Positions 1 to 59,318 of a stretch of DNA of 59,318 nucleotides are shown here, one piece after another; the first letter of the stretch is position 1; the number at the start of each line of letters is the position of its first letter. The DNA comes from a virus. The stretch covers positions 1 through 59,318 of the IMG/VR virus record IMGVR_UViG_3300023174_000187; one strand, written 5' to 3'. The position numbers were made by a program, and so were the translations under genes. The notes under the pieces are model-generated. The model was not told the DNA's origin, did not search any database, and saw only the letters and a list, made by a program, of their open reading frames with translations.

Positions 1-451
1 TGCTACAAACTATGCAATCACAATCGGGACTGGTGGCGTTAGCACTGGGCAAAATTCATTTGCGGGAAATGCAACAAACGCTTTTGGTATCACTTCAAAC
101 GGCGGTGGCGGTGGTTCAGCAGGTGGAGGTGGTTCAGCAGGTTCCTCCACAGCAACAATAAATCAAGGCGGAGCAACGGGCGGTACAGGTAATACAGACG
201 GTAATGCCGTAACTTCACCTTACGCATTTGTTGTCAACGGTTCAACTGGTAGTGGTGGCGGAGGAAATAGTCGCGTTGGTGCTGGTTCAGGAATTGGTTC
301 AGGGGGCAATGGCGGTACTGGAGGTCAACCAGTCAACGGTGGTAATGGCTCAGGCTATGGCGCAGGTGGTGGCGGAGGCGGAAACAACAACTCACAAGGT
401 TCAACTGGTGGAGCGGGTACATCGGGCGTAGTTTATGTATTGAGGGTGTAA
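1..451 (+). CDS. Glycine-rich fibre protein, C-terminal part (gene crosses the circle junction)
   Basis: This is the C-terminal ~150 residues, read in the frame whose codons start at base 2 and ending in TAA at 449-451. It is dominated by Gly, Ser and Asn runs and ends in a short hydrophobic strand (GVVYVLRV). Such collagen-like or polyglycine domains are typical of phage fibre tips and adhesins that bind host surface glycans. The 5' part lies at 58680-59318 in the same frame once the circle is closed, giving about 316 residues. An overlapping ORF at 228-431 is a shadow. Confidence 0.8.
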   Translation, partial: ATNYAITIGTGGVSTGQNSFAGNATNAFGITSNGGGGGSAGGGGSAGSSTATINQGGATGGTGNTDGNAVTSPYAFVVNGSTGSGGGGNSRVGAGSGIGSGGNGGTGGQPVNGGNGSGYGAGGGGGGNNNSQGSTGGAGTSGVVYVLRV

Positions 452-453
452 TT

Positions 454-681
454 ATGGCTCATTTTGCAGTAATAGTTGATAATGTTGTTTTGACATTAGT
501 TGAAGCAGAAAACGCACAAATAGCAATGGAAGTCACAAACAAACTGTGCGTCGAATCAGTAGAAGGTAACCGTGCTTTTGTTGGTTTGGCATATGACCGA
601 GAAACAGGCATTTTTGAGCAACCTCCAACCCCAATCCTTGAAAAGGACTTGCAATACAAGGTCTTTGAAAAAGACTTGTAA
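454..681 (+). CDS. Small hypothetical protein after the fibre gene
   Basis: A 75-residue acidic protein starting two bases after the fibre stop, so very likely co-transcribed with it. No family is recognised. The C-terminus repeats itself (ILEKDLQYKVFEKDL) because the DNA carries an imperfect tandem duplication that runs through the stop codon. Position suggests a virion accessory or fibre-assembly role, but that is inference. Confidence 0.6.
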   Translation: MAHFAVIVDNVVLTLVEAENAQIAMEVTNKLCVESVEGNRAFVGLAYDRETGIFEQPPTPILEKDLQYKVFEKDL

Positions 682-689
682 TATAAGGT
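637..689 (+). repeat. Imperfect tandem duplication across a stop codon
   Basis: Two ~26-base units (637-662 and 663-689) share the pattern CTTGAAAAGGACTTG / CTTTGAAAAAGACTTG followed by (C/T)AATA(C/T)AAGGT. The second unit brings in the stop codon of the 454-681 gene. This looks like a small recent duplication that altered the protein C-terminus. Confidence 0.7.
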
Positions 690-709
690 GTAATGTATTA
701 GGATGAAAT

Positions 710-1420
710 ATGCCTAAAAAAATTGTTTTTACTGACACTGTAAGCGGAGGGGCTTGGGAAAAGCCTCAACCTGCGTCTCAATATTTGCCCGAGTGGTATA
801 AAAAAATGGCTACTTATACTGGAGGAGAAAAAAAACGATGGGTTTTTTCAGAACAAGATAACAATTATCACACCTATGCAACAATCAAAAAATGTTTGCC
901 AGTTTTTGATGCAATCACGGCTGGTTACATTATTACTACATATTGCGATATTGATGTCGTCATCCTTGAAACAGGAGAGCAAATGTTTTATTGGACACAG
1001 TTTGACTCAATCATGTTTCACGCCGTAGAACAAGCACCCGACCACCCCAAAGCAGGACTTTTTGCTTATCCTAAATTCAGAAATCCGTGGGCTATAAAAA
1101 CCCCCGCAGGTTATTCAGTTTTGATTATTCCGCCTATGCACCGAGATTCCCCATTTGAAATTTTTGAAGGTGTTGTTGATACAGATAAATGGAGTAGTGC
1201 AGTAAATCTTCCCTTTCAATTCAAAGACCCAAGTTGGACAGGCACAATTCCAGCGGGTACGCCAATTGCTCAGGTAATCCCATTCAAGAGAGAAGATTGG
1301 GTAAGTGAGTTAGGCAATCAAGACGATTACAACAATCACATCCACCTTCTCACAAAATTGAAGTCAGTTTGGTATGACGCTTACAAGAATTTTTGGCGGT
1401 CTCCAAAAAGTTACAAATGA
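710..1420 (+). CDS. Hypothetical phage protein
   Basis: 236 residues, rich in Trp, Tyr and Phe, no membrane segment or signal peptide. The opening KIVFTDTVSGGAWEKPQPASQYLPEWYKKM is a pattern I associate with uncharacterised proteins of marine and freshwater phages, but I cannot name a function. It is the last gene of the fibre operon and its stop overlaps the convergent sulfotransferase by 10 bases. Confidence 0.7.
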   Translation: MPKKIVFTDTVSGGAWEKPQPASQYLPEWYKKMATYTGGEKKRWVFSEQDNNYHTYATIKKCLPVFDAITAGYIITTYCDIDVVILETGEQMFYWTQFDSIMFHAVEQAPDHPKAGLFAYPKFRNPWAIKTPAGYSVLIIPPMHRDSPFEIFEGVVDTDKWSSAVNLPFQFKDPSWTGTIPAGTPIAQVIPFKREDWVSELGNQDDYNNHIHLLTKLKSVWYDAYKNFWRSPKSYK

Positions 1421-2253
1421 CCTAAATCTAAAAAGTCTAAAGCGTTTGCGTATTTGTTGATTACATAAGGCGAAAGAATCTTTGTGTAGTCCGTTTTTGA
1501 TTTATCAATTGTGTTTCGTATTTGGTGCATTGATGGAATTCCAGTAGTAGCCATTTCATCTTCTTGATAACTTTTTGTTATGTTTGATAAATCATGCGAA
1601 TACGATTCAATCTCTAAAAACTTGTATATTGAAGTAACAGTTTCCTCGGGGCTTGTTATCAAATCGTTATATTTGACAATATGAAAAATCCCCTTGTACT
1701 CAGGTTTAGTTAGATTGTAAAGGTGCATTATTTCGCAATCTAGTGAACCAGTTGGGCGCATAAGATAGTCACATCGGACATCATCTAAAGGTCTGTAAAA
1801 CTTAGAAGGAAAATCAGCGTTTGATATTCCGTTGTCAATATAATTCGTATTTGGGTATTTGTTGGCTAAAGTGACAAAAGAAGCCAAAATGTCAAGGATG
1901 CTTCTAATTGGGACAATAATTTTTGGTGTTTGATTCAATGTTTTAGCAATGTGAATTCCATTTACCCCTCCCCAACCGCGGTTGCGCTCGATGATAATTG
2001 GTTTTTCAATATCAGCGTAAAAATTGTGAGCAAATTGATTTTTTGCGTTTTCAAATCCCTTCTCACGGACTTTAGTTTTGTATGACTCTAGTTGTTTGAC
2101 ATCAAAATTCAAAAGAACCATAAGGTCTATTAGGTCGGTTTGACCGCCAGCGTAAATAGAAGGGTTTTGGTTTAGAATTGCCGAAAGCAATGTCCCGCCC
2201 GAGCGAGGTAACCCGCCCATAAAGAAAAATGTCTTATGGCTTGAATCGGTCAT
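1411..2253 (-). CDS. PAPS-dependent sulfotransferase family protein
   Basis: 280 residues. The N-terminus FFFMGGLPRSGGTLLSAIL (residues ~9-27) is the 5'-phosphosulfate-binding loop of the sulfotransferase family, followed by NQNP. These enzymes move sulfate from PAPS to a hydroxyl or amine on a sugar, protein or small molecule. It is one of only four reverse-strand genes. It is divergent, by 46 bases, from an APS-kinase-like fusion (2300-3049) that could supply PAPS, which strengthens the call. The acceptor is unknown; a fibre or host surface glycan is plausible. Confidence 0.85.
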   Translation of the reverse strand: MTDSSHKTFFFMGGLPRSGGTLLSAILNQNPSIYAGGQTDLIDLMVLLNFDVKQLESYKTKVREKGFENAKNQFAHNFYADIEKPIIIERNRGWGGVNGIHIAKTLNQTPKIIVPIRSILDILASFVTLANKYPNTNYIDNGISNADFPSKFYRPLDDVRCDYLMRPTGSLDCEIMHLYNLTKPEYKGIFHIVKYNDLITSPEETVTSIYKFLEIESYSHDLSNITKSYQEDEMATTGIPSMHQIRNTIDKSKTDYTKILSPYVINKYANALDFLDLGHL

Positions 2254-2299
2254 CCATCTAGGCTAGTGTTCAACCCACAATAAGTCAACAGGGGGAACG

Positions 2300-3049
2300 A
2301 TGATTATTCAGATTATTGGACAAGCGGGCAGTCGCAAAACTACGGTCGCCAAAATGCTTGCAAGTAGAATCAACGCAACTCATATAAATGCGGATGATGT
2401 TCGTGCAGATTTGAACAAAGATTTAGGTTTTTCAATCGAGGACAGGGTTGAAAATGCAAGACGGTTAGGTGCGCTCGCTCGCTTGTTAGAAAAGCAAGGT
2501 CAATTGGTAATTGTTGACTTCATTTGCCCTACTCAAGCGACGCGAGATGCTTTTGGTAAGCCCGACATTCAGGTATGGATGAACACCATCAAAGAAGGTC
2601 GTTTTGAGGACACCAATAAGATTTGGGAAGAACCAAAAGATTTTGATTTTCAAATCACCGAGGACATTAGTTCTAAAGAAGCCGTTGACGGAATCATCAC
2701 AAGATTTGGTTTGTTTGATTGGCAACGCCCAACTACATTGATGTTAGGCAGATACCAGCCGTGGCACGAAGGTCATCAAGCATTGATGGATGTAGCCGAT
2801 TCGCGCACAGGTCAAACCGTTGTGGCTGTTCGCAATACTCATGGAACTAGCGAAAAAGACCCGCTCTCATATGAACAGGTTGTTGAAAGTATCCACAAAA
2901 TGACATTGCGTCCAGCAATTGTGCAACTCCCTAATATCACTCATATCGTGTACGGCAGAGATGTTGGATACAAAATTGAACAAGTAGATTTGGGGGCGGA
3001 AATTCATGCCATTTCAGCAACGCAAAAAAGAAAAGAGTTGGGCATATGA
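2300..3049 (+). CDS. APS-kinase-like domain fused to a nucleotidyltransferase domain
   Basis: 249 residues. The N-terminal half (1-~110) follows APS kinase (CysC): P-loop GQAGSRKTT, then INADDVRADLNKDLGFSIED and a VIVDFICPTQATR segment like the family's substrate loop. The C-terminal half (~145-249) has GRYQPWHEGHQAL, the HxGH signature of NMN/ATP-sulfurylase-type adenylyltransferases. The arrangement resembles a compact PAPS synthase, but the second domain looks closer to NadM than to ATP sulfurylase. One oddity is Arg in place of the usual Gly before the P-loop Lys. SD AGGGGGAA precedes ATG. Confidence 0.8.
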   Translation: MIIQIIGQAGSRKTTVAKMLASRINATHINADDVRADLNKDLGFSIEDRVENARRLGALARLLEKQGQLVIVDFICPTQATRDAFGKPDIQVWMNTIKEGRFEDTNKIWEEPKDFDFQITEDISSKEAVDGIITRFGLFDWQRPTTLMLGRYQPWHEGHQALMDVADSRTGQTVVAVRNTHGTSEKDPLSYEQVVESIHKMTLRPAIVQLPNITHIVYGRDVGYKIEQVDLGAEIHAISATQKRKELGI

Positions 3050-3345
3050 ACAAAGTCGTCTATGTTTTGAAAATAGCAAAAGACCGTTGGATTCGCCCAT
3101 ATGATGAAATTGTTTTGCGATTCAACACCAAAGCAAAAAAAGGCGACCCACTTGTATGGCGAGTTTTCATCAACGGTGTTGCTCATCTAGCCAGTGGGTT
3201 TGAAATTCACGGCTATATGTACGATGTTGTCTCCTATGAAGGCGATGTCAAAAAATTCAATGTTGGATGTAGAGGCAGAGTCCGTTGGGATAAATCAAAG
3301 GCAATAATCTTTGCAAGCAAGAAAGACCCCGATACATTGATGTAA
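3046..3345 (+). CDS. Hypothetical protein, translationally coupled to the APS-kinase fusion
   Basis: 99 residues, basic, soluble, overlapping the preceding stop by four bases (ATGA). No family recognised. The predicted beta-rich middle and C-terminal RGRVRWDKSKAIIFASKK give no clear motif. Coupling suggests a function linked to the sulfation cassette, unproven. Confidence 0.65.
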   Translation: MNKVVYVLKIAKDRWIRPYDEIVLRFNTKAKKGDPLVWRVFINGVAHLASGFEIHGYMYDVVSYEGDVKKFNVGCRGRVRWDKSKAIIFASKKDPDTLM

Positions 3346-3393
3346 AGCCCCGAAACCCATCAGGGCGAATGGGGTTTAGGGATTAGTCCCGTG

Positions 3394-3399
3394 TATCAT
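3394..3399 (+). promoter_or_regulatory. Candidate -10 element for the head-tail operon (leaderless start)
   Basis: TATCAT ends six bases before the ATG at 3406 and there is no SD, so the transcript probably starts at or just before the ATG. Leaderless starts are common in Actinobacteria. The preceding 3346-3380 stretch has an imperfect hairpin (AAACCCAT / ATGGGGTTT) that may end the upstream transcript. No good -35 hexamer is visible. Confidence 0.45.
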
Positions 3400-3405
3400 T
3401 GAAAC

Positions 3406-3822
3406 ATGGCTTTTACTTATATTGACCCTAGCGCGAACGCCCGTGACGCTGTTCGTTTCTTGATTCAAGACACGGACTCAACTGAACCTCATATGACCGA
3501 TGCAGAAATTGCGTATTTGTTGACCACTTGGGACAATAACACTTATGATGCTGCAATCGCAGCAGCAGAAATTATTTCAGGGCAATATGCGCACCGAACT
3601 AATTATTCCCGCAGTGTTGGTGACCTATCTATCTCCGAATCTTATTCAAGTACAGCAATTGAATTCCGCGCCCTAGCAGACCGCTTGCGAGAGCAGCGCA
3701 ACCGTCAGTACGCCCCAATCCCCCGTTTTGCAGCACAGTCTATGGTTGCAACAGGAGACAAACTCGTCGAAACTTACAAAACAGATTTCTATACAGGTAT
3801 GGACGACAATCAAATTCAATAG
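3406..3822 (+). CDS. Head-tail connector (adaptor) protein
   Basis: 138 residues, mainly helical: MTDAEIAYLL, an Ala-rich helix and SSTAIEFRALADRLREQR. This matches the size and helical layout of phage adaptor proteins (HK97 gp6-like) that join portal and tail. It heads a classical order of adaptor, head closure, HK97 gp10-like and tail terminator genes, which supports the role. It probably starts leaderless. Confidence 0.7.
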   Translation: MAFTYIDPSANARDAVRFLIQDTDSTEPHMTDAEIAYLLTTWDNNTYDAAIAAAEIISGQYAHRTNYSRSVGDLSISESYSSTAIEFRALADRLREQRNRQYAPIPRFAAQSMVATGDKLVETYKTDFYTGMDDNQIQ

Positions 3823-3831
3823 GAGAGTGCA

Positions 3832-4188
3832 ATGCCTTACATAAATGGCTCGCCTGACCATTGGACTGGTGACATGACTGACACCGTAACGGTGTACAGC
3901 GCAACAACGCTAGATAACTACGGAAAAAGGTCAACTTCTGCAAGCGGTACTGCTTACGCGTGTCGTATTGTAGGTAAAGCCAGTAGAAAGCGCGATGCAA
4001 GCGGACAGCAAAATTCAAATGAAGGAAAACTTTATATTATTGTTGCAAACACTGTTGCAGTTGGCGACCGCCTTGTATTGCCTGATTCAACCGAGCCTTT
4101 AGTTCTTTCAGTTTCAAGAATCAAATACCCAACCCCCACTGGGTCTGCTATTCACAACACAGTTGTCGAATTTGGTTGGAACAAATAA
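3832..4188 (+). CDS. Head closure protein
   Basis: 118 residues, beta-rich, ~9 bases after the adaptor gene with an SD (AGGAGAG). The pattern DTVTVYSATT...ACRIVGK...GKLYIIVANTVAVGDRLVLPD is what I expect of head completion (Hc1/stopper, SPP1 gp16-like) proteins. Its place between adaptor and HK97 gp10-like genes is the main support. Confidence 0.6.
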   Translation: MPYINGSPDHWTGDMTDTVTVYSATTLDNYGKRSTSASGTAYACRIVGKASRKRDASGQQNSNEGKLYIIVANTVAVGDRLVLPDSTEPLVLSVSRIKYPTPTGSAIHNTVVEFGWNK

Positions 4189-4586
4189 TGGCAATTGATA
4201 AAATTGAAGGTCTCGATACTCTCAAACATCTCCTAATCGGAGGAGGAGCGGCTGCTGGTCAGGCTCTTAGACAAAGTTTGTATCGCGAAGCCTCCATTGC
4301 TTTTGCTGAGTCGCAAGCGGAAGTTCCAGTTGATACAGGTATGTTGAAAAATTCAGGACAAGCCTACGGAATTCAAATCAATCAAGCGGGCAATGTTTTG
4401 GAAATCACTCTTGGTTATGGCGGAGTTGCTTCCCCTTATGCCGAAATCGTTCACGAAGATTTGTCCGCTCGACATAACGCCCCAACAAAAGCCAAGTTTT
4501 TGGAGGACCCTGTAAAGCGTCGCGCCTCAGGACTTGTGGCAAGATTAGCAACATCCGTTGATGCAGCATTGAAAGGCTTGGTCTAA
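4188..4586 (+). CDS. HK97 gp10-like tail-component protein
   Basis: 132 residues. The ATG overlaps the preceding TAA by one base. The segment AEVPVDTGMLKNS is the hallmark of the HK97 gp10 family (VP.DTG.L..S), followed by YAEIVHED, also typical. These proteins complete the head-tail interface. The longer reading that starts 12 bases upstream lacks support. Confidence 0.8.
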   Translation: MAIDKIEGLDTLKHLLIGGGAAAGQALRQSLYREASIAFAESQAEVPVDTGMLKNSGQAYGIQINQAGNVLEITLGYGGVASPYAEIVHEDLSARHNAPTKAKFLEDPVKRRASGLVARLATSVDAALKGLV

Positions 4587-4999
4587 TGCCTACTACTCAA
4601 ACAGTTCTTGAAGCAATCGGAAGTCACATTGATTCCAACAATGCGACTTTGACAATCGGCACAAACTTATTTCTTGGCAAAATGCCCGAAAACCCTGATT
4701 TGTGTGTCACTGTTTACGAATATGCGGGTACAAACCCAGTTGAAGGTATGGGAAATGTAGGGTTTGTTGTTGACCGCCCTTCTGTTCAGGTCGTTGTTCG
4801 TGCGGGTAAAGATGACTACCCTACGGCTAGAAACCTTGCTCAAGACCTGCGAATTCTCCTTGCAGCCGTAACTGACACCACAATTAGCGGTTTGCGTGTC
4901 TTGCGCCTTGCTTCTAATGGTTCTGTTATACCCTTAGGTTTAGATGACTTGGATAGACCAAGAATCGCCTTCAACTTAGATTGTTTCGTTCAAGCGTAA
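4586..4999 (+). CDS. Tail terminator / minor tail protein
   Basis: 137 residues. GKMPENPDLCVTVYEYAG and RPSVQVVVRAGKDDYPTARNLAQDLRILL fit the tail-terminator (lambda gpU-like / phage minor capsid) family that caps the tail tube. It overlaps the preceding stop by one base, and its position after the HK97 gp10-like gene is canonical. Confidence 0.7.
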   Translation: MPTTQTVLEAIGSHIDSNNATLTIGTNLFLGKMPENPDLCVTVYEYAGTNPVEGMGNVGFVVDRPSVQVVVRAGKDDYPTARNLAQDLRILLAAVTDTTISGLRVLRLASNGSVIPLGLDDLDRPRIAFNLDCFVQA

Positions 5000-5157
5000 T
5001 GTCTGAGGAGGAGAAGCCAAAAGACCCTTACGGTCGCGGGGAGAAACATGACGAATTCCCGAAATGTTGGCGGTGCGAAAGAATCCTCGCGGAATACCTC
5101 ACGCGCCCGTGGAAACTCAACTGCCAAAGATGTAAAGCAACAAACAAGTCTCAATAA
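4999..5157 (+). CDS. Com-like zinc-ribbon microprotein
   Basis: 52 residues, ATG overlapping the previous TAA by one base. Two CxxC pairs (CWRC at 23-26, CQRC at 42-45) followed by KATN match the layout of Mu Com-type zinc fingers, which bind RNA and regulate translation. Its last 110 bases overlap the 5048-5452 gene in another frame. The ordered cysteines make chance unlikely. Role here is unknown; Com suggests translational control of an overlapping gene. Confidence 0.65.
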   Translation: MSEEEKPKDPYGRGEKHDEFPKCWRCERILAEYLTRPWKLNCQRCKATNKSQ

Positions 5158-5452
5158 AACAACTATCGAAGCCCTCAATTCGGCTCTTGATGATATTGAA
5201 GTCAAGCATGGCACGGGTGTACCTTGTGCAATTTTCCGCTTGTACCAAGTTCTGCCCCAAGAAGTAGCCAATAAAGTTTTGATGACAATTGATACCTCTA
5301 ACCACACGGCGGTTCAAATTGCTCTGACCCTCGACAAATTTAGGGATGAAACAGGGATAAGAATTACTTCTTGGATAGTTCAAAAGCATCGCCGTCGCTT
5401 GCGTAACACCTCGACGGGTTGTTCATGCGTCAGGGAAACTGGTAAAGCGTGA
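5048..5452 (+). CDS. Hypothetical DNA-binding-like protein upstream of the phosphoesterase
   Basis: 134 residues. The first ~35 (Ser/Asn/Arg-rich) overlap the Com-like frame and may be non-native, but no better start exists. The rest is helical, with EETGIRITSWIVQKHRRRL-like character (DETGIRITSWIVQKHRRR), resembling small helix-turn-helix proteins that sit next to phosphoesterases in actinophages. It ends in a cysteine-containing tail and overlaps the next GTG start by four bases. Confidence 0.55.
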   Translation: MTNSRNVGGAKESSRNTSRARGNSTAKDVKQQTSLNKTTIEALNSALDDIEVKHGTGVPCAIFRLYQVLPQEVANKVLMTIDTSNHTAVQIALTLDKFRDETGIRITSWIVQKHRRRLRNTSTGCSCVRETGKA

Positions 5453-6666
5453 ACTTAGACGGCATGGACGAGGCTATAGACAGCCTTTTAGAGCCTGTTG
5501 AGCAAAACCCTATTCCTAACCCATCTATGAAGCGAAAGGCAGCCGAATGGCTTCCTGGAGTCGTATGGGACGGGTCTGAGGGAACTATCACAACAACTGC
5601 TATTCCAGCCGAAGAATCTCCTGATTGGGATTCAGTTTTGCGCATTTGGGGTCTAAACCCTGAAAACTTTAGCGTTGTAGAACCAGTTTTGTTCAATGTG
5701 TGGGGAAACCCTGACGGCGGGATACTCAACCGCCAATGGAAGGGAAAAGTTGTCAAAAAAGGTGCGGAAGTTGAAAAAACAGACTATTCAGACCTGATAA
5801 ATGAAATCAAAAAACATAAAAAATCATCTGTGACCCCAATCACAGGAGATGGAGTATTTTGTGTTGTTCTTGCAGATTGGCAGGTCGGTAAACCCGATGG
5901 AGATGGCTTATCGGGAACAGTCAAGCGAATCCTTGATGGGATTGATGCGGTAGAAAATCGAATCAAGGAATTGCGCCGAATCAAGCGTCCGCTTGGTCGC
6001 CTTGTAGTTCTTTGGACGGGTGATTCAGTTGAAGGTTGTATCGGTCACTACGAACAACAGGTGTTTGGTGTTGAGTTAGACCGCCGTGACCAAGTAAAAG
6101 TTGCTCGCCGTTTGCTCCGCGACGCTCTTATCCAATGGTCAAAATTGTTTGATGATGTTTCAGTTGTTGCTGTTGCTGGTAATCATGGAGAAAACCGCTC
6201 TAATTCAGGCAAGTCCTACACAAGTCTCAATGACAACGACGATGTAGCAATAGTTGAACAGGTCTCCGAAATTTTGGCAGCAAATCCCGAAGCGTATGGT
6301 CATGTTCGTTTTGCAATTCCAAAAGACCGCTTGTCTATTACGGTTGAGGCAGCAGGATGGATTCTTGGAATCACTCACGGTCATGTTGCAAAAGTCTCAG
6401 GCGCAAGTCCTGAATTGAAAATGCGCCGTTGGTTAGAAGGACAGTCTTTCGGAAAACAACCAATTGGTGATGTTGATGTATTAGTGTCGGGTCATTGGCA
6501 CCATCTTCGTGCAGCAGATTGGGGTGGTGTAATGTGGCTTCAAGCCCCCGCTCTCGACGGTGGCAGTGTTTGGTGGGAGCAAATGAAGGGCGACCGCGCA
6601 GAAACAGGAGTTTTGACATTTTGTATGTATCCTGAAAAACGAGTAGCAGATTTGGCAATCCTATGA
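5449..6666 (+). CDS. Calcineurin-like metallophosphoesterase
   Basis: 405 residues, GTG start. Metal-ligand motifs appear in the expected order: [11 protein letters not shown] (~139), WTGDSVEG (~190), VAGNHGE (~243), THGH (~307) and SGHWHH (~348). This is the two-metal fold of SbcD/Mre11 and related nucleases. The first motif has DWQ rather than DxH, a variant seen in phage versions. The ~100-residue N-terminal region precedes the catalytic domain. Likely a nuclease or phosphodiesterase; the substrate is not evident. It interrupts the structural genes. Confidence 0.85.
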
Positions 6667-6977
6667 ATGAATTGAACGACCCACGCGACATAGCAGCCTA
6701 CGCAGCAGATTTGGTGTCGCAAGATAGAAACGAGTCCTACGGTCACCCTCTCGACGACTTCAACCGAGCAGCAAAAATTTGGTCAGCAATTCTTGGTGTT
6801 GAGGTATCCGCAGAACAAGTAAGTCTTTGTATGGTCGGCGTAAAAATTGCTCGCGAAGTTCACGCAACTAAACTTGATAATGCGGTAGATGGAATTGGAT
6901 ATTGGTTGACGCTAAGAATGATAAAAGAAAAGCGGGCTGAACTAGCGCGTTTAGGAGAAGAACAAAGCAAAAAGTAA
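6663..6977 (+). CDS. DUF6378-like phage protein
   Basis: 104 residues, ATG overlapping the previous stop. The pattern [25 protein letters not shown] and [15 protein letters not shown] is characteristic of the DUF6378 family, widespread in phages and without assigned function. Helical, soluble. Confidence 0.7.
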
Positions 6978-7074
6978 TGTACAGTTCAGGTAATCGAGTC
7001 CTAAGAGACCCCGCCTACGGCAGAACCCTAGAGGTCATCGTGGTACGGGGTTTTGCTGTCTAAAAGGAGACACT
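6978..7074 (+). other. Intergenic gap before the tail-tube genes
   Basis: 97 bases without a gene. It holds ACCCCG and CGGGGTTTT about 38 bases apart, which could pair as a long-loop terminator. It also holds CGAGTCCTAAGAGACC (6995-7010), which recurs with one base deleted at 8468-8482 ahead of the tail chaperone gene. An SD (AAAAGGAGA) lies before the next ATG. Confidence 0.4.
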
Positions 7075-7287
7075 ATGACCCAGTATCGCGTGTTAGCGGG
7101 GATTGACTACCCGCCGTCAAAAAGAGCCGAGGTAGGGGATATTGTTACAGACCTGCCAACAGCACAAATCAAAAATCTTTTGGAAATTGGTGCAATCGAA
7201 CTCGCAGACGGAAAGTCTAAGTCTGAGGTAAAGGTCGAAGAAACCGTTGTTGAAGAAACAACATCCACAGACAGTGAGGAAGAATAA
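7075..7287 (+). CDS. Small acidic structural-module protein
   Basis: 70 residues: an N-terminal ~45-residue folded part (YRVLAGIDYPPSKRAEVGDIVTDLP) and a Glu/Ser/Thr-rich acidic tail. It resembles in layout the 59-residue protein at 55187-55366 (short beta domain plus charged tail), which sits after the capsid genes. One-base overlap with the tail-tube gene. Function unknown. Confidence 0.65.
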   Translation: MTQYRVLAGIDYPPSKRAEVGDIVTDLPTAQIKNLLEIGAIELADGKSKSEVKVEETVVEETTSTDSEEE

Positions 7288-8018
7288 TGCCTACATTTCG
7301 CCACGGTAAAAACACAATAGTTTTGTTAGATGGTTACGATGCAAGTTCTTATTTCAATGAATCAACAACAAGTCGCTCGATTGAGACTAGCGAAACAACT
7401 TCATTCGGTTCAAGCGCAAAAACTTACATCGCTGGACTAAAAGATGGAACTTTGTCACTTTCAGGTATGTTTGACGGTTCAACAAATGCAATTGACTCAA
7501 TTTTCAACAGTATCGCGGGTTCAGCAACAGATTCAATCGTGACTGTTGGTCTTGAAGGCAGCACAATTGGCACAATCGCCCATATGGTCGGAGTTCAAGA
7601 AACTTCTTACGAAGTTACTTCTCCAGTAGCAGATGTCGTTACAGTTTCAGCAGAATTTCAAGCAGACGGCGGACTTGATTCAGGTCGCGTTCTTGCTCCA
7701 GCCACGGTTGTAACAACAGCAACAACAACAAACAACACTAGCGTTGATAATGCAGCAGCGACTACTAACGGAGGCGTTGGTCATGTTCATGTGACTGCAA
7801 ACGCTAACAATGGTACGACCACAATCAAGGTACAGCACTCGACCGATAACTCGACTTGGGTTGACTTGATTACATTCTCAACAATTGCAACAACCGTAAC
7901 GGCTGCTCGTCGAGTAGAAGTTGCGGCTGGAACAACAGTAAATCGTTATTTGCGAGCGCAGATAACTACAGCAGGTACAGGTTCAATCACTACTAGCGTC
8001 GCGTTTGCGCGGAGGTAA
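7287..8018 (+). CDS. Major tail (tube) protein, long paralogue
   Basis: 243 residues. The first ~145 align with the next gene (shared MPTFRHGK start, SIET(S/A)ET(T/S), FGSSAKTY). The last ~95 form an extra Thr/Ala/Gly-rich beta domain (TTIKVQHSTDNSTWVDLITF), typical of a surface-exposed decoration on tail tubes. Position before the frameshifted chaperones marks it as a tail-tube subunit. Confidence 0.8.
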   Translation: MPTFRHGKNTIVLLDGYDASSYFNESTTSRSIETSETTSFGSSAKTYIAGLKDGTLSLSGMFDGSTNAIDSIFNSIAGSATDSIVTVGLEGSTIGTIAHMVGVQETSYEVTSPVADVVTVSAEFQADGGLDSGRVLAPATVVTTATTTNNTSVDNAAATTNGGVGHVHVTANANNGTTTIKVQHSTDNSTWVDLITFSTIATTVTAARRVEVAAGTTVNRYLRAQITTAGTGSITTSVAFARR

Positions 8019-8023
8019 TAAAA

Positions 8024-8440
8024 ATGCCAACATTTCGTCATGGTAAATCAGCAGTATTCAAAATCGGTTCATCAGGTGCGCCAGGAACAGCGACAGCAAT
8101 TTCTGATTCCCTAACCGATGTAAGTTTTCCACGCTCAATTGAGACCGCGGAAACAAGTGCATTTGGCTCATCAGCAAAAACTTATGTTGTTGGTTTGACA
8201 GATGCAACAATCTCAATCTCAGGAACATTTGATGCAACTTATGATGCCCAGTTAGCAGGTTTGGCTGGCGTTGATGGAGTAGCGTTCGAGTATGGTCCCG
8301 CAGGTTCAACAAGCACATTTGTCAAGTACACAGGAACCTGCGTATTGACTTCATATGAAACATCAGCGTCAATCGGTGATGTAATCAAGTTCACAGCCGA
8401 GTTCCAGGTGACTGGTGCAATCACTCGCGGTACTTACTAA
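8024..8440 (+). CDS. Major tail (tube) protein, short paralogue
   Basis: 138 residues, the core tube fold without the C-terminal extension of the preceding gene. It opens with the same MPTFRHGK and ends after a KFTAEFQVTGAI strand. Either protein may be the main tube subunit. Two tandem genes suggest a mixed tube or a decorated subset of rings. Confidence 0.8.
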   Translation: MPTFRHGKSAVFKIGSSGAPGTATAISDSLTDVSFPRSIETAETSAFGSSAKTYVVGLTDATISISGTFDATYDAQLAGLAGVDGVAFEYGPAGSTSTFVKYTGTCVLTSYETSASIGDVIKFTAEFQVTGAITRGTY

Positions 8441-8499
8441 TAGCAAGTAAAATTCAATAAACCCAACCGAGTCCTAGAGACCTACAAGAAGGAGTTACC

Positions 8500-8883
8500 G
8501 TGTCCATTAGAGACCTTATCCTCACCAGCCAAGACATCCCAAGTGAAATTGTGGATGTTCCCGAATGGGGAGTAAAAATCGAAGTCCGTGGTATGACAGG
8601 TGCATCTCGCACCCGAATCATGGATTTAGCAGTTGGAAATGAAGGTTCGGTGAATCTTCAATTCGTTTACCCCGAGATTGTTATCGCAACAGCGTATGAC
8701 AGCGAAACTGGTGAGCAGATATTTGAACCTAATGACAAGGACACTCTCCTTGCTAAGTCAGCAATTGCAATTGACCGAATTGCATCGGTTGGTATGCGTC
8801 TATCAGGATTCACACAAGAATCAGCGGACGCAGCGGGAAAAGATTCCTCCGCAACGGCTACCGAAGATTCGTCTTTGAACTAG
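8500..8883 (+). CDS. Tail assembly chaperone, short product (lambda G-like)
   Basis: 127 residues, GTG start after SD AAGGAG. It lies between the tail-tube and tape-measure genes, as tail chaperones do. The protein is acidic with MTGASRTRIMDLAVG and a Ser/Ala-rich end. It contains a GGGAAAA slippery site near its end, so it is also the first part of the longer frameshift product. Confidence 0.85.
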   Translation: MSIRDLILTSQDIPSEIVDVPEWGVKIEVRGMTGASRTRIMDLAVGNEGSVNLQFVYPEIVIATAYDSETGEQIFEPNDKDTLLAKSAIAIDRIASVGMRLSGFTQESADAAGKDSSATATEDSSLN

Positions 8884-9026
8884 CAGAACGCTTAGGGAGG
8901 ACTGTCAGCGAATTACTTTATGGCAGTCCTTCCCACAAGCCTATTTCTGCCGAAGAATTGAACGAATGGGAATCGCTAGAGCGGTTGCGGGTCTTTGAAC
9001 AAGAACAAGCAATGAAGAAAAAATAG
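8500..9026 (+). CDS. Tail assembly chaperone, -1 frameshift fusion (lambda GT-like)
   Basis: GGGAAAA at 8835-8841 sits in phase as G GGA AAA. Slipping back one base there joins codons 1-114 to an open -1 frame of 61 codons ending in TAG at 9024-9026, 175 residues in all. The second part contains FELAERLGRTVSELLYG and ISAEELNEWESLERL, the usual shape of the T-like extension in actinophages. No start codon or gene explains this frame otherwise. Confidence 0.88.
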
Positions 9027-9036
9027 GAGGTGAAGC

Positions 9037-12000
9037 GTGGCAACTGTTGTTGATTTGTTAGCAAGGTTCCGCGCCGATACCTCGAATTTTAGTGCGGGAA
9101 TCCAAAAAGCCCGTACAGATATGTTGGCTTTTGAAAAATCCGCTTATGGCGGTGCAGGTAATATCGGAAAAGGTTTTGACGGGCTAAACAGCAAAAGTGT
9201 TGCTTTAGGTGCAGCAATTGGTACTGCTATCGGTCAAGTTGCAACACAAGCATTGTTGAAGGCTGGACAGGCTGCAAAATCATTTATTGTTGATAGCGTC
9301 AAAGGAGCATCAGACCTAAACGAATCCACAACAAAAACAGAAGCAATCTTTGAAGGTGCAACCGACACCATCATGAAGTTTGCTAGTGGAGCGGCTACAG
9401 CAATGGGTCAGTCTAAGCAACAGGCTTTAGACGCTGCTGGCACTTTTGGTATTTACGGTCGTTCGGCTGGTTTGTCAGGTCAAGCACTCGCTGATTTTGC
9501 TATGCAGCAAACAGCACTAGCATCAGATTTGGCTTCTTTCTATAACAAGAGTCCCGAAGAAGCGATTGTTGCTCTCGGGGCTGCTTTCCGCGGTCAAACA
9601 GAACCAGCCCGTGCTTTCGGTGTTCTTATGGACGATATGTCTATGAGAGCAGCAGCACTCAAATTGGGAATCATTTCAAGCACAAAAGAAGCATTGACTC
9701 CTCAAAATAAAGTTTTGGCTGCTAACGCTTTGATTATGGAACAGACAAAGGTTGCTCAAGGCGACTTTGCTAAAACATCCGCTGGTCTTGCTAACCAACA
9801 GCGTATTTTGGCAGCACAGTTGACTAACACTAAAACACAATTTGGTCAGGCTCTTTTGCCTACAGTTTTGTCAGTCGTAGGTGCTTTCAACACCCAAGTA
9901 CTGCCAGCGTTTACAGCAATGTCAGATAAATTCAAAACTCTTGTTTCAACAATTACAAGTCAGGTTGCTCCAGTTTTTGCTAATCTAAAAACAGTATTTT
10001 CAAATCTAATTACCGCAATAGGTCCAACAGTTTCAATGATTGGTGGATTGTTAGCAATTGCTTTTGTAACAGTTGTAAATGTAGCAAAACAATTCACATC
10101 GGTTTTGGCAAGCGTGACTGGTTTCTTGGCTAAAAACAAGGGAATTGTTATGGCTATTGCAGCGGGCTTCATCCTTCTTGGTGGTGCTATCGCTGGAGCG
10201 ACGCTTGCTTTCAAAATCCAAATGGCATTGACAAAAGCGTATGCGGTTGTGCAAGTATTGATGAATCTCGGAAACCTCGCAAGTATCGCTTCAACAAATA
10301 CGCTTGCAGCGTCAATGTTGGCTTTGAACGCAACACTCCGCGCTAATCCAATTGGTGCGATTGTGACAGTTATCGCGCTTTTGGTCGCTGGTCTCATTCT
10401 TGCGTGGAAAAAATCTCAAACATTCCGCGATGTAGTAGCAAAAGTTTTTGAAGTCGTTGCAAATGTTGTTTTCTTGGCTATCAAAGCAGTTCTTTCATAT
10501 ATGAAAATGATGGTCAATTTTTGGATGAGCGCAGCAGAACTTGTTCTCAAAGGCGCAGTCAAAATGTTTGGTTGGATTCCTGGAATCGGCGGAAAAGTAA
10601 AAGCGGCAGCAGCAGGTTTTGAAAAACTTCATGATGGGGTAAATGACACCTTTGATAAAGTTATCAAGGGCGCAGAAGGTATGAAAAATAAAGTAACCGC
10701 TGCCGTAAAAGGTGCAGCAAAAGCAGCGGGTAAATCAGGAGATGATGCTAAAACTAAGTCTAAAACCAAAACAAAAACAAAAAATAAAGTTACAGATGCG
10801 GTAGTTCCACCAAGTACAGAAGATTTGAAGGCTAAAGCAGATGAACTTCTCAAGACTCGCGGAGAAGGTGCAGCAAATATCGCAGGTATGCTCAAGTCAG
10901 TTCTTGGTCAACCAAATGATTTGCAAAAGGCTTTAGGTGGTGTTACTTCTACAGCGGACTCCATCATTTCATCTTATGAAAAAACAATGGATGCAGTTGG
11001 CTCTCGCTTGAAGGATATAAAAGGTCCTAAAAAAGATGCTTTGATGAAGTACTTGAACGATTCATACACTCAACTTTTGGCTTATGCTAAAAAGCGCGAT
11101 GAAGTTGCTAAAAAACTTGAAGCAGCACAAAAGAAACTTGAAGATGCGGTTGCGAAACGAGATGACTTCGCTGCTAACACCAAAAAGTCATTGTCAGATT
11201 TTGCTACAGCAGCAGGAATCCTTTCTAAAGAAGATGCAGTAGCGGTTGTAAATATTGTAAAAACTGCAACTGGATATATGTTGACTCAGGCTAAAGGTGG
11301 CACAAGTGTAGTTGACGGAATTACAACTCAACTAAAAGCCCGACTTGAACAAATCACTACATTCTCAAAAAACATAAAGAAATTGTTGGCTAATGGTCTA
11401 AATAAAACTTATGTTGAACAACTATTGACCGCAGGTCCCGAAGCAGCGGGCGCAACAGCAGCAGCCCTTGTTGATGCAAGTAAAACACAAATTGGTGAAA
11501 TCAATGGCTTGTACACAGATATAGCAAAAGTTTCCGATTCATTCGGAACACAAATGGGCGAATCTATGTACGGAGCAGCAGTAAAATCGGCTCAAGGTTT
11601 AGTTGATGGTTACCAAGCGCAATATGACGCAATTGTTGCAGCAATGGACCAAATTGCAGCAGGAATTACAGCGGTTCTTGAACCTCTTGGTAAAGAAGGT
11701 AAGGCATTGGGCGACGCAATGACTCAAGGCTTGCTCGACTCTATTGACGCAGCAATTCCAGGACTTGTAGCAAAAGCAAAAGAACTTGCGGATAAAGTAG
11801 CGGCAGCAATGAAGGTTGTTGTTCCAAGTGGAAATACAACTACAGATACATCTAAGAAACCAGTTGTAGTTCCTAAAACGGGAACAGGGACAACAAATAC
11901 AACCACACTTGCAGGAATTATGTCCGCTAGTTATATGGCTCCATATTCCAAGCCAGCACCAGTTCCAGTTCCAGTTCCTAAGGCTAAAACTGACCGTGAA

Positions 12001-12180
12001 ATGGATGCTTATTTGAGTTCTATTGGTTCAAAATATGCTCCTCAAATAACAAATGTTGCAAAGGGAGCAGTTGACATTACTATCAGCGGTGCAGATTCAG
12101 CAAAATTAGATGAAGAATTGTTAGGCGATGTAATGAATCGTAAACTACTTGAGGCTCTCAATGGAAGAAGGAATGGCTAA
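9037..12180 (+). CDS. Tape measure protein
   Basis: 1047 residues, the longest gene, directly after the chaperones with SD AGGAGG and a GTG start. Ala/Lys-rich helices, an N-terminal ARFRADTSNFSAGIQKA typical of tape measures, hydrophobic stretches around residues 335-460 (including AIVTVIALLVAGLILAW), a Lys/Thr-rich linker near 575, and Pro/Val repeats near 975. It sets tail length and may assist DNA entry through the membrane. Confidence 0.95.
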   Translation: MATVVDLLARFRADTSNFSAGIQKARTDMLAFEKSAYGGAGNIGKGFDGLNSKSVALGAAIGTAIGQVATQALLKAGQAAKSFIVDSVKGASDLNESTTKTEAIFEGATDTIMKFASGAATAMGQSKQQALDAAGTFGIYGRSAGLSGQALADFAMQQTALASDLASFYNKSPEEAIVALGAAFRGQTEPARAFGVLMDDMSMRAAALKLGIISSTKEALTPQNKVLAANALIMEQTKVAQGDFAKTSAGLANQQRILAAQLTNTKTQFGQALLPTVLSVVGAFNTQVLPAFTAMSDKFKTLVSTITSQVAPVFANLKTVFSNLITAIGPTVSMIGGLLAIAFVTVVNVAKQFTSVLASVTGFLAKNKGIVMAIAAGFILLGGAIAGATLAFKIQMALTKAYAVVQVLMNLGNLASIASTNTLAASMLALNATLRANPIGAIVTVIALLVAGLILAWKKSQTFRDVVAKVFEVVANVVFLAIKAVLSYMKMMVNFWMSAAELVLKGAVKMFGWIPGIGGKVKAAAAGFEKLHDGVNDTFDKVIKGAEGMKNKVTAAVKGAAKAAGKSGDDAKTKSKTKTKTKNKVTDAVVPPSTEDLKAKADELLKTRGEGAANIAGMLKSVLGQPNDLQKALGGVTSTADSIISSYEKTMDAVGSRLKDIKGPKKDALMKYLNDSYTQLLAYAKKRDEVAKKLEAAQKKLEDAVAKRDDFAANTKKSLSDFATAAGILSKEDAVAVVNIVKTATGYMLTQAKGGTSVVDGITTQLKARLEQITTFSKNIKKLLANGLNKTYVEQLLTAGPEAAGATAAALVDASKTQIGEINGLYTDIAKVSDSFGTQMGESMYGAAVKSAQGLVDGYQAQYDAIVAAMDQIAAGITAVLEPLGKEGKALGDAMTQGLLDSIDAAIPGLVAKAKELADKVAAAMKVVVPSGNTTTDTSKKPVVVPKTGTGTTNTTTLAGIMSASYMAPYSKPAPVPVPVPKAKTDREMDAYLSSIGSKYAPQITNVAKGAVDITISGADSAKLDEELLGDVMNRKLLEALNGRRNG

Positions 12181-13697
12181 TGGCGGTCACAACAGTTGTT
12201 CCCGATAGTTTAGCCTCAGGTACATCTTTTACAATCTTTGGTGGTGCGGGTTCAATAAATGCAGCACTTAGCGATGCTTCTGACAGCACTTATATTTCTA
12301 AGACATCCTCGGTTGTTGGTCAAGCGTCAGCATTGTTAGATTTTGGTACTACAACAATCACCTCTACTCAACAGGTCAAGCGCGTTCGTGTTCGCGCTCG
12401 CCTTTCAACTCCGACAGCAAATGGTCGAATCAATGTTTATCTTGGCTCAAGAATTAGTAATCAAAACTATTTTCATTCAGCGTTGACAGCCCGAGGTCTT
12501 TTGACCATTCAAACTCTCGTAGGTCCGTGGCAGACATCTGCTCCAAACGGTTCATCTTGGACTCAAGCAGCAATCAATGGTTTGCGCGTAAAGGTAACCG
12601 AGTATGGTGATTCATCGGATATTGGTCTTGTTTACGAACTTTTTGTAGATGTTGATATTGTCAACCAGCCTTCTGTAACCGTTTCTTCCCCAACGGGTTC
12701 AATTAGTGCTACAACTTCGCCCGATGTTATTTGGTCATATACCGATTCAGACCTTGAAACTCAGTCTTACTATCAAATCAAGGTATTTACGGCAGCGCAA
12801 TATGGTGCAGCAGGATTTTCAGCGTCAACCGCAACAGCAACATATGATTCAGGTCAAATTGCTTCATCCGATTCAACAGCGGTAGTTGGAACCTTGTTGT
12901 TGTCAGGTGTTTACCGCGCATATGTTCGTGTAGCAAAAACAGTAAACGGCTCTCCATTTTTTAGCGCATATGCTTATTCCGATTTTACAATTTCTCCAGC
13001 CTCAGTTCCAACAGTCCCGACTTTGGCAGCATCTTGGTCGTCAAGTTTGAGCAAAGCCTCTTTTACAATCACAGGTGCTATACCAACAGGTTTTGCAAGT
13101 CAATACTTCCAAGTTCAAAGAAGTGATGACGCAGGTGTTACTTATTCAAATATTAGAAACGCTTCTGCAATCACTCCCAATGCCAGTTATGTTGGTACAG
13201 CGGAAGATTACGAAGCACCTAGAGGGTCAACGGTTTTGTATCGCGCTCGCGCAGTTGGTGTGACATCAGGTTCAGTTGAAATCCCTTCTGCTTATGGAAC
13301 CGTGCAACAAGTATTGATTACAAACGATTCAACATGGTGGTTCAAGGCTATTGCCAACAGTGCGTATAACATCGGAAGCGTCCGTGTTTTGAAACAAATT
13401 GATGTAACAATTGAAGAACCGAATACTGTATTTCGTCCGCTTGGAGCAACTCGTCCAATTGTTGTTGCAGGTCCATTACAAGGCGAAGATGGCAGTTACA
13501 GTATTTTGACCGTAACAGCAGCGGAATACACCGCATTGTCTCCAATCTTGAATTATCAAGGTACTTTGTTGGTTCAAGACCCGTTCGGTAATCAAAAGTA
13601 CATCCGAATCACTTCACGCCAGTATTCAGCGGAAACAATCAATGGTGTAATTCAAAGAACATTCTCTGTTGGATATGTACAAGTAAGTAGCACATAA
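12180..13697 (+). CDS. Distal/minor tail protein with fibronectin-like repeats
   Basis: 505 residues. The N-terminal ~165 residues are a beta-rich domain. Residues ~165-375 hold two fibronectin-type modules (SVTVSSPTGSISATTSPDVIWSYTD and VPTVPTLAASWSSS). The C-terminal region (TIEEPNTVFRPLGATRPIVVAGPLQGEDGS) looks like a distal-tail domain. Follows the tape measure with a one-base overlap. Confidence 0.75.
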   Translation: MAVTTVVPDSLASGTSFTIFGGAGSINAALSDASDSTYISKTSSVVGQASALLDFGTTTITSTQQVKRVRVRARLSTPTANGRINVYLGSRISNQNYFHSALTARGLLTIQTLVGPWQTSAPNGSSWTQAAINGLRVKVTEYGDSSDIGLVYELFVDVDIVNQPSVTVSSPTGSISATTSPDVIWSYTDSDLETQSYYQIKVFTAAQYGAAGFSASTATATYDSGQIASSDSTAVVGTLLLSGVYRAYVRVAKTVNGSPFFSAYAYSDFTISPASVPTVPTLAASWSSSLSKASFTITGAIPTGFASQYFQVQRSDDAGVTYSNIRNASAITPNASYVGTAEDYEAPRGSTVLYRARAVGVTSGSVEIPSAYGTVQQVLITNDSTWWFKAIANSAYNIGSVRVLKQIDVTIEEPNTVFRPLGATRPIVVAGPLQGEDGSYSILTVTAAEYTALSPILNYQGTLLVQDPFGNQKYIRITSRQYSAETINGVIQRTFSVGYVQVSST

Positions 13698-14842
13698 TGT
13701 ACCCAGCAAGCGCAGCCCTAAAAGCAGCAATTCTTACCGACCATATTGTTATTGCAAAAGCAGAAATTTGGTCATCTGACCAAAAGTTGACCACTTTGAA
13801 CATTGATTCAGGCTCAGTATCAATCAATGCCAAAAACTCAACCCGTAGAAATTGCAGCGTAAAACTTGTAACAGATAGAACAACCGCCAATCTTGTGCCA
13901 AAAAGCGACTTTGATTACCTATCCCCGTATGGAAATGAATTGCGCTTGTTTAGAGGAGTTCAATTCAAAGATGGAACAACCGAATATGTTCCTTTGGGCG
14001 TTTTTGTTATGACCACAGTTGATATATCGGACACCAATGAAGGCGTTAGTATTTCAATTCAAGGTGAAGATAGGTCAATTATTGTTTCCCGCGCTAAATG
14101 GTTAGAACCGTATCAAATGGCAAGTACCACTCTTGAAGCAGCAATTTTAGCAATGTTGAAAACTCGTTATGCGGATGTTCAAACAAGTTTTCCGACTACC
14201 AATATAACTATTGGTCAAATTGTTTTAGGAAATGACCAAGATAACGACCCGTGGAAAGACGCGGTTCAATTATGCGAATTAGTTGGATATGATTTGTATT
14301 TCAACGCAGACGGTGTTGTTGTTATGAACCAATTTCCAACTCTTGATGGTTCTGTTGTAGTCAAAAAATTCTCAGAAACAGATGGAACAACAATTACAAG
14401 TTTGAATAGAACAATTTCAACAAAAGAAACCTACAATGGAATTATTTATATTGTTGAAGGTACTCAGGTAGCAAGTCCAATTCGCGTCACCATTTGGGAC
14501 GAAGATAGCACTAGCCCAACCTACCGATTTGGTGCATTTGGACAAGTTCCAAAAGTTGTAAAAACAAACTTAGTTAGTACTGTCAATCAGGCAACAACAG
14601 CAGCAAAACTTTTGCTAAATACTTATATTGGTGCGCAAGAAACGATTAGATTTGATGGAATTGTTGACCCAACTCTCGAAGCACAAGATGTTGTTTATGT
14701 AAAATCAATTGGTTCATATGTTGACCGATTAGTTATTATTGATTCAATTACAATCCCTTTATCCCCAAATGAAGTTATGACAGCAGATGCTCGAATCGTT
14801 CGTGTAATCTCTGCTGGTGAGACGATTGTTGTAGGTGTGTAA
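13697..14842 (+). CDS. Tail protein, DUF5047-like (baseplate hub region)
   Basis: 381 residues. The start, MYPASAALKAAILTDHIVIAKAEIWSSDQ, and the middle, GVFVMTTVDISDTNEGVSISIQGEDRS, match the DUF5047 family found downstream of tape measures in actinophages; such proteins form the tail-tip hub. One-base overlap with the previous gene. Confidence 0.75.
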   Translation: MYPASAALKAAILTDHIVIAKAEIWSSDQKLTTLNIDSGSVSINAKNSTRRNCSVKLVTDRTTANLVPKSDFDYLSPYGNELRLFRGVQFKDGTTEYVPLGVFVMTTVDISDTNEGVSISIQGEDRSIIVSRAKWLEPYQMASTTLEAAILAMLKTRYADVQTSFPTTNITIGQIVLGNDQDNDPWKDAVQLCELVGYDLYFNADGVVVMNQFPTLDGSVVVKKFSETDGTTITSLNRTISTKETYNGIIYIVEGTQVASPIRVTIWDEDSTSPTYRFGAFGQVPKVVKTNLVSTVNQATTAAKLLLNTYIGAQETIRFDGIVDPTLEAQDVVYVKSIGSYVDRLVIIDSITIPLSPNEVMTADARIVRVISAGETIVVGV

Positions 14843-15072
14843 TGGACTTGAATGACATTATTTTCAAATTTACCGACCAAAAACAAGGTTTGCAGTTGCG
14901 TCAAGGTGTTGTAACAGCGACGGCAGCGGGTAGTTGTTCTGTAGCAATATCGGGTTCGACTACTTCAATTACATTGGTAAAATATCTTGCTAGTTACACT
15001 CCAACAAACAACGATAAAGTTTTCATGCTAATTGACGGAAAAGATGTTCTTATATTGGGCAAGTTGGGTTAG
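14842..15072 (+). CDS. Small tail-tip protein
   Basis: 76 residues, beta-rich, one-base overlap with the hub gene. GVVTATAAGSCSVAISGSTTSITLVKYLASYTPTNNDKVFMLIDGKDVLILGKLG has the shape of an OB-fold-like hub accessory seen after tail-hub genes in actinophages. No enzymatic motif. Confidence 0.65.
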   Translation: MDLNDIIFKFTDQKQGLQLRQGVVTATAAGSCSVAISGSTTSITLVKYLASYTPTNNDKVFMLIDGKDVLILGKLG

Positions 15073-15097
15073 GTTTTTGCCCTTTAGCATTTAGACT
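15069..15097 (+). promoter_or_regulatory. Candidate promoter for the lysis genes
   Basis: TTAGGT (15069-15074), 17 bases, TAGACT (15092-15097), then six bases to the ATG at 15104 with no SD. This spacing predicts a leaderless transcript starting at or beside the ATG. The -35 overlaps the end of the preceding gene. Confidence 0.5.
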
Positions 15098-15103
15098 TTA
15101 GAC

Positions 15104-15400
15104 ATGACTTTTGCCGAATATACTCAAATTATCGGCGCAACCACAGGTGCATTTTTAGGTGTGGTGGCGGTCATGAGCCGTCTTATATGGAGACCCATGA
15201 AAAATAACATCAAACGAGACATTGAAACGATGCTCGATGAGCGTCTAGGACCAATAGAAAAAGCCACGGCGCAGTTGCTAACCAATGGTGGGTCACATTT
15301 GGCTGATAAAGTAATACGACTGGAAGAACGCCAGTCAGGAATTGCCACAAGGCTTGATGATATTTTTGATATGGTCAAGGCAATGGCTATAAAGGAGTAA
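15104..15400 (+). CDS. DUF2746-like membrane protein (lysis module)
   Basis: 98 residues. One N-terminal membrane segment (IIGATTGAFLGVVAVMSRLIW) followed by a charged helical region (MLDERLGPIEKATAQLL, KVIRLEERQSGIATRLDDIFDMVKAM) that should form a coiled coil. This layout fits DUF2746 proteins found beside holins in actinophages. Probably affects membrane timing of lysis. Confidence 0.65.
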   Translation: MTFAEYTQIIGATTGAFLGVVAVMSRLIWRPMKNNIKRDIETMLDERLGPIEKATAQLLTNGGSHLADKVIRLEERQSGIATRLDDIFDMVKAMAIKE

Positions 15401-15402
15401 TC

Positions 15403-15708
15403 ATGGATGCAAAAAATTTACAAATGCTCAAGTCGTATGGTCGCCATCTTCTCGGAGCAATCATTACAGCAGTTGTTGTTGTAGGTAACGGAAAGTCTCC
15501 AATTTCATTTACAGCAGACCAATGGGTCGAAATTCTAAACGCAGCGTGGGTGGCAGGTATCCCAGTTGCATTGCGTTATTTCAATAAGAAAGACCCTGCA
15601 TTTGGAAAAATCGCAAAAGATGTTGCAGAAGTCACAAAATTAGAGTTAGAAAAGCAAGTTCGTAAAACAGTAAAGAAGAAAGCAGCACCAGCAAAGAAAA
15701 AGCCTTAG
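15403..15708 (+). CDS. Holin
   Basis: 101 residues. Two hydrophobic stretches (HLLGAIITAVVVVGNG and WVEILNAAWVAGIPVALRYF) and a very basic tail (KKKAAPAKKKP), as expected of small phage holins. It is the last gene before a strong terminator. The CHAP endolysin lies apart at 26275-26787. Confidence 0.8.
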   Translation: MDAKNLQMLKSYGRHLLGAIITAVVVVGNGKSPISFTADQWVEILNAAWVAGIPVALRYFNKKDPAFGKIAKDVAEVTKLELEKQVRKTVKKKAAPAKKKP

Positions 15709-15726
15709 TCCAATCCGTCACAAAGC

Positions 15727-15760
15727 AAAAGCCTCCTTGACCGAAATCTTGGAGGCTTTT
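15727..15760 (+). terminator. Rho-independent terminator ending the tail/lysis operon
   Basis: AAAAGCCTCC (15727-15736) and GGAGGCTTTT (15751-15760) form a perfect 10-bp stem with a 14-base loop. The symmetrical A/T ends mean it could act on both strands. Confidence 0.9.
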
Positions 15761-15827
15761 GTGTTCTCAAACCAGGGAGGCTATTTGAACAAGGCAATTG
15801 AAGCGCAACGCCGTCAAAAAGTCAATA

Positions 15828-15878
15828 TTGACCGAATGGCGTTTCTGTTATATGTTTTGTCACCCCTCATCCGAGGGG
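15828..15878 (+). promoter_or_regulatory. Promoter with 5' leader hairpin for the replication operon
   Basis: TTGACC (15828-15833), 17 bases, TATGTT (15851-15856). The predicted start near 15863 coincides with a hairpin CCCCTC-ATCC-GAGGGG (15863-15878). SD AGGGAGA follows, and ATG at 15897. Promoter, 5' hairpin, then SD is the same plan as the early-region cassettes. Confidence 0.7.
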
Positions 15879-15896
15879 CTTATACAGGGAGATAAA

Positions 15897-16448
15897 ATGG
15901 CTTTTGACCTTTCACAATACGAATTAGTTGAAGATAGAATTCGCGCCTTTTGGGAAAAGTACCCAAATGGTCGCTTGATTACAGATGTAAAATTCCACAC
16001 TCGCGATAATGGTGCAATTGTTTGGACTTGTTACTCAATGTTGTTTATTGACAAAGAAGATGCGCGTCCAACTACGACGGGTTTTGCTATGGAAGTTGAA
16101 GGTTCAACTAATGTCAATAAATACAGCGCAGCGGAAAATTGTGAGACTTCTAGCCTCGGTCGCTGTTTAGCCAATTTCTTGTTTGCAGCAAAAGGCAAGA
16201 GAGCCTCAGAATCCGAAATGAAAAAGGTCAAGCGAATGACCGATGAAGAAAAAGCACCAAAAGTTCCAGTTGTGTATCAGGACGCAAAACCATTCTTTGA
16301 CGCTCTTGAAGTAAGCGACACGATTGAAAGTCTCGAAGTCGTTCGCAACAAAATCACCGAGAATCGTGCAAAACTCGCGCCCGCAGATTTAGACGCACTG
16401 CGCAATGTTTATGACGCGAGAAAGGTTGCTATTGAAGCCACGCTATGA
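15897..16448 (+). CDS. Erf-like single-strand annealing protein
   Basis: 183 residues from the ATG that follows SD AGGGAGA; a longer upstream reading crosses the promoter and is unlikely. The segment SAAENCETSSLGRCLANFLFAAKG corresponds to the ETSAIGRALA signature of the Erf/SSAP family that anneals single strands in phage recombination. The C-terminal third is charged and helical. First gene of the replication operon. Confidence 0.65.
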   Translation: MAFDLSQYELVEDRIRAFWEKYPNGRLITDVKFHTRDNGAIVWTCYSMLFIDKEDARPTTTGFAMEVEGSTNVNKYSAAENCETSSLGRCLANFLFAAKGKRASESEMKKVKRMTDEEKAPKVPVVYQDAKPFFDALEVSDTIESLEVVRNKITENRAKLAPADLDALRNVYDARKVAIEATL

Positions 16449-17191
16449 GTATCCGACTTATGACGCAAGTATGGGAGTTAGACCTTCCTCTTGCGGATAA
16501 GATGGTGCTTCTTGTTATTGCCGACCATGCTTCTGATGACGGCACTAATAGTTATCCATCTGTAGGGACTATTGCTAGAAAGTCCTCCATGTCCTCAAGA
16601 AATGTTCAACGGTGTTTGTCGCGCCTTGAAGGTCAAGGCTTGATTTCTGTTGCTAGGCAACAAGGTGGTCCCGCTTACTATGACCCGAGCAGGAGACCTA
16701 ATGCCTACACAATAAACGGGGCGACATTCAGTCACCTCACTATTGAACGGGGTGACCCACAGTCATCCCGCGGGGCGACAATAGAGACAGCACCCCCTGA
16801 CGGTATGTCACCCAAACCATCAATAGAACCATTAGTAGAACCATCCATTATTAGTGTCCCCAACAAGTATTCAGAAATTTGGGGAACAGCGGAAGATTTG
16901 GCGAATTACCTTGCGGACAAAATCGAAGGCAATGGTTCAAAGCGTCCATCCGTAACACATGATTGGATTCTTACTATGGCGCGGTTGGTGGATATTGACC
17001 AGCGGACTCCCGAACAGGTTCGCAGTGCAGTTGATTGGTGTCAAGCGGACGACTTTTGGGCGGGGAATATCCTCAGTCCGATGGCACTCCGAAAACAGTA
17101 CGAAAGGTTGCGATTACAAGCGACCCGAAAGAAAAAAGGCAAAACAGGCGTATCCGCCGTCATGGACTATTTATCGGAGGTGCAGGAATGA
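16445..17191 (+). CDS. DnaD-like replication initiator with winged helix
   Basis: 248 residues, four-base overlap with the Erf-like gene. Residues ~10-85 are an HTH_36-type winged helix (LADKMVLLVIADHASDDG, SYPSVGTIARKSSMSSRNVQRCL). The C-terminal ~100 residues (THDWILTMARLVDIDQRTPEQVRSAVDWCQADDFWAGNILSPMALRKQYERL) match phage replisome-organiser C-termini. It probably binds the origin; the operon context with a helicase loader supports this. Confidence 0.8.
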   Translation: MSIRLMTQVWELDLPLADKMVLLVIADHASDDGTNSYPSVGTIARKSSMSSRNVQRCLSRLEGQGLISVARQQGGPAYYDPSRRPNAYTINGATFSHLTIERGDPQSSRGATIETAPPDGMSPKPSIEPLVEPSIISVPNKYSEIWGTAEDLANYLADKIEGNGSKRPSVTHDWILTMARLVDIDQRTPEQVRSAVDWCQADDFWAGNILSPMALRKQYERLRLQATRKKKGKTGVSAVMDYLSEVQE

Positions 17192-17706
17192 ATCAAAAAG
17201 AAGCAGCGTCACTCGTCGGAGCATTAGCAGCGGGTTATCCACAATGGCAGGTCACAAAAGAAACCGTCGCAGTTTGGGCGGATTTGATGTCCGACCTCGA
17301 CTATACGGAAACTCGAACAGTTGTTCGAGAATGGTTGTTGACGGAAGATAGACCGCCAAGTCCCGCAGCCATCCGTCGCGCCATCGCAGGGAGTAGGGGT
17401 ATAACAGCCCCCAGTAGGGCTACGGCGTGGGCGGAGGTGCAGTTGGGTATTTCGACCTCAGAATCCAACCGCAGACCCGCATTTAGCCATCCAGCCATTT
17501 CTAAAGCAGTTGAAACAATCGGATGGTGGGAAATTCGGACAAGCACAAATCTCGATACCTTGCGCTCGCAATTTTGGAAGGTGTATGACGAGTACGCCCA
17601 AGAAGCCGACAAGCAAGCATTGACTTCTCAACAATTGTCATTGGGCGGAAGGGAGCGTCAAGCAATTGTCGGAATTCAGACCAGTCCCGAAACCTCCCAA
17701 GCGTGA
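17188..17706 (+). CDS. Replicative helicase loader-like protein
   Basis: 172 residues from the ATG after SD GGAGG, four-base overlap. The N-terminus MNQKEAASLVGALAAGYPQWQVTKETVAVWADLMSDLDY fits the loader/inhibitor of G40P family, small helical proteins that load DnaB-type helicases. As the phage shows no helicase, the client would be host DnaB. Confidence 0.75.
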   Translation: MNQKEAASLVGALAAGYPQWQVTKETVAVWADLMSDLDYTETRTVVREWLLTEDRPPSPAAIRRAIAGSRGITAPSRATAWAEVQLGISTSESNRRPAFSHPAISKAVETIGWWEIRTSTNLDTLRSQFWKVYDEYAQEADKQALTSQQLSLGGRERQAIVGIQTSPETSQA

Positions 17707-18052
17707 AAAAAAAATTCAAAAGCGAATTCGCCCAAAGTCAAAAAAATTAGTCAAGAAAGACGAGGTTTGGGCAGATGTTAGACAAATCGTCCTTGTTCGC
17801 GATGGATTCAAATGCGTCGCTCAGGTTAGTCAGTATTGTACAAAGAACGGAGAACACATCCATCATCTTCTCAGAAGGTCAGCGGGTGGAAGCCATGACC
17901 CTGACAATCTCATATCGTTATGTGCAGCGTGTCACGGATGGGTTCACGAACACCCTGCCGAGTCGCGAGCGCGAGGATGGCTTGTTTCCCGCTACGGTGT
18001 AGAGCGTGGAGACATGGACGGTGGAGTATCGGGAACGAGCATGGACGACTAA
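17666..18052 (+). CDS. HNH endonuclease
   Basis: 128 residues, TTG start (SD GGAAGGGAG), overlapping the helicase-loader gene by 41 bases. After a Lys/Arg-rich N-terminus comes VRDGFKC...YCTKNGEHIHHLLRRSAGGSHDPDNLISLC..CH, the HNH core with two zinc-binding cysteine pairs. It may act in recombination or packaging; its place before a RusA-like resolvase suggests DNA processing. Confidence 0.85.
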   Translation: MSEFRPVPKPPKREKKIQKRIRPKSKKLVKKDEVWADVRQIVLVRDGFKCVAQVSQYCTKNGEHIHHLLRRSAGGSHDPDNLISLCAACHGWVHEHPAESRARGWLVSRYGVERGDMDGGVSGTSMDD

Positions 18053-18368
18053 CGCCGAACGCAGTGGCAACAAATGGGAGCGAGCAAAACTTACAAAAAA
18101 ATGGCGCACAGATTTTGCAACGCTAGGTAAGTTTCACAAAGCCCCTAAATTTCAATGGGTTGACATAGTTGTAGATTTGACACTCAAAGGTCCATTGCAA
18201 GACACGGGTTCTTGCTTCCCCTCGGTAAAAGCAGCAGTTGATGGATTAGTTGATATTGGGATGTTGATTGATGACTCCCCGCAGTTTGTTCATTCGCTTT
18301 GCTTCACCGCTCCGACGCGCTCAAAAGAAAACATGATTCGATTGACCTTTACAGGTCCACTGCGGTAA
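18006..18368 (+). CDS. RusA-like Holliday-junction resolvase
   Basis: 120 residues, GTG start, overlapping the HNH gene by 47 bases. VDIVVDLTLKGPLQDTGSCFPSVKAAVDGLVDIGMLIDDSPQFV has the RusA layout: an acidic residue, K-x2-x-DGL helix and the DD before a beta strand. The first acidic motif is less canonical (QDTGSC in place of DxDN), so catalytic competence is uncertain. Confidence 0.6.
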   Translation: METWTVEYRERAWTTNAERSGNKWERAKLTKKWRTDFATLGKFHKAPKFQWVDIVVDLTLKGPLQDTGSCFPSVKAAVDGLVDIGMLIDDSPQFVHSLCFTAPTRSKENMIRLTFTGPLR

Positions 18369-18407
18369 GTTTGGAAACCTAACCCCAGTTGAATAAAAGG
18401 AGATGAC

Positions 18408-18686
18408 ATGGCGCGGGCGCACAGGAAAAAGTTACCCCTAACGCCCGAACAGGTAGTTGAAAACGAAGGTTTGCTAAATGCTATTTCGGACGCAACAGAA
18501 GCAATTAGGTCAAGTCAAGAAACAATTCTCAACGCTTCAAATTTTAGAAGTCAACAAGTTTTAGAAGCAAGAAAAAACGGGATTTCATATCGCGCCATCG
18601 CTCAGGCAATGGGTACAAGTGAGCAGACCGTGTACAAAATTATCCAACCCCACTTAGTCAAAAAGGAGCAAGTAAATGATTTGTAA
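18408..18686 (+). CDS. Helix-turn-helix protein (sigma-region-4-like)
   Basis: 92 residues, SD AAAGGAGA. LEARKNGISYRAIAQAMGTSEQTVYKII (residues ~52-80) is a clear helix-turn-helix. The preceding helix is Ser/Ala-rich and may dimerise. Likely a DNA-binding regulator of the following ParB/glycosyltransferase block. Confidence 0.75.
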   Translation: MARAHRKKLPLTPEQVVENEGLLNAISDATEAIRSSQETILNASNFRSQQVLEARKNGISYRAIAQAMGTSEQTVYKIIQPHLVKKEQVNDL

Positions 18687-18834
18687 ATCTTGCATGGAAG
18701 GTGGCAAGGCTAACCGCGATGGAGATATTGAAAAAGCAATGAATTTTCATAGCGAGTGCGAATTCAAAGATTGTTGTTGTCAACACAAGACCAACACGGT
18801 TCACACAGAATCAGGAATCCACTTTTCATCGTGA
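18676..18834 (+). CDS. Small cysteine/histidine-rich zinc-binding protein
   Basis: 52 residues, SD AAGGAG before ATG and overlaps with both neighbours. Cysteines at CKSC, SEC and DCCCQH plus histidines suggest zinc binding. The pattern is unlike known finger families I can name. Tight coupling (its stop shares GTGA with the ParB gene start) supports a real gene. Confidence 0.6.
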   Translation: MICKSCMEGGKANRDGDIEKAMNFHSECEFKDCCCQHKTNTVHTESGIHFSS

Positions 18835-20066
18835 AATCAATCATTGCAGGAGCGCAAACAGTTGCGGTAGCGGAGTTACGCGAATTTCCGAATAACCCCC
18901 GCCGAGGTGATGTTGAATTGATTATGGAGTCTTTGTCTTACCACGGTCAATATCGCCCAATTGTTGCTAATCGCCGAACCAAAGAAGTATTGGCGGGATG
19001 GCACACGCTCATGGCTGCAAGAAAACTCGGATGGCAAAACATCCAAGTCACATGGATTGATGTTGACCCAATAACCGCCAAGCGCATAGTTCTAGCGGAT
19101 AACCGCATGAGCGACCTTGCTAGTTATGACGACACAGCATTGTTAGACCTTTTGATGTTGTTGAGTGACTTAGAAGGCACGGGTTTCAATAAAGATGATT
19201 TGTTGAAACTTGAAGCAATAGTTACAGGTGAAATTGAAGATGAGTTACTAAACCCAAAAGAACCAGTTGAACAAACCAAAGATGAAGATTTCAAAATCAA
19301 GGTAAAAATTGGAAAGTTCAAATGGGAAGTTGAGTATGACCCATTCTTTATGTGGAAAACAGATTTGTTGGCTCAACACATGGATTCAAAAGAACGCGTT
19401 GGTTATGAATTACGCGAGATGTTAGGTTTCCCGCCTCCTGAACCAAAACCAGCAAGAGTCAAAGGTTCAGAAATTGGTGCAGACGCAGTTATCAATGTTG
19501 AACAAGTTCCAGTTATCGCACTCAAACCTTTAGCGGGAAATGCGCGAACAGGTGACATCGGCGCAATCACCCAAAGTCTCATGACATTCGGACAATACCG
19601 ACCAGTTGTTGCTCGCCGTGATGGAACAATTCTTGTTGGTAATCACACAGTAGAAGCAGCCCGCGCCCTCAAATGGGAAAAGGTTTCCGTTGTATGGCTA
19701 GATGTTGATGACGAAGAAGCAATCCGAATCGCCATAGTTGATAATCGAACAACAGATATGGCAGGATATAACGCAGAAAATCTAAAATTGTTGTTGTCCG
19801 AAGTGAATGATTATTCAGGTACAGGATTTAGTCAAGAAGATGTAAGTGAAATTTACGCTGGTGGTTCAACAAAGCCAGGACATAGAACAGGAACACAAAT
19901 CTCCATTGAAATTGGAGAATTTAGATTTCGAGTAACTAAATCCGTTTGGGATGAATGGCGGAAACAGTTGCCCGAAAATTATGTAGAAGTAGAGTTGATA
20001 AAGCGACTCGAACTTCCACTCGGCGCGTGTTGGAAAGGACTGGACAAGGTGAGTACAAATGGCTGA
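18831..20066 (+). CDS. Tandem ParB/Srx-domain protein
   Basis: 411 residues from the GTG overlapping the preceding TGA. Two ParB-N-like domains (about 10-135 and 225-345) show QYRPIV, a G-x-H-T motif (AGWHTLMAA; VGNHTVEAA) and ADNR/VDNR. Each is followed by a related small domain (KIKVKIGKFKWEVEYDP; ISIEIGEFRFRVTKSVW). So it is two copies of a two-domain unit. Stand-alone phage ParB domains often sit with DNA methylases and base-modification enzymes, as here. Confidence 0.8.
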   Translation: MKSIIAGAQTVAVAELREFPNNPRRGDVELIMESLSYHGQYRPIVANRRTKEVLAGWHTLMAARKLGWQNIQVTWIDVDPITAKRIVLADNRMSDLASYDDTALLDLLMLLSDLEGTGFNKDDLLKLEAIVTGEIEDELLNPKEPVEQTKDEDFKIKVKIGKFKWEVEYDPFFMWKTDLLAQHMDSKERVGYELREMLGFPPPEPKPARVKGSEIGADAVINVEQVPVIALKPLAGNARTGDIGAITQSLMTFGQYRPVVARRDGTILVGNHTVEAARALKWEKVSVVWLDVDDEEAIRIAIVDNRTTDMAGYNAENLKLLLSEVNDYSGTGFSQEDVSEIYAGGSTKPGHRTGTQISIEIGEFRFRVTKSVWDEWRKQLPENYVEVELIKRLELPLGACWKGLDKVSTNG

Positions 20067-20706
20067 TATAGACCCAATGAAAGTGGAGGTTGTAACTTTA
20101 GACAAGTTGCACCTAGACCCACAAAATGCTCGAAAAGGTAATGTTCAGGCAATCGCGGAATCATTGCGAGAGTTTGGTCAACACCGAGCAATTATCGCTC
20201 AAAAAAACACAGGCAGAATCATTTCGGGCAATCACACATTCTTGGCAGCCCAGTCTTTAGGTTGGAATTCTGTGAATGTGTTTTGGGTTGACGACGACGA
20301 TGAAAAAGCCTTGCGTCGCGGTCTTGCCGATAATGCAGTAGGCGACCAAGCAAAATGGGACGATGACGCGCTTCGCAAGTTGCTCAACGAAACAGGCACA
20401 GATGTTCCTGGACTCGACGCTGCTCAGGTTGCAAAACTTTACAAAGACATTGAAGAAACAATTCCGAAGGAAGCAATTTATCCACTTTTGGCAAAGCCAG
20501 GAGAATATTACGATTATGTAATGTTCTTCACGGAGTCAGAATTGGATTCATTATTTATTCGCTCATTGTTTGATGGTAAATGGGTTTGTTGGAAGGCTGA
20601 AAAGCGTCCAGCGTCTTGGTCTCATATGCTCCCAGTATCCGAACTCCGTAAAGTGTTTGAAGCACACGGAATAGTCCCTGAAATGAAACAACTAGATGAA
20701 GCGTAA
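20059..20706 (+). CDS. ParB/Srx-domain protein
   Basis: 215 residues. The N-terminal ~120 form a third ParB-like domain (LHLDPQNARKGNVQAIAESL, SGNHTFLAA, LADNAVGDQAKW). The C-terminal ~70 (YYDYVMFFTESELDSLFIRSLFDGKW) differ from the tandem protein. Overlaps its neighbours at both ends, so translation is coupled across the block. Confidence 0.8.
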   Translation: MADIDPMKVEVVTLDKLHLDPQNARKGNVQAIAESLREFGQHRAIIAQKNTGRIISGNHTFLAAQSLGWNSVNVFWVDDDDEKALRRGLADNAVGDQAKWDDDALRKLLNETGTDVPGLDAAQVAKLYKDIEETIPKEAIYPLLAKPGEYYDYVMFFTESELDSLFIRSLFDGKWVCWKAEKRPASWSHMLPVSELRKVFEAHGIVPEMKQLDEA

Positions 20707-21478
20707 AAAAGATGAAATTGCCATTGTCGTTCCGTCAATGGGCAGACCTGATTTGCTCAGTACTCATAAGGTTTTCTTGCCCGAGCGTCTTGATATTTGC
20801 GTACCTGACTCGGAAATAGAAAAATATAAAAAGGCTCATCCCGACCTCAAAATTGTTGGACACCCTGACAGCGTTCATGGAATTTCCGCCAAGCGTCAAT
20901 GGATTTACGAAACCTACGGCGATGTAGTCATGATTGATGACGACATCGGCAAAGTTGCTTGTCTTGAATATGCAGTAGGAGAAAAGGCTAGAAACCTTGA
21001 CCCAACAGCAGCAACAGGTTTGTGCGACCGCCTAGCAGAAGAAACCCGCCAATTTGGTGCGTATTTGTTCGGAGTATCAGCAAGCGCAGTTCCTCATTAC
21101 TATGTATCAGGTTTGCCATATCGCACTTGGGGATGGGTAAACGGAGGCTTCACAGGACTTCTCAAGGGTTCAAAGTTGGCTTACAATCCCGAAATCGCCT
21201 CATCCGAGGACTATTGGATTTCAGCCATGAACGCTTACCATCATCGCAAGTGTTTGATTGATACCCGATACGCCTTAGTAGATGTTTCAGGCAGTGGGAC
21301 AATGAAAACTAAAGGGGGGATGGCTTATACTCGCAGTCTTGAACGAGAAAGTCGAGACATAGAAATTCTTCAAAGATTCTTTGGAGATGCAATCAAGCGT
21401 CGCGGTCGTATGGGCGTAGCGCACCAATTACACGAACACCAAAAGATGTTGGAGATACCGTGGGCGAAGATGAACTAA
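20696..21478 (+). CDS. TAGT-like glycosyltransferase
   Basis: 260 residues. IAIVVPSMGRPD (8-19) begins a GT-A fold, VVMIDDDIG (~77-85) gives the metal-binding acidic triad, and YRTWGWVNGGFTGLL and SSEDYW match TET-associated glycosyltransferases (TAGT) of phages. That family is linked to glycosylated hydroxymethyl bases. No TET/JBP hydroxylase is visible here, so DNA as substrate is an inference from family and from the ParB and methyltransferase neighbours. Confidence 0.7.
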   Translation: MKRKKDEIAIVVPSMGRPDLLSTHKVFLPERLDICVPDSEIEKYKKAHPDLKIVGHPDSVHGISAKRQWIYETYGDVVMIDDDIGKVACLEYAVGEKARNLDPTAATGLCDRLAEETRQFGAYLFGVSASAVPHYYVSGLPYRTWGWVNGGFTGLLKGSKLAYNPEIASSEDYWISAMNAYHHRKCLIDTRYALVDVSGSGTMKTKGGMAYTRSLERESRDIEILQRFFGDAIKRRGRMGVAHQLHEHQKMLEIPWAKMN

Positions 21479-22092
21479 GTTTCAAAAATTTTTACGCTGA
21501 GATGATGGAAAAAGCAAAAGAATGGCATGAAGTCAATGGATGGGGTTCGCGTCGCTCTCAATACCGCCGTTATACAAACGCGCAAGAAATGTTGAGCGTT
21601 AGAAACGGAGATTGCGTAATTGATATTGGAAGCGGGTCAGGGGAACTATCCCAATTCTTTTGGGAAAAAGGAATTGATGTTTGCTACCACGGAGTAGATG
21701 TAATGGAAGATATGGTCGCTATTGCTAAAGATAGGCACGGCGACAAATTCCAAGTGTGGGATATTTTTGAAAAGCCAATTGATTTCCGAACCGATTGGGC
21801 TATTGGTATCGGAACAGTTGGTGCGCTCGCAACAAAAGACATTGACAAAAGATGGGAACAGTTAGCAATATTTCTTCAAAATATGTCCGCTACAACTGAC
21901 AAGGGTTTTGTATTCACAATGTTGACTGATAGAAATGAACACAATGAAGTTGACGACCATCATTGGTTCGTTGACCCAAGTGTGGCTATTGCTAATGTTC
22001 TCGACATGATTCCACCGTATATGGGCATACAAATCCGAATGGATTACCACCCACACGAAATGATGTTTGCGGTAAAGCGTGAAACTTTTTAG
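21460..22092 (+). CDS. Class I SAM-dependent methyltransferase
   Basis: 210 residues, GTG start inside the preceding gene's end. VIDIGSGSGELSQFF (~50-64) is the SAM-binding motif I, followed by YHGVDVMEDMVAIAK and FQVWDIFE. There is no DNA-methylase catalytic motif such as DPPY, so it more likely methylates a sugar or small molecule, perhaps the product of the glycosyltransferase next door. Confidence 0.75.
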   Translation: MGEDELSFKNFYAEMMEKAKEWHEVNGWGSRRSQYRRYTNAQEMLSVRNGDCVIDIGSGSGELSQFFWEKGIDVCYHGVDVMEDMVAIAKDRHGDKFQVWDIFEKPIDFRTDWAIGIGTVGALATKDIDKRWEQLAIFLQNMSATTDKGFVFTMLTDRNEHNEVDDHHWFVDPSVAIANVLDMIPPYMGIQIRMDYHPHEMMFAVKRETF

Positions 22093-22101
22093 CGACACGC
22101 C

Positions 22102-22130
22102 TTTACATCAAATGTTTGGACAGTTATAGT
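22102..22130 (+). promoter_or_regulatory. Sigma-70-type promoter
   Basis: TTTACA (22102-22107), exactly 17 bases, TATAGT (22125-22130). The start would fall near 22137, about 28 bases before the ATT start at 22165. SD AGGGAGG is at 22151-22157. One of the best matches to consensus in the window. Confidence 0.8.
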
Positions 22131-22164
22131 CGCACCATAAATACAAACAAAGGGAGGCAGTAAA

Positions 22165-22785
22165 ATTTCATTCAATTCAATTCCAACCGTCCGCGGATAT
22201 TCAGCAGGAGAAGTTACATCCGCGCTTCAAAAAGCAATTCGACGCTCCGACGACGAGCAAGCCGTATTTTGGGCGGTCGAAATGGACAGGTCAGGTTATG
22301 GTCAATATATGTGGCGACGACTTCTTATCATGGTTTCAGAAGATATCGGACTCGCCAATCCCGAACTTCCCCAACAGATTTGGAGTCTTTATTCGACTTA
22401 CAAAGAATTGCTTGCGTGGAAAAATCGCAATCACCCCGAACGCCTTCAAATTGTTCATGCTGTGCTTTTGATGGCTCGTTCGCCTAAATCTCGTATGGTT
22501 GACCATTGCACTCATGTTGCTTATACGACAAACGACACAATCCCGATTCCCGACGAAGCCTTATGTATGCACACTGGTCGCGGTCGTATGCAAGGTCGCG
22601 GACTCGACCATTGGTACAGCGACGCAGCAACGCTCGTCAACGGTCTCGATTTAGATGACAAGTGGGAAGCAAAATCCCGCGAACTCGCCTACCATCCACC
22701 AAGCGCAAAACCAGCAGAACGGTCATCCAAGAAAAATGAATTCTCCGACCCTGAGGAAGAAGAAGAAACAGTCCTTCCCTTCTAA
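22165..22785 (+). CDS. RarA/MgsA C-terminal-domain protein with an ATT start
   Basis: 206 residues. VTSALQKAIRRSDDEQAVFWAVEMD and YMWRRLLIMVSEDIGLANPEL match the C-terminal domain of RarA/MgsA, the AAA+ clamp-loader-like protein acting at stalled forks. The ATPase domain is absent. Homology extends upstream of the first ATG (22282). The only codon at proper distance from AGGGAGG is ATT at 22165, and no in-frame ATG, GTG or TTG precedes 22282. The protein may compete with or remodel host RarA. Acidic C-terminal tail (DPEEEEETVLPF). Confidence 0.75.
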   Translation: MSFNSIPTVRGYSAGEVTSALQKAIRRSDDEQAVFWAVEMDRSGYGQYMWRRLLIMVSEDIGLANPELPQQIWSLYSTYKELLAWKNRNHPERLQIVHAVLLMARSPKSRMVDHCTHVAYTTNDTIPIPDEALCMHTGRGRMQGRGLDHWYSDAATLVNGLDLDDKWEAKSRELAYHPPSAKPAERSSKKNEFSDPEEEEETVLPF

Positions 22786-23501
22786 GCGTTGCCAGTAGAA
22801 ATCAAATTGCGGGTTGCTTCCCATCCTTGATAAAAGATGGAGTCAAGGACGCTTAGGTTCGGAGTCCAGTTGTATTTGTGTTGTTTGTATGGCGCACAAG
22901 TCCAGTTTTGGGTAACTAACTCAATTCCAGCGTCAGTCCATTCTTGTAAGTCCATGTAGTTTAGAGACGGCGCACCTGTCACCATGCGGGTCGCGCCTAT
23001 CTCTTTGCATAGGTCAAGAATCCAACCCCCCTTATCCCTTTGTTTAGGTTGGAACTCGGTGTCCCGATATATGTGAGACCAAAGCGCAAGATTCTTGTGC
23101 GCCCATCTAAAAGAAGTCTCGCTTAGGTCGCCTAAAGATGTATCCTTCTCCATAATGCGAGTAACCGATTCAATGGTTTCTTCAAAAAACGGAGCGGATT
23201 TGTAACGAAATGTTATCTGAGACAAAAGTTTGCTCCTCCAATCACCTTTGCCTAGAGGCGTATCGCAAAGCGGTTGTAACTCCTTCCCTACTGATAGGGC
23301 TAACCAGTCAGGCTCTTGATTTCCACCAAGACGGATGTGCTTCATGCCCGTTACTTTCTTTGCTCCGTTTGTATCGGGCGAGGTTGCAGTAAATTGCGCC
23401 GTAGTTAGAAGAATCACCGCGTCAGATTGAGCAGCCCGCGCATAAATGTTGAGGGTTGAAAACGGTGATGGTTGGAATATCGTTACAGTTAGACCAGCCA
23501 T
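22782..23501 (-). CDS. WbqC-like protein
   Basis: 239 residues, reverse strand. TVTIFQPSPFSTLNIYARAAQSDAVILL and later CKEIGATRMVTGAPSLNYMDLQEWTDAGIELV match the WbqC family (HxPxYFP-type start varied here). The family is linked to surface polysaccharide synthesis, with possible acyl- or aminotransferase-related roles. It overlaps the PIG-L gene by 13 bases, forming a two-gene operon, and its stop shares CTAA with the convergent gene. Confidence 0.75.
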   Translation of the reverse strand: MAGLTVTIFQPSPFSTLNIYARAAQSDAVILLTTAQFTATSPDTNGAKKVTGMKHIRLGGNQEPDWLALSVGKELQPLCDTPLGKGDWRSKLLSQITFRYKSAPFFEETIESVTRIMEKDTSLGDLSETSFRWAHKNLALWSHIYRDTEFQPKQRDKGGWILDLCKEIGATRMVTGAPSLNYMDLQEWTDAGIELVTQNWTCAPYKQHKYNWTPNLSVLDSIFYQGWEATRNLISTGNA

Positions 23502-24169
23502 CGTCGAACCTCATAAGCCTCTGCTAAGGGAACGCCCGCTTGCGCACCTCTCAATACAGCCAAAGCCCTAAGTGCTTCAACAGAACGCTCAGATGGATGT
23601 GGTCGGTCTTGGGATATATGGGAACGCATTGCTTGGCACTTTCGTTCAATGTCAACTTCATCTAAAGAAACATACAAAATCGGATGGTGTTGTTCAGTCT
23701 CTAGCGTCCAGTAGTCAGAAGGTTCTTCATAGACAGCGACAATAGGCGGACGGAAATTGAATGTGCCTCCATTTGGTCGCAAAGCAGCGAGCGCAGCAGC
23801 GGAAATCGCACGATGGTCTTGATGAAACCCTCCAGGCTCAGGCATGATTACCATGTCAGGGGTAAACAGTTGAATGTGCTTCTCAATGTCAGTAATGATT
23901 TCTTTCATAGGGATAGTGTCTAAATCCCCATCGGTGTCGTTGTAAAGATATTCATAATCAATTCGACCGTCCCAGTCATCTAAGACAGCAAGACCTTGAA
24001 TCGCTTCTAGTTTGCGCATATCGTTTGGCATTGAACCGTAAATAACTAAAGCGTCAGACTTCTCTCTAGCAAGACGAGAGAGTAATCCACCCGCACCAAG
24101 AATTTCGTCGTCAGGGTGTGGAGCAAGAATCATTATCCGCTTAGGCAAAAAAGAATTATTGAAAATCAT
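23489..24169 (-). CDS. PIG-L family deacetylase
   Basis: 226 residues. MILAPHPDDEILGAGGLLSRL (~13-33) and GFHQDHRAIS (~112) are the zinc-binding PHPDDE and H-x-x-H motifs of LmbE/PIG-L N-acetylglucosamine deacetylases. Paired with WbqC on the reverse strand, it suggests glycan or nucleotide-sugar modification. In actinobacteria related enzymes act in mycothiol synthesis; context here favours glycans. Confidence 0.9.
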   Translation of the reverse strand: MIFNNSFLPKRIMILAPHPDDEILGAGGLLSRLAREKSDALVIYGSMPNDMRKLEAIQGLAVLDDWDGRIDYEYLYNDTDGDLDTIPMKEIITDIEKHIQLFTPDMVIMPEPGGFHQDHRAISAAALAALRPNGGTFNFRPPIVAVYEEPSDYWTLETEQHHPILYVSLDEVDIERKCQAMRSHISQDRPHPSERSVEALRALAVLRGAQAGVPLAEAYEVRRWLV

Positions 24170-24216
24170 CGTTTAGCAACCCCCAGTTAGGAAATAAGGG
24201 GTACAGTATCAGCACT
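24170..24216. promoter_or_regulatory. Divergent intergenic region
   Basis: 47 bases between the PIG-L gene and the terminase small subunit. It holds CCCC/GGGG arms 14 bases apart and TACAGTATCAG shortly before the ATG. It must hold start signals for both directions, but no clear -35 hexamers can be named. Confidence 0.4.
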
Positions 24217-24705
24217 ATGGGAAGAAAAACTAGACTTACAGCAGAGATTCAACAACAAATTGTTTCCTCGATTAGTTCAGGCAATTGGCAAGAGGTTGCT
24301 TGTGAATATGCAGGGATTCATGTGGCAACTTACTACCGATGGTTAGAACGCGGTCAAGTTGAGATTAGTCGCCTTGAAGGGGACGAAGAAGCAGAACCGA
24401 ATGACGAGGAAACTCCATATCGCGAGTTTTGCGAGGCAGTACGGAAAGCGCAAGCGGTATCTGAGGTTCAAGCAGTAGGCTTGATTCGTAAAGCAGCGAT
24501 TGACGGGTCATGGCAAGCAGCGGGATGGTACTTGGAACGCTCTCACCCAAAGCGATGGTCAAAAGTTGATAAACTCGAACACACAGGTCGCGAAGGCGCA
24601 CCAATTCAGTTGAGTGTTTCAGTCGGAGATTTAGAAAAAGAAATCGAAGCGTTATTGGAAGGAAGCCGTGGAACTACTAGAGATGATGATGAAGGCAACG
24701 CCTGA
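24217..24705 (+). CDS. terS: Terminase small subunit
   Basis: 162 residues. An N-terminal helix-turn-helix (QEVACEYAGIHVATYYRWLERG, ~30-50) is followed by FCEAVRKAQAVSEVQAVGLIRKAA, the usual layout of small terminases that recognise the packaging site. It overlaps the large subunit gene by 38 bases. Confidence 0.85.
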   Translation: MGRKTRLTAEIQQQIVSSISSGNWQEVACEYAGIHVATYYRWLERGQVEISRLEGDEEAEPNDEETPYREFCEAVRKAQAVSEVQAVGLIRKAAIDGSWQAAGWYLERSHPKRWSKVDKLEHTGREGAPIQLSVSVGDLEKEIEALLEGSRGTTRDDDEGNA

Positions 24706-26275
24706 TGAGCGTCGCTATGTCTTATCTAAGTTAGACCCCGAAAAGCGCATTGCGCTGAAACAAATCCTTGACAATCACAAAAGTAACCCGTGGGCGCAAT
24801 ATGAAAAAGACCCAGTTGCGTTTATCGAAAAAGGATTAGGCGAAACACTTTGGTCTAAACAGCGAGAGATTCTTGTATCGCTTAGGGACAACAAAAGAAC
24901 AGCAGTCCCCGCTTGTCACGCTCCAGGAAAATCATTTATTGCAGCAAGAGCGGTTGCGTGGTGGGTTTCATCTCACCCCGCGGGAACGGCTCAAGTAGTT
25001 ACAACAGCGACAACCTTTAGACAGGTTCGTAACATCCTTTGGAATGAAGTACGCAAGGTTGCAACAAAACATAATTTGCCAGGAGAAGTTATGTCCGTCG
25101 AATGGCAATTAGCGGGCGGAATTGTTGCTTACGGACTTTCATCAGGTGCTAATAACGAGGCTTCAATTCAAGGTATCCATGCTCCCCATCTTTTAGTTGT
25201 TGTTGATGAAGCGGGTGGTATTCCCACAAGTACAGGTCAGGCACTAGAAGCCTTGATGACAGGTGACCACACTCGACTATTGGCTATTGGTAACCCAAGT
25301 ACAGATTCAGACTCAACTTGGTTCGAGCGCATTTGTCATTCAGATTTATACAATGTCATAAAGATTTCAGCCTATGACACTCCAGCATTTACGGGCGAAG
25401 AAACAGGTTGGTGTCACTCATGCCCGCCAATGGCTTCACCCCATAAAGTAGAGACACACTTAGTAGATAAAAGTTGGGTAGAAGATGTTCTCAAAGAATA
25501 CGGAGCGGAGTCGCCGTTCGCAGAAGCAAGAATCAATGCCCGATTCCCTAAGACTTTTGCCAATCGCGTTATACCTCTCTCATGGGCGGAAGAAGCGGTC
25601 AACAATGAAAGTCCTGCGGAAAGTCCTTATGTTAGGTTGGGCGTTGATATCGCTTCCGATGGTGGCGATGAAATGGTGGTGGCAAGGGCGGATGGATTCC
25701 GAGTATCAATTGTTCATAAGTCAAGTGGAGCAGAAAACCAAAACGCCGTAGATGTAGCGCGAGTAATTCTCCAAGAAATCAAAAAAGCCGAACATATCCA
25801 CGCCACTAGAAAGTTGACCGCACCAGTTGTCGTAAAGATTGACGCAATTGGTGTTGGTTGGGGCGTTACTTCATTGCTACAGACTTGGTTTCAAGAAGGT
25901 AAGCACAAATCAACAATCGTCCCAGTCAAGGTTGGCGAACGAGCAGTTGACGCAGGTAAGTTTGTAAATCAACGCGCAGAAATGTGGTGGAACGGTCGCG
26001 AGTTACTCGAATCAATAACAGATTCGCTTGGAAATGTCTCTCAACAGTTGCGCTTAGATGTAGATACTAAAACCATCGCTCAATTGGGTTCACCTGCTTA
26101 CAAGTCCGATACAAGCGGACGAATAGCAATCGAAAAGAAAACGGAAATGAAAGGTCGCGGTGTAAGTTCCCCTGACCGCGCAGAAGCAGTTTTATTGGCT
26201 ATCTATGAACCAAAGCGTCAAATGCACATGGAAATTCCTGTATCATTTGTGCAAGCGAACGAATGGAGTATGTAA
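24668..26275 (+). CDS. terL: Terminase large subunit
   Basis: 535 residues, GTG start. The ATPase has a Walker A-type loop ACHAPGKS (~79-88), Walker B LLVVVDEAGG (~173-182) and the coupling motif near AIGNPST. The nuclease domain starts with LGVDIASDGGDE (~324). Packages DNA into proheads. It is remote from the portal gene (43 kb), an unusual separation. Confidence 0.95.
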   Translation: MELLEMMMKATPDERRYVLSKLDPEKRIALKQILDNHKSNPWAQYEKDPVAFIEKGLGETLWSKQREILVSLRDNKRTAVPACHAPGKSFIAARAVAWWVSSHPAGTAQVVTTATTFRQVRNILWNEVRKVATKHNLPGEVMSVEWQLAGGIVAYGLSSGANNEASIQGIHAPHLLVVVDEAGGIPTSTGQALEALMTGDHTRLLAIGNPSTDSDSTWFERICHSDLYNVIKISAYDTPAFTGEETGWCHSCPPMASPHKVETHLVDKSWVEDVLKEYGAESPFAEARINARFPKTFANRVIPLSWAEEAVNNESPAESPYVRLGVDIASDGGDEMVVARADGFRVSIVHKSSGAENQNAVDVARVILQEIKKAEHIHATRKLTAPVVVKIDAIGVGWGVTSLLQTWFQEGKHKSTIVPVKVGERAVDAGKFVNQRAEMWWNGRELLESITDSLGNVSQQLRLDVDTKTIAQLGSPAYKSDTSGRIAIEKKTEMKGRGVSSPDRAEAVLLAIYEPKRQMHMEIPVSFVQANEWSM

Positions 26276-26787
26276 TGGCAAAAAAAGGTTCAGCGGCTCT
26301 ATTAGTAGAAATAGCGACCGCAGAAATTGGTTATATCGAGGAAGCAGTTCCCGAAAACAAGACTAAGTACCAAAAGGCTAATCAAGCATGGTGCGGAGCG
26401 TTCGTAAATTGGTGCGGGAAAAAAGCAGGGGTCAAAATTCCCAACACTGTTTACACACCAGCAGGGGCAGATGCTTTCAAAAAGGCTAAATCTTGGCTTG
26501 AGGGTGAGGGTTGCGAGCCAACAACGGGAGACATCGTGTATTTCGATTTTCCATCAGACGGCGTTGACCGAATCTCCCATGTAGGTATTGTTGTAAAGAA
26601 CAACGGAGATGGCACGGTTACTACCATCGAAGGCAATACTGCTCCCGACAAAAAGGGAGACCAGCGCAACGGTGGCGAAGTATGTCTCAAGGTTCGCGCT
26701 TACAAGAAAAAGAACGGCTCAAAATGGCGCAAGTCTCAAGCGGTTTCAATCGTAGGTTTTGGTCGTCCAAAATTCACAGCAGTTTAG
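26275..26787 (+). CDS. CHAP-domain endolysin
   Basis: 170 residues from the ATG overlapping the terL stop by one base. AWCGAFVNWCGKKAG gives the catalytic Cys, DRISHVGIVV the His and TTIEGNT the Glu/Asn of CHAP amidase/peptidases, which cut peptidoglycan stem peptides. There is no signal peptide and no obvious binding domain, only a short Lys-rich C-terminus. Works with the holin at 15403. Confidence 0.85.
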   Translation: MAKKGSAALLVEIATAEIGYIEEAVPENKTKYQKANQAWCGAFVNWCGKKAGVKIPNTVYTPAGADAFKKAKSWLEGEGCEPTTGDIVYFDFPSDGVDRISHVGIVVKNNGDGTVTTIEGNTAPDKKGDQRNGGEVCLKVRAYKKKNGSKWRKSQAVSIVGFGRPKFTAV

Positions 26788-26789
26788 TC

Positions 26790-26817
26790 TTGACAATGTA
26801 ACAAGAACGATTAGAGT
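26790..26817 (+). promoter_or_regulatory. Promoter of the candidate small RNA
   Basis: Consensus TTGACA (26790-26795), 16 bases, TAGAGT (26812-26817). It lies right after the endolysin stop and is followed by no ORF but two hairpins, the second a terminator. Confidence 0.75.
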
Positions 26818-26823
26818 ACGGAT

Positions 26824-26905
26824 TACAACTAAGGCGTAGGGCTACATCTAAGTTGGTTATTTGTAAAAGACTCTCACTGACGGGGAAGCGGTGGGGGTCT
26901 TTTGC
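26824..26905 (+). ncRNA. Candidate ~80-nt small RNA
   Basis: Between the promoter and a terminator (26865-26903) there is no start codon with an SD. The RNA would open with a long hairpin: CAACT-AAGGC-GTAG pairs with CTAC-ATCTA-AGTTG (26826-26855, two mismatches), followed by nine unpaired bases and the terminator hairpin. I see no TTCRANNC arm, so it is not a tRNA. It may act as a regulatory or decoy RNA; the function is unknown. Confidence 0.6.
26865..26903 (+). terminator. Rho-independent terminator
   Basis: AAAAGACTCTCAC (26865-26877) pairs with GTGGGGGTCTTTT (26891-26903), 13 bp with two G-U pairs and a 13-base loop, then a T-rich tail. It ends the small RNA and isolates the early region. 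Confidence 0.85.
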
Positions 26906-27070
26906 ATTTCTGAAAACATAGTGTCAAATCGTGCAAAACAATTGTTATGACGGCGTGTTTGCCGTTCACCCTCTCTTGTAAATGTTTGCTAAGGGCAATT
27001 CTCAAACCCCCGTTTGGTAGAATAGTGCTATGCGGAAAACATCCGATAGTCAAATAGTCAGGGAGGCTAT
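26904..27070 (+). promoter_or_regulatory. Leader and promoter region of the protease operon
   Basis: About 165 bases without a gene. It contains TAGAAT (27018-27023) as a possible -10, then CGGAAAACATCCG (hairpin CGGA/TCCG) and AGTCAGGGAGG before ATG 27071. The hairpin and SD nearly match the leader at 29941-29968, though the upstream promoter differs and has no GTGA-N6-TCAC box. Confidence 0.55.
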
Positions 27071-27190
27071 ATGAACCGACAGGTAATTTGCGATATATGT
27101 AATAAAGAATGGTATCCAAAATCAGGGGGAATGGTTTACGAAAGTTTGAACCGACACATCAAAATAGAACACAGGGAGGAAACAAATTGA
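27071..27190 (+). CDS. C2H2-type zinc-finger microprotein
   Basis: 39 residues after a strong SD (AGGGAGG). CDIC (7-10) and HIKIEH (29-34) give C-x2-C and H-x4-H ligands in one small finger. Its end overlaps the SD and TTG start of the metallohydrolase, so the two are probably co-translated. Possibly a nucleic-acid or protein binder. Confidence 0.65.
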   Translation: MNRQVICDICNKEWYPKSGGMVYESLNRHIKIEHREETN

Positions 27191-27798
27191 GCGCAGACAA
27201 CCAGCGGAGTAAGGTATATGCCGCAGAAGGCGTAGTTCGAAATTGTAGGTCAAAGTTAGGGCGAAAAATGCTCATTCCACAAAAGACCGAGGAAATAGTC
27301 AAATCAGACGGCAGTATCGCAACGATTGCTCGAGTTCCAGCCAGCACAGCACAATGTAAGGCGTATATGGAAAAGATAGTCACTTATGAATGGTTCACTT
27401 CGAGGTGGCACATTTCTACCCCCAGTTATATCGAGGGTAATGCGCCAAATGTTGGAGATGGGCGAGCGCGACGCAAGGCTTGTTGGGATGCGAGCGTCTA
27501 TGAAATCAAACTTCCCCATTGGGCGAGAACCGAAGCCGTGATACTTCACGAGATGGCTCATTGGATAGTAGATAAAGCCACAGTGCCAAGAGAAGATGGG
27601 CGGGGCTTTTGGATTAGGCAGTATGACCCCGACCATGCAGCACATGGTAAGGAGTTCGCAGCGGTGCTTCTCGAATTAGTCCGATTGCAACTCGGAGCAG
27701 AGGCAACGAAGGCACTCAAAGCCTCCTACAAGGCGAACCGCGTCAGGAGGGATAAACAACCTCAGCCAATCCACCGAAAGGCGGTAATGGTCGCCTAG
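27187..27798 (+). CDS. TIGR04338-like HExxH metallohydrolase
   Basis: 203 residues from TTG after AGGGAGG. NQRSKVYAAEGVVRN at the start and LPHWARTEAVILHEMAHWI (HExxH at ~121-125), then HAAHGKEFAAVLLELV, match TIGR04338, a zinc metallohydrolase family largely confined to actinobacteria and their phages. The downstream HGKEF supplies a third ligand as in SprT/WLM-type proteases. Neighbour of the HslV-like gene. Confidence 0.8.
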   Translation: MSADNQRSKVYAAEGVVRNCRSKLGRKMLIPQKTEEIVKSDGSIATIARVPASTAQCKAYMEKIVTYEWFTSRWHISTPSYIEGNAPNVGDGRARRKACWDASVYEIKLPHWARTEAVILHEMAHWIVDKATVPREDGRGFWIRQYDPDHAAHGKEFAAVLLELVRLQLGAEATKALKASYKANRVRRDKQPQPIHRKAVMVA

Positions 27799-27822
27799 TC
27801 CTAAATGTGGGAGGATTCGGCT

Positions 27823-28377
27823 ATGACCACAATAGTTGCAGTCCAGTTAGATAACAAGGTGGTATTCGGCGCAGATAGTCAAGTAACAGCACCTAATGGA
27901 CGACGATTCAGTCACCCGCAGATGGTCAAAATTAGCAAGGTCGGTCAATACTTAGTTGCAGGTTCAGGTGAATGTGCGCCTTGCGATATTGCACAGCATC
28001 TTTGGATTCCACCTAAGCCACTAACCGCAGATTGGGATGACCTTTATCATTTTATGATTTCAAAAGTAGTTCCATCGTTGAAGGCTTGTTTCAAAGATAA
28101 TGAATACAAGTGGAATGAATCAGATGATGACGAAAGCAAGTTTTCATTTCTCATTGCTATTGGGGGAGAAGTTTTTGAATTAGCGGATGATATGTCTATT
28201 ACTCTTGACGAGCGTGGTTACTATGGAGTAGGAAGTGGTTCAAGTTATGCCATCGGTGCTTTGTATGCAGGAGCAACAATCGGAGAAGCACTAAAGATAG
28301 CCTCATCCAATGATGTTTATACAAGTGAGCCGTTCATGTTTCAAGAACAGGTGAAAAGAAAAAAACGCGTGGTCTAA
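27823..28377 (+). CDS. HslV/20S-proteasome beta-like Ntn hydrolase
   Basis: 184 residues from the second ATG (27823). After Met removal the N-terminus is TTIVAVQ. Relative to that Thr1, FGADSQVT places Asp at 17 as in HslV and proteasome beta subunits, and a Lys lies at 35 near the canonical Lys33. YYGVGSGSSYAIGALYAGATIGEALKIAS matches the GSG-Ser region. Length suits HslV (~175). No HslU or other unfoldase gene is visible. It may form a ring peptidase, block the host proteasome or process virion proteins. Confidence 0.8.
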   Translation: MTTIVAVQLDNKVVFGADSQVTAPNGRRFSHPQMVKISKVGQYLVAGSGECAPCDIAQHLWIPPKPLTADWDDLYHFMISKVVPSLKACFKDNEYKWNESDDDESKFSFLIAIGGEVFELADDMSITLDERGYYGVGSGSSYAIGALYAGATIGEALKIASSNDVYTSEPFMFQEQVKRKKRVV

Positions 28378-28465
28378 ATCACATAAACAAATTGTCTAAC
28401 TAATTGACTTCAAGTATGCAGGTGGCATGATTTGTCTTGTCGGAATCGCCGATTCCACAGGGAGG
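28369..28465 (+). promoter_or_regulatory. Early regulatory cassette 1
   Basis: Box GTGG-TCTAAA-TCAC (28369-28382) spanning the TAA of the HslV-like gene; 21 bases; TTGACT (28404-28409); CTTGTCGG (28436); hairpin GGAATC-gcc-GATTCC (28442-28456); SD AGGGAGG (28459-28465); ATG 28471. Confidence 0.75.
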
Positions 28466-28470
28466 CAAAA

Positions 28471-28920
28471 ATGCAAAACGAATTACAGGTACGAATCAAT
28501 AGTTACGCAGACGCGCTAACTCAACAGTTCCACGCTAACAACGGCGAATGGGCGCAAAGACGCAAGTTCATCGCACAAACCCCAAAGGGTTCACAGAAGT
28601 ACATCCGAATCGTCGAGGATGATGGTAATGGTCGCGGAGCGTCAGTACATTGCTTCATCAACTTAGAAACAGGTGGAGTTCACAAGTCAGCCAGTTGGCA
28701 ATCACCAGCCCGAGGTCGTGACGGCAAAGTTTATCCAGCAAAGTTCAATTTGCTAGATGATGAATCATTCGCAGCGTTGCTTTACAACCTTGAAAGTTGT
28801 GGCGGGTATCTATACGCAGATTACAAAATAAGAAAACCGTTAGTTGATAACGGAGTCACATTGTTAGATTCCGCAAAGTACATGGCTTCATTCGTTCCCG
28901 AGATGGGGGAGTCAATCTAA
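28471..28920 (+). CDS. Hypothetical early protein
   Basis: 149 residues from the ATG placed by the SD; the longer reading begins inside the leader hairpin. GSQKYIRIVEDDGNGRGASVHCFINLETGGVHKSASWQSPAR looks like a small beta-sheet domain found in uncharacterised phage proteins. No motif assigns function. First gene of an operon running to 29868. Confidence 0.75.
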   Translation: MQNELQVRINSYADALTQQFHANNGEWAQRRKFIAQTPKGSQKYIRIVEDDGNGRGASVHCFINLETGGVHKSASWQSPARGRDGKVYPAKFNLLDDESFAALLYNLESCGGYLYADYKIRKPLVDNGVTLLDSAKYMASFVPEMGESI

Positions 28921-29288
28921 TGAAAACAAAAATCACAGTAGGTTGGGTCGCGTTTGCCCACCAAGCAGAATCGCTCAAAGCAGCAGGTCGAATCCCCGAT
29001 GCAAAGTTGACATTTGAAACCGAGATTCCACCAGCAATGTTTGATACAGAAATTCTCGAATTGTTATTCGAGCAGACAAACCTTTATGCGGGCGATGTTT
29101 GGGAAAAACATTTCAAGGACAAGATGCCCGAGAATCGCAGTCACACCGCGCTATCAGTAGGAGATTGCGTGACTATCGAAAGAAACGAAGATAAAAGCAT
29201 TTACATTTGCTTGGATATGGGTTGGGAGTTGCTCGCGTTTAGTAATGCGTGGGTGGACGAAGTTACTCGACTCAAGGCGGTCAAATAA
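28920..29288 (+). CDS. Hypothetical early protein
   Basis: 122 residues, one-base overlap with its neighbours. DVWEKHFKDKMPENRSHTALSVGDCVTIER recalls a conserved motif (LPxxRxHTxLSVGD) in phage early proteins of unknown function. Soluble, acidic. Confidence 0.75.
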   Translation: MKTKITVGWVAFAHQAESLKAAGRIPDAKLTFETEIPPAMFDTEILELLFEQTNLYAGDVWEKHFKDKMPENRSHTALSVGDCVTIERNEDKSIYICLDMGWELLAFSNAWVDEVTRLKAVK

Positions 29289-29455
29289 TGGCAAAGAAGC
29301 ATTGGTATTTAGTGACAATGATTGCTGAAAAAACAGTTCGCGTTTATGCAGAAGATGAACAAGATGCAAAAGATAAAGCAGATGCAAAACATCAACCATT
29401 GTGGAACGCAGAAACAGCGGATATAGAAGGAAGATGGGGAAAAAGAAATGGCTAA
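29288..29455 (+). CDS. Small hypothetical early protein
   Basis: 55 residues from the ATG overlapping the previous TAA. KKHWYLVTMIAEKTVRVYAEDEQDAKDKADA has the strand-helix shape of small phage DUF proteins. It overlaps the next gene by eight bases. Confidence 0.6.
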   Translation: MAKKHWYLVTMIAEKTVRVYAEDEQDAKDKADAKHQPLWNAETADIEGRWGKRNG

Positions 29456-29651
29456 ACCTCTAGTTAGTTCCGTCAAAGAATGGTTCGTGGAGTTCGATTC
29501 AGACTTGGTAAAGGTCGAATGGGACGGAAACGACTATTGGCGGGTAAAACCCTCAGGAAAGCGAGCGCAATACTTCTACGGAGAATCCGCATGGATGGAT
29601 GCAAGGCGGACAGCAGCGGATATTGACTTCAAAGCGTGGAGTATCGCTTGA
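29448..29651 (+). CDS. Small hypothetical early protein
   Basis: 67 residues, rich in Trp and Asp (VKEWFVEFDSDLVKVEWDGNDYWRV). Likely a compact beta protein. No known family. Co-directional overlap with both neighbours. Confidence 0.6.
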   Translation: MAKPLVSSVKEWFVEFDSDLVKVEWDGNDYWRVKPSGKRAQYFYGESAWMDARRTAADIDFKAWSIA

Positions 29652-29749
29652 TTGCGTATGTAGTAATAGGGTTAGTTCTTTTTATGGATTTTGTAGCAAT
29701 ATGTTTAGCGATTTACGGACTAGGAATGGCGAAAGGTTGGTGGGAATAA
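29648..29749 (+). CDS. 33-residue single-pass membrane peptide
   Basis: TTG start overlapping the previous TGA; YVVIGLVLFMDFVAICLAIYG forms one hydrophobic helix, ending KGWWE. Its stop overlaps the next ATG by one base. Small membrane peptides of this kind often modulate host envelope proteins; that is inference. Confidence 0.55.
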   Translation: MIAYVVIGLVLFMDFVAICLAIYGLGMAKGWWE

Positions 29750-29868
29750 TGACAATCAAACAAGTCAAGTTCGATTTGTGCGAGATATGCGAATCCAATC
29801 CAAAAGAAAACCCTGAGGGCAAATGGTGTACCTCATGCAAAGATGATTTCAAAGAAAGCGACGATTAG
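29749..29868 (+). CDS. Zinc-ribbon microprotein
   Basis: 39 residues. CEIC (11-14) and CTSC (27-30) form a two-knuckle zinc ribbon with acidic ends. It closes the operon: cassette 2 starts at the next base. Confidence 0.6.
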   Translation: MTIKQVKFDLCEICESNPKENPEGKWCTSCKDDFKESDD

Positions 29869-29970
29869 GTGACCTAAATCACACAATCATTTAGTCAAAA
29901 CATTTGACTATTTAGTTGGTGGTGGAAGAATAAGTCTTGTCGGAAAACATCCGATATTAGTCAGGGAGGC
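29869..29970 (+). promoter_or_regulatory. Early regulatory cassette 2
   Basis: Box GTGA-CCTAAA-TCAC (29869-29882), perfect palindromic halves; 21 bases; TTGACT (29904-29909); CTTGTCGG (29936); hairpin TCGGA-aaaca-TCCGA (29940-29953); SD AGGGAGG; ATG 29975. Confidence 0.8.
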
Positions 29971-29974
29971 TAAG

Positions 29975-30220
29975 ATGGAAAACTCACTTCACAAGCAAGC
30001 ACTAAAAGCATATAAATCGCTAGTTTTGATTGCAGCAAAAAACAAGGCGGGCGAACTTCAATTCGCGTCAGACATTCAGGCACAAGCCTTTGCTATCTCT
30101 TACAAAGACTTGCGCGAAATGCTCGACTATGTAGCAACAGGCGACGAAGATATCGTGCGCAAGATTTACGCAAAGAAAATTGTTGAACGCTCTAAGTATT
30201 GGGTCGAAAAGGTAGCGTAA
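29975..30220 (+). CDS. Small helical early protein
   Basis: 81 residues, all-helical, charged (DLREMLDYVATGDEDIVRKIYAKKIVERSKYWVEKVA). Promoted by cassette 2 and overlapping the ADP-ribosyltransferase-like gene by one base, which makes it a possible partner or inhibitor of that enzyme (inference). Confidence 0.7.
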   Translation: MENSLHKQALKAYKSLVLIAAKNKAGELQFASDIQAQAFAISYKDLREMLDYVATGDEDIVRKIYAKKIVERSKYWVEKVA

Positions 30221-30870
30221 TGACAACCGATTCAATGGAGTTGATTCGCCAGTTGCAAGCGTCAATGAACGAATCACTCCATCCCGACCTAGTTCCATTC
30301 ATGGAGGATGGCGCACTAGGAAAGCAGTTGCGTCACCCGTTGGTCTATTTAGTTCCAATGTGGGATAACGGACGAGCCAATGCTTACTATGAGCAAAAGG
30401 TCAAGGATTCAAGCCAAGCGTTACAGGAAAAGCGATTCAACAGTTTCATTTATTTGCATGAACGCCCATATCGCCTAGATGCCTTCATTCAGGTAGCAGA
30501 CCAGTTGACCGACACCGAATACTGGAAGTTGTTAGGTTGCATTTGGACGGATACTGAAAACCAATGGCAGAATCTCGACAAGTGGGACGAGTTGCTCAAT
30601 AGCGACCGACCAAGCAAGAATTATTTGATGAACGAGGAGGAGGACAATTTTCTTAGGTCGCTTCCCGATAAGGTAGTTGTTTATCGCGGATGTCAAAAAG
30701 GACAGAATGAAAACGGTCTCTCTTGGTCGCTAAAGCGCGACAAAGCGGAGTTCTTCGCTAACCGACTAGGAAAGCGTGGAATCGTCTTACAAAGGACGAT
30801 AAGCAAGGAACAGATAGTCGCCGTATTTTTAGGGCGCAATGAATGGGAGGTTGTATGGAAACCAAGTTAG
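30220..30870 (+). CDS. ADP-ribosyltransferase-like protein
   Basis: 216 residues from the ATG at the TAATG overlap. The C-terminal third has the order of an R-S-E ADP-ribosyltransferase: VVVYRGCQ (Arg ~155), GLSWSLKRDKAEFFANR (Ser ~167) and NEWEVVW (Glu ~207/209). Phages such as T4 use these enzymes to modify host RNA polymerase or other targets. The N-terminal ~130 residues are helical. A host-takeover effector is likely; activity is untested. Confidence 0.65.
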   Translation: MTTDSMELIRQLQASMNESLHPDLVPFMEDGALGKQLRHPLVYLVPMWDNGRANAYYEQKVKDSSQALQEKRFNSFIYLHERPYRLDAFIQVADQLTDTEYWKLLGCIWTDTENQWQNLDKWDELLNSDRPSKNYLMNEEEDNFLRSLPDKVVVYRGCQKGQNENGLSWSLKRDKAEFFANRLGKRGIVLQRTISKEQIVAVFLGRNEWEVVWKPS

Positions 30871-31040
30871 TAAGTGCAGTAGTAGCAGAATATGTTGAAA
30901 AGCGAGAGAAAGACCATCACTACGAAGCAGATGCAGCGCACCGCGAACCATCAGTAGCCGAGTTTTACAATCGTGAAGCGTGGAAATGGCACAACATAGG
31001 AGCAGAAATTGTTGAACACCTAAAGAAACAGGGGTTGTAA
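30855..31040 (+). CDS. Small hypothetical early protein
   Basis: 61 residues from ATG 30855, after SD GGGAGG. Helical and charged, with several His residues (EKDHHYEADAAHREPSVAEFYNREAWKWHNIG). No family. Overlaps the next gene by one base. Confidence 0.6.
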   Translation: METKLVSAVVAEYVEKREKDHHYEADAAHREPSVAEFYNREAWKWHNIGAEIVEHLKKQGL

Positions 31041-31384
31041 TGTCCGAGTTGATACCGCTTGAATCCGAAGCAGCCGAAAAAATCTTGTCAGATATGTTTG
31101 GACGCATGGTCACATTTGGCGCAGATTCAGTCAAACCAAACAAGCCTAGTTATGAACTCCACTTCGCCATCAAAGCAGTTGTTTGGGACGACGGGTCGGT
31201 TAGTTGGGAACACGCTGGAGAAATGTATGAATCCTCTTATCCCAATGGTGTTGTTTGGGACTGCAACAAGCAAGAATGGGATTACTACCGCGAGAACAAC
31301 GAATCAATGGAGTCTAAATGCCACAATCAGATTTCAGACATGATGGCGAATATGCGGTATTGGAAAGCAGAACAAGAAAAGTGA
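31040..31384 (+). CDS. Hypothetical early protein
   Basis: 114 residues. The middle (HFAIKAVVWDDGSVSWEHAGEMYESSYPNGVVWDCNKQEWDYY) has a layout echoed at 33418-33687, where FPDGTIWDDAKEEWYSGY occurs; the two may share a small domain. Function unknown. Confidence 0.7.
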   Translation: MSELIPLESEAAEKILSDMFGRMVTFGADSVKPNKPSYELHFAIKAVVWDDGSVSWEHAGEMYESSYPNGVVWDCNKQEWDYYRENNESMESKCHNQISDMMANMRYWKAEQEK

Positions 31385-31389
31385 AACGC

Positions 31390-31487
31390 GTGACGCAAAT
31401 CACACAAACTTTATAGCAAAACATTTGACAACACACGCGCAGAATGGAAATGTAGGACTTGTCGGAAAACCAACGCCTAAGGGAGGC
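31390..31487 (+). promoter_or_regulatory. Early regulatory cassette 3
   Basis: Box GTGA-CGCAAA-TCAC (31390-31403); 21 bases containing ACTTTATAGCAAAACAT; TTGACA (31425-31430); CTTGTCGG (31458); weak hairpin; SD AGGGAGG; ATG 31493. Confidence 0.8.
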
Positions 31488-31492
31488 AAAAA

Positions 31493-31741
31493 ATGATAGT
31501 TTCAGTTACAGGTTCAGTTCTTCATTCAATCCTAAATTCAATCCAATCTCCACGCCGAGTTCTTGATATCGGTGCAGGATTCACAAAAAGAGAGGGTGTT
31601 TACACCTTCCTTGTGAGTGGCAAAGCCTCTCGCGTTCCTTATATTCAAGGCTTGCTCAAAGAAGCGGGCTACATCATCATTTCAGACAGCGAGGAATGGT
31701 CTCGCAACGAGCATCGCTTCTATATCAAGGAGGCAGCGTAA
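31493..31741 (+). CDS. Small hypothetical early protein
   Basis: 82 residues. ISVTGSVL and VYTFLVSGKASRVPYIQGLLKEAGYIIISDSEEWS suggest a small alpha/beta fold. No recognised motif. One-base overlap with the next gene. Confidence 0.65.
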   Translation: MIVSVTGSVLHSILNSIQSPRRVLDIGAGFTKREGVYTFLVSGKASRVPYIQGLLKEAGYIIISDSEEWSRNEHRFYIKEAA

Positions 31742-32640
31742 TGCGCACCGATATTCACCGCCCAAGTGCGCCCGAGTTTGACCCTCAGGCTTACGATTGC
31801 TACGGAGTGTTTGATTTAGCACCCGAGTTCGGAGGCGAAGCCGAGACAAAGGCTCGCGTCCAAATGGTAGCCAGCCTAGTTGATAAAGGCTACAAGTTCG
31901 GTTCAACAAATAGCGGTGGATGCGGTCATTGCGGAGCAAATCTTAGATACGCTGCTTTGATGGCTCGCGAAGATGTCAAGGAATTGATATATGTAGGCGA
32001 AACTTGCTTGGATAACCGATTCTCATTATCAAAGGAATTGTTCCAACAGTTGCGCTCGCAAGCAAAGTTGAACAAAGACCGCGAAGTGAAAGGCGTAAGA
32101 AAAGCGCAGTTCATCGCCGATAATGTAGAAGTTCAAGAACTTATCGCTTATGAAAACCAAGTAGATGCGATGCCACAATTTCTAATGTCTTTGTTATTCC
32201 AGTTGGAACAGTATGGGGAACTTAGTGCAAAGCAAGTAGCGTCCATCCGTCCAGCAATTGAACGCGACCGCGAACAAGTTGCACAAGCCAAGATTCGCGA
32301 AGCAGAACGCCAAGCCCTAATTGCTAAGGGAGTAGTTGCTCCCGAAGGTAAAGTGACCGTGGTTGGCGAAGTTATCGCGCAGAAGTGGCAGGAAAACGAT
32401 TTCGGCGGAGTAATGAAAATGTTAGTTCAAGCCGAAGAAGGTTACAAAGTTTGGGTAACTCGCCCGAATTCAATCTTCAACACAGAAGTAGGTGACAAAA
32501 TCCAATTCAATGCGACATTGACACAATCTCGCGAGGATGTTTTATTTGCTTACGGTAAATCACCAAGCAAAGCAGTGATTCTCGTAGAAGCACCAGTTGA
32601 GGGTCGCGCAATATCAATCAGGGAGGAAATAGCAAAATGA
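31741..32640 (+). CDS. Zinc-finger early protein with nucleic-acid-binding-like C-terminus
   Basis: 299 residues from ATG 31741. NSGGCGHCGANLRYAALMAREDVKELIYVGETCLDNRF (~58-96) has a CxxC plus further Cys and is a phage-specific motif I have seen in uncharacterised proteins. The C-terminal ~90 residues (VTVVGEVIAQKWQEND... VGDKIQFNATLTQS) look like an OB-type beta barrel. Possibly binds nucleic acid. Confidence 0.7.
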   Translation: MRTDIHRPSAPEFDPQAYDCYGVFDLAPEFGGEAETKARVQMVASLVDKGYKFGSTNSGGCGHCGANLRYAALMAREDVKELIYVGETCLDNRFSLSKELFQQLRSQAKLNKDREVKGVRKAQFIADNVEVQELIAYENQVDAMPQFLMSLLFQLEQYGELSAKQVASIRPAIERDREQVAQAKIREAERQALIAKGVVAPEGKVTVVGEVIAQKWQENDFGGVMKMLVQAEEGYKVWVTRPNSIFNTEVGDKIQFNATLTQSREDVLFAYGKSPSKAVILVEAPVEGRAISIREEIAK

Positions 32641-32810
32641 CAATGCAATGGGACGAATACCTAAAGGTTCGCCAGTTTTATCAGACGCGTGGGCGCGAAG
32701 AACTAGAAAAAGGCAACATCGCAGAGTGCGATTACATGGTCGGTGTAGTGCGAGGTCTTGACCTTGCAATGGGCGTGTCATACGAGGTAAATAAGGAGGC
32801 AATCAAGTGA
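32637..32810 (+). CDS. Small hypothetical protein
   Basis: 57 residues, ATGA overlap with the previous gene. Helical (WDEYLKVRQFYQTRGREELEKGNIAECDYMVGVVRGLDLAMG). Unknown function; the tight overlap and open frame support it. Confidence 0.6.
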   Translation: MTMQWDEYLKVRQFYQTRGREELEKGNIAECDYMVGVVRGLDLAMGVSYEVNKEAIK

Positions 32811-32929
32811 GTGACTTCATTACACCCGAGGACGAGCAGGAACTAGCCTCATTAGAAGTCCTATGGCGCGAAACCATCACCTCTATGGAAAAGGAGTTGA
32901 ACGATGCCTCAATTGAAACTCTTGATTGA
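32807..32929 (+). CDS. 40-residue acidic helical peptide
   Basis: GTG start in a GTGA overlap, SD AAGGAGG at proper distance. FITPEDEQELASLEVLWRETITSMEKEL is one acidic helix. No function assigned. Confidence 0.5.
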   Translation: MSDFITPEDEQELASLEVLWRETITSMEKELNDASIETLD

Positions 32930-33056
32930 TGTTCCTGAAAGTAAAGACCAAGAAACTGTGATTGACTACCTCAATTGCGTCGCGCTTTGTAAATTGGAAG
33001 AAGATTTGCATGAAATCACAGGTTGGGAATGGGTGCGTAGTGACGAAGTATGTTAG
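32904..33056 (+). CDS. 50-residue hypothetical protein
   Basis: ATG after SD AAGGAG, overlapping the previous gene by 26 bases. Contains three Cys (LNCVALC and a C-terminal Cys). Possible metal binding but unclear. Confidence 0.45.
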   Translation: MPQLKLLIDVPESKDQETVIDYLNCVALCKLEEDLHEITGWEWVRSDEVC

Positions 33057-33222
33057 TTGGGCGCAGGTCTATCTAGGTAGTCAGCGACATAAGTGCGATT
33101 GCAAGAAGGGTCTCGCAGTATTTGTAGTAAATGGCAGGTCAGATAATCTCACCCGAACCAAGACCTCTTATGCGTGTCTCGTTTGCATAGGGGATGTTCT
33201 ATTGAGACAGGAGTGGAAATGA
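33040..33222 (+). CDS. Small cysteine-pair protein
   Basis: 60 residues from GTG 33040; the longer reading from 32962 would overlap the previous gene heavily. HKCDCKKG and YACLVCIGD provide a C-x-C and a C-x2-C pair about 35 residues apart, hinting at zinc binding. No strong SD, so the start is uncertain. Confidence 0.45.
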   Translation: MTKYVSWAQVYLGSQRHKCDCKKGLAVFVVNGRSDNLTRTKTSYACLVCIGDVLLRQEWK

Positions 33223-33425
33223 GTGATGAAAAGCGTCTAGTTATGGCATTTCGTGGACAGCAATTGGACATCTTGTATGGTCCAACAGATTTAGTCGTTG
33301 AAGTGAGAGACTATGACCACGATTTGCCCGAAGATGACACAAGGGTATTGAAAGACATCAATGGTTCGACATTTCGAGCCTTCATATTCAAAGCCGACAA
33401 AGAAGTGGAAGTAGCAGATGAGTAA
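33219..33425 (+). CDS. Small hypothetical protein
   Basis: 68 residues from the ATG in an ATGA overlap. Acidic beta-rich (QLDILYGPTDLVVEVRDYDHDLPEDDTRVLKDINGSTFRAFIF). Unknown function. Confidence 0.6.
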   Translation: MSDEKRLVMAFRGQQLDILYGPTDLVVEVRDYDHDLPEDDTRVLKDINGSTFRAFIFKADKEVEVADE

Positions 33426-33687
33426 GCACCATGCAGTTCTTATGTACGACTCGGAAACAAAGCAATGGTCGCACGATGTTGAGACAGAAAACGCAAAATT
33501 CCCCGATGGCACAATTTGGGACGATGCAAAAGAAGAATGGTATTCGGGCTATCTAGGAGATGGCGGATATGACCCAATTGATGACAGAATTATGGATTAT
33601 CTTCCCCACGGAATAGATGCCTTGAATATGCTTGACGGTGTGAGCCGAGGCGAAGAACTCAAACTAAAGGAGAGTGAAGATGATTGA
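33418..33687 (+). CDS. Hypothetical early protein
   Basis: 89 residues, acidic, with FPDGTIWDDAKEEWYSGYLGDGGYDPIDDRIMDYLPHG, resembling part of the 31040-31384 product. Overlaps both neighbours. Unknown function. Confidence 0.65.
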   Translation: MSKHHAVLMYDSETKQWSHDVETENAKFPDGTIWDDAKEEWYSGYLGDGGYDPIDDRIMDYLPHGIDALNMLDGVSRGEELKLKESEDD

Positions 33688-33895
33688 AGTTGTAGTAACT
33701 TTGCTTGTTGTTGCGCAAGCAGCAACAGCCTACAAGTTGTGGTTGGCTAAAAAGGGAATCTTTGCTTTGTTTGGAATCATCAGTTCATTGTTAGATGTCA
33801 TGACAACCATGAACAAGATAGAGATATTGAAAAAAATGGAAACCAATGTCACCGATATAGAACAGGAATTCCGACGAATCATTGATTCGCTTTAG
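33680..33895 (+). CDS. Membrane-anchored small protein
   Basis: 71 residues from the ATG after SD AAGGAGA. A first hydrophobic segment (VVVTLLVVAQAATAYKLWL) and a second (GIFALFGIISSLLDVMTTM), then a charged coiled helix. Probably an inner-membrane protein. Cassette 4 follows its stop. Confidence 0.6.
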   Translation: MIEVVVTLLVVAQAATAYKLWLAKKGIFALFGIISSLLDVMTTMNKIEILKKMETNVTDIEQEFRRIIDSL

Positions 33896-33896
33896 T

Positions 33897-33998
33897 GTGG
33901 CGCAAATCACAAAAACTTTATAGCAAAACATTTGACAATCGCTCAGGTGAATGGAAATGTAGTACTTGTCAACGAAACGCCCGTTTCGGACAGGGAGG
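33897..33998 (+). promoter_or_regulatory. Early regulatory cassette 4
   Basis: Box GTGG-CGCAAA-TCAC (33897-33910); 21 bases with ACTTTATAGCAAAACAT; TTGACA (33932-33937); CTTGTC (33965); hairpin CGAAACG-cc-CGTTTCG (33973-33988); SD AGGGAGG; GTG start at 34006. Confidence 0.8.
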
Positions 33999-34005
33999 CT
34001 TCAAA

Positions 34006-34428
34006 GTGAAATCAGTATCAGTTCAATTCGAGTCAGCAATGAAAGAAATTCGTAAAAACAAGGTAATGGCTCGTCGTAATGTTAGTTCTTGTTGCCGTTC
34101 ATGCGTGGATTTGAAAGTTGCGGACGACCAAGCAATCATTTGGCACTTTGGCGGTCAAGGTGGTCGTTTCGAAGTTGCAGCAGATGGCGCATACGAGCCA
34201 GGTTGGTCAACAACCAAAGTTGACGGTGTTTACTTCAACCACAACGCTATTGCAGGAACAGAAAAAGCAAAGATAGTCGAAGAAATCTTCGCAAAATACG
34301 AAATCGTCATTGATTGGGATGGAAGCGAATCAACTTGCATTTGGGTGGACTTCAAAGCAACAGCAAAAAACTTCAAGCACGAAGCAGGGATTATCTCAAT
34401 GAATACTCCAGATATGGTAATGGCGTAA
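34006..34428 (+). CDS. Hypothetical early protein
   Basis: 140 residues from GTG 34006, the only start right after the cassette SD. RNVSSCCRSCVDLKVADDQAIIWHFGGQGGRFEV gives a Cys cluster, and EEIFAKYEIVIDWDGSESTCIWVDF follows. I associate this shape with DUF6891-like proteins but cannot confirm. The 33895 reading includes the promoter and is wrong. Confidence 0.7.
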   Translation: MKSVSVQFESAMKEIRKNKVMARRNVSSCCRSCVDLKVADDQAIIWHFGGQGGRFEVAADGAYEPGWSTTKVDGVYFNHNAIAGTEKAKIVEEIFAKYEIVIDWDGSESTCIWVDFKATAKNFKHEAGIISMNTPDMVMA

Positions 34429-34505
34429 TGGTTTGCCCATATTGCAAAGGTAAAAAACCTTATTCAAAAATTTGCAAAACTTGTAAGATAGGAAAGAGGA
34501 AGTAA
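34428..34505 (+). CDS. 25-residue zinc-knuckle peptide
   Basis: ATG overlapping the previous TAA. CPYC (3-6) and CKTC (16-19) with Lys-rich spacing form a minimal zinc ribbon (CPYCKGKKPYSKICKTC). Its stop overlaps the next ATG. The regular cysteines and double coupling favour a real gene. Confidence 0.5.
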   Translation: MVCPYCKGKKPYSKICKTCKIGKRK

Positions 34506-35002
34506 TGGCACACAGCAGATGTGAATGTTGTCCATTTGGAAACCATGATTACGGAATTCGAGTAGATAAGCGTCCAGCGGACATTGACTTGCTAATGACA
34601 GAAGGATTGCCAGCCACAACTTATGCGTGTGGATATATGGCGTTTGCAGGAACAGTCATCATGGTTGACAGATACACAAGCGGTAAGAAAAAAGGTCTAG
34701 TAAAGCGAATCACTATCGCAGATGCAGAACCGACTCCAACAGGAGATTGGGTCACAAGTTCAGACCCGAAGTATTGGGAAATATACGCAGTTGAAGAATT
34801 GACAGTATGCACTGGTCGCGATTGTGAGAAGTATCGAGATAAGTGTCCGTATTGCTCGGGCGAAAGGTTTTACTTCAAGAATCTCAACAGCGAGAATAAA
34901 CGAGTAGAAGGTTCATGGGGACGCGCCAGTTATGCGCAGATTGGACTAGGTTACCGAGAAGAATATAGAAACTATCAATCAGAACAGTACTTGTCAGGTT
35001 AG
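34505..35002 (+). CDS. Cysteine-rich hypothetical protein
   Basis: 165 residues. N-terminal CECCPFG, middle CTGRDCEKYRDKCPYCSGERFYFKN. Several metal-binding pairs flank a beta-rich core (FAGTVIMVDRYTSGKKKGLVKRI). Family unknown; possibly nucleic-acid binding. Confidence 0.65.
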   Translation: MAHSRCECCPFGNHDYGIRVDKRPADIDLLMTEGLPATTYACGYMAFAGTVIMVDRYTSGKKKGLVKRITIADAEPTPTGDWVTSSDPKYWEIYAVEELTVCTGRDCEKYRDKCPYCSGERFYFKNLNSENKRVEGSWGRASYAQIGLGYREEYRNYQSEQYLSG

Positions 35003-35009
35003 GGGGAAA

Positions 35010-35300
35010 ATGTTAGAAACCTTAGAAGGCGAAGTTCGAGGGAAATCAGGGTCAGTTCACTATGCAGACCAAGAAATTCAACGACTGCACGAAAAGTATG
35101 GTTTGCCTTATCAAGCAGAAGGCGAAATTCAGTTAGCCTATGCGCTCGCGCACACGGGAGCATTGGGAATTCTAGTTGTAAGGCTAGACAGCGGGGAAAC
35201 GCTTTATGGACATAGTTATGACCATGCGTACACTCCAACAGAAATAGCAGGAATCAATCGCTCGAAGCGCGTAGTAGATGCGCTTTGGTTACCAAAATAG
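35010..35300 (+). CDS. Hypothetical early protein
   Basis: 96 residues, SD GGGGGAA. YADQEIQRLHEKYGLPYQAEGEIQLAYALAHTGALGILVV then YGHSYDHAYTPTEIAGINRSKRVV. Alpha/beta, no known motif. Confidence 0.65.
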   Translation: MLETLEGEVRGKSGSVHYADQEIQRLHEKYGLPYQAEGEIQLAYALAHTGALGILVVRLDSGETLYGHSYDHAYTPTEIAGINRSKRVVDALWLPK

Positions 35301-35309
35301 GAGAAGTAA

Positions 35310-35531
35310 ATGGCATATGTAGTTATCGGGTCACACAAAGAAACAGGAACATTCAAGGTGGTTGGTTCGTTTTACCAAACAGCCCGAGCAGACCAAGCAG
35401 TGAAAGTATTGTCAGTTGCCGAACCTAATTGGGAATTCAGTTACAGCGATTTAGAAGATGGTGTTAGCGCATTGCAAAAAGCAAGAAAAGAAATACGACA
35501 AGAAAAGAGAAAACAAAAAAATGCTAGATAA
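35310..35531 (+). CDS. Hypothetical early protein
   Basis: 73 residues, SD AGGAGAA. AYVVIGSHKETGTFKVVGSFYQTARADQAVKVL followed by a Lys/Arg-rich tail. Overlaps the Gp88-like gene by 11 bases. Function unknown. Confidence 0.6.
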   Translation: MAYVVIGSHKETGTFKVVGSFYQTARADQAVKVLSVAEPNWEFSYSDLEDGVSALQKARKEIRQEKRKQKNAR

Positions 35532-36324
35532 GCCAAAAATTTTGCTCACCAGCAATTCCGAATTGCGTGAAGATGGAATCATGAATTGGACACTGCCAGC
35601 GTTTGCGGTCAAGTTAGATGATGGCAGAAATATAAATGTTTGCCCACAAGCAGGGGCTTGCGCAACGGTTTGTTATGCAAGAAATGGCACTTACTTGTTT
35701 CCAAATGTTATTGGTAAGCACAAGAAAAATCTTCAATTCATACTCGACGACCTTGAAGGATGGAAAGAAGCCATGTTGTTAGAGTTGAACAAAAAGAAAA
35801 TGCGACCAAGCGGAGAACCACGAAGCGTTCAAGGAGTTGACCCTGATTTGACCGACCCTTTCATAAAAGAATGGTTGGCAACAGGCGGTAAAACAGTCCG
35901 TATCCACGATTCAGGTGATTTCTTCTCAGATGAATATACGATTGCGTGGATGAAGATTGCAGAACAGGTTCCCGATGTTTTGTTTTATGCTTACACAAAG
36001 GAAGTAACCCGATTTCGCAATATAGTTGAAGGTAAAGCCCCAGTAAACTTTCGCTGGTTGTACTCAATGGGCGGAAAAGAAGATTACTTGGTCAAGTTAG
36101 AAGAAGAACGCCACGCAGATGTATTTCTCAGTTGGGATTCTATGGTCGAAGCGGGTTATGTTGACCAGTCAGCGTCAGACCTTCAAGCAATTCTTCTCCC
36201 AAGCGTCAAGATTGGTATTCCAGCAAACAACATTCCACATTTCAAAAAGAAAATGAATGGTGGCACATTCGCAAGTCTTCAAAAAGACCGTGACGATGCA
36301 AAAGCAAGAAAGTTAGAAGCGTGA
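35521..36324 (+). CDS. Gene product 88 (GP88)-family protein
   Basis: 267 residues from ATG 35521; an upstream reading overlaps the previous gene. NVCPQAGACATVCYARNGTYLF (~39-60; Cys 41, 47, 51) is the signature of the GP88 family of mycobacteriophages and relatives. VRIHDSGDFFSDEYTIAWMKIA follows, also typical. The Cys triad may hold a metal cluster. Function is not established. Its TGA lies inside the box of cassette 5. Confidence 0.8.
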   Translation: MLDKPKILLTSNSELREDGIMNWTLPAFAVKLDDGRNINVCPQAGACATVCYARNGTYLFPNVIGKHKKNLQFILDDLEGWKEAMLLELNKKKMRPSGEPRSVQGVDPDLTDPFIKEWLATGGKTVRIHDSGDFFSDEYTIAWMKIAEQVPDVLFYAYTKEVTRFRNIVEGKAPVNFRWLYSMGGKEDYLVKLEEERHADVFLSWDSMVEAGYVDQSASDLQAILLPSVKIGIPANNIPHFKKKMNGGTFASLQKDRDDAKARKLEA

Positions 36325-36424
36325 CGCAAATCACACAAACTTTATAGCAAAACATTTGACAACAAGTTTCGTGAATGGAAATGTATGTCTTGTAAACGGA
36401 ATCGCCCGATTCCACAAAGGGAGG
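36321..36424 (+). promoter_or_regulatory. Early regulatory cassette 5
   Basis: Box GTGA-CGCAAA-TCAC (36321-36334) overlapping the GP88 stop; 21 bases with ACTTTATAGCAAAACAT; TTGACA (36356-36361); CTTGTA (36389); hairpin GGAATC-gccc-GATTCC (36398-36413); SD AAGGGAGG; ATG 36432. Confidence 0.8.
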
Positions 36425-36431
36425 CAAGAAA

Positions 36432-36626
36432 ATGGAAATCACAAATTGCGAACACAGTTGGATTTACTTCAAAGAAGGTATTGGAACTCAGTACCGTTGC
36501 ACCAGTTGTAACAAGGGATTCTTCGACGCAGAATCAGTAGTGACACCCCGCAAAGGTTGGGTCGAGGTATTCAGCCTCAAGGAAATGACTTACACATTGA
36601 TTGACCCAAAGGTGGAGGTCAAGTAA
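36432..36626 (+). CDS. Small zinc-finger-like protein
   Basis: 64 residues. NCEHSWIYFKEG...YRCTSCNKGFF: Cys-x-His and C-x2-C ligands about 20 residues apart, the pattern of a zinc ribbon. First gene of a three-gene operon. Confidence 0.65.
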   Translation: MEITNCEHSWIYFKEGIGTQYRCTSCNKGFFDAESVVTPRKGWVEVFSLKEMTYTLIDPKVEVK

Positions 36627-36787
36627 TGAAAACTCTTAGCGAAGCAACAGCAAAGGAAATCCTAGACAGGATTGATTACTTAGACCGCGAGTTTTGGAAG
36701 GTCACTCCAGCCGAGCGTCCATTTGTAGCCGAAGCAATCTCAATACTTGTTCAGGCTCACCAAAGAAAACTAAAGGAGGTCAAGTAA
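36626..36787 (+). CDS. Small helical protein
   Basis: 53 residues, ATG overlapping the previous TAA. Helical, charged (EATAKEILDRIDYLDREFWKVTPAERPFVAEAISILVQAHQRKL). Its end carries the SD (AAGGAGG) of the next gene. Unknown function. Confidence 0.6.
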   Translation: MKTLSEATAKEILDRIDYLDREFWKVTPAERPFVAEAISILVQAHQRKLKEVK

Positions 36788-36987
36788 TGTCAGTTAGATA
36801 CGGAGATTGTCAGAAAAAACATTCTGAACGATTCATCAAGCAAGCCATCCGTGGATGGGCAAAAGAGCGCGAAAGTTTCGATGGTATCAAGCGTTCAAAA
36901 GCAGAAATAGAAGAAATTGTAAAAGACCAGTTTTCTTCAATCACTGGTGAGGATGCGTGTAACTGGCTTTCATGCGAGAAGAATTAG
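36787..36987 (+). CDS. Small basic protein
   Basis: 66 residues from ATG 36787. Helical and basic (KKHSERFIKQAIRGWAKERESFDG), with three cysteines. Possibly nucleic-acid binding. Cassette 6 follows its stop. Confidence 0.6.
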   Translation: MSVRYGDCQKKHSERFIKQAIRGWAKERESFDGIKRSKAEIEEIVKDQFSSITGEDACNWLSCEKN

Positions 36988-36988
36988 T

Positions 36989-37094
36989 GTGGTACAAATC
37001 ACACAAACTTTTAGCAAATAAACTTTACATCAAGTTTGATGGCTGAAAGGATTGTATTTGTAAACGAAATCATCCGATTTCACAAACAGGGAGG
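36989..37094 (+). promoter_or_regulatory. Early regulatory cassette 6
   Basis: Box GTGG-TACAAA-TCAC (36989-37002); 21 bases; TTTACA (37024-37029); TTTGTAAACG; hairpin GAAATC-atcc-GATTTC (37066-37081), arms changed on both sides relative to cassettes 1 and 5; SD CAGGGAGG; ATG 37102. Confidence 0.8.
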
Positions 37095-37101
37095 CAACAA
37101 A

Positions 37102-37266
37102 ATGGACATCGCAGGATACAGAGTTAGATTCACAAACTGGAAGAACGGACAAGATGAGTTTTTCTTTCAGAACAAGGAAGATGCTAAAAACTTTTCAGCC
37201 AAGTACGAGGCTTACAGATACAAAGCCGTAATTGAAACAATTTACTTTCAAGAGGTTGTTGCGTAA
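37102..37266 (+). CDS. Small hypothetical protein
   Basis: 54 residues from the ATG after the cassette SD; upstream reading lies in the leader. YRVRFTNWKNGQDEFFFQNKEDAKNFSAKYEAYRY is a small strand-helix fold. One-base overlap downstream. Confidence 0.6.
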   Translation: MDIAGYRVRFTNWKNGQDEFFFQNKEDAKNFSAKYEAYRYKAVIETIYFQEVVA

Positions 37267-37460
37267 TGTTTGAATACAAAATCTTTTACCCAGTCATAGG
37301 TGGGGGTAAGTATCACACTTGCGACAGCATCACCAGCGTTGCTACTTGCGGGAACTTCGTAGTTGACCAGCGCAACGAGGTTTCAATTCATGTGCAAGGC
37401 GATGCAGATTACAGCAAAGTTCATCCAATGGTATGTAAGCGTTGCTTACTAAAGAAATAG
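37266..37460 (+). CDS. Small hypothetical protein with C-terminal cysteine pair
   Basis: 64 residues. YHTCDSITSVATCGNFVVDQRNEVSIHVQ and CKRC at the end; four Cys plus His could bind zinc. No family. Confidence 0.6.
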   Translation: MFEYKIFYPVIGGGKYHTCDSITSVATCGNFVVDQRNEVSIHVQGDADYSKVHPMVCKRCLLKK

Positions 37461-37471
37461 GGAGGCAGTAA

Positions 37472-37693
37472 ATGTTAGTTCGAGTTCAAGCAAAAAACGA
37501 TTCAAATGGAAATCCGCGCCGAGGTTGGATTCAGTTTTCAAGCGACGGTAGTTTTCTTCAATTCATTGACGAGGGCTATCAAGGCAGGGGCGCAATTGCT
37601 GAATTTGTCAAATGGGGCGAGGCAGACACAATCGCCATCACTATCGAGGCAAGCGAATACAAGCGATTCAAAAAACTAGGGGAGGCAAAGTGA
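37472..37693 (+). CDS. Small hypothetical protein
   Basis: 73 residues, SD AGGGAGG. Beta-rich (RVQAKNDSNGNPRRGWIQFSSDGSFLQFIDEGYQG). Unknown function. Overlaps the next gene by four bases. Confidence 0.6.
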   Translation: MLVRVQAKNDSNGNPRRGWIQFSSDGSFLQFIDEGYQGRGAIAEFVKWGEADTIAITIEASEYKRFKKLGEAK

Positions 37694-37803
37694 ACGAGTT
37701 CGAGAAAGCAAGAACGGAACTAATTGCTAGTTTCATAGAAACAGGTTACACAGAAGAACAAGCGACCGAGACGGTCAACAAATTGTTTGGAGTTATCAAA
37801 TGA
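37690..37803 (+). CDS. 37-residue helical peptide
   Basis: GTG start in a GTGA overlap, SD GGGGAGG. EKARTELIASFIETGYTEEQATETVNKLFGV is a helix pair resembling a small UBA-like or phage helical motif. Its stop overlaps the next ATG. Confidence 0.5.
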   Translation: MNEFEKARTELIASFIETGYTEEQATETVNKLFGVIK

Positions 37804-37991
37804 CAAAGCGTCCGTGGTACGAGCAATTGACAACCCGAGGTTGGGTAGTTTTGATTGGATTCGGAGTAGCAGTTATTTTCGGATTGATGATGTGGTGGGG
37901 AGACAGAATGGTTATTTGCGATTGGCGCGGTGGCTATGAACCATGCAAAATCGAACGATTCGGCGATGTAGTAGATGGGTGGAGTAAATGA
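37800..37991 (+). CDS. Single-pass membrane protein
   Basis: 63 residues. One hydrophobic segment (GWVVLIGFGVAVIFGLMMWWG, ~13-33) and a short domain with two Cys (VICDWRGGYEPCKIERF). Probably inserted in the host membrane with the C-terminal cysteines outside. Confidence 0.65.
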   Translation: MTKRPWYEQLTTRGWVVLIGFGVAVIFGLMMWWGDRMVICDWRGGYEPCKIERFGDVVDGWSK

Positions 37992-38122
37992 GTTACGAAC
38001 GCAAAATTGGTAAGTTTTACATTTCAGCAGGTTGGAAAAATGGATTCGGAATCGGTTTCTCAATAGACAAGTACACAATGTTTGTTGAGATTGGGATTAT
38101 TTGGGTCGGATTGGAGTATTGA
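37988..38122 (+). CDS. 44-residue hypothetical protein
   Basis: ATGA overlap with the membrane protein gene. Aromatic, Gly/Ile-rich (FYISAGWKNGFGIGFSIDKYTMFVEIGIIWVGLEY), probably a small beta hairpin fold. Stop overlaps the next ATG by one base. Confidence 0.55.
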   Translation: MSYERKIGKFYISAGWKNGFGIGFSIDKYTMFVEIGIIWVGLEY

Positions 38123-38415
38123 TGGGCAGTAGTTATATTGCTGGATTCTTAGACCACTTAGGTGATGGAGATTTAGCCCTCAAACAAGCGGTGACAATCC
38201 AGTTGAAAGGCAATCATTTCCCCGCAATACATAGCGATTGGATAGAAGTTGCTATCAAAGCAATCAAAGTCGTCGAAGCAGACCCCGAAGGCGATTCGGG
38301 ATGGGGCGATATAAAACGCCCTGACAAATTTGTCAAAGACGGTAAGACCGATATAAGCGTTTCTGAGGTTATGGATGGACTGCACCTTTGGGACTTAGTG
38401 AGGGTAGAACGCTAA
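38122..38415 (+). CDS. Hypothetical protein
   Basis: 97 residues from ATG 38122. YIAGFLDHLGDGDLALKQAVTIQLKGNHFPAIHSDWIEVAIKAI, then VSEVMDGLHLWDL. Helical, acidic. Unknown function. Confidence 0.6.
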   Translation: MGSSYIAGFLDHLGDGDLALKQAVTIQLKGNHFPAIHSDWIEVAIKAIKVVEADPEGDSGWGDIKRPDKFVKDGKTDISVSEVMDGLHLWDLVRVER

Positions 38416-38649
38416 TTGTCAGACCGTGTTGGTAAGTTCATCAAACAAAGAAATCGCGAACCAAGATGGGTGATTGTTCATAAGTTCAAGAAAACAGATT
38501 GGGGCGAAATCATTCTTTGGTCGAAGGCTTTAGGTTGGACACTCCAACCTGAACACGATGTTTTCAAAGATGAGCAAAAAGGTATAGTCCCGCTTCCCGA
38601 CGACGGGAAATGGGTCAAAGAGGACGAAGTAATGGAGCGAATCAAATGA
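38416..38649 (+). CDS. Hypothetical protein
   Basis: 77 residues, TTG start right after the previous stop. SDRVGKFIKQRNREPRWVIVHKFKKTDWGEIILWSKALGWTL. No recognised family. Overlaps the nuclease gene by four bases. Confidence 0.55.
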   Translation: MSDRVGKFIKQRNREPRWVIVHKFKKTDWGEIILWSKALGWTLQPEHDVFKDEQKGIVPLPDDGKWVKEDEVMERIK

Positions 38650-39416
38650 CAGAAATAACAATGCCAGCGCATATCTCGTTTAGCAGTATGAATGATTGGC
38701 TTGATTGCGGTCATCGCTATTACTTGGGACGAATGACAGAGGTTGAAGATTTACCACAGATGATGTTTATTGGTGGCAAGGTTGTTCACTCAGCCAGTGA
38801 AACTTATGACCGATTCGGTGGAGACTTAGACAAAGTTTGGAACGATGAATGGACAAAGGCTCTTGACGGAGTTTTCGCAAAAGGTTTTTCGGTAGATGAC
38901 ATAAAAATCAATATCGGAAATGAAGATGTGTCATGGTGGTACGAGAACGGGCGCAAGATGCTCGACCGCCATGTCCGATTCAGCACTGAAAACTCAGTGT
39001 TGATGCTCCCCGATGGAACGCCAGCCATTGAACTCGATTTATCATGCGATGTAAATGGTGTTGAAGTCAAAATGTACGCAGACCGCCTGACGACCTCCCT
39101 TGTCAATGGCGAGGTTAGCGTTACTGACATCAAGACAGGACGGAAAAGTCCAACTAATCCGCTCCAGTTGGCGTTTTATCGGTACGGAGTAAAGAAAAAA
39201 TATGGAATTGACCTTGATTACGGTCAGTACTGGATGGTTCGCACTGGCAAAATCGTGACAAAGCCACTCGCACCATTCACCAATTCGTTGATTGAAGGTT
39301 TAGTCGCAAAGTTTGACCATGCGCGTAAGTCTTTAGCGTTTGTACCGAATGTTGGCTCTTGTACATGGTGTTCATTCAAACCCAACTGCGAGTTCGGACG
39401 CGATATGGACTTTTAG
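38646..39416 (+). CDS. Cas4/RecB-like PD-(D/E)XK nuclease
   Basis: 256 residues from ATG 38646. HISFSSMNDWLDCGHRYYLGRM opens as in RecB-family nucleases. ELDLSCDVNGVEVKMYADRL and VTDIKTGRKSP give the D...DxK core, then LQLAFYRYGV. The C-terminus has CTWCSFKPNC (C-x2-C-x5-C), which with an early Cys (~20) suggests a Cas4/AddB-type Fe-S cluster. Likely a 5'-3' ssDNA exonuclease partner of the Erf-like annealing protein. Confidence 0.85.
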   Translation: MTEITMPAHISFSSMNDWLDCGHRYYLGRMTEVEDLPQMMFIGGKVVHSASETYDRFGGDLDKVWNDEWTKALDGVFAKGFSVDDIKINIGNEDVSWWYENGRKMLDRHVRFSTENSVLMLPDGTPAIELDLSCDVNGVEVKMYADRLTTSLVNGEVSVTDIKTGRKSPTNPLQLAFYRYGVKKKYGIDLDYGQYWMVRTGKIVTKPLAPFTNSLIEGLVAKFDHARKSLAFVPNVGSCTWCSFKPNCEFGRDMDF

Positions 39417-39432
39417 GTTGTACGATTTGTAT

Positions 39433-39678
39433 ATGTCACGATTTGTTATGGTTGCTGATTCAGATACAGGTAAAATCGTTATTTGGGATGGCAAAAAGCA
39501 GATGTTCTCATGTTTATTCGGGGAACGCGCCGAAGGCGGATGGGGCATAAGCGTTGCGCAGGAAATCATGGTCATGGCAGAACAGCCTAAACCTCATAAG
39601 ATTTTGTATGCTCTCCATGATTTCTTGTGTGATGTTTCTCAAACTCAACCAGTTGAGCCGATTCCTGTCTCAGTATAA
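39433..39678 (+). CDS. Hypothetical protein
   Basis: 81 residues from ATG 39433 (a TTG at 39418 is an alternative). MVADSDTGKIVIWDGKKQMFSCLFGERAEGGWGISVAQEIMVM. Alpha/beta, unknown family. Last gene before the promoter at 39703. Confidence 0.55.
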   Translation: MSRFVMVADSDTGKIVIWDGKKQMFSCLFGERAEGGWGISVAQEIMVMAEQPKPHKILYALHDFLCDVSQTQPVEPIPVSV

Positions 39679-39702
39679 AAACTAAACCCCCAGTGTGTCG
39701 GG

Positions 39703-39731
39703 TTGCAAGAATTGTTCATTTGTTCTACCCT
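39703..39731 (+). promoter_or_regulatory. Sigma-70-type promoter
   Basis: TTGCAA (39703-39708), exactly 17 bases, TACCCT (39726-39731), fitting the actinobacterial TANNNT -10. SD GGAGGA and ATG 39755 follow. It is not preceded by the GTGA box of the cassettes. Confidence 0.6.
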
Positions 39732-39754
39732 CAGTTTAGTCGAAGGAGGAAGAA

Positions 39755-39994
39755 ATGGCTCTAACCCTAATGACCCAAGCACAAGTCTTGGACAAGTATG
39801 CGACTATGCCCGTAGAACACAAGGAAGCATTGATTGAAGTAGCGTCAAATTATCTCTTTGATATGGCGAACGCAATCAAAGTTCCTTTCAAGAATGTTGA
39901 CCAGCATGACCGTATGTTCAAGGCGTTGGATTTCTTAGCGCAAGGTTGGACAATCGAAAATGCAATGTCGGCTCAATGGAAATACCTCGGTTAG
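39755..39994 (+). CDS. Hypothetical early protein
   Basis: 79 residues, SD AAGGAGGA. All helical (LMTQAQVLDKYATMPVEHKEALIEVASNYLFDMANAIKVPF). The stop abuts cassette 7. Unknown function. Confidence 0.65.
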   Translation: MALTLMTQAQVLDKYATMPVEHKEALIEVASNYLFDMANAIKVPFKNVDQHDRMFKALDFLAQGWTIENAMSAQWKYLG

Positions 39995-40092
39995 GTGACA
40001 TAAATCACAAAAATACTTTGCCGAAATACTTCAAAACTTTTGCAATAAAGGTAATGTAGTACCTGTAACGGGGAAACCCACTAACAGGGAGG
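39995..40092 (+). promoter_or_regulatory. Early regulatory cassette 7
   Basis: Box GTGA-CATAAA-TCAC (39995-40008); 21 bases; TTCAAA (40030-40035), the most divergent -35; TGTAGTACCTGTAACGG; hairpin GGG-gaaa-CCC (40070-40079); SD CAGGGAGG; ATG 40099. Confidence 0.7.
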
Positions 40093-40098
40093 CACAAA

Positions 40099-40443
40099 AT
40101 GACTTCAATGGCAGCAAAGCGCGGTCACAAGTTCATCACTAAAGAAATCGAAAAAGCGTTACCACCGCTTTACTCGCAAGAAAATGTCAGCGACCCAATT
40201 GTCGTCGCTAAGTGGTTCAGTCCATATTCAAATTGGCGTTGGTTCGCCATCGAGTTCGACGGCGTAGATACATTCTTCGGATTGGTTCAAGGGTTCGAGG
40301 TAGAACTCGGAAACTTCTCAAAAGCAGAAATGGAAACCGCAGTATTTCGCGGAATAGTTCCAGCGGTCGAGCGCGACCTTTCTTGGCAGCCTAAGAAATT
40401 GAGCGAAGTCCGCAAGTCCATCGAAGAACACAACTTCGCATAA
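40099..40443 (+). CDS. DUF2958-like protein
   Basis: 114 residues. LPPLYSQENVSDPIVVAKWFSPYSNWRWFAIEFDGVDTFFGLVQGFEVELGNFSKAEM matches the DUF2958 pattern (LPxLYxQE...WF.P...W.W...E....FFGLV.G.E.ELG.F), a family on phages and plasmids without known function. Confidence 0.8.
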   Translation: MTSMAAKRGHKFITKEIEKALPPLYSQENVSDPIVVAKWFSPYSNWRWFAIEFDGVDTFFGLVQGFEVELGNFSKAEMETAVFRGIVPAVERDLSWQPKKLSEVRKSIEEHNFA

Positions 40444-40808
40444 TGGAGCAAATGGAAAAATTGTACGACGAGTTGACGGACGAGCATGGTAAACATCAGT
40501 TGTCGCTCAGTTGGGACACCAAGTCAATTCTCACACCAGCAGGGTATAAAAAAATTATTGACCCTGACAAAGATTGTTTTGAGTATGACGGCTACCGAAT
40601 TTGGTGGTATCACGCCGAGAACCTCAAACACCCCGACACCCCAGTAGTGGTCATCTCTTGGACAAGCAATTACCGCGAAGATGATTGGGACACGAACGAA
40701 GAAGAAGTTGATGCAACCGCCGAGGACATCGCTGATTTCTTGAAGAACTTAGAAGGTGGCTATGAACCCGATAATGGGTTGCCTGACCGACTGGAGGAGA
40801 TAGGGTGA
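40443..40808 (+). CDS. Hypothetical protein
   Basis: 121 residues, one-base overlap. Acidic; IDPDKDCFEYDGYRIWWYHAENLKHPDTPVVVISWTSN, then an acidic helix (NEEEVDATAEDIADFLKNL). No family. Confidence 0.65.
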   Translation: MEQMEKLYDELTDEHGKHQLSLSWDTKSILTPAGYKKIIDPDKDCFEYDGYRIWWYHAENLKHPDTPVVVISWTSNYREDDWDTNEEEVDATAEDIADFLKNLEGGYEPDNGLPDRLEEIG

Positions 40809-41350
40809 GTGTTTCTATCTCTTATGACTCAGGTTGGCGCACAGCCCGTTTCAGCCGTCATTTGCAGGTGGTCTTTGACAATCAAGTTTGGGATGTCACG
40901 GTCTATGTAGGAGGTCTTGGTATCCCTGACGGAGCAGATGTTTTCTTAGATGGCAATATGGTCATGGTCATCCCTGCGGAGATATTGGATTTCATCGCAG
41001 AACAACAAGAAATGAAGCCAAAGTTTGAAGAACCAAAGTCGCGCAAGTCAGACCCAGTTACCTCTCGCCTAGCAGCAGATGGTATGAAAATGCGGGTCAA
41101 CTCAACAAGGCACAAGTTGTTGATGGCGCACTACTCCGACCGTAATGGTCTAACAGACGAGGAGGCAGCGGTTCATGCTTGCCTTCCCCTAACATCAGAA
41201 TATGCCACACGCTGTTCCGAGTTGGAACGAGCAGGGCTAATAGCCAGTATGCCGACACACCGTACAGGCTCATCAGGTCAACTCCGAGTTGTGAGGCGTA
41301 TCACACAATTAGGCGTAATTTCAGCAGAAAATATTTGCAAACAAGCGTAA
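40805..41350 (+). CDS. Winged-helix DNA-binding protein
   Basis: 181 residues, GTG start in a GTGA overlap. The C-terminal ~85 residues (STRHKLLMAHYSDRNGLTDEEAAVHACLPLTSEYATRCSELERAGLIASMPTHRTGSSGQLRVVRRIT) form a winged helix like phage HTH regulators. The N-terminal ~75 are beta-rich. Candidate regulator of the early or late switch. Confidence 0.7.
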   Translation: MSVSISYDSGWRTARFSRHLQVVFDNQVWDVTVYVGGLGIPDGADVFLDGNMVMVIPAEILDFIAEQQEMKPKFEEPKSRKSDPVTSRLAADGMKMRVNSTRHKLLMAHYSDRNGLTDEEAAVHACLPLTSEYATRCSELERAGLIASMPTHRTGSSGQLRVVRRITQLGVISAENICKQA

Positions 41351-41360
41351 GGGAGATAAG

Positions 41361-41564
41361 ATGGACAAAATATTCAAAATAAAGGTGTACGAAGATGGTC
41401 AGGAGGTGCATGAACACAAGTACAATAATCTTGGGCAAGCCATTGAAGATTATGCGCGGTATAGAGACCGCGGAATGGCTAAACAGGAAAGGTTAGTTGC
41501 CCTTATCAGTCCGAATGGCGAAGTAGTCGTCAAAAAGTCCCTAAGGAATCTCCACTCAATCTAA
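41361..41564 (+). CDS. Small hypothetical protein
   Basis: 67 residues, SD AAGGGAGA. KVYEDGQEVHEHKYNNLGQAIEDYARYRDRGMAKQERLVALISPNGEVVVKKSL. Small alpha/beta fold; no family. Confidence 0.6.
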   Translation: MDKIFKIKVYEDGQEVHEHKYNNLGQAIEDYARYRDRGMAKQERLVALISPNGEVVVKKSLRNLHSI

Positions 41565-41601
41565 AGTTGAGTGAGCCGAGGTTTCCCCCAAAGGAGGAAT
41601 A

Positions 41602-42063
41602 ATGAAACTCACAAAACGCGGAAAAATAGTAAGAAATGTAATAGCAGCAATAGTTGGTTTACTTGTATGGGATGCAGCAACATCATTTGCAGCAGACACC
41701 CCAACCCCCGTTGTAGAAACGGCAACAGTTACAGAAATATCATTCCCGCTAGAAGCATGGACTCCAGCCGTAGCAAAGATTTATAGTCAATTCGCTATGG
41801 ACGAATATGGTTGGGGAGATGCGCAGTTCGCTTGTTTGAACGCGCTATGGACTAAAGAAAGTCACTGGAATTGGAAAGCCAAGTCGCCTACAAACGACTA
41901 TGGAATTCCTCAGCGCAATATGCCTGATAAAACCGAAGCAGAAATCAAGAAGTTCTTGTCCGACCCAATTGGACAGATTTCATGGGGACTCGGATATATT
42001 TCCCATCGCTATAAAAGTCCATGCAATGCAAAAGCGCACTCAGACCGAACTGGATGGTATTGA
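41602..42063 (+). CDS. Secreted lysozyme-like transglycosylase
   Basis: 153 residues, SD AAAGGAGGA. N-terminal basic region and hydrophobic segment (IVRNVIAAIVGLLVWDAATSFAAD) form a signal peptide with an AxA-type cleavage site. CLNALWTKESHWNWKAKSPTNDYGIPQ then ISWGLGYISHRYKSPCNAKAHSDRTGWY match actinobacterial SLT/resuscitation-factor-like domains, with Glu in KES as the probable catalytic acid. Could act in lysis or cell-wall remodelling; position among early genes is odd. Confidence 0.85.
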   Translation: MKLTKRGKIVRNVIAAIVGLLVWDAATSFAADTPTPVVETATVTEISFPLEAWTPAVAKIYSQFAMDEYGWGDAQFACLNALWTKESHWNWKAKSPTNDYGIPQRNMPDKTEAEIKKFLSDPIGQISWGLGYISHRYKSPCNAKAHSDRTGWY

Positions 42064-42170
42064 TGTCTAATCCCGAGGACAACGAAAAGTTGTACGCCCT
42101 TTTGATGAAAGAGCGTTACGGGGATGAATGGCAAAAGTCACAAAATGTTATGGACGAAAATGACGATTAG
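42063..42170 (+). CDS. 35-residue hypothetical peptide
   Basis: Starts at the ATG one base after TGA overlap. SNPEDNEKLYALLMKERYGDEWQKSQNVMDENDD, charged helix of a type often preceding whiB in actinophages. Low information content. Confidence 0.45.
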   Translation: MSNPEDNEKLYALLMKERYGDEWQKSQNVMDENDD

Positions 42171-42185
42171 CCCTACACTTGGCGA

Positions 42186-42473
42186 GTGCCAGCACCCACC
42201 GATTACCCGTACTTTGACGGAAGCCAAATATGCGCAAGCGTTGATGGTGAATTGTGGTTCAGCGACACTCCGACAGGTAGGCGAACTGCCATCAATCTAT
42301 GCAACCAGTGTCCGTTTCAGGCAGAATGTCTTGAATACGCGCTTCATTGGAGCGTGGAAGGAATTTGGGGCGGGACAACCCCAAAGATAAGAAAAGCAAT
42401 AAGAAAAAAACGCAAAATCAGACCGAAGCCAATCGTGTTTGATTTTCCTAGCCAAAGGACTCAAAATGAGTAA
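42186..42473 (+). CDS. WhiB-family regulator
   Basis: 95 residues, GTG start. Four Cys at 16, 39, 42 and 48 (C-x22-C-x2-C-x5-C) would hold a [4Fe-4S] cluster. GIWGG (59-63) is the WhiB turn, followed by a Lys/Arg-rich DNA-contact tail (KIRKAIRKKRKIRPK). WhiB proteins occur only in actinobacteria and their phages, which identifies the host phylum. Phage versions can repress host whiB genes. Confidence 0.95.
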   Translation: MPAPTDYPYFDGSQICASVDGELWFSDTPTGRRTAINLCNQCPFQAECLEYALHWSVEGIWGGTTPKIRKAIRKKRKIRPKPIVFDFPSQRTQNE

Positions 42474-42864
42474 CCCAATCACAGTAGTAGGAACAGTAAC
42501 AAAAGACCCTGAACTCAAATTCATCAACAGTGGTAAGGCGATAATAAAGTTTTCGGTTGTCACAAGTAAGAAAAAGAAAAACGATGACGGTTCTTGGGAA
42601 GATACGGGAACAACATATTGGGACATTACAGCGTGGGATGTTCTCGCTGAAAATGCAGCAGATGTGCTTATGAAGGGAACGCAAGTTGTGGTTCTAGGCA
42701 CTGCCGAATCCCAAGAATGGAACGACAAGACCACGGGCGAAAAGAAAAGCAAGTTGGGCGTTACCGCTCAACACATTGCAATATCTTTGAAGAAGTCTCG
42801 CCCAAAGAATGATTCATTCCAAACTAAGCAACAAGCAGATTCGTGGGATACTGCGCCATTCTAG
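42466..42864 (+). CDS. ssb: Single-stranded DNA-binding protein
   Basis: 132 residues from the ATG overlapping whiB's end. NPITVVGTVTKDPELKFINSGKAIIKFSVVTS and WDITAWDVLAENAADVLMKGTQVVVLG form the OB fold of bacterial SSB; the C-terminal DSWDTAPF is the acidic tip that recruits partner proteins. Supports replication and recombination. Confidence 0.93.
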   Translation: MSNPITVVGTVTKDPELKFINSGKAIIKFSVVTSKKKKNDDGSWEDTGTTYWDITAWDVLAENAADVLMKGTQVVVLGTAESQEWNDKTTGEKKSKLGVTAQHIAISLKKSRPKNDSFQTKQQADSWDTAPF

Positions 42865-42885
42865 TGAGAATGGTTCAACCTGCTC

Positions 42886-42891
42886 TATACT
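42886..42891 (+). promoter_or_regulatory. Candidate -10 of the head operon (leaderless)
   Basis: TATACT ends six bases before ATG 42898 and no SD is present, the same geometry as at 3394 and 15092. A -35 is not clear (GGTTCAACC lies too close). Probable late promoter for portal and head genes. Confidence 0.5.
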
Positions 42892-42897
42892 GCTTGG

Positions 42898-43068
42898 ATG
42901 GAACCCGAGTCATTTGACCAATTTGCTGGCTTGAGCATATTGCAACAAGCGTCAGCACAAATGAACGAGTTGTTTACTTCTTTGTTGGATAGTGGGTTCA
43001 ATGAGAAACAAGCGTTGTACCTTGTTTCACAAATGATGGTTCACACTTCATATGATGATGGTGAGTAG
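42898..43068 (+). CDS. Small helical protein before the portal
   Basis: 56 residues. ESFDQFAGLSILQQASAQMNELFTSLLDSGFNEKQALYLVSQMM is a two-helix design. Starts leaderless and lies six bases before the portal ATG. Unknown function; a head-assembly accessory is plausible. Confidence 0.6.
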   Translation: MEPESFDQFAGLSILQQASAQMNELFTSLLDSGFNEKQALYLVSQMMVHTSYDDGE

Positions 43069-43073
43069 GTAAA

Positions 43074-44345
43074 ATGGCAGAAGATATGAATATGCAGGAG
43101 ATTGGCTCTACTGGTCTGCGTCGTGCGGGCGGTACAGTTACAGAAGAATTTCTTCTCAATCTTCGCGGGCGACGCGGTGCTAAGACTTATCGCGAAATGT
43201 CAGACAACGACCCAGTTGTCGGTTCGATTCTTTATGCTATTGAAAAAATCATTCTTCGCCTTGAATGGCGCATTGACCCCGCTTCCGAAGATTTAGTTGA
43301 TGTTGAAGCAGCAGAATTTATTCAATCATGTATGTACGATATGTCCGATTCATGGGACTCAACAATGTCAAGTATTTTATCAATGTTGGTATTCGGATAT
43401 TCATGGCATGAAATTGTTTACAAAATTCGCGGTGGTGAATCAGATGACCCAACCAAGAAGTCAAACTTTGCAGACGGAAAAATTGGATGGCGCAAATGGG
43501 CTATCCGTGCGCAAGAAACTCATAACCAATGGGTCTTTGATGAAGATGGTGGAATCCAAGCGTTTCAACAAGTTGACCCGTGGGGTGCTGGTATGCACAC
43601 CATCCCAATTGAAAAATCTTTGTTATTTCGCACAAGCACACAGAAAAACAACCCCGAAGGTCGTTCACTTCTCCGAACCGCATACCGCCCGTGGTATTTC
43701 AAAAAGCGCATTGAAGAAATTGAAGCAATCGGCATTGAACGCGACCTTGCTGGACTTCCAGTTGCATATGTTCCGCCCGAGTATTTGTCAGCAGATGCAA
43801 CAGCGTCTCAAAAACAAGTATTGGCTTCAATTCAAGCCATCGTGCAAAATGTAAAGCGTAACGAACAAGAAGGTATCGTTTTCCCACAGGTGTATAACGA
43901 AAACGGCAACAAGATGTTTGATATGACCTTGCTATCAACAGGTGGTTCACGCCAGTTTGATACAGACAAGGTAATCAACCGCTACGACCAGCGCATTGCA
44001 ATGTCTGTGCTTTCAGACTTCATCCTTCTCGGTCATGAACGAGTAGGCTCATTTGCGCTAGGTTCGTCAAAGATTGACCTTTGGACAATGGCAGTTGACG
44101 CAATTTGTAAGTCAATCGCAGAAGTAATCAATCAACACGCAATTCCAAGATTATTGACATTGAACGGAATGAAATTGGAAAAGACACCTGAACTTATGTA
44201 CAGTGAAGTAAGCCATGTTGAACTAAGCGAAATCGCAGAATATGTATCCAAGTTGACACAGGCAGGAGCATTGAGTCCTGACGCAGCAACCGAAAAATAT
44301 CTTCGCGATTTAGCAGGTTTGCCGTCAATTGACGAAACACTGTAA
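43074..44345 (+). CDS. Portal protein
   Basis: 423 residues. TYREMSDNDPVVGSILYAIEKIILRLEWRIDPAS and SMLVFGYSWHEIVYKI are typical of DUF935/Mu gp29-type portals; LLSTGGSRQFDTDKVINRYDQRIAMSVLSDFILLG gives the crown helices. Forms the DNA gate of the head. Begins the head operon, one-base overlap with the MuF gene. Confidence 0.88.
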   Translation: MAEDMNMQEIGSTGLRRAGGTVTEEFLLNLRGRRGAKTYREMSDNDPVVGSILYAIEKIILRLEWRIDPASEDLVDVEAAEFIQSCMYDMSDSWDSTMSSILSMLVFGYSWHEIVYKIRGGESDDPTKKSNFADGKIGWRKWAIRAQETHNQWVFDEDGGIQAFQQVDPWGAGMHTIPIEKSLLFRTSTQKNNPEGRSLLRTAYRPWYFKKRIEEIEAIGIERDLAGLPVAYVPPEYLSADATASQKQVLASIQAIVQNVKRNEQEGIVFPQVYNENGNKMFDMTLLSTGGSRQFDTDKVINRYDQRIAMSVLSDFILLGHERVGSFALGSSKIDLWTMAVDAICKSIAEVINQHAIPRLLTLNGMKLEKTPELMYSEVSHVELSEIAEYVSKLTQAGALSPDAATEKYLRDLAGLPSIDETL

Positions 44346-45937
44346 TGCCTTATGTATTCCAAAAAGCCAATGACCCCTTTGCGGATAATGCGGGGCTAAC
44401 GGCAAACGAGCGTAGGTTGCTTCAAACTTATATTGATGGTTTGAAGAAATTGAATATAGCGACAAATGACCCAAAGGTTATGGCTCGTATCATGGAACAG
44501 GTAAAAGCGGGCAATCCTCTTTCCGCTGCAAACTTAGTGCCGTGGGAATCATTCACTCAGTCACTTGATGCAACTATTCCGCTTGTAGGCGCACAAATGG
44601 CAATCTCGGCTAACTTAGCAATCACACAGTTGCCAAAATACATTGATTTCAAAATGAAGTTTGATTTGACCGACCCACGGGCAATTGCTTATGCACAAGT
44701 GCGCTCAGGCGCAAGTATTAGACAAATCAACGAATACTCTCGACAAGCGGTTGCAAAAATTATTCAAGATGGTTTGCGCTCCAATCTTTCAATAGAAATG
44801 GTTGAAGCAAAAATTCAAAAAGTTGTTGGTCTTGATGGTCGCCAAGCAACAGCGTTGTCATCTTTTTACGACAGGACAATCAAAGAAGGAACAGCAAAAG
44901 GTTTATCTTTCAAAGATGCAGTTGCAAGAGCAGAAAAACTAGGAGACCAATACCGAGACAGACTTTGGAAACAACGCGCAGCCCGAATCGCCCGCACCGA
45001 AATTGCTACCGCAGCAAATGAAGGTCGTGCTTTAGCGTGGCAAGAAGCCTATAACGCAGGATTGATTCCTGACGGCTCAAAGAAAAGATGGGTAACTGCT
45101 GTTGATGAAAGAACTTGTCCTCAATGTTCGGAATTGAACGGTCAATTAGTTGATTGGCAAGGAATTTTTTCTATAGGTAAAGAAATGCCTCCTGCTCATG
45201 TCAATTGCCGATGTTCAGCCGTAATTGCTCCAACAGAACCTAGTGCAAAGCCAAGTTCACAAACAACCGAATATGAAGGTTACAAACTACAAGACCCAGT
45301 TGACAAGATAAGCACAAGTCGCGGACAAGTTGATAAAGTTGCTACCCAATTGCGTGATGCTTCAAAAGCAGTAGAGCCAAAAATTACAAAAGATATGATT
45401 GATTTGTCTAAGGCTAATGACGGCAAAATGATTGGTTTAGAAAACCGACTCAAAACACAAGCGTCATTGTCAGAAAAGATTAGTACTCGCGCAGGTAAAT
45501 CAAGTCTTGTTGATGCTACTGGACAAATTCATGATTCGGTTCGCTATACAATGAAGTTTGACGACAAAAACTATGTTCAAAGTACAAGTAATGTGATAAA
45601 CGAATTACGCGCTAAAGGTTATGTTGTAAATCCAAAAAACAATTGGTCAAAAGGTAATCCTTACTACGGAGTAAATGCTCAAGTTGTTACTCCAACAGGC
45701 GTAAAAATGGAGTTGCAGTTTCACACCAATTCATCTTTGTCGTTGAAAGCAAAGACGCACCCAATTTACGAAGAATTGCGAATCAGTAAAGACCCTGTAA
45801 TTCAAACCGCACTTCATAAAGATATGTTGGCTTTGGCTCAAAATGTAAAGTTCCCCGCAGGAGACATCAATTTATTGGGAACGCCAATACAAGCAGAAAT
45901 TGGTAAAAGTTTAGTAATGATAGGATTTCGTAAATGA
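44345..45937 (+). CDS. MuF head protein with C-terminal RelA/SpoT-like toxin domain
   Basis: 530 residues. The first ~300 are an SPP1 gp7/Mu gpF head morphogenesis protein, with RIARTEIATAANEGRALAWQEA and DERTCPQCSELNGQLVDW...HVNCRCSAVI (~257-295). After a linker, ~350-520 matches Rel/SpoT-like synthetase folds of polymorphic toxins: IHDSVRYTMKF (~395), YYGVNAQVV (~440), MELQFHTNSS (~456), KTHPIYEELR (~468). MuF-toxin fusions are known in phages; such a domain could make (p)ppGpp or related nucleotides after injection. The next gene overlaps by four bases and may be its immunity factor. Confidence 0.8.
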   Translation: MPYVFQKANDPFADNAGLTANERRLLQTYIDGLKKLNIATNDPKVMARIMEQVKAGNPLSAANLVPWESFTQSLDATIPLVGAQMAISANLAITQLPKYIDFKMKFDLTDPRAIAYAQVRSGASIRQINEYSRQAVAKIIQDGLRSNLSIEMVEAKIQKVVGLDGRQATALSSFYDRTIKEGTAKGLSFKDAVARAEKLGDQYRDRLWKQRAARIARTEIATAANEGRALAWQEAYNAGLIPDGSKKRWVTAVDERTCPQCSELNGQLVDWQGIFSIGKEMPPAHVNCRCSAVIAPTEPSAKPSSQTTEYEGYKLQDPVDKISTSRGQVDKVATQLRDASKAVEPKITKDMIDLSKANDGKMIGLENRLKTQASLSEKISTRAGKSSLVDATGQIHDSVRYTMKFDDKNYVQSTSNVINELRAKGYVVNPKNNWSKGNPYYGVNAQVVTPTGVKMELQFHTNSSLSLKAKTHPIYEELRISKDPVIQTALHKDMLALAQNVKFPAGDINLLGTPIQAEIGKSLVMIGFRK

Positions 45938-46170
45938 TTCGTTATTTTGCCGAGGCTAAAATTGATAACACAATTTACGCCATATACAGGTACAGGTATC
46001 AAAAAGAATTGATTTATGAAGAAGCATGGAATCCCAACGCTAATGCTTGGCAAAAAACAACAGATTTGACGGGCTTGTTTGTAGGAGGCGACAGTTCTTT
46101 GATGGAAGTTAGTCAATCAGATGCCCAAAATGCGTTTCCGAACGCTTTTACAGTCAACCGTAAGGGATAA
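45934..46170 (+). CDS. Small protein coupled to the MuF-toxin gene, candidate immunity
   Basis: 78 residues, ATGA overlap. IRYFAEAKIDNTIYAIYRYRYQKELIYEEAWNPNANAWQKTTDL then GDSSLMEVSQSDAQNAF. Compact alpha/beta, no motif. Translational coupling to a toxin-domain gene makes an immunity or regulatory role plausible, but similar small genes could also be head accessories. Confidence 0.55.
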   Translation: MIRYFAEAKIDNTIYAIYRYRYQKELIYEEAWNPNANAWQKTTDLTGLFVGGDSSLMEVSQSDAQNAFPNAFTVNRKG

Positions 46171-46177
46171 TGGAAAG

Positions 46178-47362
46178 ATGTCATACAAAATCAAAATGGA
46201 TGTTCCTGATGCCATCGAAAAGGCTACTGCAACAGAACTTGAACACCTCCATGCAAAGTTTCACGAAAAGTATGACTCCCCTTCATCCGATGTAGTTATC
46301 GAAAGTCACCATTGGCTCACACAAGGGCTTACTAAAATGGGTATTCGTTTACCCTCTGAACCCGATTGGGAAGCCGCTATAGTCGCGTCACAGTGGGAAA
46401 TAGAAGTAAACGGACTCGACCTCAAAGAAATGGGTTTGACATCCGACCCAATGGTCGCGGACTTAGTTGAAAAGCACCAAGATTTCATTCTTAGCGAAGT
46501 TGTTAGCAATAAGTCGCGGAAACTTGTTATCAAAATTGCGGAAAGCGAAACCTTCACCCCGCCAGCGGGAGTAATCGCGGAAGGCAAGCGGGCTTTAGAA
46601 TGGATAAAAGAAGGTCACGCAGGAGACGGATTTACAGGTGTTGGTCGCGCTCGCGCAGCACAGTTAGCAGGGGGCAAAGCGGTCTCTTTGACTACCTTGC
46701 GACGCATGAATTCATATTTCATCCGTCACGATAAAGATTCAGAAGGACAAGGTTACAAGCCCGACCAAAAGGGTTACCCAAGTCCAGGTCGCGTCGCTTG
46801 GGCAGCGTGGGGTGGAGATGCAGGTAAGTCATGGGCGGAATCAATCGTAAGTCGTGCGGATAACGCAGAAAAGTCAGCGGACTTTGATGTAATCAAACAA
46901 GTTGACGAGCGCAGATTTACTTTAGGTCCAATGTATATCCCTGACCGCCTAGATGCTCATGGTGAATGGACGGATGCTAACGAACTCCAACAAGCAGTTT
47001 GGGATTATGTAAAATCAGGAGACCGCCGTATTCGACTTCAACACAACAAAGATGTAGTTGCGGGTGAGTGGGTAGAAGTTATGACCTTCCCCTATCCACT
47101 CACAGTTCCCATGACAAAAGCAGATGGTTCAGCAGAACAAGTTACATATCCTCCGAATACCGTGTTCCTCGGAGTCCAGTGGGATGATTGGGCTTGGGAG
47201 ATGGTCAAGGCTGGAAAACTTCGCGGTTACTCCATCGGAGGAAAGGCTTCACGCTTAGAAGCAGACATTCCTCAACTTGAAGAAAAAGCCGATGGTCCAA
47301 CGGTTTCAGATGTTCATGTTGATACAATCATGGGCGGTAAACCGAGACGAAGGAAAAACTAA
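46178..47362 (+). CDS. XkdF-like putative prohead protease
   Basis: 394 residues from ATG 46178. The C-terminal ~140 residues (VDERRFTLGPMYIPDRLDAHGEWTDANELQQAVWDYVKSGDRRIRLQHNK and VFLGVQWDDWAWEMVKAGKLRGYSIGGKASRLE) match the XkdF serine peptidase family. The N-terminal half includes SHHWLTQGLTKMGIRLP and AARAAQLAGGKAVSLTTLRRMNSYF, a DUF-type domain common upstream. Probably processes the scaffold at 52394. Confidence 0.8.
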   Translation: MSYKIKMDVPDAIEKATATELEHLHAKFHEKYDSPSSDVVIESHHWLTQGLTKMGIRLPSEPDWEAAIVASQWEIEVNGLDLKEMGLTSDPMVADLVEKHQDFILSEVVSNKSRKLVIKIAESETFTPPAGVIAEGKRALEWIKEGHAGDGFTGVGRARAAQLAGGKAVSLTTLRRMNSYFIRHDKDSEGQGYKPDQKGYPSPGRVAWAAWGGDAGKSWAESIVSRADNAEKSADFDVIKQVDERRFTLGPMYIPDRLDAHGEWTDANELQQAVWDYVKSGDRRIRLQHNKDVVAGEWVEVMTFPYPLTVPMTKADGSAEQVTYPPNTVFLGVQWDDWAWEMVKAGKLRGYSIGGKASRLEADIPQLEEKADGPTVSDVHVDTIMGGKPRRRKN

Positions 47363-47922
47363 TGGCATTTGTTATGAAGAACCAATCAAAAGTTGTAAAA
47401 TCAAATGCTCCTGTTGAAAAGGTTGACCCGTTGATGGATTTTTACTACATTGACGAAGCAGACAACGAGGAAACAACCGTTGATTTGAACTCAGCGTTGC
47501 GCGAGTTGTTAGCAAATAACTTTTCTGTTTACCTACGCGCCCACGGTTATCACTGGAATGTAAAAGGAATCCACTTCGCTGCATATCATGAATTTTTCGG
47601 TGAGATTTACGAAGATTTGTATTCAGCCATTGACCCAACAGCAGAATGGTTGCGCAAGTTAGGTTACGACGCTCCATACACAATGGAGGAGTTCTTGGTT
47701 GACCGCAACATCAAAGATGCGTCTAAGCAGGTTGCACTATCAATGATGATTCAATCTTTGCTCCAAGCGATTGAGGCTCTTGAAGAATCCACAGAACATT
47801 GTTTAGAAATTGCGACAGCAGAAGATGAACAAGGGCTAATAAACTTTTTGAGCGAGCGTATCGGTATGCTCGAAAAATGGGAATGGCAATTGAATACTTC
47901 CGTAAACGAAGGATTCATCTAG
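47362..47922 (+). CDS. dps: Dps/ferritin-like protein
   Basis: 186 residues. YLRAHGYHWNVKGIHFAAYHEFFGEIYEDLYSAIDPTAEWLRKLGYDAP is the Dps core with His, His, Asp and Glu ferroxidase ligands in order. A 40-residue acidic N-terminus precedes it. Dps dodecamers store iron and shield DNA from oxidation. Its position in the head operon, one base after the protease, suggests late expression and perhaps packaging with the virion. Confidence 0.9.
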   Translation: MAFVMKNQSKVVKSNAPVEKVDPLMDFYYIDEADNEETTVDLNSALRELLANNFSVYLRAHGYHWNVKGIHFAAYHEFFGEIYEDLYSAIDPTAEWLRKLGYDAPYTMEEFLVDRNIKDASKQVALSMMIQSLLQAIEALEESTEHCLEIATAEDEQGLINFLSERIGMLEKWEWQLNTSVNEGFI

Positions 47923-48551
47923 TCTTTGTCGTTTTGTTCCTTGTCTCCCCGTAACGATGCAGGAGCAAAATACTCATAGTTTCTTTTTGGAAGTTTGAAA
48001 CCGTCTTTGATAAATACCGATGTGCATTTGTCTTGATGGTCTTCAAAGCGAATTCCCCAAAATGGAATTTCTGTGTAACCCGATTGATAAAGAAAATCAC
48101 ATTGATTTGGAAACCACTCGCTATTGTCAACAAAAATTAGACTTGGTTTGCCCTTAGAAATCAAACTCTTGGTTGTTTTTAGGCGATTGCCGTTGCTATC
48201 AATAAAGACAATCGTTTTATCCCCAATTTTTAGATGGTAGTTGCCATTTTCAAGATTGCGCTGAGTCAAAAGGCGAAAGTCAATTTTTCCAATATCGGGC
48301 AAAAGTTTGTTGTAATAAACATGGTTGGTCTCTAAAGATGTATAAGTTTTGGTTTTAGATGGAAAGTAAAGAGTAGAATTGCCCGCTCCCAACTCAATCA
48401 TGTCCCAATCGGAAAAGTCATAAGAATTGAACCAATCCAAAAAAGGCAAAGACAGCATCGGATAGATGTCCTTTGACCACATACCTTTGAGTTTCATCGA
48501 AGTTAGGATGCTGGCTACCTTTAGATACTGCTCGTCAACTACTATGTCCAT
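47919..48551 (-). CDS. SAM-dependent methyltransferase-like protein
   Basis: 210 residues, reverse strand. DWDMIELGAGNSTLYFPSKTKTYTSLETN (~49-77) is a class I SAM-binding motif. The rest (IVFIDSNGNRLKTTKSLI, FVDNSEWF) matches methyltransferases often carried as cargo by aquatic phages. Substrate unknown. Its stop shares CTAG with the Dps gene. Base composition looks AT-richer than its neighbours, consistent with separate acquisition. Confidence 0.7.
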   Translation of the reverse strand: MDIVVDEQYLKVASILTSMKLKGMWSKDIYPMLSLPFLDWFNSYDFSDWDMIELGAGNSTLYFPSKTKTYTSLETNHVYYNKLLPDIGKIDFRLLTQRNLENGNYHLKIGDKTIVFIDSNGNRLKTTKSLISKGKPSLIFVDNSEWFPNQCDFLYQSGYTEIPFWGIRFEDHQDKCTSVFIKDGFKLPKRNYEYFAPASLRGDKEQNDKD

Positions 48552-48562
48552 AAGGCAAGCAT

Positions 48563-49288
48563 ATGGCGGGTGTTGTCCCGTTTCAAGCCTATGTTGGCTA
48601 TATCATTGAGGAGACGCTAGGAGCGCAAATGAACGAACCGTATGATGTCTATAAGGCTGCTTGTCCTACCGCTACGCAAAATGTAGCCACAAATCTTGCT
48701 CATCGCGAGAAAGCAATCAAAGATGCAGCGTATGGTCCATTGAATCCAGCCGAACCAAATGATGAGTTTTGGAAGAAAAAAGCAGACCGATGGTCGGTCT
48801 CCATCGCAGAAGCGAAAAAATCAAGATGCGGTAATTGTGCAGCCTTTATTCAAACTACAGCGATGCTTGCTTGTATAGATAAGGGGTTGAGTGCGGGTGA
48901 CCCGACTAAAGAAAATTCTTGGGATACCATCAAGGCTGGCAATTTGGGTTATTGCGAAGCCTTCGATTTCAAATGCGCTTCGTCAAGGACTTGTGATGCG
49001 TGGATTGCAGGAGGTCCCGTCAAAAATGGAGTCAAAAAAGAATCCTTCAAAATAGGAGATTTCGTCCGTTGGGACTCCAACGGCTCTGTAGCGCAAGGCA
49101 AAATTGAAAAGATTGTTCGTGATGGAACAATCAATGTGCCGAATTCTTCATTCTCAATCAAGGGCGAGGTAGATAATCCCGCAATGTTGATTCGCATTTA
49201 CAAAAAGTTTGCAGACGGATGGAAAAAGACCGACACCCTAGTAGGTCATAAGGCTTCAACCTTGAGAAGTATTCAACCACTCACATAA
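48563..49288 (+). CDS. Cysteine-rich head-operon protein with hypervirulence/DUF2945-like C-terminus
   Basis: 241 residues. CGNCAAFIQTTAMLACIDKG...GYCEAFDFKCASSRTCDAW (~94-150) has six Cys and looks like a metal or Fe-S domain seen in phage structural operons. The C-terminal ~70 (FKIGDFVRWDSNGSVAQGKIEKIVRDG...) are an HVA1/SH3-like barrel. Function unknown. Confidence 0.65.
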   Translation: MAGVVPFQAYVGYIIEETLGAQMNEPYDVYKAACPTATQNVATNLAHREKAIKDAAYGPLNPAEPNDEFWKKKADRWSVSIAEAKKSRCGNCAAFIQTTAMLACIDKGLSAGDPTKENSWDTIKAGNLGYCEAFDFKCASSRTCDAWIAGGPVKNGVKKESFKIGDFVRWDSNGSVAQGKIEKIVRDGTINVPNSSFSIKGEVDNPAMLIRIYKKFADGWKKTDTLVGHKASTLRSIQPLT

Positions 49289-49428
49289 TGGCAGCAATGC
49301 AATGCCCGTTCTGCGGGACTTATTTCAAGAAAAAGTTTGGTGATGTTTTGTTAGATGGCACAATCGTTTGCAAGTCTTGTAAATTGAAAGAAATGGTCAA
49401 GATTTTGCAACAAGGTAAAAATAGGTAA
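49288..49428 (+). CDS. Zinc-ribbon microprotein
   Basis: 46 residues, ATG overlapping the previous TAA. CPFC (6-9) and CKSC (28-31), then a basic helix (KLKEMVKILQQGKNR). Resembles the Com-like protein at 4999 in size and layout. Followed at once by a terminator. Confidence 0.65.
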   Translation: MAAMQCPFCGTYFKKKFGDVLLDGTIVCKSCKLKEMVKILQQGKNR

Positions 49429-49440
49429 AGTAGGCAAAAG

Positions 49441-49471
49441 CCCCAAAGACCTCCCTCTTTGGGGTCTTTTT
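49441..49471 (+). terminator. Rho-independent terminator
   Basis: CCCCAAAGA (49441-49449) pairs with TCTTTGGGG (49456-49464), nine base pairs, followed by TCTTTTT. Ends the portal-to-zinc-ribbon operon. Confidence 0.9.
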
Positions 49472-49496
49472 GTGTCTTAGAGGGTTCAACCTTCAA

Positions 49497-49518
49497 GTTT
49501 GATGTTATTCTGCTCACA
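49497..49518 (+). promoter_or_regulatory. Late promoter, copy 1
   Basis: The 22 bases here match 52354-52375 at 20 positions (core TGTTATYCTGCTCACA). TATTCT (49506-49511) fits a -10 element, and ATG 49540 with SD TTAGGAGA follows. No consensus -35, so an activator or phage factor may be needed. Confidence 0.65.
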
Positions 49519-49539
49519 TAGTTTGAATTAGGAGACCCA

Positions 49540-52323
49540 ATGTCTATTACAAGTAGCACTTCAACAGGATTGACTTTTACGCCTAACGAAGTTTTGTATG
49601 ACCCAACTAATAAGTTGCGCGTATCACAGCCTCAGTCCCTTATTGATACAGACTTTGAATACGGTACTCAGGTATCTAAATGGCAGAACTTGACTTTGGT
49701 AAACAACCGCCCGTTTGCTTATTCTTCTGCAACAGCAATCACCGCGATTTCATCAATCACGATGAACACAAACTCCCGCACCGTCACAGTTGTTCTTTCA
49801 ACTGGAGTAGCACCAGCCAACGGCACTCCAATCACAGTTTTAGATACATTTTTGACCATTGCTAACGGAAACTTTTTGATTGATTCAGGTGGAGGCACTG
49901 GAACATTTACCTACACAGGAAATGCAACAAATTCAACCTCAATTACCGCTTTGTTTGATACAAATAAGACTTTGATTTATCAGGGTGCTATTTATACGGG
50001 AGCAAGTATCGGTGCGCAAGGTTCGGCAACATTTGTCCCTACAAGCAACAAGGTTGTTGTAACAACCTCAATCCCACATGGTCTGTCAATTGGTAACGAA
50101 GTTGCTGTGACTGGTATCACAGGAACAAACCCTCCTAACGGTTCATTCATTGTCGCTCAAATTACAAGTCCAACAGTTTTTGCTTTTTATACCCAATCGG
50201 TAGCGTCAGGACTTACCGTATCATCAGCAAACTTGTATGTTCTTGGAGAAGGTTCGTTCAATCATCGCCCTTTTGATGGTGGTGTTATTTTCTCTACAAA
50301 TGCTCAATCAAATTATGAACAAGCAATTCGTCAGACTCGCCGTTATTTCCGTTACCAATCAGGTAAAGGTGTTCAAATTTCATCAGGAACAATCCTAAAG
50401 CCAAGTTTCCAGTTGGATTCTTTGACCTCAAGCGGTACAACCGTAACCGTGCGCACAAAAGAAAAGCACAGCGTATTGCCTGGAACATCAATAACAATTT
50501 CAGGAGCAACAGAAACCGATTACAATGGAACCTTTACAGTTACAGGTGTAACAGGATTCAATACTTTTACATATACAGCGTTAGCAACCCCTTCTGCAAC
50601 ACCAGCGTCAGGTAATTACTATTGTGGAGTTACTGGTTGGTATGGAGCATCAAACCGTCTTGGAATGTTCGATTCGCAAAACGGCGTTTTTTGGGAGTTT
50701 GACGGTCAAACACTAAATGCGGTGCGCCGTAGTTCTACTTATCAAATTTCAGGTCGTGTTTCTATTACAAATGGAGCAGAAACAGTTACACAAACAAGCG
50801 CGTCATTCCCAACAACCTTCTCAAAGCAGTTGAATATTGGAGACAGTATTATCATTCGCGGTATTTCATACCGCGTGATTGATATTGTTAGCGATACACA
50901 ATTGTCAATTTCTCCAGCATATCGAGGAGCAACAATTACAAATGCAATTGTTACAAAAACAACTGAAACTCGTATTCCGCAATCATCTTTCAACATTGAT
51001 AAGTTAGATGGAACTGGTGCATCAGGTTACAACATTGACCTAAGTAAAATGCAGATGTTCTACATTGACTACACTTGGTACGGAGCAGGTTTCATTCGTT
51101 GGGGCGTTCGTGGTCCAAACGGAAATGTTATTTATTGTCACAAGTTGCCTAACAACAATGTGAACGCCGAAGCCTATATGCGCTCAGGTAACTTGCCAGC
51201 GCGTTATGAATCAATAACTCAACCCCCATTTACTTATGCAACAGCAAGTATTGGAGCGGCAGATGCAACAATAACCGTTGCAAGCACAACAGGATTCCCT
51301 ACTCCATCAGTGGGAAGTCCAGGAACTTTGTTGATTCGTAACAGTTCAGCATATGAATATGTCAACTATACGACTATGACAAGTACTCAGTTTGGTGGTT
51401 TGACCCGCGCACAGTCAGGTAATGCTTCATTGGCTTTGACGATTGCATCAGGCTCAAACACCGCAACCGTGTCCTCCGCAGCAAATTTGCAAATTGGGCA
51501 ACAGGTAATTGATGTTACAAACGGTTATTTGCCCGAAGGTACTTACATAACTGGAATCTCAGGAACAACTCTTACCTTGTCAAACGCTGCTACTGGAGCA
51601 AACCCAACAGTTATTGCAGTTCCGCCAGGAGCGTCATCAGGTCAATCATTCACAGTTTCAAGTCCTAATACAAACCCAACTTCTGTTGAACTTTTTAGAC
51701 CTACATTTGCTCCGACTATTAGTCACTGGGGAACATCCGTAATCATGGATGGTCGCTTTGATGATGATAAGTCACTTCTCTTTACCTATGGTCAGATAAC
51801 ATATACAAATATTTTAGCGGGAGCAAATAAAGCGTTGTTTGCAATCCGCGTTGCTCCATCTGTTGATAACGGTATCCCATCAGCATTTGGTGCGCGTGAA
51901 CTTGTAAATCGTATGCAGTTGATTCTTCGTGCGCTTGATATTACAACCAAGACATCGGGCGCGAATATGCTTGTTTTGGCAACATTGAATGGCACTCCAT
52001 CATCAGCAACCACTTGGACATCAATCAACTTGGCAGCGGGAGCGCAAAACTCATCTCTTGCGCAAATTGCTGATTTTTCTGCTGGTTCAACTACCGTAGC
52101 AGGTGGTGAAATAACAGGTGGATTCTTTGTAGCCAGTACTGGTTCTGTTTCCTTAGAAACAGTTCGCGACCTCGGTAACTCCATTCTTGGTGGCGGAGCA
52201 GCAACAGCCAATACGGGTATTTATCCTGATGGTCCCGATGTTCTAACAATTTCTGTAACCAACTTGGGTACAGCAGCGGTAGATGTACTTGGTCGCTTGT
52301 CTTGGACAGAAGCCCAAGCGTAA
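49540..52323 (+). CDS. Large virion structural protein (T4-like cyanophage type)
   Basis: 927 residues, beta-rich. Motifs such as FNHRPFDGGVIF, ALRQTRRYFRYQSGKG-like (AIRQTRRYFRYQSGKG), MFDSQNGVFWEFDGQTLNAVRRSS and MQMFYIDYTWYGAGFIRWG recall a structural protein of T4-like cyanophages. Repeats of TVTxxTxHGLxxGxxVxVTGxT occur in the first half. It probably decorates the head or forms a large appendage. Own late promoter. Confidence 0.75.
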   Translation: MSITSSTSTGLTFTPNEVLYDPTNKLRVSQPQSLIDTDFEYGTQVSKWQNLTLVNNRPFAYSSATAITAISSITMNTNSRTVTVVLSTGVAPANGTPITVLDTFLTIANGNFLIDSGGGTGTFTYTGNATNSTSITALFDTNKTLIYQGAIYTGASIGAQGSATFVPTSNKVVVTTSIPHGLSIGNEVAVTGITGTNPPNGSFIVAQITSPTVFAFYTQSVASGLTVSSANLYVLGEGSFNHRPFDGGVIFSTNAQSNYEQAIRQTRRYFRYQSGKGVQISSGTILKPSFQLDSLTSSGTTVTVRTKEKHSVLPGTSITISGATETDYNGTFTVTGVTGFNTFTYTALATPSATPASGNYYCGVTGWYGASNRLGMFDSQNGVFWEFDGQTLNAVRRSSTYQISGRVSITNGAETVTQTSASFPTTFSKQLNIGDSIIIRGISYRVIDIVSDTQLSISPAYRGATITNAIVTKTTETRIPQSSFNIDKLDGTGASGYNIDLSKMQMFYIDYTWYGAGFIRWGVRGPNGNVIYCHKLPNNNVNAEAYMRSGNLPARYESITQPPFTYATASIGAADATITVASTTGFPTPSVGSPGTLLIRNSSAYEYVNYTTMTSTQFGGLTRAQSGNASLALTIASGSNTATVSSAANLQIGQQVIDVTNGYLPEGTYITGISGTTLTLSNAATGANPTVIAVPPGASSGQSFTVSSPNTNPTSVELFRPTFAPTISHWGTSVIMDGRFDDDKSLLFTYGQITYTNILAGANKALFAIRVAPSVDNGIPSAFGARELVNRMQLILRALDITTKTSGANMLVLATLNGTPSSATTWTSINLAAGAQNSSLAQIADFSAGSTTVAGGEITGGFFVASTGSVSLETVRDLGNSILGGGAATANTGIYPDGPDVLTISVTNLGTAAVDVLGRLSWTEAQA

Positions 52324-52353
52324 AAAGTGTGTCGCAAGAGTATCAAGCAAATA

Positions 52354-52375
52354 GTTTGGTGTTATCCTGCTCACA
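52354..52375 (+). promoter_or_regulatory. Late promoter, copy 2
   Basis: Second copy of the 49497 element, with TATCCT (52363-52368) as -10. It drives scaffold, decoration and capsid genes. Confidence 0.65.
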
Positions 52376-52393
52376 GAGATGGAAGGAAAGTCA

Positions 52394-53284
52394 ATGGCTA
52401 GACCTAGAAAAATGGTTGCTTTGAATATTGAAGAAACCAGTGGCGTTGACCATCCTGCTCATCTTCAAGAGGGGTGGTTGGTCATCAAGTCTGCGGACTC
52501 AGATGTTGCTAATCTTCTCTCAGACCTTGCAAAAAATGAAAACGATTCAGGCACTCGCCTGATACAAGATGGGACTGAGGAGGAACCAATGGCCCAAGAC
52601 GAGACAATCGAAACTCCTGTAGCAGAAGAAGCAGTTGTTGTTGAAGAAACAGCAGAAGCAACTCCAGCAGCAGAAGAAGTAGAAAAAGATGCTCTTGCCG
52701 ACGCTAATAAAAAAATCGCAGAACTAGAGGCGAAGTTGACAGAGACAATGAAGGAACTCGACAAGATGAAGGGTAAGGACATCAAGAAGTCCGAAACTAC
52801 TCTTGAAGATGAAGTAATCAAGTCTGCACCTGAGAGCGTTCAAAAAATGTTCGCAGATGCTAAAGCAGCAGCAGTCGAAGCAATTGCTAAGGCAGCAGCA
52901 ACAGAAGAAATTCTAAAGAAAGAGCGCGAAGAACGCGCCGATGCAGATGCTATTGAAAAGGCAAAAGCATGGGGACACCTTCCACTAGAAGCAGCAAAGA
53001 TTGGTCCCGCCTTGCGTCGCTTGGCAGCGATTGATTCCGACCTCGCTAAGTCAGTTGAAGAAATGCTCAACGCTGTTGAAGCGCAAGCAGAATCAGCAAA
53101 TATCTTTGCCGAAATCGGCAAGTCAGCAACTCCAGCGGGAGGAAGTGCTTACGAGACACTTACTTCAATGGCAAAGTCAGTTGTTGAAACAGGCGGAGGA
53201 ACATTCGAGGCAGCATTCACAGATGCAATCTTGAAAAATCCTTCACTTTACAATCAGTATCTAAGCGAGAAGGGTGCTAACTAG
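52394..53284 (+). CDS. Capsid scaffold protein
   Basis: 296 residues. ATG 52394 is preferred because SD GGAAGGAAA lies just upstream (alternative ATG 52379). The N-terminal ~25 residues (LNIEETSGVDHPAHLQEGWLVIKSA) recall the end of prohead proteases and may be a recognition tag. Long acidic Glu/Ala segment and coiled coil (IAELEAKLTETMKELDKMK) follow, typical of scaffolds. Located two genes before the major capsid gene. Confidence 0.8.
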   Translation: MARPRKMVALNIEETSGVDHPAHLQEGWLVIKSADSDVANLLSDLAKNENDSGTRLIQDGTEEEPMAQDETIETPVAEEAVVVEETAEATPAAEEVEKDALADANKKIAELEAKLTETMKELDKMKGKDIKKSETTLEDEVIKSAPESVQKMFADAKAAAVEAIAKAAATEEILKKEREERADADAIEKAKAWGHLPLEAAKIGPALRRLAAIDSDLAKSVEEMLNAVEAQAESANIFAEIGKSATPAGGSAYETLTSMAKSVVETGGGTFEAAFTDAILKNPSLYNQYLSEKGAN

Positions 53285-53286
53285 AA

Positions 53287-53679
53287 ATGGCATACGAATT
53301 CAGTAATTACAGCGTAAAGGTCACCCTCGTAGCGGGTGCTGACCTTTCAGCATTGCAGTACTACTTTGTAAAACTAAACGCAAGCGGACAAGCAGTTGCT
53401 TGTGCTGCTGCAACGGATGTCCCAATTGGTGTTCTTCAGAACGCACCAACTTCAGGACAAGAAGCCGAAATCCTAATCGTAGGTGGAACTAAGGTTGTTG
53501 CTGGTGCAGCAATCACACTTCCATCAGCAATTGGAACAGGTGCAACAGGTAAGGCAGTCGCGCTTACCACAACAGACACAACCAAGTATGTAGTCGGTTC
53601 GCTTATCACCGCTGCTGGTGCTGACCTTGATGTTGTTACTGCCGTTATCAACTGCGCTAACGCAACAAGAGCCAACTAA
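53287..53679 (+). CDS. Head decoration protein (DUF2190-like)
   Basis: 130 residues, Ala/Gly/Thr-rich beta protein. ALQYYFVKLNASGQAVACAAATDVPIGVLQNAPTSGQEAEILIVGGTKVVAGAAI is the DUF2190 decoration fold. Directly precedes the capsid gene. Confidence 0.8.
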   Translation: MAYEFSNYSVKVTLVAGADLSALQYYFVKLNASGQAVACAAATDVPIGVLQNAPTSGQEAEILIVGGTKVVAGAAITLPSAIGTGATGKAVALTTTDTTKYVVGSLITAAGADLDVVTAVINCANATRAN

Positions 53680-53692
53680 GGAGAAATGACAA

Positions 53693-54670
53693 ATGCCACA
53701 GCCAAGTATCAATACAGTACACATTGATGCGATTCTGACTAATATCTCAGTCGCATACATCCAAAAGCAAGAAAACTTCATTGCTGACAAGGTATTCCCA
53801 GTAGTACCTGTTGACAAGAAATCAGACAAGTACTTCACTTACAACAAGAACGATTGGTTCCGTGATGAAGCGCAGCGTCGTGCAGATGCAACCGAATCTG
53901 CTGGTTCAGGCTACAGCCTAAACACAGGTTCATACTCTGCTGATGTATGGGCTTTCCACAAAGACATTGGTGACCAAACAATCGCAAATGCAGATGCACC
54001 TCTCAACCCTCTACGCGAGGCAACTGAGTTCGTAACATCTCGTTTGATGCTCCGCAAGGAACTACAGTTTGTAACCGACTTCTTCACCACAAGTATTTGG
54101 GGAACAGATGTAACAGGTGTTGCAGGTACTCCAACAACAGGTCAGACAAAGCAATGGTCTGACTACACATCATCTGACCCAATCAATGACATCGAAGCAG
54201 CAAAGTCAGTAATTCTTTCAACAACAGGTTTGGCTCCAAACACACTTGTTCTCGGATACGAAGTATTCCGTCAGTTGAAGAATCACCCTGACCTAGTTGA
54301 CCGTATCAAGTACACATCTTCACAGACAATCACAGAAGATATGCTTGCTCGTATGTTCGACCTAGACCGCGTACTCGTTGCTAAGGCTGTAAAGGCTACA
54401 AACAACGAAGGTGCAACAGCAGCATACGGTTTTGCTTACGGCAAGGCTGCACTTCTTTGCCATGTTGCTTCTGCTCCAGGACTCCTAACACCATCAGCGG
54501 GTTACACCTTCTCATGGACAGGCGTTTCAGGCGGTATCGGTTCAAATATCGGTGTTCGCTCATTCCGTATGGAATCTCTCAAGGCAGAACGCGTTGAGGC
54601 AGAAATGGCGTTTGACAATAAGGTAATCGGTACAGACCTCGGTTACTTCTGGAACACAATCGTCGCTTAG
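53693..54670 (+). CDS. Major capsid protein
   Basis: 325 residues, SD AAGGAGAAA. Pattern IADKVFPVVPVDKKSDKYFTY near the start, PLREATEFVTSRLMLRKEL, NTLVLGYEVFRQLKNHPDLVDRIKY, and C-terminal VRSFRMESLKAERVEAEMAFDNKV match P22-coat/HK97-fold capsids of the phage-E-like type. Its location after scaffold and decoration genes confirms it. Codon use appears shifted toward C-ending codons, as expected of a highly expressed gene. Confidence 0.92.
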   Translation: MPQPSINTVHIDAILTNISVAYIQKQENFIADKVFPVVPVDKKSDKYFTYNKNDWFRDEAQRRADATESAGSGYSLNTGSYSADVWAFHKDIGDQTIANADAPLNPLREATEFVTSRLMLRKELQFVTDFFTTSIWGTDVTGVAGTPTTGQTKQWSDYTSSDPINDIEAAKSVILSTTGLAPNTLVLGYEVFRQLKNHPDLVDRIKYTSSQTITEDMLARMFDLDRVLVAKAVKATNNEGATAAYGFAYGKAALLCHVASAPGLLTPSAGYTFSWTGVSGGIGSNIGVRSFRMESLKAERVEAEMAFDNKVIGTDLGYFWNTIVA

Positions 54671-54683
54671 TCAACAAGTAGAT

Positions 54684-54720
54684 GGGGGGAGTTGGCTTAG
54701 GTCGCTCCCCCCTCTCTTTA
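54684..54720 (+). terminator. Hairpin after the capsid gene
   Basis: GGGGGGAG (54684-54691) and CTCCCCCC (54705-54712), a perfect 8-bp GC stem with 13-base loop, then TCTCTTTA. Likely a partial terminator or 3' stabiliser of the capsid mRNA. Confidence 0.75.
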
Positions 54721-54739
54721 GAAAAGAAAAGGAAAAAAA

Positions 54740-55183
54740 ATGGCAAATCCATTACGCCTTTCTAAGGGCGATGTAGTAGCAGGAGAGATTCTTTCTGACA
54801 CAGATTTAGAAGTTGGAGACGATGCTTACATCGTCGGTGCTTTTGGTCGTGGCTATGTAGCAACAACTGTTGTTGACGGTGCTTCGATGACTTTTACAGC
54901 AGCAAATCTTTTGACAGGAATTATCTCAGCAACTCCAACAGCAAACCGAAATGTTACTGCTCCAACAGCAGCGACAATCATTGCTGCGGTAGATGCACTA
55001 AACCCAACAGGTTTAGGTTTTGAGTTTACAATCGTGAACCTAGCACCTACGACTTATTCGCTTACTTTGGTAACAGCAACAGGTCTTACTCTTGTAGGGT
55101 CAATGGCTGTGGCTGCTGCTTCAAGCGGTACATTTATTGCTCGCCTTGATTCAACCTCAGCAGTAACAATTTACCGAAAGTAA
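54740..55183 (+). CDS. Virion protein, possible decoration
   Basis: 147 residues, SD AAAGGAAA. Ala/Thr-rich beta protein; GDVVAGEILSDTDLEVGDDAYIVGAF start, then LGFEFTIVNLAPTTYSLTLVTATGLTLVGSMAV, a pattern common in capsid-surface proteins. No known family. Confidence 0.6.
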   Translation: MANPLRLSKGDVVAGEILSDTDLEVGDDAYIVGAFGRGYVATTVVDGASMTFTAANLLTGIISATPTANRNVTAPTAATIIAAVDALNPTGLGFEFTIVNLAPTTYSLTLVTATGLTLVGSMAVAAASSGTFIARLDSTSAVTIYRK

Positions 55184-55186
55184 ATA

Positions 55187-55366
55187 ATGAAAGCACAACT
55201 TTTGAAAAGTATGCTTATTGATGGAGAAACAGTTCCAGCGGGAACAGTTCTTGAAGTTAGCGGTTGGAAAAATGTAAAGTCTTTGGAAAGTATGCGTTTT
55301 ATTACATTTGTAACAGAAGCAGAAGAAACACCAAAGAAAGAAGTAAAGGCGAAAGTCGCAAAGTAA
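55187..55366 (+). CDS. Small virion-module protein
   Basis: 59 residues; ATG three bases after the previous stop. LIDGETVPAGTVLEVSGWKNVKSLESMRFITFV then a Lys/Glu tail. It resembles in layout the 7075-7287 product. Function unknown. Confidence 0.6.
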   Translation: MKAQLLKSMLIDGETVPAGTVLEVSGWKNVKSLESMRFITFVTEAEETPKKEVKAKVAK

Positions 55367-55386
55367 GAACATGGAATAAACTAAAG

Positions 55387-55410
55387 GGGCGATTCAGAAA
55401 TGGGTCGCCC
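55387..55410 (+). terminator. Weak terminator-like hairpin
   Basis: GGGCGA (55387-55392) pairs with TCGCCC (55405-55410), 12-base loop, then TTCTTAGTCT. May attenuate transcription into the fibre genes. Confidence 0.5.
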
Positions 55411-55432
55411 TTCTTAGTCTAAGGAGATTCAA

Positions 55433-55723
55433 ATGGCAATTTCAACCTCAGCGGTTACTCTTACGACCACGCCTCAAAAAATCACAAATGATTTTACTGG
55501 TCGAAATGGTTGCATTCTTTATATTTCAAACCCATCAGCATCAGTAGATGTTTATTTAGGTGGTAGTGCATCAAGTACAACAGCAGATGCTTTTATTTTG
55601 TACGCAAAAACCGTTTACCAATCGTCAAACATCCTTACAATAAAATTAGAAGATAACGAAGATTTGTACGCTTTTGTGGGAACTGGAACTCTTGCAATTC
55701 GCGTCATGCATCAAGGAGACTAA
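55433..55723 (+). CDS. Fibre-module beta protein A
   Basis: 96 residues, SD AAGGAGA. AISTSAVTLTTTPQKITNDFTGRNGCILYISNPSASVDVYLGGS; same fold as the next gene (ISNPSASVDVYLGG vs IQNPATNATVYLGG). Probably a small fibre or receptor-binding accessory. Confidence 0.65.
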   Translation: MAISTSAVTLTTTPQKITNDFTGRNGCILYISNPSASVDVYLGGSASSTTADAFILYAKTVYQSSNILTIKLEDNEDLYAFVGTGTLAIRVMHQGD

Positions 55724-55725
55724 AA

Positions 55726-55998
55726 ATGGCACTTACACATCAAAGAATTTCAATTACATCAACAGCAGTTATTATTTCTTCTTCATTTGCTGGTAGAGAT
55801 GGTCAGTCAGTAATGATTCAAAATCCTGCTACAAATGCAACCGTCTATTTAGGGGGAACGGGAGTCACCGCTTCTAACTATGGCTATGCGCTTCCAAGTG
55901 ACGCAACTGTTTCCATAGACCTAAAAATAGGAGAAGAACTTTATGGTGTTGTTGCAGGAGGCAGTTATACGGTGAATGTAATTCGTCAAGGTGCGTAA
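55726..55998 (+). CDS. Fibre-module beta protein B (paralogue of A)
   Basis: 90 residues, paralogous to the preceding gene: FAGRDGQSVMIQNPATNATVYLGGTGVTASNYGYALPSDATVSIDLKIGEELYGVV. Tandem duplication followed by divergence. Confidence 0.65.
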   Translation: MALTHQRISITSTAVIISSSFAGRDGQSVMIQNPATNATVYLGGTGVTASNYGYALPSDATVSIDLKIGEELYGVVAGGSYTVNVIRQGA

Positions 55999-56003
55999 AT
56001 TAG

Positions 56004-56561
56004 ATGCCGTTGACATCAAATTTATCAACAGTTACCGTCAGCGGTACATTTGTTGATATTCAAGGTAATGCGATAGCGGGACAGGTTACTTTTACCCCTA
56101 GAGCAACCTTGACAGATACCGTAGCCAATCAAATCATTGTTCCTAAGACAGTTACGGTAACCCTTGATTCAAACGGCTCTTTCAGCACAGTTTTGCCAGC
56201 GACCGATGACACAGATTTGACCCCGTATAACTTCACTTATTATGTAACCGAGTCTTTTGTTGGCGGTCGTTCATACGACATCACAGTTCCAGCGGGTACT
56301 GCTCTCAACCTCGCAGATGTTGCTCCAGCCACTCTAAGCGTTGGAGCGGGTTCAACCTATATCACCCTCACTACATACAACACTTTGTACAATCAAGTAC
56401 AAACAATGGTGGCAACAGTCAACACAGCGACCACAATTACCACTCAAGTAACCACAGCCTCAAATGCAGCGACATCCGCAGCCACATCCGCCTCGACCGC
56501 AGCAACAGCAGCAACGGAGTACACATTGGTTATGCACCCGTTTTTATTGATGGGTGTATAA
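56004..56561 (+). CDS. Fibre protein, short paralogue
   Basis: 185 residues. The first ~100 (VSGTFVDIQGNAIAGQVTFTP...FVGGRSYDITVPAG) match the next gene's N-terminus. An Ala/Thr coiled region and C-terminal HPFLLMGV, similar to the other's HPFAVTGA, follow. Likely a shared attachment domain. Confidence 0.7.
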   Translation: MPLTSNLSTVTVSGTFVDIQGNAIAGQVTFTPRATLTDTVANQIIVPKTVTVTLDSNGSFSTVLPATDDTDLTPYNFTYYVTESFVGGRSYDITVPAGTALNLADVAPATLSVGAGSTYITLTTYNTLYNQVQTMVATVNTATTITTQVTTASNAATSAATSASTAATAATEYTLVMHPFLLMGV

Positions 56562-57833
56562 ATGGCACTAGCAAGCAATATTGCGCTGACCACGATTACT
56601 GGTCAATTTGTTGATTATCAAGGTAATGCGGTTGCAGGACAAATCAAATTCACCATGAGTAAAACCTTGCGCGATTCAATTGCAGACCAAATTATTGTGC
56701 CTTCAACAGCAACAGCAACGCTTGACGGCACTGGAGCATTTACCGTTACCTTGCCAGCCACAGACGACCCTGAATTGAGCGAAACCTTCACTTATGCAGT
56801 TGAGGAGTCTTTTACTGGGGGACGCTCGTATAACATTTCGTTACCAGCAGTAAACAGTACCATTCGCACAAACTTATGCGCGAACCCGTCCGCGGAAGCA
56901 AATGTTGCGGGAACTACTCCAACAAATGCAACAGCAGGGCAAAACTTTAGCAATTTTAGAACTGGAATCGGTGGTTCAACAGGTACTTCATTTCAACTTA
57001 CCTCGACTGGAGGCGTTGGAACTCTTGCTTGGGACAGAATTGCAACAACCGTTGGTTCATCTTATGCGTGGTCAGGTTATGTCAAAGATGGCACCACAAG
57101 CGCACAGTGGGTTGCTAAAATTGTTTGGTATTCAGTTCAAACGGGTGGAACTGCTATTTCGACCTCTACGGGAACAGCGACCACGGTAAACACCTCAGGA
57201 TGGACAAGAGTTAGCGTCATAGCGACAGCACCAGCATTGGCAACATGGGCAGAAATTCAAATTGTTTCCGCAACCTCATTGACTAGCACCCAGTACGCTT
57301 TTATTGACAGTTGTTTGTTTGAACAGACCACAACAGTCAAAAGTTACTTTGATGGGTATTCAACTGACAGTCTTGGGGGTTCGCCGTATTGGAATGGAAC
57401 GCCCAATGTTTCATCATCCACCTTTCCCGATTTTGGTGGCTCAATTGCTTACACATCTATTTCACCAATTTATAGTTTGAACCCAATTTATTATGTGTAT
57501 CCGAACTCAAACCAATGGACAACACTTGATGCGCAAGTTCAAACTTTAGATGCTCAGGTTGACCAAACAAATGGTTGGTTTGTTTTGTATAACCCTAATT
57601 ATGCCAACTTGACCTTCAAGGCATATTCGGTGTACGCAAGTCAAAATACCTACGCGACCATGAAGGCAGGTCCCGTAATTGTTCAGAATTCCGACATATC
57701 CCCTTACATAGCGATTGCACAGGCGTATCAGAGTGCCGCGGAGACCTCAAAAACGGCAGCACAGTTATCATTGACCTCAATAGAAAACATCGAGGGTACA
57801 TATTTGCACCCCTTCGCTGTGACAGGAGCATAA
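56562..57833 (+). CDS. Fibre protein, long paralogue with carbohydrate-binding-like insert
   Basis: 423 residues. N-terminus as in the preceding gene. Residues ~105-270 (TNLCANPSAEANVAGTTPTN...YAWSGYVKDGTTSAQWVAKIVWYS) form a jelly-roll like CBM4/9 domains. The rest ends in TYLHPFAVTGA. Likely a host glycan-binding fibre. Confidence 0.75.
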   Translation: MALASNIALTTITGQFVDYQGNAVAGQIKFTMSKTLRDSIADQIIVPSTATATLDGTGAFTVTLPATDDPELSETFTYAVEESFTGGRSYNISLPAVNSTIRTNLCANPSAEANVAGTTPTNATAGQNFSNFRTGIGGSTGTSFQLTSTGGVGTLAWDRIATTVGSSYAWSGYVKDGTTSAQWVAKIVWYSVQTGGTAISTSTGTATTVNTSGWTRVSVIATAPALATWAEIQIVSATSLTSTQYAFIDSCLFEQTTTVKSYFDGYSTDSLGGSPYWNGTPNVSSSTFPDFGGSIAYTSISPIYSLNPIYYVYPNSNQWTTLDAQVQTLDAQVDQTNGWFVLYNPNYANLTFKAYSVYASQNTYATMKAGPVIVQNSDISPYIAIAQAYQSAAETSKTAAQLSLTSIENIEGTYLHPFAVTGA

Positions 57834-57836
57834 AAA

Positions 57837-58169
57837 ATGGCAGCAACCTACAAGGTTCTTGGTCAGCAAAACCCATCAGCGGGTGCATTGACCACTCTTT
57901 ACACAGTTCCAGCGGGAAAGACAGCCGTTGTTTCCTCAATAACCGTATGTAATTTATCTTCAAGCGCACAGGCAACTTTCAGAATCGCTGTTCGCGTAGC
58001 AGGAGCGTCAATCACAAATGCTCAATACATCTCTTTCAATGTGTTTTTAGATTACAGCGAAACAAAGGCTTACACACTTGGATTGACTCTTGGAGCAACA
58101 GATGTAGTAAGCGTTTATGCTTCAAACACAAACTTAGCCTTTAGCGCGTTTGGGTCGGAGATTGTCTAA
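57837..58169 (+). CDS. Fibre-tip-like beta protein
   Basis: 110 residues. LGQQNPSAGALTTLYTVPAGKTAVVSSITVCNLSSSAQATFRIAV is a motif found in phage fibres; it recurs in the 58375-58680 product (TTLYTVPASTTGIVTNIVV). Confidence 0.65.
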   Translation: MAATYKVLGQQNPSAGALTTLYTVPAGKTAVVSSITVCNLSSSAQATFRIAVRVAGASITNAQYISFNVFLDYSETKAYTLGLTLGATDVVSVYASNTNLAFSAFGSEIV

Positions 58170-58375
58170 TGCCTAATACTTCGCGAGGGTATCCATATCC
58201 ACTTTCAACAGCAGCAGCAGATGTGCCAGCGGATTTACTTCTTTTGGTCAATGCGCTCAATACTGATGTTGGTACTGTGGCAACCACAGCCTCAACAGGT
58301 GTAACAAACGCAGCAACAGCACTTCAAGCAGATACAGACAACACAACATTGACGATTATGGGAGCGTGGTTATAG
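58169..58375 (+). CDS. Small fibre-module protein
   Basis: 68 residues. GYPYPLSTAAADVPADLLLLVNALNTDV is a short motif seen in phage fibre or neck proteins (YPYP.. DVPADL). Overlaps both neighbours by one base. Confidence 0.6.
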   Translation: MPNTSRGYPYPLSTAAADVPADLLLLVNALNTDVGTVATTASTGVTNAATALQADTDNTTLTIMGAWL

Positions 58376-58680
58376 TGCCTACATTACCAAAAGTGCTTTT
58401 CCGAGGAGCAGCAACTACAACAGTAACTACAACTTTGTACACAGTTCCAGCATCAACAACTGGAATAGTTACAAATATAGTTGTTACTAACACAGCCAAC
58501 GCAGCCCGCACCTTTACTTTGAAAATCAATGGTATTGATTTTGCGACTACGGCAGCGATAGCAGCAAACTCAATTGCGACATTCGACATCAAGCAAGTTT
58601 TGACAGCAACACAAATTGTTGCAGGTGGAGCATCAGCAACAGATGTCAATTTCCATATTAGCGGAGTGGAGATTTCCTAA
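58375..58680 (+). CDS. Fibre-tip-like beta protein, paralogue
   Basis: 101 residues from GTG 58375, which overlaps the previous TAG (GTG 58366 is an alternative). TTTLYTVPASTTGIVTNIVVTNTANAARTFTLKINGIDFAT repeats the fold of 57837-58169. Stop overlaps the next ATG by one base. Confidence 0.65.
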   Translation: MPTLPKVLFRGAATTTVTTTLYTVPASTTGIVTNIVVTNTANAARTFTLKINGIDFATTAAIAANSIATFDIKQVLTATQIVAGGASATDVNFHISGVEIS

Positions 58681-59318
58681 TGGCTAGTACAGTATTTCCA
58701 GTACCTAGCAGCGCGAGTGTAAGTACTCTCAAACAAACATTTTATGCTCCAACAGCAAGCACTGTTATTTATGGTGCTAGTACATCCTTGAGTGCAGGTG
58801 TTTACACTTTGACTTGTACCTCCTCGACAATTACCACAATGACTTTTTATAGTGGCGATACTGCTATACTTACAGCAGTAACAGCATCGGGAACAGTAAG
58901 CATCAATCTTTCACAAGCAGCAACCCGTGTGACCTACTACACAAACACAGGTTCAACAATTCAAATTGACCTACAAATTACAGGTCTAGCGGTCACATAC
59001 GCAGCAACAGGTACTTTGACGACTCTTACTACAACGCAGACATGGGCTTCAAACGCAGCAGGTCCCGCATATGTAGTTATAGTTGGGGGTGGAGGTTCAG
59101 GACGCGGAGGTCAGCCGTACGCTTCGACAGCAGGTGGCGGTGGTTCAGGTGGTGTCGGGGGACAAACTGTTGCTTTGTCTGCTACAAACTATGCAATCAC
59201 AATCGGGACTGGTGGCGTTAGCACTGGGCAAAATTCATTTGCGGGAAATGCAACAAACGCTTTTGGTATCACTTCAAACGGCGGTGGCGGTGGTTCAGCA
59301 GGTGGCGGTGGTTCAGGT
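58680..59318 (+). CDS. Glycine-rich fibre protein, N-terminal part (continues at base 127)
   Basis: The ATG overlaps the previous TAA. The N-terminal ~120 residues are beta-rich (SVSTLKQTFYAPTASTVIYG, NTGSTIQIDLQITG), then AYVVIVGGGGSGRGGQPYAS starts the polyglycine region. The frame stays open to the end and is the same frame as the 1-451 segment after circularisation. Confidence 0.8.
   Translation, partial: MASTVFPVPSSASVSTLKQTFYAPTASTVIYGASTSLSAGVYTLTCTSSTITTMTFYSGDTAILTAVTASGTVSINLSQAATRVTYYTNTGSTIQIDLQITGLAVTYAATGTLTTLTTTQTWASNAAGPAYVVIVGGGGSGRGGQPYASTAGGGGSGGVGGQTVALSATNYAITIGTGGVSTGQNSFAGNATNAFGITSNGGGGGSAGGGGSG
59180..59305 (+). repeat. Terminal direct repeat with bases 1-126
   Basis: Identical over 126 bases, then diverging at 59306 (C) versus 127 (A). 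The last 23 bases (59296-59318) instead equal 59128-59150. This is the signature of an assembled circular or circularly permuted genome that ends inside a repeated glycine-rich coding stretch. Confidence 0.9.

What the first reader, a model, noticed from the sequence alone, without database searches (positions are those of the whole stretch)
27823..28377. Phage-encoded HslV/proteasome-beta-like Ntn hydrolase without an unfoldase
N-terminal Met-Thr-Thr, Asp17, a near-Lys33 and the GSG-Ser region all fit an active HslV-type threonine protease, but no HslU or Mpa partner is visible. It lies beside a HExxH protease in the first early operon. It might replace, poison or borrow host degradation machinery.
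Basis: partly seen in the sequence, partly recalled or inferred. Interest (0 to 1): 0.85.

Follow-up and report, generated by a model that had tools for sequence, protein, structure and literature searches.

The report
Phage-encoded proteasome-like peptidase, no unfoldase
This phage gene encodes an intact relative of the proteasome's cutting subunit with no unfolding partner; the kind was already known in phages, but hundreds of relatives sit in freshwater phages, often directly behind a histone-deacetylase-like gene that nobody has explained.

Summary
Window 27823-28377 (+) encodes a 184-aa protein starting Met-Thr-Thr behind a good Shine-Dalgarno. It has a confident proteasome-beta fold (AF2 pLDDT 93.5). 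Its nearest solved structure is BPH, the betaproteobacterial proteasome homologue (TM 0.72-0.73). Thr1, Asp17 and the Lys33-equivalent are present in 187 of 187 complete relatives, and selection is strongly purifying (median dN/dS 0.08).
It is not HslV: the HslV models score 25 bits against cut-offs of 137-158. No Clp/HslU-type unfoldase was found in this phage or in 33 related phage records. Instead it has a conserved acidic pore loop (14-15 aa, net about -5), the feature that marks unfoldase-independent BPH.
Phage proteasome-like proteins without an AAA+ partner were described in 2021 (PPH, AAH, CPH; PMC8665760) and are PHROG_1040 'peptidase HslV family'. This is therefore a new member of a known kind.
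One new lead: in 51 of 92 close relatives a histone-deacetylase-domain gene lies directly upstream, sometimes with a GP88 gene between. Function is inferred, not shown; purified BPH itself was inert in vitro.

The parts
27823..28377 (+). Phage proteasome-like (group I, BPH/AAH-like) Ntn threonine peptidase, 184 aa
   Evidence: PHROG_1040 E=4e-27; AF2 pLDDT 93.5; Foldseek PDB top BPH; T1/D17/K in 187/187 complete relatives; dN/dS 0.08 in relatives
27810..27814 (+). Shine-Dalgarno GGAGG, 8 nt before ATG 27823
   Evidence: read directly; supports the MTT start over the in-frame ATG at 27805
27826..27828 (+). codon of Thr1, the predicted nucleophile after Met removal
   Evidence: sequence; T in 187/187 complete relatives
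27874..27876 (+). codon of Asp17 (ORF residue 18)
   Evidence: D in 187/187
27928..27930 (+). codon of Lys35 (ORF residue 36), equivalent of proteasome Lys33 / BPH Lys37
   Evidence: K in 187/187; aligned to BPH Lys
28096..28140 (+). acidic pore loop DNEYKWNESDDDESK (residues 92-106, net -5) between H2 and the next strand
   Evidence: loop between helix 74-92 and strand 107-113; 14-18 aa and net -3 to -6 in the 92 close relatives, of which 90 are -5 or -4
28231..28245 (+). GSGSS motif (residues 137-141) holding the serine that contacts Thr1 in this fold
   Evidence: G139 in 188/188 and S/T/C at 138
27109..27798 (+). Neighbouring HExxH protein (TIGR04338/SprT-like); not a conserved partner
   Evidence: TIGR04338 59.7 bits vs cut-off 90; never directly upstream in 83 relatives
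35458..36324 (+). GP88 (PF17338) gene; in relatives its homologue lies directly upstream of the peptidase gene, overlapping it by 1 nt
   Evidence: PF17338 E=3.7e-47; 1-nt overlap in 17 relatives

Best explanation
The gene encodes a group I proteasome-like threonine peptidase of a tailed phage that probably infects actinobacteria. After Met removal Thr1 acts as nucleophile, helped by Asp17 and Lys35. Subunits most likely assemble into a BPH-like closed double ring with the active sites inside. A conserved acidic pore loop, rather than an AAA+ partner, controls entry, so it cleaves unfolded or specific polypeptides without ATP during infection. Shown here: fold, intact and invariant catalytic residues, purifying selection, absence of a phage-encoded Clp/HslU-type unfoldase, acidic loop. 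Inferred: peptidase activity, ring assembly, ATP independence, intracellular substrate (unknown), actinobacterial host.
For: PHROG_1040 E=4e-27. PDB phmmer best BPH 1.3e-5; with the 45-row profile, BPH 7e-12 and HslV 2e-9. AF2 pLDDT 93.5, pTM 0.89. Foldseek top hits BPH, TM 0.72-0.73. T/D/K in 187/187 complete relatives. Median dN/dS 0.08 over 340 pairs. Loop of mostly 14-15 aa with net charge -5 or -4 in 90 of 92 close relatives, as in BPH and unlike HslV (PMC8665760, PMC5777263). AAA_2: 0 of 33 related phage records over cut-off. Terminase about 50% identical over 97-100% of its length to Arthrobacter and Microbacterium phages.
Against: Purified BPH, the closest solved structure, was inert on standard peptides and casein although epoxomicin modified Thr1 (PMC5777263), so activity cannot be assumed. 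Some family members are not proteases (connectase is a monomeric ligase, PMC8665760). Ring assembly was not modelled. The host may supply an unfoldase. Host assignment rests mainly on terminase relatives.
Confidence: 0.6

Rival explanations
1. It borrows a host AAA+ unfoldase (ClpX/ClpC, or the actinobacterial proteasomal ATPase Mpa/ARC) and redirects host degradation.
For: No phage unfoldase was found, and related proteases normally need one; BPH without a partner is inert.
Against: Long acidic pore loop as in unfoldase-independent BPH. Fuchs et al. list HslV in no Actinobacteria (Table 1), so HslU is an unlikely partner if the host is actinobacterial. No host-docking motif was tested for.
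Confidence: 0.18
2. It is not a general protease: an Ntn amidohydrolase, ligase or processing enzyme with a narrow substrate, possibly acting in one pathway with the HDAC-type deacetylase and GP88.
For: HDAC domain gene directly upstream in 51 of 92 relatives with invariant catalytic residues; GP88 start-stop overlap in 17; connectase precedent (PMC8665760).
Against: H1 and H2 helices used for ring contacts are present (connectase lacks them). The window itself has no HDAC gene. The associated phages are related, so synteny is partly shared descent.
Confidence: 0.15
3. It poisons the host proteasome or protease by co-assembling into its rings.
For: Homology to proteasome beta subunits only.
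Against: Catalytic residues invariant and purifying selection, which a poison subunit would not need; low similarity to 20S_bact_beta (13.5 bits vs cut-off 191.9).
Confidence: 0.04
4. It is the prohead maturation protease.
For: It is a phage protease, and in one sub-clade lies near tail genes.
Against: The phage has its own XkdF/S78-type head maturation protease at 46121-47362 beside portal and capsid genes; gene position differs between relatives.
Confidence: 0.02

Closest known systems
AAH / group I proteasome-like homologs in phages (Fuchs, Alva and Lupas 2021, PMC8665760)
   Same: About 180 aa, no propeptide, Thr1/Asp17/Lys, phage-encoded, no AAA+ partner. The profile matches a Rhizobium plasmid protein, AAH-like by its taxonomic range, full length at E=1.6e-23, better than BPH or HslV.
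   Different: In the tree the window's freshwater-phage clade is separate from the clade holding those Rhizobium/Streptomyces proteins and T5-like phage proteins (99/96). That paper found no AAH in actinobacterial phages; this phage and several actinophage isolates carry relatives.
BPH (betaproteobacterial proteasome homologue; PDB 5ovs, 5ovt, 5ovu)
   Same: Closest solved fold (TM 0.72-0.73), long acidic pore loop, no unfoldase, Thr1 active site.
   Different: About 21-22% identity; bacterial; lysine at 37 instead of 35; tetradecamer shown for BPH, untested here.
HslV (ClpQ)
   Same: Same fold and N-terminal MTTIV motif.
   Different: Far below HslV equivalog cut-offs (25 vs 137-158 bits); no HslU; long acidic instead of short loop.
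[quoted passage not shown]
   Same: Phage-borne proteasome-like protein without unfoldase.
   Different: PPH is about 140 aa and lacks helix H2 (PMC8665760); this protein has 184 aa and both helices.
PHROG_1040 'peptidase HslV family'
   Same: Direct member by profile; the name is used in many phage records.
   Different: The name implies HslV, which the equivalog models do not support.

Membership tests
Proteasome-like (PF00227) Ntn hydrolases | sequence match to the family | tested here: met
   window 20.3 bits vs cut-off 22.4, E=4.5e-4; 42 of 45 relatives match, best 1.3e-13
Proteasome-like (PF00227) Ntn hydrolases | fold with flanking helices H1-H4 and beta-sheet core | tested here: met
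   AF2 model, Foldseek
Proteasome-like (PF00227) Ntn hydrolases | Thr1/Asp17/Lys33-equivalent triad | tested here: met
   187/187 complete relatives
HslV | HslV equivalog models TIGR03692 / NF003964 | tested here: not met
   25.0 vs 157.75 and 25.2 vs 137 bits
HslV | HslU partner | tested here: not met
   no hslU or AAA_2 in the window; AAA_2 0 of 33 relatives over cut-off
BPH | elongated acidic pore loop | tested here: met
   15 aa, net -5; conserved in relatives
BPH | closest sequence relationship to BPH | tested here: not met
   Rhizobium AAH-like protein scores higher than BPH (E 1.6e-23 vs 2.9e-11)
BPH | heptameric double ring | not testable with these tools
   single-chain prediction only
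PPH | about 140 aa, helix H2 absent | tested here: not met
   184 aa, H2 at 74-92
AAH | membership of the AAH cluster | tested here: inconclusive
   strong profile match to an AAH-like protein but a separate clade; the published AAH alignment was not at hand, so which proteins are AAH is itself inferred
CPH | membership of the CPH cluster | not tested
   no CPH sequence available here
PHROG_1040 | profile match | tested here: met
   E=4.1e-27, residues 1-178

The most novel reading that the evidence does not exclude
The phage proteasome-like peptidase, an HDAC-type deacetylase and GP88 form one functional module in freshwater (probably actinobacterial) phages, for example removing acyl marks from proteins and then degrading them to take over the host or defeat a defence that acts by acetylation.
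Probability: 0.15. Interest if true: 0.75.

Novelty: new member of a known kind. Interest (0 to 1): 0.4.

Why it matters
Phages carrying a proteasome-type chamber without an ATPase pose a direct question: what does an unfoldase-free proteasome relative do? The bacterial homologues have no known substrate, and Fuchs et al. reported no informative gene neighbourhood. The large freshwater-phage clade found here (at least 567 loci) gives such a neighbourhood, a tightly linked HDAC-domain gene, and a simple system in which deletion and Thr1-mutant phages could reveal the substrate.

Tried and rejected
A genome-contig scan found no bacterial copy at this similarity. The HExxH neighbour as a functional partner: adjacency in 0 of 83 relatives. 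T5-like phage 'putative metallopeptidase' as a parallel to the HExxH gene: no similarity (only a 9-residue chance match), and its N-terminus looks exonuclease-like. Prohead protease role: the phage has its own S78-type protease. Generic AAA (PF00004) hits exist in some distant relatives but not in the window; most lie in frames of 250-370 aa and they were not identified further. Paper searches for phage HslV or phage HDAC gave no further description.

Full report
OBSERVATION. The ORF at 27823-28377 (+) is real and 184 aa long. A GGAGG at 27810-27814 precedes ATG 27823 by 8 nt, so the protein starts MTTIVAVQ, not at the in-frame ATG 27805. Nearly all relatives have the same MTT start. Met removal, as shown by mass for BPH (PMC5777263), would expose Thr1.

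IDENTITY. PHROG_1040 'peptidase HslV family' matches over residues 1-178 at E=4e-27. Pfam Proteasome is just under its cut-off for the window protein but is matched by 42 of 45 diverse relatives. HslV equivalog models score 25 bits against cut-offs of 137-158, so HslV proper is excluded. AlphaFold2 on 45 sequences gives pLDDT 93.5. Foldseek's best PDB hits are BPH (TM 0.72-0.73), then HslV and proteasome beta; the best viral model is an uncultured phage 'HslV' protein (TM 0.88). In profile comparison a Rhizobium plasmid protein (AAH-like by taxonomy; inference) is closest (E=1.6e-23), before BPH (2.9e-11) and HslV (4e-9).

ACTIVE SITE AND SELECTION. Thr1, Asp17 and the lysine are present in all 187 complete family members collected; the one exception is a protein called from a truncated start. 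In 340 close pairs median dN/dS is 0.08, maximum 0.15. This is a maintained enzyme, not a decayed gene. Activity itself is not shown.

UNFOLDASE. The window has no AAA_2, hslU or pup_AAA match and no GxxxxGK[ST] in any ORF of 40 aa or more. In 33 related phage records AAA_2 is never over cut-off. Generic AAA hits occur in some distant relatives and were not identified further. The loop between H2 and the next strand is mostly 14-15 residues with net charge about -5 throughout the close family. BPH, which has no known unfoldase, has a long acidic loop there; HslV has a short one (PMC8665760).

HOST. The terminase is about 50% identical over 97-100% of its length to Arthrobacter and Microbacterium phage terminases; more distant peptidase relatives occur in Microbacterium and Arthrobacter phages and in Actinomycetia phage DSL-LC01. 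An actinobacterial host is likely but inferred. Fuchs et al. list no HslV in Actinobacteria (Table 1), so borrowing HslU is unlikely there.

NEIGHBOURHOOD. The HExxH gene beside it (27109-27798) is never directly upstream in 83 relatives with enough sequence, though a homologue lies elsewhere nearby in 27. Instead, 51 of 92 close relatives carry a histone-deacetylase-domain gene (PF00850 E=3.5e-57) upstream: 9-45 nt away in 32, 739 nt away in 16 where a GP88 gene overlaps the peptidase start by 1 nt (17 GP88 cases in all), and about 425 nt in 3. The HDAC residues expected for catalysis (HH, DxHH, the second Asp, Tyr) are invariant in 41 full-length copies; HDAC and peptidase distances correlate (Mantel r=0.52, 0 of 999 permutations as high). 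On the peptidase tree the window falls among HDAC-linked rows but has lost or never had the HDAC gene; HDAC linkage needs at least 4 changes and also occurs in a second clade (L091, L101). These phages are related, so shared descent explains part of the synteny. Other relatives have the gene in a lysozyme-like/HNH/SSB context or next to tail genes.

PRIOR KNOWLEDGE. Fuchs, Alva and Lupas (2021, PMC8665760) described phage-borne proteasome homologs (PPH, AAH, CPH), without AAA+ partners and without informative gene context; the text does not mention deacetylases. They found no AAH in actinobacterial phages. The present protein fails PPH's definition (about 140 aa, no H2). AAH or CPH membership cannot be settled without their alignments; the tree puts the window's clade apart from AAH-like bacterial and T5-like phage proteins (99/96).

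VERDICT. A genuine, probably active, unfoldase-free phage proteasome-like peptidase; a new member of a known kind. The linked HDAC-type gene in relatives is the part worth pursuing.

Noticed in passing
L051:6651-7574 and 50 other loci (e.g. L001, L010, L038, L101): Complete HDAC-domain gene directly upstream of the proteasome-like gene in freshwater phages; the example tested (L051) has no PHROG match and is closest to HDAC6/HDAC1 among solved structures.
   Followed up: partly
window 35458-36324; L010:414-1211: GP88 (PF17338) gene, unknown function; in 17 relatives it overlaps the peptidase start codon by 1 nt, in the window it lies 7 kb away.
   Followed up: partly
window 22782-23501 and 23489-24169 (-): WbqC-like and PIG-L deacetylase genes, overlapping head to tail on the minus strand inside a phage that is mostly plus-strand: a possible glycan-modifying pair.
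   Followed up: no
window 47362-47922: Ferritin/Dps-like protein encoded between the head protease and capsid genes.
   Followed up: no
window 1411-2253 (-) and 2300-3049 (+): Sulfotransferase next to an APS-kinase-like plus cytidylyltransferase-like fusion, suggesting a sulfation or nucleotide-activation pair.
   Followed up: no
window 44345-45937: MuF-type minor head protein with about 240 extra C-terminal residues without a Pfam match, possibly a MuF-linked effector domain.
   Followed up: no
L034:7025-7759 (Pantoea phage AAS21 gp068): Annotated 'putative metallopeptidase' but its sequence looks like a DnaQ-type exonuclease (CDIETLGT motif); probable misannotation.
   Followed up: partly
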